DNA of 15,513 nt, from assembly GCA_937124505.1 (NCBI GenBank), contig CAKZKV010000062.1, positions 1 to 15,513 on the forward strand. Direction: 5' to 3'. The DNA is from an uncultured Alphaproteobacteria bacterium. Lineage in GTDB: Bacteria; Pseudomonadota; Alphaproteobacteria; Micavibrionales; Micavibrionaceae. The notes under the pieces are model-generated. The model searched no databases and was not told the DNA's origin. It saw nothing but the letters and a program-made list of their open reading frames with translations. Made by a program: the position numbers and the translations under genes. Numbering within the stretch: position 1 is the stretch's first letter; each line of letters starts with the position of its first letter. Below are positions 1 to 15,513 of this stretch, piece by piece.

Positions 1-2062
1 GCAGCAAGTCCGCACCACCAAGCGTATAACCGGAGAGAGCCTGCGCCGCCTGCATGACCTGTTCCTGATAGATCATGATGCCGTAGGTTTCTTCCAGATA
101 TTCTTTCAGAAGCGGATGCATGTAATCCGGTTCTTCTTTCCCGGCCTTCCGGTCGCAATAGGTGGGAATATTGTCCATAGGCCCCGGACGATAAAGAGAC
201 ACAAGCGCGATAATGTCTTCAAATCTGTCCGGCATCACGCGCCGGATGGCGTCTCTCATCCCCGCACTTTCCAACTGAAACACACCAACGGTCTGCCCCT
301 GTGCCATCAGTTCGAATGCTTTCTTGTCATCCATCGGTAACATCAGGTAATCCAGAGGCTCCGCACGATTTTCATTAATCATGTCCATGGCTTTCTGGAT
401 CACCGTCATGGTTTTCAGCCCCAGAAAGTCAAACTTGACCAGCCCGGTTGATTCGACAAATTTCATATTGAACTGCGTCACCGGCATATCGGAGCGTGGA
501 TCGCGGTAAAGCGGCAACAGCTCCGTCAAAGGACGATCCCCGATCACCAGCCCCGCCGCATGTGTGGAGGCATGGCGGTATAACCCCTCCAGTTGTCTGG
601 CGATCTCAATAAGCCCCTGATAATTTTCATCCTTGGCAATTTCACTACGCAAATCCGCATCCTGTTCAATCGCCTGATCCAGCGTCACGGGATTGGCTGG
701 ATTATTCGGGATCATCTTCGCCAGCCGGTCCACATGCATATAGTTCATCTGCAAGACGCGCCCCACATCGCGGATCGTATTGCGCGCCTGCAACTTACCA
801 AAAGTAATGATCTGTGCCACACGGTCATAGCCGTATTTGTCCTGCACGTATTTGATCACCTCATCCCGCCGTTCCTGACAAAAATCAACGTCAAAGTCCG
901 GCATGGACACACGTTCCGGATTGAGAAACCGTTCAAACAGCAAGCCAAAACGGATCGGATCAAGATCGGTAATTTTCAGCGACCACGCCACCAGAGACCC
1001 GGCCCCCGATCCCCGCCCCGGTCCGACCGGAATATTTTGCTCCTTCGCCCACTTAATGAAGTCAGAAACGATCAGGAAGTAACCGGGAAACCCCATCTGT
1101 TCAATGATGCCGAGTTCATATTGCAGTCGCTCATCATATTGCTTTTGAAGATCAGGATCCTGATAATTCTCGACAAAGTTCTCCATCCGCCATTTCAGGC
1201 CTTCTTTTGCCTGATGACGCAGTTCTTCTAACTCATTACGTCCTTCCCCCGTATCAAAGCGGGGTAACAAAGGATTAATTTCCTTTAATAGAAAAGAACA
1301 TCTCTTTGCGATTTGCACCGTATTTCCAACTGCTTCCGGAACATCTTTAAAAAGCTCCTCCATCTCCTCAGCAGATTTAAAGTAATGATCCGGTGTGACC
1401 TTGCGCCGGTCTTCTTCACTGATATAACGCCCCCCGGCAATACACAGCAGGGCGTCATGGGCGCGGTGCATATTGCGGTTCAGAAAAAAACAGTCATTCG
1501 TCGCAACAAGAGGAATATTTTCCTTGTATGCGAACTCAATCAGAGGTCCTTCCACCTGATCTTCATCACGCCATCCATGACGTTGTAATTCAATGTAAAA
1601 ACGGTCTTTGAAGGCCTTTGATATAGACTGAATTGCGGGATGCGACGAGTCCTGCCCTTCCAGAAACAAATTATTCAATGCCCCGTTATATCCACCACTC
1701 AGACAAATTAATCCGTCCGCATACTTAGAAAGATTCTCCAAAGAGGCGTTCGCCAATGCATTGTCTTCGGTCTCAAGGTGTGCGGAACTGACGAGCGCAC
1801 AAAGGTTTTTATATCCCTGCTCATTTTGTACCAGCAACACCAGATGCCCATAATTCTCAATCTGCAACTGACATCCGATAATCGGCTGAATCCCCTCCGC
1901 CGCTGCTGTTTTGGCAAACTCCATCGCCCCGAACAGATTATTCGTGTCCGTAATCGCCACGGCAGGCATATCGCTGGCCTTGCAACGCTTGACCAAATCC
2001 TTGACCTTAATGGCCCCTTCCGCCAACGAATAGGCAGAATGAAGATGCAAATGGATGAACAT
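1..2062 (-). CDS. dnaE: DNA polymerase III subunit alpha, 3' end beyond window
   Basis: Catalytic subunit of the replicative polymerase; it acts in the cytoplasm at the fork with the beta clamp and clamp loader. Translation of the complement from the ATG at 2062 gives about 687 residues open through the window edge, so roughly the last 450-500 residues of a normal ~1150-residue DnaE are missing. The N-terminus (MFIHLHLHSAYSLAEGAI) is the PHP domain start. The polymerase active-site signature PDFDVDF lies near residue 390, with the catalytic pair D391 and D393 matching E. coli D401/D403 of the family. Further recognisable DnaE blocks are GPGRGSGAGSLVAW (before it), ASTHAAGLVIG, KFDFLGLKTMTV and LYRPGPMDNIP. 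No frameshift was seen. It lies 83 nt downstream of lolD on the same strand and is probably co-transcribed with it, although the leader contains a palindromic repeat. Its start has only a weak ribosome-binding site. Identification is certain from sequence. Confidence 0.97.
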   Translation of the reverse strand, partial: MFIHLHLHSAYSLAEGAIKVKDLVKRCKASDMPAVAITDTNNLFGAMEFAKTAAAEGIQPIIGCQLQIENYGHLVLLVQNEQGYKNLCALVSSAHLETEDNALANASLENLSKYADGLICLSGGYNGALNNLFLEGQDSSHPAIQSISKAFKDRFYIELQRHGWRDEDQVEGPLIEFAYKENIPLVATNDCFFLNRNMHRAHDALLCIAGGRYISEEDRRKVTPDHYFKSAEEMEELFKDVPEAVGNTVQIAKRCSFLLKEINPLLPRFDTGEGRNELEELRHQAKEGLKWRMENFVENYQDPDLQKQYDERLQYELGIIEQMGFPGYFLIVSDFIKWAKEQNIPVGPGRGSGAGSLVAWSLKITDLDPIRFGLLFERFLNPERVSMPDFDVDFCQERRDEVIKYVQDKYGYDRVAQIITFGKLQARNTIRDVGRVLQMNYMHVDRLAKMIPNNPANPVTLDQAIEQDADLRSEIAKDENYQGLIEIARQLEGLYRHASTHAAGLVIGDRPLTELLPLYRDPRSDMPVTQFNMKFVESTGLVKFDFLGLKTMTVIQKAMDMINENRAEPLDYLMLPMDDKKAFELMAQGQTVGVFQLESAGMRDAIRRVMPDRFEDIIALVSLYRPGPMDNIPTYCDRKAGKEEPDYMHPLLKEYLEETYGIMIYQEQVMQAAQALSGYTLGGADLL

Positions 2063-2073
2063 GGCTCTACGTT

Positions 2074-2143
2074 ACAAGTTGCAAGTTGCGAGTTGCAAGA
2101 GGGAATATAATATCTTGTCACTCGTAACTGGCATCTCGCGACT
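2074..2143. repeat. Imperfect palindrome of heptamer-like units in the dnaE leader
   Basis: Between the lolD stop and the dnaE start, the plus strand reads ACAAGTTG-CAAGTTG-CGAGTTG-CAAG (2074-2099), then a short AT-rich loop (about 2100-2113), then CTTGTCACTCGTAACT-GGCATCTCGCGACT (2114-2143). The right half is an imperfect reverse complement of the left, so the whole can fold as one long interrupted hairpin. It is built from degenerate CAAGTTG/CGAGTTG units. It has no coding role and sits in the transcript leader of dnaE, where it may act as a structured leader or attenuator, or may simply be a dispersed palindromic repeat. Confidence 0.7.
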
Positions 2144-2145
2144 GT

Positions 2146-2820
2146 TTACTGAATCGTACCGCCCTGAAGAATCAACACCCGATCCATTTTGGCAGCAAGA
2201 TCAAGGTTATGCGTGGCGATAATCGCGCCAATCCCGACTTTGCGCACCAGCCCCAGCATCTCCTGAAAAACAATGTCAGAGGTTTCCGGGTCAAGGTTTC
2301 CGGTTGGTTCGTCCGCCAGAAGCAGGCTGGGAGAATTCGCCAAAGCCCGGCTGATGGCGACGCGCTGCTGCTCCCCCCCGGACAAACGCGCCGGACGGTG
2401 ATGCAGGCGGTGTTGCAGCCCCATACGGCTGAGGATTTTAATCCCGCGCGTCTCGGCAAAATCCTTGTCTTTCCCGGCGATCATTTGCGGAATGACCACG
2501 TTTTCCAAAGCGGTAAATTCAGGCTGCAAATAATGAAACTGGTACACAAAGCCGATCAGCTCCCGGCGGTACAGGGTGCGTTTTTTATCATCCGCCCGCG
2601 TCATATCCTCCCCGCCGATCATGATTTTCCCGGCGGTCGGCGTATCCAGCAATCCCACCATTTGCAGGAACGTCGATTTCCCGGCCCCACTCGGCCCGAC
2701 CAGCGCGACGATCTCCCCCGGCTCCACAGACACATTGATATCATGCAAGACGTTTATAATTTCTCCGCCCTGCGAGAACGTTTTTTTCAGATTACGAATT
2801 TCAAGGAGTTGACTACTCAT
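2146..2820 (-). CDS. lolD: Lipoprotein-releasing system ATP-binding protein LolD
   Basis: ATPase of the LolCDE-type ABC transporter that extracts outer-membrane lipoproteins from the inner membrane and hands them to LolA. The 224-residue length is normal for the family. Visible motifs in order: Walker [10 protein letters not shown] (42-50), Q-loop with Q94 in [11 protein letters not shown] signature LSGGEQQR (146-153), Walker B LLLADEP (166-172, catalytic E171), D-loop GNLDPET and the H-loop histidine H204 in IATHNLDL. The start ATG overlaps the end of the upstream permease gene by 8 nt, which implies translational coupling and fixes the start. The permease is the expected partner. The only realistic alternative would be a MacB/FtsE-like ATPase, which the neighbour argues against. 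Confidence 0.95.
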
Positions 2821-4069
2821 ACCGCAACGCCTCCACCGGGTCGAGTTTTGCCGCGCGCCAGGCGGGATACAGGGTTGCCAGAATGGAAATCGTAATGGCC
2901 AGGACCACCACGCCTGTCACCTCATGCCACTCTACCTCTGCCGGGAGTTTAGAGAGAAAATAAATCTCATCGGCAAACAATTCAGCGCCGCTCCACCCTT
3001 CGATCCATTCCTTGATCGTGTCAATATTCAGCGCAAAGACAATCCCCAGAACCGCCCCGACCAGTGTGCCGAAAATGCCGATACTCGCCCCCGTCAGCAT
3101 AAAGATTTTCAGCATGGAAGACCGCGCCGCGCCCATGGTGCGCATAATCGCGATGTCCCGCGCCTTGTCCTTCACCAACATGATCATGGAAGAAATGATA
3201 TTAAACGCCGCCACGATAATAATCAGCGTCAGGATCAGGAACATGACGTTGCGCTCCACATCCAGCGCATTGACAAAAGATTTGTTGGATTGCTGCCAGT
3301 CATGCACGTCCGCCTGTCCATAAACACTCTGTTTGATCAGGTCGCGAATGGGCTCGACATGTCCGGGATTGTCAGTCAGAACTTCCAGTTCCGTGACAGC
3401 ATCAGGCATTTGAAACAAAGTTTGCGCGTCCTCCAGCGTAATGAAAACAAAGCCTGCATTATATTCATACATCTCGACATCAAATACCTTGTCTATCTCG
3501 AATGTCTTGGAACGCGGCATGCCGCCAAACGGAGTGGTTTTCATTTTCGGGGAAAGGAGAACCAGAGTATCGCCAATACCGACTCCCAACCGTTCCGCTA
3601 ATTTTATACCGATCGCGATACGTCCTTTTTGTAGGTATTGATCACTGTGATATTGCTCATTCTGAATAATAGAATGGCTGAGAATCGGCTTTGCCCCGAA
3701 ATCCTGTGGCCGCATCCCGCGCACCACCACGCCGGTCGAGATATTATTGGCCGTCAGAAGCGCCTGCGTCTCCAGCAGCGGAAACGCATTTTCAACACCC
3801 GGCAATCCACGGATGTGTTTCGCCATGGCGTCGTAATTCGGCAAGGAAGACCCCGGCACATACACCGTCAAATGACCATTCAGGCCCAGAATACGGCTGA
3901 CCAGTTCCGTACGGAACCCGTTCATCACACTCATGACAATAATCAGGGTTGCCACGCCCAGCAAAATCCCCAGAAAGGAAAAGGTCGCAATGACGGACAC
4001 AAACCCCTCGGCTTTGCGGGCACGCAAATAACGCCAGGCCATCATTCGTTCAAAAGGGGAAAAAAGCAT
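2813..4069 (-). CDS. lolC: Lipoprotein-releasing ABC transporter permease, LolC/LolE family
   Basis: Membrane subunit of the lipoprotein-release transporter; a single permease gene is seen here, so it may work as a homodimer (inference). It has 418 residues, normal for LolC/LolE. The predicted layout is the family's four-helix one: a short cytoplasmic N-terminus with the typical FERMMAWRYLRARKAEGFVS, TM1 about 26-49, a large periplasmic domain about 50-270, then TM2 275-298, TM3 about 320-348 and TM4 383-403, with the conserved ending [19 protein letters not shown]. The cytoplasmic coupling segment KDKARDIAIMRTMGA (300-314) after TM2 is typical. Whether it should be called LolC or LolE cannot be decided from sequence alone. 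The gene overlaps lolD by 8 nt. The start has only a weak purine-rich AAAAAAAGAAC upstream. Confidence 0.93.
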   Translation of the reverse strand: MLFSPFERMMAWRYLRARKAEGFVSVIATFSFLGILLGVATLIIVMSVMNGFRTELVSRILGLNGHLTVYVPGSSLPNYDAMAKHIRGLPGVENAFPLLETQALLTANNISTGVVVRGMRPQDFGAKPILSHSIIQNEQYHSDQYLQKGRIAIGIKLAERLGVGIGDTLVLLSPKMKTTPFGGMPRSKTFEIDKVFDVEMYEYNAGFVFITLEDAQTLFQMPDAVTELEVLTDNPGHVEPIRDLIKQSVYGQADVHDWQQSNKSFVNALDVERNVMFLILTLIIIVAAFNIISSMIMLVKDKARDIAIMRTMGAARSSMLKIFMLTGASIGIFGTLVGAVLGIVFALNIDTIKEWIEGWSGAELFADEIYFLSKLPAEVEWHEVTGVVVLAITISILATLYPAWRAAKLDPVEALRYE

Positions 4070-4104
4070 GTTCTTTTTTTACAGAAGCGGGACGAGTGTT
4101 GCAA

Positions 4105-4144
4105 TCAATAAAAAGGCCGCCTTGCAAGTTATTCAGGCGGCCTT
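4105..4144 (-). terminator. Rho-independent terminator after the RTX gene
   Basis: A perfect 10-bp inverted repeat (AAGGCCGCCT at 4113-4122 and AGGCGGCCTT at 4135-4144) with a 12-nt loop. Read on the minus strand, the stem is followed by TTTTTATT, a good U-tract. It lies 20 nt after the stop of the RTX-type gene, which is transcribed toward it, and 36 nt before the lolC start, so it insulates the lol-dnaE genes from the inserted gene. Confidence 0.85.
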
Positions 4145-4164
4145 CTTTAGAAATTCAAAAATGA

Positions 4165-5178
4165 TCAGGAAAAGATTTCAGATGTATTTGTGAAATCCTG
4201 CAGGAAAACAGCCGCATCGTCATTCACAAAAACCATTGTTCCTGTAAATGTATCAGCCCCCTGAACAACAGTGACTTCTTCAGTTGTCACAACATCGCTC
4301 GGCTGTGTATTCAGCGTCAGAACATCTTCATCAGCAAAGTCAACGATGTGGTCGAAACCGTCTCCTAACTCGTCAAAGCCGTTGCTGGTTGTGTAGATGA
4401 ATTCGTCAGCACCTGCACCGCCTTGCAGCACGTCACCTTGTGCGAGGATGCGATAAAGATCGTCAACATCATCATAAATCACAATGCCACGGTCTTCACC
4501 ACCTGCCAATACATCATTTCCGCCGCCAGTAAAGATTACATCTTCACCTTTGCCGCCAAAGACCGTGTCTTTTGTCAGAATACCGTCATCCGTTCCATAC
4601 ACATCATCGCCGTCACCGAGATGGGCGACAATTGTTGTCAGGCTGCCATCAACATAATTCAGGATAGCGCCGCCGGACAGATCACCGGAATGAACTGTGA
4701 TAATGTCATCCCCGTCGCCTGTATCAATGCGGTGTTCATTTGACCAGGATGCCTTGTTGGTTGCTGTAGATAGCTCAATACGGTCGTCACCCTCGCCCAA
4801 CAGGATATTACTTCTTTTTCCGTTAAAGACTTTTAATTCGACCGTGTCGGTTACGTTTGAGAAATCAATATCAGCATTCACAAAGTTATCTGCGATGAAC
4901 AGCATTGAATTGCTACCTGATGCATAGGCAGAAATATTCTTAACGGCATTCCATTCTTCAACGCCATAGTAATAAGCTTCATCCAAAGATCCCGTATCAG
5001 AATACATACTGGAAACCAACGGATCTTCTCCACCAACAGCACCTCCGGAAACATCCGTAGATGCATTAGACGAACCGATTACATCTCCGCCAAACTCTGA
5101 CTGAAGAACGACACTCTCAACGACATAACGGTCTGCCTGACCATCATTGCCAAAATTCACTATTACAGTATTGGACAT
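4165..5178 (-). CDS. RTX-type calcium-binding repeat protein, probable type I secretion substrate
   Basis: A 337-residue acidic protein with several nonapeptide-like glycine/aspartate repeats: LGEGDDRIEL (127-136), TGDGDDIITV (153-162), LGDGDDVYG (187-195), FGGKGEDVI (207-215), GGGNDVLAGG (218-227) and LQGGAGADEF (251-260). Such repeats form calcium-loaded beta rolls. The C-terminal part resembles the serralysin-type secretion domain (GADEFIY, then DHIVDFADEDVLTL) and ends AVFLQDFTNTSEIFS. It has no N-terminal signal peptide, as expected for type I secretion. The N-terminal ~110 residues show no enzymatic motif that I recognise, so the role (surface layer, adhesin, other) is unknown. The start was set at the ATG at 5178 because AGGAGAG lies 5 nt upstream; a longer frame from 5256 has no such support. 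No ABC/MFP secretion genes are visible nearby. Confidence 0.85.
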   Translation of the reverse strand: MSNTVIVNFGNDGQADRYVVESVVLQSEFGGDVIGSSNASTDVSGGAVGGEDPLVSSMYSDTGSLDEAYYYGVEEWNAVKNISAYASGSNSMLFIADNFVNADIDFSNVTDTVELKVFNGKRSNILLGEGDDRIELSTATNKASWSNEHRIDTGDGDDIITVHSGDLSGGAILNYVDGSLTTIVAHLGDGDDVYGTDDGILTKDTVFGGKGEDVIFTGGGNDVLAGGEDRGIVIYDDVDDLYRILAQGDVLQGGAGADEFIYTTSNGFDELGDGFDHIVDFADEDVLTLNTQPSDVVTTEEVTVVQGADTFTGTMVFVNDDAAVFLQDFTNTSEIFS

Positions 5179-5183
5179 AATTT

Positions 5184-5190
5184 CTCTCCT
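5184..5190 (-). promoter_or_regulatory. Ribosome-binding site setting the RTX gene start
   Basis: On the minus strand AGGAGAG stands 5 nt before the ATG at 5178. This strong Shine-Dalgarno match decides for the shorter N-terminus (MSNTVIVNFG) over the in-frame extension to 5256. Confidence 0.8.
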
Positions 5191-5379
5191 CATTCCATGT
5201 TTTAAAGCAAATACAAACACATAATCTGCTAAGATGAGATTAGGTGGCTTCCACAATAAAACAAGAGCAAAACTTTGCTTACGTCAATTTATTTGTGGAT
5301 AACAAACATGAACGAGATTTTGATTCTGGAAACCATTCCACCTTATTTTTTATTAACCATATATTGTTAGGATTTTTAC

Positions 5380-6468
5380 ATGGATGATCTGCGCAGCAAA
5401 GATGATGAAAAATTCATGGAAGACGCCCAAGAAGACCTGGGCAGGCTGGAAGTCATCCGCAAGACAAAATTGAAAGCTTACAACTTCAGGAAGTCCATAG
5501 GCCTTCCGATAACCGCCCTGCTGGCCCTGCCCACAATATACATTGATTACCTGCTGTTATTTATCTGGCGCGGGTCGGATGATGATGGCGGCTTTGGGCT
5601 AACCTTTGCACTTCTTGGCGCCGCCTGGTGGTGGATTACGCAACCAAAGCGCCAATATGCCAAAGAATACAAACAAAAAATACTTCCGAAAATCGCCAAA
5701 TTATTTGGAGATTTCACCTATCTGCTTGATGGTAAAATAGATATGGCAAAAATGCGCCCATCCAAAATCATTCCCAGCCATAGCAAGTACAAATCCGAAG
5801 ATTACTTTATGGGAACCTTCAAAGGCGTCGATCTGGAGTTTTCAGAGATAGAACTGTCTGAAATGCGCGGCAGCGGCAAAAACAGACGACGCGTTATAAC
5901 CTTCAAAGGCGTTGCCGTTCTTCTGGAAATGAATAGCAAAAAATTTAACGGCCATACCATTCTGGATAAGGATGCCGGCAAAATCTCCGAATGGTTTAAA
6001 GAACGCTCCACTAAAATGAAACGGGCCAATCTGGTCGATCCGGAATTTGAGAAAATGTTTGACGTGTACACCACCGATCAGATGGAAGCGCGCTATCTGA
6101 TTGACCCAATCATGATTGAAAGCCTGAAAGGCCTGAATGAGGAATTCCAGAAATCAAAACCCGGGCGCTTTGATGAAACTGCCGATAAACTCTCCTTCTT
6201 TACCTCTGTTTTGGGACTTGCCAAAGTTGAAAAGGTTCGGGACTACCTGATGCAAAAAGGCGGCAGCATGCGCGCGGCCTTCTTTGAAAACAAAATGTTG
6301 ATCCTCGTGGCCAGCCGCCATAACCATTTTGAGCCGGCTGACCTGCACATTCCGGCCAGCGATCCAGACAGTCTGCTGGAAATGAAACGTGAAATCGGTC
6401 AAATTTTGTCGATTATAGACAAGCTGAGGCTTTATGATCCGCACGAAATCCACGAAAGCGCTGCCTGA
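5380..6468 (+). CDS. DUF3137 family membrane protein
   Basis: A 362-residue protein with a charged cytoplasmic N-terminus (1-40), two hydrophobic segments (about 42-63 and 70-87, the second ending AAWWWITQPKR) and a long soluble C-terminal part. The block VDPEFEKMFDVYTTDQMEARYLIDP is split here over residues 219-243 and is the hallmark of the DUF3137 family, whose molecular function is not known. FKGVAVLLEM (175-184) is a second typical stretch. The gene stands alone on the plus strand: it diverges from the RTX gene across a 201-nt AT-rich gap and ends directly abutting the stop of the convergent FMN reductase gene, with no spacer. A modest TTAGGA lies upstream of the ATG. No enzymatic motif was seen; a membrane-anchored regulatory or structural role would be a guess. 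Confidence 0.85.
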   Translation: MDDLRSKDDEKFMEDAQEDLGRLEVIRKTKLKAYNFRKSIGLPITALLALPTIYIDYLLLFIWRGSDDDGGFGLTFALLGAAWWWITQPKRQYAKEYKQKILPKIAKLFGDFTYLLDGKIDMAKMRPSKIIPSHSKYKSEDYFMGTFKGVDLEFSEIELSEMRGSGKNRRRVITFKGVAVLLEMNSKKFNGHTILDKDAGKISEWFKERSTKMKRANLVDPEFEKMFDVYTTDQMEARYLIDPIMIESLKGLNEEFQKSKPGRFDETADKLSFFTSVLGLAKVEKVRDYLMQKGGSMRAAFFENKMLILVASRHNHFEPADLHIPASDPDSLLEMKREIGQILSIIDKLRLYDPHEIHESAA

Positions 6469-7086
6469 TTACATCCCGAACGGATATTTTTCCTTGATTA
6501 AATCCGGCGTCGTCTCACGCATGGTTTTGAAGGCTTTTGCATAGGCCACCAGACAATCAATGGCATGCGACGTCCGCTCCCGCAGGCTTTGATCATGCCC
6601 TTCCCCGCCTTTGGCATCCAGATCATTCATCATGTCGGCGACATTTCGGACGATCAGATGCTCCGGCGTGTAAACGATCTTTGAATTTTTATAACCGCTA
6701 TGGCGCAGTTCTGAAATCGGGTACGCGCCGTTAATCCCGCCGGAAACGCCCACCAGCATCGCCGGCTTATGCCCTGTGGTCTCCTGCGACCAGTAAAGCA
6801 TGAAATTTTTTAAGCCGCCCGGTACCATCCCGGCCCATTCCGGGGAAATAATCACCAGACCATCTGCCGTGGCCAATTCCTCCATATAGGGCTTTAAATG
6901 TTCCTTCAAAGCAGAGTTTTCCTGCCAGTATGTACTGTCCCACAACGGAATCGGATTTCCGCCCAGATCAACCATACCAACGTCATCCACCTCCGCATGT
7001 TCAAAAAATTGATGCTGGAGATATTTCCCGACTTTATGCGATTGTGAGTCCTGCTGGTGAGACCCGACGATAAGAGTGATTTTCAT
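6469..7086 (-). CDS. NADPH-dependent FMN reductase family protein (flavodoxin fold)
   Basis: A 205-residue probable flavin-dependent oxidoreductase of the NADPH-dependent FMN reductase family, acting in the cytoplasm on quinones, azo compounds or free flavin; the physiological substrate is not evident. Supporting features are the N-terminal beta strand and phosphate-binding loop ITLIVGSHQQDSQSHKV (3-19) and the signature SPEWAGMVPGGLKNFMLYWS (81-100), which corresponds to the family's PEYN.S.PG.LKN..DW region and packs near the flavin ring. VGVSGGINGA (112-121) is the next loop near the cofactor. It begins 30 nt after the proS stop on the same strand and is therefore probably the second gene of a proS operon. 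It meets the DUF3137 gene tail to tail with no gap. Confidence 0.85.
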   Translation of the reverse strand: MKITLIVGSHQQDSQSHKVGKYLQHQFFEHAEVDDVGMVDLGGNPIPLWDSTYWQENSALKEHLKPYMEELATADGLVIISPEWAGMVPGGLKNFMLYWSQETTGHKPAMLVGVSGGINGAYPISELRHSGYKNSKIVYTPEHLIVRNVADMMNDLDAKGGEGHDQSLRERTSHAIDCLVAYAKAFKTMRETTPDLIKEKYPFGM

Positions 7087-7116
7087 TCCTGTTTTGCCTT
7101 TTTGTTGGTATTTGAT

Positions 7117-8430
7117 CTAAAAGATAGACACAATTTCACTCAAAGCAACTTCTCTTTTCTCGCCCGTCTTCCGGTTCTTTATCTCAGCAACATTATTCTT
7201 AAGTCCCTTTGGTCCGATCACGATTTGCCAGGGCAGTCCGATCAGATCCATATCCGCGAATTTCTCCCCCGCCCCGCTGTTGCGATCATCATAAAGAACA
7301 TCTTTCCCGGCGGCCTGAAGCTGCTGGTAAATATCCTTGCATGCTTTATCACATGCCTCATCGCCAACGCGCAGGTTAATCAACCCGACATCAAACGGCG
7401 CGATTTCCTCCGGCCAGATAATCCCGCTCTCATCATGACTGGCTTCGATAATCCCGCCCACCAGACGCGAAACGCCAATGCCGTAAGAGCCTCCATACCA
7501 AGGAACAAGCTCTCCTTTTTCATTCTGGATACGGCTGTTCATGGAATCTGAGTATTTGCTATCATAATAGAAAATATGCCCGATCTCGATCCCACGGGTT
7601 TCCACCAGTTCTTCCGCTGGAATGCTACAAGTTGCCGGGTCATGAATATCTTCTGTGGCCGCATAGATCTCAGTCAGGCCGTCACAATATTTTTGCAGTG
7701 CCTCCGTATCGTCATAAGATACACCGGGCGCGGCCATATCTTTTTCCATCCAGTCCTTATGAGCAAAGACCTTGCTTTCCCCGTTTTTACCGAGCAAGAT
7801 AAATTCATGCGACAGCTTGCCGCCAATCGGCCCGGTTTCCGCCTGCATCGGGATGGCCTTCACACCCATCCGCGCAAAGGTGCGTACATAAGCCAATAAC
7901 ATCTTCTGGTAGGAAATCTGCGCCAGTTCCGGTGTCAGATCAAAAGAATAGGCATCTTTCATCAGGAATTCCCGCCCGCGCATCACACCAAAGCGGGGGC
8001 GTACCTCGTCCCGGAATTTCCACTGGATGTGATAGAGAATTTTCGGCAGTTCCTTATAGGAATAAATATAGGAACGGAAGATGTCCGTAATCATTTCTTC
8101 ATTGGTCGGCCCGTAAAGCATATCGCGATCATGACGATCCTTGATTCGCAACATTTCCTTGCCATAAGCATCTGTACGACCGGACTCCCGCCATAACTCC
8201 TCCGGCTGAATAGTCGGCATCAAAACTTCCAAAGCCCCGGCCTTGTTCTGTTCCTCCCGAACAATGTTTTCAATCTTTTTCAGGACTTTCAGACCTAAAG
8301 GTAACCACGCATAAATCCCGGCGGAAGTTTGTTTCATCATCCCAGCGCGTAGCATGTAACGGTGAGAAACAATCTCCGCTTCTTTCGGGTTTTCTTTCAG
8401 GGTGGGGATAAAATAATCTGATCTTTTCAT
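7117..8430 (-). CDS. proS: Prolyl-tRNA synthetase, short alphaproteobacterial type
   Basis: Charges tRNA-Pro with proline in the cytoplasm. It has 437 residues; this is the short bacterial form that lacks the editing insertion found in the ~570-residue enzymes. Class II motifs are visible: the motif 1 region ([21 protein letters not shown], split at residues 26-46), motif 2 with [17 protein letters not shown] (139-155) followed by LMKDAYSF, and motif 3 [13 protein letters not shown] (314-326). The anticodon-binding domain occupies about 340-437 ([10 protein letters not shown] ... [19 protein letters not shown]). The start is placed at the ATG at 8430 because [22 protein letters not shown] is the family's normal N-terminus; the frame stays open to 8574, but that part overlaps a palindromic repeat. 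The editing-free form suggests reliance on a separate YbaK/ProX deacylase (inference). Confidence 0.96.
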
Positions 8431-8543
8431 ATGTTTCTTCTTCAAAATGTAAGAAGAAACCTTAGAAAATCTTTGGCAACCTGTCCATAAATATATGGCC
8501 GTCATCCCGGAAGCTATGTCGAATTTTGAAAAGCACTTGTTTT

Positions 8544-8627
8544 GTCCTCCTGAGCCGCAGGCGAAGGATATCATGGAATTTTTTAGATCCTTCGCTTTCA
8601 GCGCTCCGCGCTTTCGCTCAGGATGAC
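8544..8627. repeat. 84-nt palindromic repeat element (GTCATCCTGAGC family)
   Basis: Nested inverted repeats: outer arms GTCCTCCTGAGC (8544-8555) and GCTCAGGATGAC (8616-8627), one mismatch; inner arms GCGAAGGAT (8561-8569) and ATCCTTCGC (8587-8595); and a small extra hairpin AGCGC/GCGCT in the right half. The whole can form one long stem. It lies between the small exported-protein gene and proS. It looks like a dispersed palindromic element (GTCATCCTGAGCG...GAAGGATCT type). A further half-site, GTCATCCCGGAAGC, starts near 8503 and could be the remnant of a second copy. Confidence 0.75.
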
Positions 8628-8637
8628 AATTACTACT

Positions 8638-9018
8638 TTATTTTTTCTCCCCGCAGATCACATAGGCGCGCTCTGTCAGATCGTTCCCTCCCTGAAGCAC
8701 CCGTCCATCTTTTGTGACTTCCAGTAATCCGAGAGGCGCCACCAGTTCATCCCGGCCAAACCCCATCAACCCAAACGCCGTTGCCAGATCAACAGACAGG
8801 GGAATTTTGACGATCTCCGGCAGTTGAAATCCCGCTCCCTCATTTAAATCTGCCGGAACAACAGGCTTTCCATGTACATCGACACCGGGTTGATATGTTA
8901 CATCATCCCGCGGGATATGCTTTTCCAGCAAGCGGCACATTTGATAAGAATACGTCACCTCAATCGCCCGGGCCGATAGTGGTAACATGAACAAAAATAA
9001 CAGGATCAATATGCGCAT
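8638..9018 (-). CDS. Small exported protein of unknown function
   Basis: A 126-residue protein starting with a clear signal peptide (MRILILLFLFMLPLSARA, probable cleavage after residue 18), hence likely periplasmic. The mature part has the conserved-looking stretch YQPGVDVHGKPVVPADLN and later KIPLSVDLA, LLEVTKDGRVLQGG and a cysteine near the C-terminus (YVICGEKK) that could pair with the one in YQMCRLL. I do not recognise a named family or an enzymatic motif. It is divergent from mnmA and has no convincing Shine-Dalgarno. The downstream palindromic repeat (8544-8627) may serve as its transcript end. That it is a real gene is supported by the signal peptide and the tidy placement. Confidence 0.7.
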   Translation of the reverse strand: MRILILLFLFMLPLSARAIEVTYSYQMCRLLEKHIPRDDVTYQPGVDVHGKPVVPADLNEGAGFQLPEIVKIPLSVDLATAFGLMGFGRDELVAPLGLLEVTKDGRVLQGGNDLTERAYVICGEKK

Positions 9019-9023
9019 AATAA

Positions 9024-9106
9024 GATGTATATATCACAATTGCATGGTAAAGATAGTTACGTTATGTCCAATACATTGCTTTTCTGCGGAGTTTGATGTA
9101 TATATC
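9024..9106. repeat. Pair of 12-nt direct repeats in the divergent promoter region
   Basis: GATGTATATATC occurs at 9024-9035 and again, identically and in the same orientation, at 9095-9106. The first copy lies 5 nt outside the start codon of the minus-strand exported-protein gene, the second 5 nt before the mnmA ATG. They could be regulator-binding or promoter sites; no function is shown by sequence alone. Confidence 0.5.
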
Positions 9107-9111
9107 CTCCC

Positions 9112-10314
9112 ATGAATTCACTCGGCATAGATAAAAAACCGGAAAACACCCGCGTGGTCGTGGCAATGAGCGGCGGCGTGGACAGTTCCGTCACGGCGGC
9201 ATTGCTACATGAAGAAGGTTATCAGGTCGTGGGGATTACACTGCAACTTTATGATCACGGCGCTGCGATTAATAATGCCAAAGCCTGCTGTGCCGGGCAG
9301 GACATATACGATGCCAAGCGCGTGGCAGAAGCCTGCGGATTCCCGCATTACGTCCTGAACTATGAAAGTAATTTTCGTGAAAGCGTGATTGAGGATTTTG
9401 CCGACAGCTATTTGCGCGGGGAAACCCCCATCCCCTGCGTCAAATGCAACCAGACTGTCAAATTCCGTGACCTTTTGCGTGTTGCCCATGATCTGGGCGC
9501 GGATTGTATGGCCACGGGGCACTACATCAAACGGGTGATCAACCCGGATACAGGGATGGCGGAACTACACCGCGCTTATGACGGCGGCAAGGATCAAAGC
9601 TATTTCCTGTTTGCCACAACTCAGGAGCAACTGGACTTCCTGCGCTTCCCACTTGGTGGCTGGAGCAAAGACGTGACCCGCAGACACGCGGAGCGCCTTG
9701 GTCTGATCACGGCCAGCAAGCCGGAGTCACAGGACATCTGTTTTGTGCCGCAGGGCGACTATACCAAAGTCGTCAAAAAAATCCGTCCGGATGCGGACAA
9801 ACACGGCGATATCGTTCATATCGACGGGCGTATTGTTGGCACCCATAACGGCATTATTCATTACACGATCGGGCAACGGAAGGGGCTGGGCATTGGCGGT
9901 GGCGTGAGTGAAAATAACGAACCCCTCTTTGTGGTCAAAATTAATCCTGCAGAAAACCGGGTAATCGTCGGCCCGAAAACGGCACTAGCCAGAGACGTGG
10001 TGTATCTGGATCAATGTAACTGGTTGATTAATGTCTGTCATTTCGAAGGAGCTATTGCGACTGAGAAATCTCCAGAGATTTCTCGCTACGCTCGAAATGA
10101 CAGCATAAAATGTCAGGTCAAGCTCCGCTCTGTTTCCGAGCCCTCCCCGGCCAAACTCTATGTGAATGAAGACGGCACGGCGAAAATTCATCTGGAAAGC
10201 CCCTTATACGGCATCTCCCCCGGACAGGCGGCGGTCTGCTATGACGGTGACCGTGTGCTGGGCGGCGGCTGGATTACAGGCACAGAAAACAAATCTGTGC
10301 CGTTAGTTGCATAA
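9112..10314 (+). CDS. mnmA: tRNA-specific 2-thiouridylase MnmA with in-frame palindromic-element insertion
   Basis: Thiolates uridine 34 of tRNA-Lys, -Glu and -Gln in the cytoplasm, using ATP and sulfur from a relay. The PP-loop SGGVDSS is at residues 20-26. The catalytic cysteines are C109 (PCVKCNQ) and C210 (SQDICFVPQGDY); these are the expected pair. YTIGQRKGLGIGGG (251-264) and SPGQAAVCYDGDRVLGGGWI (369-388) are the conserved central and C-terminal motifs. The 400-residue length is above the usual ~360-390 because residues about 309-331 (CHFEGAIATEKSPEISRYAR plus NDS) are encoded by a palindromic repeat lying between NWLIN and CQVKLRS of the C-terminal beta-barrel. All catalytic elements are intact, so the enzyme is probably active. 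The start ATG has no good Shine-Dalgarno; an ATG at 9096 is out of frame. Confidence 0.95.
   Translation: MNSLGIDKKPENTRVVVAMSGGVDSSVTAALLHEEGYQVVGITLQLYDHGAAINNAKACCAGQDIYDAKRVAEACGFPHYVLNYESNFRESVIEDFADSYLRGETPIPCVKCNQTVKFRDLLRVAHDLGADCMATGHYIKRVINPDTGMAELHRAYDGGKDQSYFLFATTQEQLDFLRFPLGGWSKDVTRRHAERLGLITASKPESQDICFVPQGDYTKVVKKIRPDADKHGDIVHIDGRIVGTHNGIIHYTIGQRKGLGIGGGVSENNEPLFVVKINPAENRVIVGPKTALARDVVYLDQCNWLINVCHFEGAIATEKSPEISRYARNDSIKCQVKLRSVSEPSPAKLYVNEDGTAKIHLESPLYGISPGQAAVCYDGDRVLGGGWITGTENKSVPLVA
10036..10102. repeat. 67-nt palindromic repeat inside mnmA (TGTCATTTCGA family)
   Basis: Outer arms TGTCATTTCGA (10036-10046) and TCGAAATGACA (10092-10102) are perfectly complementary, as are inner arms GAGAAATCTC (10063-10072) and GAGATTTCTC (10075-10084). 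The two intermediate segments are not complementary, so the hairpin has an asymmetric bulge. It reads through in the mnmA frame without a stop. It belongs to a different sequence family from the element at 8544-8627 but has the same nested architecture. Confidence 0.85.
10279..10301 (+). terminator. Weak stem-loop at the mnmA 3' end
   Basis: GGCACAGA (10279-10286) and TCTGTGCC (10294-10301) form a perfect 8-bp stem with a 7-nt loop, inside the last codons of mnmA. No uridine run follows (GTTAGTTGCATAAATTCTT), so termination is doubtful; listed because no other terminator is visible before the next gene. Confidence 0.25.
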
Positions 10315-10336
10315 ATTCTTAACAAAGCATTAAAAA

Positions 10337-10411
10337 TGTATTGCAAATTAGATTTTTTTCGTGCATTGTCATAAAAATTTACATGTTTGTATCGCCTAAA
10401 TTTGCAATACA
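10337..10411. promoter_or_regulatory. Inverted repeat in the AT-rich leader of the anchored protein gene
   Basis: In the 142-nt AT-rich gap after mnmA, TGTATTGCAAA (10337-10347) and TTTGCAATACA (10401-10411) are perfect 11-nt inverted copies separated by 53 nt; the match extends with one extra base (AATTAG / CTAAATT). They sit about 45 nt and more upstream of the start at 10457. Two half-sites for a dimeric regulator, or a cruciform, are both possible; no regulator family is recognised. Confidence 0.4.
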
Positions 10412-10456
10412 ACATAAACAAATGTATCAAAATACTATTGAATAGAGGGAAGTGTG

Positions 10457-12112
10457 ATGACCAAAACAAAAATGAATTCTGTCGGCTTATTGGCCGGTGC
10501 GACCTTGATGGTCGGAGCGAATACCATATCAGCCGCCACGGTTCTGATTAATAATACACCTCTTCTTTTTGACCGCGTTCCTGTAGGCGTAAATGATACC
10601 TCCTGGATGGTCGGAAACTATAACTATGGTGGGCAATCAGGCTGTATTTTAACAGCACAACGTGCCGAGGCCACCTATTATCAAAACATCAACAGACGCG
10701 GCCCGGAAAGCTTGCAAATCGTCTCTGCCGAAGGCAAGCAAGCCAAAATGCGTGCCGCACGCGGATATGACGAGCAAGGCGCAACCATTGCCTCCGGTTT
10801 GACAGAATTTAGCGGTTCCGCCGAGCCGGCAGGGGACTCCGCTGCTCTGGATGCAGAACGAACAGCACAAATCACCGCACAGATGAGAGATGGACATTCC
10901 GTAACAGTGACGGGAACATCACCTCGCGGGACCATTGTCACAGATACGTATGACACAAACGGATTTGGCAGCGCCTACAACGTTTTTGGCGAATGTCATA
11001 GGGATATCGTCTCTATATTCGCAAACAGTGATACAGATTTTATGCCTCCTGATGAACGTTTACCAGCTCATACACGCATCACCTCTGCTGTAAATCTTCC
11101 AGAAGTTGCAGACTCATTGGGCGCAAGACTTCCCGCAGAAGGGGAACAAATAATCATGGCCCGTTTTGACTTACCAAGTGAAACAACTGAATATAAAGAC
11201 ATCCCCCTATGCGGTGATACAAGTGCAAAAGCTTCTTTTGTGGAGATTCAATATACGTCTAATGGCAACCACACTACACAAGGTTTCATCCCCCCGGACG
11301 GAACGGCTGATCTGAACTGGAATACGGCTTCGACATTACTTGAGGGCGAATCTTTTCCACCTGATGCCGATCAGACGGAACAACTTATTGTTGATGGTGA
11401 AATTCTGAATATTCGTGCGTCAACACAACATGATCATAAGGTAAAATGGCAAACACCAGATGGCGCTGAGAGAGTTTCTGTCTTTACAACATTGCAGGTT
11501 TCTCCCAGCACACAACAAAATCCGGGCGCACCACGCATTCAAAACGGATGCGCCGATGGTGATGAGATCCTCGCCTGTGTCACAATAGGAGATGATTTCG
11601 CATCTGTCAGCGGGCCAGAAGATTGTGCTGAAAAACTAAACAAACAATTTGTATCACCCCCGCTAGGACCTTCTTACATTTCTCCATCTGAGCCAGAGAG
11701 AACCAGACTGTCTGGTTACCATGACCCCCTTACTTCTTCCCCCTATTATAATAATAGAGATACTTTCTATGATTATCTTTTATTCGGCCCTATCTATGAT
11801 GCCTCCTTCCCAATCACCTCCGGCGGGCAGGACGGGAGAGATACCCCCATCTTGCCGCCAGGTTACCCCACCTTGCTGCCAGATTACCCCGACGGGCCGC
11901 CGAGTTATCCTCCTCCCCCCGTCGTCATAACCCCCAACACACCGCCACCAGCTGTCGTGCCGTTACCGGGGTCACTGCTCCTGTTTGCCTCAGCTGTTAT
12001 CCCCCTGACGGTTCTCTTTGCTAGAGGAGCCCTTAACAGACGTGAAGAGGACTTAGAAGCGGAATCATCTCCAAATAATGTCCAGCATTTCTCAGAACCT
12101 GTTTGTGATTAG
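10457..12112 (+). CDS. Secreted protein with proline-rich stretch and VPLPA/PEP-CTERM-like C-terminal anchor
   Basis: A 551-residue exported protein of unknown function. GAGGGA at 10445-10450 is spaced 6 nt from the ATG at 10457, preferred over the GTG directly before it. A signal peptide (about 1-27, ending NTISAA) leads to a long extracytoplasmic region without a domain I recognise; it holds scattered cysteines (QSGCILT, GECHRD, PLCGD, NGCADGDEILAC, EDCAEK). A proline-rich linker (about 465-500; PPGYP, LLPDYP, PPSYPPPP) precedes VPLPG (501-505), a hydrophobic helix (about 506-522) and a basic ARGALNRR. This tripartite end resembles the VPLPA-type PEP-CTERM sorting signal recognised by exosortases. 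Oddly, it is followed by about 22 further residues ending SEPVCD, whereas sorting signals normally end just after the basic residues. A plain single-pass anchor is the alternative. Confidence 0.7.
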   Translation: MTKTKMNSVGLLAGATLMVGANTISAATVLINNTPLLFDRVPVGVNDTSWMVGNYNYGGQSGCILTAQRAEATYYQNINRRGPESLQIVSAEGKQAKMRAARGYDEQGATIASGLTEFSGSAEPAGDSAALDAERTAQITAQMRDGHSVTVTGTSPRGTIVTDTYDTNGFGSAYNVFGECHRDIVSIFANSDTDFMPPDERLPAHTRITSAVNLPEVADSLGARLPAEGEQIIMARFDLPSETTEYKDIPLCGDTSAKASFVEIQYTSNGNHTTQGFIPPDGTADLNWNTASTLLEGESFPPDADQTEQLIVDGEILNIRASTQHDHKVKWQTPDGAERVSVFTTLQVSPSTQQNPGAPRIQNGCADGDEILACVTIGDDFASVSGPEDCAEKLNKQFVSPPLGPSYISPSEPERTRLSGYHDPLTSSPYYNNRDTFYDYLLFGPIYDASFPITSGGQDGRDTPILPPGYPTLLPDYPDGPPSYPPPPVVITPNTPPPAVVPLPGSLLLFASAVIPLTVLFARGALNRREEDLEAESSPNNVQHFSEPVCD

Positions 12113-12122
12113 GAGAAAACTA

Positions 12123-12154
12123 TAGGGACAATGAAGAGACTATCATTGTCCCTA
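12123..12154 (+). terminator. Strong stem-loop after the anchored protein gene
   Basis: TAGGGACAATGA (12123-12134) and TCATTGTCCCTA (12143-12154) form a perfect 12-bp stem with an 8-nt loop, 10 nt after the stop codon. It lacks a following T-run (CACCTCAC), so it may be a non-canonical terminator or RNA-stabilising hairpin, or the ends of a miniature element; TA at both tips would fit an IS630/Tc1-type TA target next to the transposase remnant. Confidence 0.45.
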
Positions 12155-12255
12155 CACCTCACAAGAAGGCCCCTCTCCATCGGGAGTGTCCAGCACAGTT
12201 CACAAGCCCTCAGCGCATTAGTTCAGGGACACCACCAGATTGATGAATTAGTCAG

Positions 12256-12351
12256 CCGGAAAACGCCCTTGTTCTGGCCGTGGACGAGAAGTCCTCCATT
12301 CAGTCCCTGGAGCGGGCGCTTGCATATAATGATCTCAATTGTCCGTTGTGA
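12256..12351 (+). pseudogene. IS630-family transposase remnant
   Basis: The frame starting at 12256 reads PENALVLAVDEKSSIQSLER, then ALAYNDLNCPL and a stop at 12349-12351. The core LVLAVDEKSSIQSLER matches the highly conserved IS630 transposase block usually seen as ALVLCVDEKSQIQALDRTQP, which carries one of the catalytic aspartates. Just upstream in the same frame there are two adjacent stops, and no further transposase motifs are recognisable in any plus frame. Thus only a short internal piece survives. The surrounding ~400 nt (12113-12512) otherwise hold only a stem-loop and the tail of a broken gene. An ATG-initiated open frame over 12131-12445 is in a different frame and is not convincing. 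Confidence 0.6.
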
Positions 12352-12516
12352 GGGTATTTTGGACACGGGGCCTGTTCAAGCAAAATCGGTGATGTGCTGC
12401 TGCGCGATGGAAACGGCCAGTATCGAGAGTGTGTTACTTCGTTAACGACTTATTATCGGGAGTGTGATAACAATAAAAAGGAGAAGGATTTCAAAACAAG
12501 GACAGAGATCGTATGA
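12352..12516 (+). pseudogene. 3' remnant of a gene upstream of the lipoprotein
   Basis: An open frame of 54 codons without an ATG, beginning after the stop of the transposase fragment and ending in TGA that overlaps the lipoprotein ATG as ATGA. It encodes GYFGHGACSSKIGDVLLRDG, then NGQYRECVTSLTTYYRECDN and NKKEKDFKTRTEIV. The overlap and the coding-like composition suggest the tail of a real former operon member that lost its 5' end. The pattern C-x(4)-GDVLLRDGNGQYREC loosely recalls the cysteine-bounded C-termini of shufflon pilins and tail-fibre-like proteins; this is a weak similarity. Initiation at the in-frame GTG (12394) is possible but has no ribosome-binding site. Confidence 0.4.
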
Positions 12517-12741
12517 AGACAAAAGGACTTGTTGTATGTAGCGCTCTGCTGCTGATACTGGCCGGATGTTCGGGGACGGAACAAAGCGTCGAAGTAGAAC
12601 ACGCCCCCCCCTTCCCCCCCTCAATATGAGCGCGCGGACATCCCGCCGGACGGGCTTGTTCTTGAGCGTCACAAGGGCCTGCCGCCGCCGGTTGCCTGTA
12701 CGTCCGATTTCTGCCAGAACGAGGAAGGACAGGCGGAATGA
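12513..12741 (+). CDS. Small lipoprotein with reading frame broken at a poly-C tract
   Basis: Starts ATG at 12513 with AAGGA about 10 nt upstream. MKTKGLVVCSALLLILAGCS is a textbook lipoprotein signal, with lipobox LAGC and lipidated Cys19. In the given sequence translation stops after 38 residues at 12627-12629, just past two cytosine runs, C8 (12604-12611) and C7 (12614-12620). In the adjacent frame, coding continues without interruption (PQYERADIPPDGLVLERHKG, then LPPPVACTSDFCQNEEGQAE) to a TGA at 12739-12741, which overlaps the next gene's ATG as ATGA. Removing one C (or adding two) restores a 75-residue lipoprotein. The broken frame may be a phase-variable switch, a fixed mutation or a homopolymer sequencing error. 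No family is recognised; three cysteines would lie in the mature protein. Confidence 0.7.
12604..12620. repeat. Double homopolymeric cytosine tract (C8-TT-C7)
   Basis: Eight C, two T, then seven C inside the lipoprotein coding region, exactly where the two halves of its reading frame are offset by one base. Such tracts are prone to slipped-strand mispairing and are the commonest substrate of phase variation in surface genes. Confidence 0.85.
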
Positions 12742-14294
12742 GACCTCTATTCCGGATATTGCTGGTGTGCCTTCTGGCCGTGCCCGGCGCGGCGCACGCC
12801 GCCTGTTCGAGCCCGTCTGGAAACGCCGGGAAGGTGATCTACGATGCCGACCATTCCATGCTGTCCTACTGCGACGGCACCAACTGGATCGCGATGGGGC
12901 GGCCTGTCAGTGGCGGGCTGCCGACCGGATGCCCGAATATCGGGGATGTTTGCTCGGACGGCACCGTGTATGCGGGGCAGGCGGGCACGGGCGGGCGCAT
13001 GTATGTGCCGCGCTGCGATGCCGGGATGAGCTGGAACGGCTCAAACTGCACGGGGACGCGCTCCCTGCTGCCGTGGAACAACGGAAATACGTCCGGCTAT
13101 GTTGATACGAGTGTTGTTAATGATGCCAGTACGGACGGGGAGAGCTACACAGCGATCCTGATTACGGAGGATTCCGATAGCGGCACAGCGGGCGCCCAGC
13201 CGCACCAGGCTGCTCAGTACTGCGCCGATCTGTCGGTGAACGGGCACAATGATTGGTATCTACCGGCGCAGGACGAACTCAATACGCTCTACACCAACAG
13301 AGCGGTCATCGGGAATTTTGATACGAGCCCTACCTATTACTGGTCGTCCACGGAGTACACAAATGCTAACGCACGAATACAGAGGTTCAGTAACGGCAAT
13401 CAGAGCCAAGATGGGAAGTCCATCATATATTTGGTCCGCTGTGCCCGGACGGATGGCCTCATCGGCCACTGGAAGCTGGACGAGACGAGCGGAACGACCG
13501 CCGTGGACAGTTCCGGTTATGGCAATAACGGGACGCTGGACAGTGATGCCGCGTTTGTCTCAGGCAAAGTCAACAACGCTGTATTGCTGGACAGCGATGA
13601 CGATTCCGTGAATATCCCTAATGAGTCGGATTTCGATTTTGAGCGCACCGATGCTTTCTCCCTTGCGGCATGGTTTTACCGCCTCAGCAACGATGGTACG
13701 GAAGACGATATTATCGAGAAATTTGATGGAGACGGCTATTGGCTATATTATCCAACCGCCTCGGATGACCTGTATTTCGGTATGAATGATAGCGGCTTAG
13801 CCCTGTCGATTTATGCCGAGGACATCATGCCCGGTGAATGGCATCATGTCGTGGCCACCTATGACGGCAGTTCAAATGCGTCGGGCGCGACACTCTATAT
13901 CAACGGCGTCGAGCACAGCACGATTATTGCCGAAGACGACCTGTCAGGCAGTATCCTGAATAACAGCCCGCTGACGATTGGCAATGAGGCCCCGTCTGCC
14001 TATGCTGGATTCAATGGCAAAATCGACGATGTCCGCATCTACAACCACGCCCTGAGCGCTACGGAAGTGGGGGAACTGTATTGCACCTCCACCCCCGGGA
14101 AGGTGATCTACAACGAAGACAGCCACGTGATGCAGTTCTGCTCCGACAAGGGCGTGCATGCCATGGGGCCGCCGGGAGATGGCGGGGCGGGGTGTACCAA
14201 TCCGGCGGGTATTGAAGGGACGATGATCTATAACAATGACCACAATGTCGCACAATATTGCGAGGGAGATACCTGGATCGCGATTGGCAAATAG
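12738..14294 (+). CDS. Exported Lcl_C (DUF1566) and LamG domain surface protein
   Basis: A 518-residue secreted protein with a signal peptide (MRPLFRILLVCLLAVPGAAHA, 1-21). Modules in order: a YCDGTNW repeat (28-54, GKVIYDADHSMLSYCDGTNW); a cysteine-rich module (65-105, CSDGTVYAG ... MYVPRCDAGMSWNG); an Lcl_C/DUF1566 domain (about 106-237) with its hallmarks GHNDWYLPAQDELNTLY and YYWSSTEY; a LamG/concanavalin-like domain (241-449) from LIGHWKLDETSG to GKIDDVRIYNHALS; and two more YCDG-type repeats (453-477 and 490-517, TMIYNNDHNVAQYCEGDTW). Lcl_C and LamG modules are common in adhesins and carbohydrate-binding surface proteins, so an adhesive role is likely but unproven. The ATG overlaps the lipoprotein stop (ATGA), which implies coupling. 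Cysteine-rich, and visibly richer in GC than the gene at 10457-12112. Confidence 0.85.
   Translation: MRPLFRILLVCLLAVPGAAHAACSSPSGNAGKVIYDADHSMLSYCDGTNWIAMGRPVSGGLPTGCPNIGDVCSDGTVYAGQAGTGGRMYVPRCDAGMSWNGSNCTGTRSLLPWNNGNTSGYVDTSVVNDASTDGESYTAILITEDSDSGTAGAQPHQAAQYCADLSVNGHNDWYLPAQDELNTLYTNRAVIGNFDTSPTYYWSSTEYTNANARIQRFSNGNQSQDGKSIIYLVRCARTDGLIGHWKLDETSGTTAVDSSGYGNNGTLDSDAAFVSGKVNNAVLLDSDDDSVNIPNESDFDFERTDAFSLAAWFYRLSNDGTEDDIIEKFDGDGYWLYYPTASDDLYFGMNDSGLALSIYAEDIMPGEWHHVVATYDGSSNASGATLYINGVEHSTIIAEDDLSGSILNNSPLTIGNEAPSAYAGFNGKIDDVRIYNHALSATEVGELYCTSTPGKVIYNEDSHVMQFCSDKGVHAMGPPGDGGAGCTNPAGIEGTMIYNNDHNVAQYCEGDTWIAIGK
12930..13320 (+). repeat. Duplicated Cys-rich + Lcl_C module, copy 1
   Basis: This stretch matches 15077-15461 at DNA and protein level: both encode C..DGTVYAG...MYV.RCD.G..WNG..CTG followed by WNNGN.(S/T)GYVDT, QPHQAA.YC..LS..GHNDWYLP and AIGNF/VIGNF. 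CGGGCACAATGATTGGTAT is identical in both. The two are diverged paralogous modules. Confidence 0.85.
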
Positions 14295-14330
14295 GGACGG
14301 CGGGAATATCGACGGAACGAGTGCAGAAAC

Positions 14331-14338
14331 AGGAAAGG
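14331..14338 (+). promoter_or_regulatory. Ribosome-binding site for the second Lcl_C protein
   Basis: AGGAAAGG lies just before three consecutive in-frame ATGs (14339, 14342, 14345). Only the last two have usable spacing; 14345 (6 nt) is the best. This rejects the longer frame from 14258 that would overlap the preceding gene and lack a signal peptide at its N-terminus. Confidence 0.75.
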
Positions 14339-14344
14339 ATGATG

Positions 14345-15475
14345 ATGAAACGGATTTTGTTAGGAATGGGACTTCTGGTGGTGGGTGTGAGCCTGTCTTC
14401 AATGGCGCTCGCGCAAGCGGAGGGCGGCGCGTGCAGCGGCGACAAGAAAGCCTATAGCGGCGACGGAGCAGCGCATACGGAATTCACCTGTAACGGCTCC
14501 GAATACCGCCGGACGTTCAGCGTGGACAGTACCACGCCCGCAAACGGGTCTTTCATCGGCGTCAACGAGGAAGCGCCCAAGGCCCCGCTGCATATCGGCG
14601 GAGAGGCGATTATCGGAGAAACAACCGGGCTGGGCTGCGATGCCGACCGAAAGGGCGGATTACGCTGGAACGATTCGGAAAGCACCATCGAGATGTGCGA
14701 TGGGACAGAATGGAGGCTGATTATGGCCGAAACATGTGACAACGCCCCGGCCTTTCCGGCGTTTGAGGACCAGACTAATCTGGCGACATCGACACTGGCC
14801 ACCTCCAACATCGTTTATCTGACGGGGATGGACGCGGGATGTTCTGCTTCTGCCGGGGTAGGCGGGGACGGCAGCCCTGAATTCCGCATTTGTTCGGATT
14901 CCTCATGCTCCAGCGTGGATTTGAGCTGGACGGCCTCCAATACGAGCATGGCCCTGGAAGGCAAATACGTGCAACTTCGCGCCACGAGCAGCGCTTCCGT
15001 GGCGACCGCGCATACCGTGACGTTTACCGCTGGAAGCGTGTCAAGCGACTGGGTGATCTCTACCGGCATGTCGGGTTGTGCGCCAGAGGGAACAGTTTGC
15101 GCGGACGGAACGGTCTATGCGGGCCTCTCGGGAGCCGCGACACCGATGTATGTCACGCGTTGTGATTCTGGGCAGACGTGGAACGGGACGAGCTGTACGG
15201 GCTCGCGGCTCTACCTGTCCTGGAATAACGGGAATTCAACCGGCTATGTTGACACTCCGGTCGCTAATAGTGCAGACGGGCAAAGCATGACAACTATCTT
15301 GGCGGCAACTGATGCGGACTCAAGCATTGCCGGCTTTCAACCCCACCAGGCGGCGGTATATTGTGAGAACCTCTCGCTGCACGGGCACAATGATTGGTAT
15401 TTACCCTCTTGGAATGAGCTTAGTACCATTTCTGCAAACCGAGTGGCCATTGGAAATTTTGCTAGGGCGTGTTGA
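14345..15475 (+). pseudogene. Exported tail-fibre-like Lcl_C protein, truncated in the Lcl_C domain
   Basis: 376 residues as read. A signal peptide (MKRILLGMGLLVVGVSLSSM + ALAQA, about 1-25) is followed by a tail-fibre-like segment (APLHIGGEAIIGETTG, 78-93), a YCDG-type repeat (104-126, GLRWNDSESTIEMCDGTEW), an immunoglobulin-like module (about 150-240, EGKYVQLRATSS ... VSSDWVIST) of a kind common in surface and phage-tail proteins, the cysteine-rich module (245-285, CADGTVYAG) and an Lcl_C domain start (about 288-372, GHNDWYLPSWNELSTIS). Similarity to the upstream paralogue is good up to IGNF, after which only ARAC and a stop follow, so the YWSSTEY half of the domain is lost. The disruption coincides with foreign-looking sequence, probably an insertion. 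It starts 50 nt after the preceding gene, so the two are probably co-transcribed. Confidence 0.75.
15077..15461 (+). repeat. Duplicated Cys-rich + Lcl_C module, copy 2 (cut short)
   Basis: Partner of 12930-13320. Alignment holds to GGAAATTTTG at 15452-15461 (GGGAATTTTG in copy 1) and then ends abruptly, which locates the breakpoint to within a few bases. Confidence 0.8.
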
Positions 15476-15513
15476 CACTAATCATATCAATGATGAGAGC
15501 AAAGTTGATGAAG
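15462..15513. mobile_element. Possible left end of an insertion sequence
   Basis: Beginning right at the breakpoint in the second Lcl_C gene, the sequence reads CTAGGGCGTGTTGACACTAA and runs off the window without resemblance to the paralogue. GGGCGTGTTGACAC resembles terminal repeats that I associate with IS5-family elements of the IS427 group, and CTAG would be a plausible target. No transposase is in view, so family and even IS nature are inference. Confidence 0.35.

Follow-up and report, generated by a model that had tools for sequence, protein, structure and literature searches.

A TGTC-tagged palindromic dimer lies in frame within a variable loop of the tRNA-modifying enzyme MnmA in a Micavibrionaceae bacterium

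The mnmA gene of an uncultured Micavibrionaceae bacterium carries a 67-nt palindromic element in its reading frame, and we consider it very probable that this element is a REP dimer of the CGTC/TGTC-tagged superfamily, as described in PMC3733652, that inserted in frame and was kept in a tolerant, variable loop of an enzyme that probably still works. The gene lies on a 15,513-nt stretch, hereafter the window, which corresponds to the whole of contig C62. The features discussed below are as follows, in window coordinates.

9112..10314, plus strand: mnmA (tRNA 2-thiouridine(34) synthase), 400 amino acids with the insert, NF001138 match
10036..10102, plus strand: 67-nt palindromic element, two TGTC-tagged hairpin units joined as an inverted dimer; encodes MnmA residues 309-330 and contributes one base to codon 331
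10036..10072, plus strand: left REP-like unit, TGTC-ATTTC...GAAAT-CTC, read from the sequence; the pattern GTCATTNCGA..GAGNAATC matched 10037-10070 on the plus strand
10073..10074, no strand: 2-nt spacer between the units, the gap between the inner arms
10075..10102, minus strand: right REP-like unit, inverted, TGTC tag at its outer end; the pattern matched 10077-10101 on the minus strand
10035..10103, no strand: outer perfect arms of 12 nt each (10035-10046 and 10092-10103)
10063..10084, no strand: inner perfect arms of 10 nt each, the tail sides of both units (10063-10072 and 10075-10084)

The outer arms of the element, CTGTCATTTCGA/TCGAAATGACAG, pair at 12 of 12 positions and the inner arms, GAGAAATCTC/GAGATTTCTC, at 10 of 10; these nested arms correspond to the tag sides (outer pair) and tail sides (inner pair) of two inverted hairpin units, with TGTC at both outer ends and CTC after the stem. 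RNA folding of positions 10030-10108 yields -33.2 kcal/mol (z = -5.94), a value equalled by none of 200 shuffles. In order-1 simulations of the window, outer arms of at least 12 nt arose in 9 of 200 sequences, and none of the 200 combined them with a nested inner pair of at least 10 nt, of which the real window holds one case, so that the palindrome is not expected by chance. An Rfam scan of the window returned no family at gathering scores, and the covariance model introduced below scores the mnmA copy at 67.3 bits (E = 4.0e-12), this copy having belonged to its training set. The first-pass annotation had described a 67-nt nested palindrome with two perfect pairs of inverted arms, in frame in mnmA, and arms, fold, simulations and the intact reading frame all bear it out.

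The mnmA open reading frame is uninterrupted over its 400 codons, and its product matches the MnmA model NF001138 with 423.9 bits (cut-off 284) in a single stretch that spans the element. The latter begins exactly with codon 309, comprises 22 whole codons (309-330) and reaches one base into codon 331; 22 residues are thus specified wholly by the element, in place of the "about 23" estimated earlier. The AlphaFold2 model likewise has the MnmA fold (mean pLDDT 76.9) and places residues 309-324, at pLDDT below 50, between strands 294-304 and 332-337, four further stretches of the protein also falling below 50. Most of the insert is modeled as a low-confidence loop, which is probably disordered and floppy in the C-terminal part of the protein and presumably exposed.

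Around mnmA, the window encodes a Proline--tRNA ligase on the opposite strand (7117-8574, minus strand; 709.4 bits), separated from it by a small open reading frame (8638-9018) with no NCBIfam match. Three downstream frames (10454-12112, 12738-14294 and 14258-15475) have the look of surface or secreted proteins by eye; the first has no NCBIfam match, and the scores of the second with three models stay well under their cut-offs. A minus-strand frame at 4165-5256 shows a weak likeness to a repeat protein of the calcium-binding kind, with 34.3 bits against a cut-off of 625.

Comparison with relatives shows the segment to be absent from every one examined. A protein search scored 8000 candidates, and the insert is present in 0 of the 120 closest MnmA proteins, which were listed and aligned; the counted alignment columns hold 5-12 residues in 103 of the 120, versus 27 in the window's own protein, with the qualification that the aligner placed some other inserts (for example in P0021, P0024 and P0028) just outside these columns. 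The nearest proteins are 82-83% identical, and matches in named genomes belong to Alphaproteobacteria bacterium metagenomes (80% identity, JAUHWR010000001.1), one of them labeled Micavibrionaceae, and to Micavibrio sp. At the gene level, an MnmA match was found in 127 of the 142 genomes of the order; after exclusion of the own genome and of the partial genes of G071 and G089, loops were read in 124 (56 + 16 + 52), one of which was masked, and the insert occurs in none of the 123 readable mnmA genes. Their loops measure 7-13 residues in 116 and 17-30 in the remaining seven, and the relative of the same genus (G001) has a 7-residue loop versus 29 residues in the own protein. The expectation that residues 309-331 would be missing from relatives thus holds for all listed proteins and all readable genes.

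We infer that the REP dimer, with its tags facing outward, inserted in mnmA after the lineage had split from this same-genus relative. Its persistence would follow from a reading frame that stays open through it and from its position in a variable loop, flanked by two strands in the C-terminal region, and the enzyme, if translated as predicted, would probably work with a disordered, nearly neutral extension of 22 residues that has no selected function. The arms, being perfect, point to a rather recent event, although with the nearest MnmA proteins no closer than noted above, neither the recency nor the exact insertion points are fixed.

The element is repeated in its genome (G000; 2.02 Mb in 357 contigs, 96.6% complete, 3.77% contamination). 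A DNA search returned 22 matches, some of them representing one place on both strands, and the half-unit pattern GTCATTNCGA-N{2,30}-GAGNAATC gave 19 matches against 0 for its reversed control. Covariance model R1, built from 11 aligned full copies, recovered no fewer than 12 full dimers with E < 1e-3, a lower bound since 150 of 912 first-look candidates were scored; 11 of these are the training copies, which the model is bound to match, and the copy on contig C252 is the sole new one. Weaker matches were a fragment at the edge of contig C120 (E = 0.02) and a larger, 132-nt version in three copies (E = 0.129). The 11 measured dimers are 67-81 nt long, with TGTC invariant at one end and the complementary GACA at the other end in 9 of the 11 aligned copies (C312 and C324 differ); the 12 full copies share a head-to-head order with the tags outside, an order that the model imposes on 11 of them, and one further exact unit stands alone on contig C169. 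Copies occur both within and between genes, 3 of the 12 full dimers being in frame in genes. The genome-wide search proposed earlier has therefore found a repeated element; the idea that it may be abundant did not survive, given at least 12 full copies, 19 half-units and a literal right-end 20-mer present at two places at up to 3 mismatches, the mnmA copy included.

The outer stem of the units is kept by paired changes: among 117 distinct half-unit strings the two free outer-stem positions are complementary in 108 (62 C-G, 45 T-A and 1 G-C), compared to a mean of 55.7 and a maximum of 73 in 10,000 shuffles, in a count that ignores relatedness. Each stem begins with ATTTC/GAAAT or ATTCC/GGAAT and continues through a G-A/A-G step into a variable inner part of 7-30 nt, which folds better than its own shuffles in only 53 of 113 strings. 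The G-A/A-G step, a mismatch between outer and inner stem, is built into the search pattern.

No target-site duplication consistent across copies was apparent by eye. Outer inverted repeats, assessed at 16 copies, did not hold up as a general feature: shuffles as good as the real flanks numbered 0 of 200 at C312, C42 and C298, 5 at C152, 6 at the carB copy (C313), 12 at C290a and at least 31 of 200 at the other ten, including the rsmB-like (31) and mnmA (175) copies. Three repeats of about 220-240 nt on C42, C326 and C298 (L342:467-705, L343:51-272 and L344:1443-1680) are 95-96% identical and have a 132-nt TGTC...GACA core flanked by outer inverted ends, which 0 of 200 shuffles equaled at C42 and C298 and 65 of 200 at C326; they are MITE-like, with no obvious gene inside by eye. 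Four dimers (C97:3131-3204, C152:1136-1210, C324:1461-1535 and C252:6016-6086) have common flanks, as if a larger composite had been copied, and a related GTCATTGCGAGGAGC-type element lies just upstream of a ribosomal protein S6-like gene, identified by eye, on contig C250 (L006:1501-1590).

Besides mnmA, the in-frame copies reside in carB, encoding the large subunit of carbamoyl-phosphate synthase, and in an rsmB-like gene. CarB matches NF003671 with 1554.7 bits (cut-off 599) in a single stretch across the insert, and its linker spans 44 residues, versus 21 in 87 of the 120 listed rows (one of them the own protein) and 20 in a protein of the same genus (P0125). The rsmB-like gene, which has a match in 28 of 29 genomes and scores 244.5 bits with NF011494, under the cut-off of 319, carries its copy near the C-terminus, in a loop of 42 residues; G001 has 23 residues there, and the 27 aligned relatives range over 16-35. 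The three in-gene copies measure 67, 67 and 73 nt, all 1 modulo 3, versus one of eight other measured copies, numbers too small to carry weight. In the family's most unit-rich genome (G028, 56 units), 2 of 30 loci examined are in frame in long open reading frames, namely those of uvrA (1594.5 bits) and dnaE (1207.4 bits), both above cut-off. Other spanning frames were judged spurious by eye: four of 77-180 residues (C46:5064, C152, C324 and C46:9767), one of 199 residues on C250 that joins the downstream gene, and one of 112 residues in G028 (L383).

The same protein loops also hold other repeats, a recurrence that looks like the new part of these observations. The MnmA loop of G029 is a different multi-copy palindrome, with 14 matches in that genome at 8 places besides mnmA and 0 matches in the congener G119, and the loop repeat of G063 recurs at 3 other places in its own genome and at none in its congeners G035, G064 and G062. 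The three MnmA inserts show no mutual similarity beyond that of shuffles (353, 283 and 170 of 500 as good), so that three dissimilar repeats occupy one MnmA loop in three lineages. Among the seven relatives with loops longer than 13 residues, these two are the ones tied to repeats; the long loop of G124 folds well (z = -2.75), and the longest perfect arms in G080, G108, G023 and G076 reach 4-5 nt. In four metagenomic MnmA proteins (P0033, P0082, P0016 and P0044) the loop peptides resemble translated REPs, by eye only. In CarB, the linker peptide CHPERSEGS of P0162 corresponds to frame 1 of the repeat on contig C83 of the own genome, and the linkers of P0126, P0127 and P0225 read by eye like other repeats; these four proteins and the own CarB share 72-78% mutual identity and therefore come from different species.

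Such reuse could mean that the peptides help, the insert giving MnmA a selected property such as a contact with tRNA or a partner, and this exaptation would fit both the unrelated multi-copy repeats in the MnmA loops of G029 and G063 and the different repeat-like peptides in the CarB linkers of P0126, P0127, P0162 and P0225, as well as the inclusion of other tRNA-modifying enzymes, the tRNA pseudouridine synthases, among the REP-bearing genes named in PMC3733652. We nevertheless regard it as improbable, for the inserts differ in sequence and are lineage-specific, the mnmA insert is predicted to be of low order in a loop that spans 7-13 residues in nearly all readable relatives (116 of 123), and tolerance at a variable loop accounts more simply for the same data. 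Still less credence can be given to a misjoining of the repeat into mnmA during assembly. The metagenome assembly is indeed fragmented, at 357 contigs and 3.77% contamination, and the right unit, taken by itself, shows 97% identity over 28 nt with copies on contigs C290 and C152; however, the best other whole copy (C166) is 77% identical, so no other copy was transferred entire into mnmA, the reading frame is uninterrupted with both gene halves fitting one MnmA, and in-frame copies occur in three genes. Finally, an ordinary lineage-specific expansion of this naturally variable loop, as the weakly paired 17-30-residue loops of G080, G108, G023 and G076 might suggest, with palindromy arising by chance, is refuted by the at least 11 other full copies elsewhere in the genome and by the absence of nested arms from all 200 simulations, and retains next to no probability.

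The half-unit pattern is present in 40 of the 104 genomes of the bacterial family, the own genome included, with 0 control matches among the rows listed. A search with PF01797 found matches in 34 of the 104, 33 of them over cut-off, and no Y1 transposase in the 96.6% complete own genome. Units occur in 19 of the 34 genomes with Y1 versus 21 of the 70 without it (hand count), yet of the five most unit-rich genomes G028, G116 and the own G000 have no Y1 match, G106 has a short fragment and G062 has one, a pattern that speaks against Y1 as the mover. The absence of Y1 from the own genome agrees with the apparent lack of a dedicated transposase reported in PMC3733652. A broader proposal, which we advance as tentative yet worth entertaining, is that the C-terminal MnmA loop and the CarB linker of Micavibrionaceae might serve as recurrent docking sites where dissimilar palindromic families arrive in frame and independently, and that TGTC dimers might spread without Y1, by a different mobilizing mechanism. 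If such docking sites exist, they would constitute a natural series of loop-peptide experiments, and the three dissimilar repeats in one MnmA loop offer a test case for whether such peptides are only tolerated or also useful.

Among known repeats, bacterial MITEs (ERIC, NEMIS and others) resemble the element in being small, palindromic and non-autonomous and may carry open frames fused to genes; the dimers described here differ in their length of 67-81 nt, the lack of a consistent target duplication by eye and, in the case of mnmA, the lack of outer inverted repeats. GTAG-tagged REPs with RAYT transposases likewise form inverted pairs of hairpin units and also occur in genes, but the tag here is TGTC and the own genome has no Y1_Tnp match, which places the element outside that system. 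Titles among the literature matches listed for the half-unit strings include none on a bacterial repeat, and none among those listed reports this insert or the MnmA and CarB loops as hot spots, in a coverage that leaves most subscription papers outside.

The closest correspondence is with the CGTC-tagged REPs (CGTC-1 to CGTC-4), which, as set out in PMC3733652 (2013), have an unpaired CGTC, TGTC or CCTC tag at one end, TGTC being frequent, an 8-9 bp stem starting A-T, T-A, a loop of 4-5 nt and a three-base unpaired tail that is mostly, not always, CCA; they form mostly head-to-head dimers, are found mostly in Alphaproteobacteria, including Micavibrio aeruginosavorus, and apparently have no dedicated transposase. 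The element shares the TGTC tag, the AT stem start, the head-to-head dimers, the in-gene copies, the alphaproteobacterial host and the interspersed multi-copy occurrence (at least 12 dimers; 19 half-units, control 0), and it differs in its CTC tail and in several longer, highly variable inner stems; by its described features it matches this superfamily. The earlier view that the organism has its own palindromic family therefore gives way, the half-unit being present in 40 of 104 family genomes and the architecture being that of published CGTC/TGTC-tagged REPs. For M. aeruginosavorus, PMC3189940 gives 0.10% repetitive DNA, counting repeats that reach 50 bp and 97% identity, limits under which short units would go unnoticed.

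Palindromes that insert in frame and lengthen conserved proteins by tens of residues are familiar from the Rickettsia palindromic elements (RPEs), described in PMC2229807 and PMC10969869. By description, RPEs belong to another host lineage and measure 105-146 bp (PMC2229807), compared to 67 nt for the few-copy element reported here, and a Rickettsia guanylate kinase with an RPE insert is translated according to the same source. The analogy drawn in the first-pass annotation proves apt, since PMC3733652 equates RPE-4 and RPE-6 with CGTC-4 and CGTC-1, which places them within the CGTC/TGTC superfamily. The same paper describes in-gene copies for REPs generally, GTAG and CGTC alike, often adding 20-30 residues; the proteins so extended include tRNA pseudouridine synthases, UvrA and DnaE. 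Coding REPs are thus already known, and the mnmA insert is a new case of them, from a family that is neither private nor abundant; a phenomenon well known in Rickettsia thereby gains a relative of Micavibrio as host, with three affected genes in one small genome and two in another.
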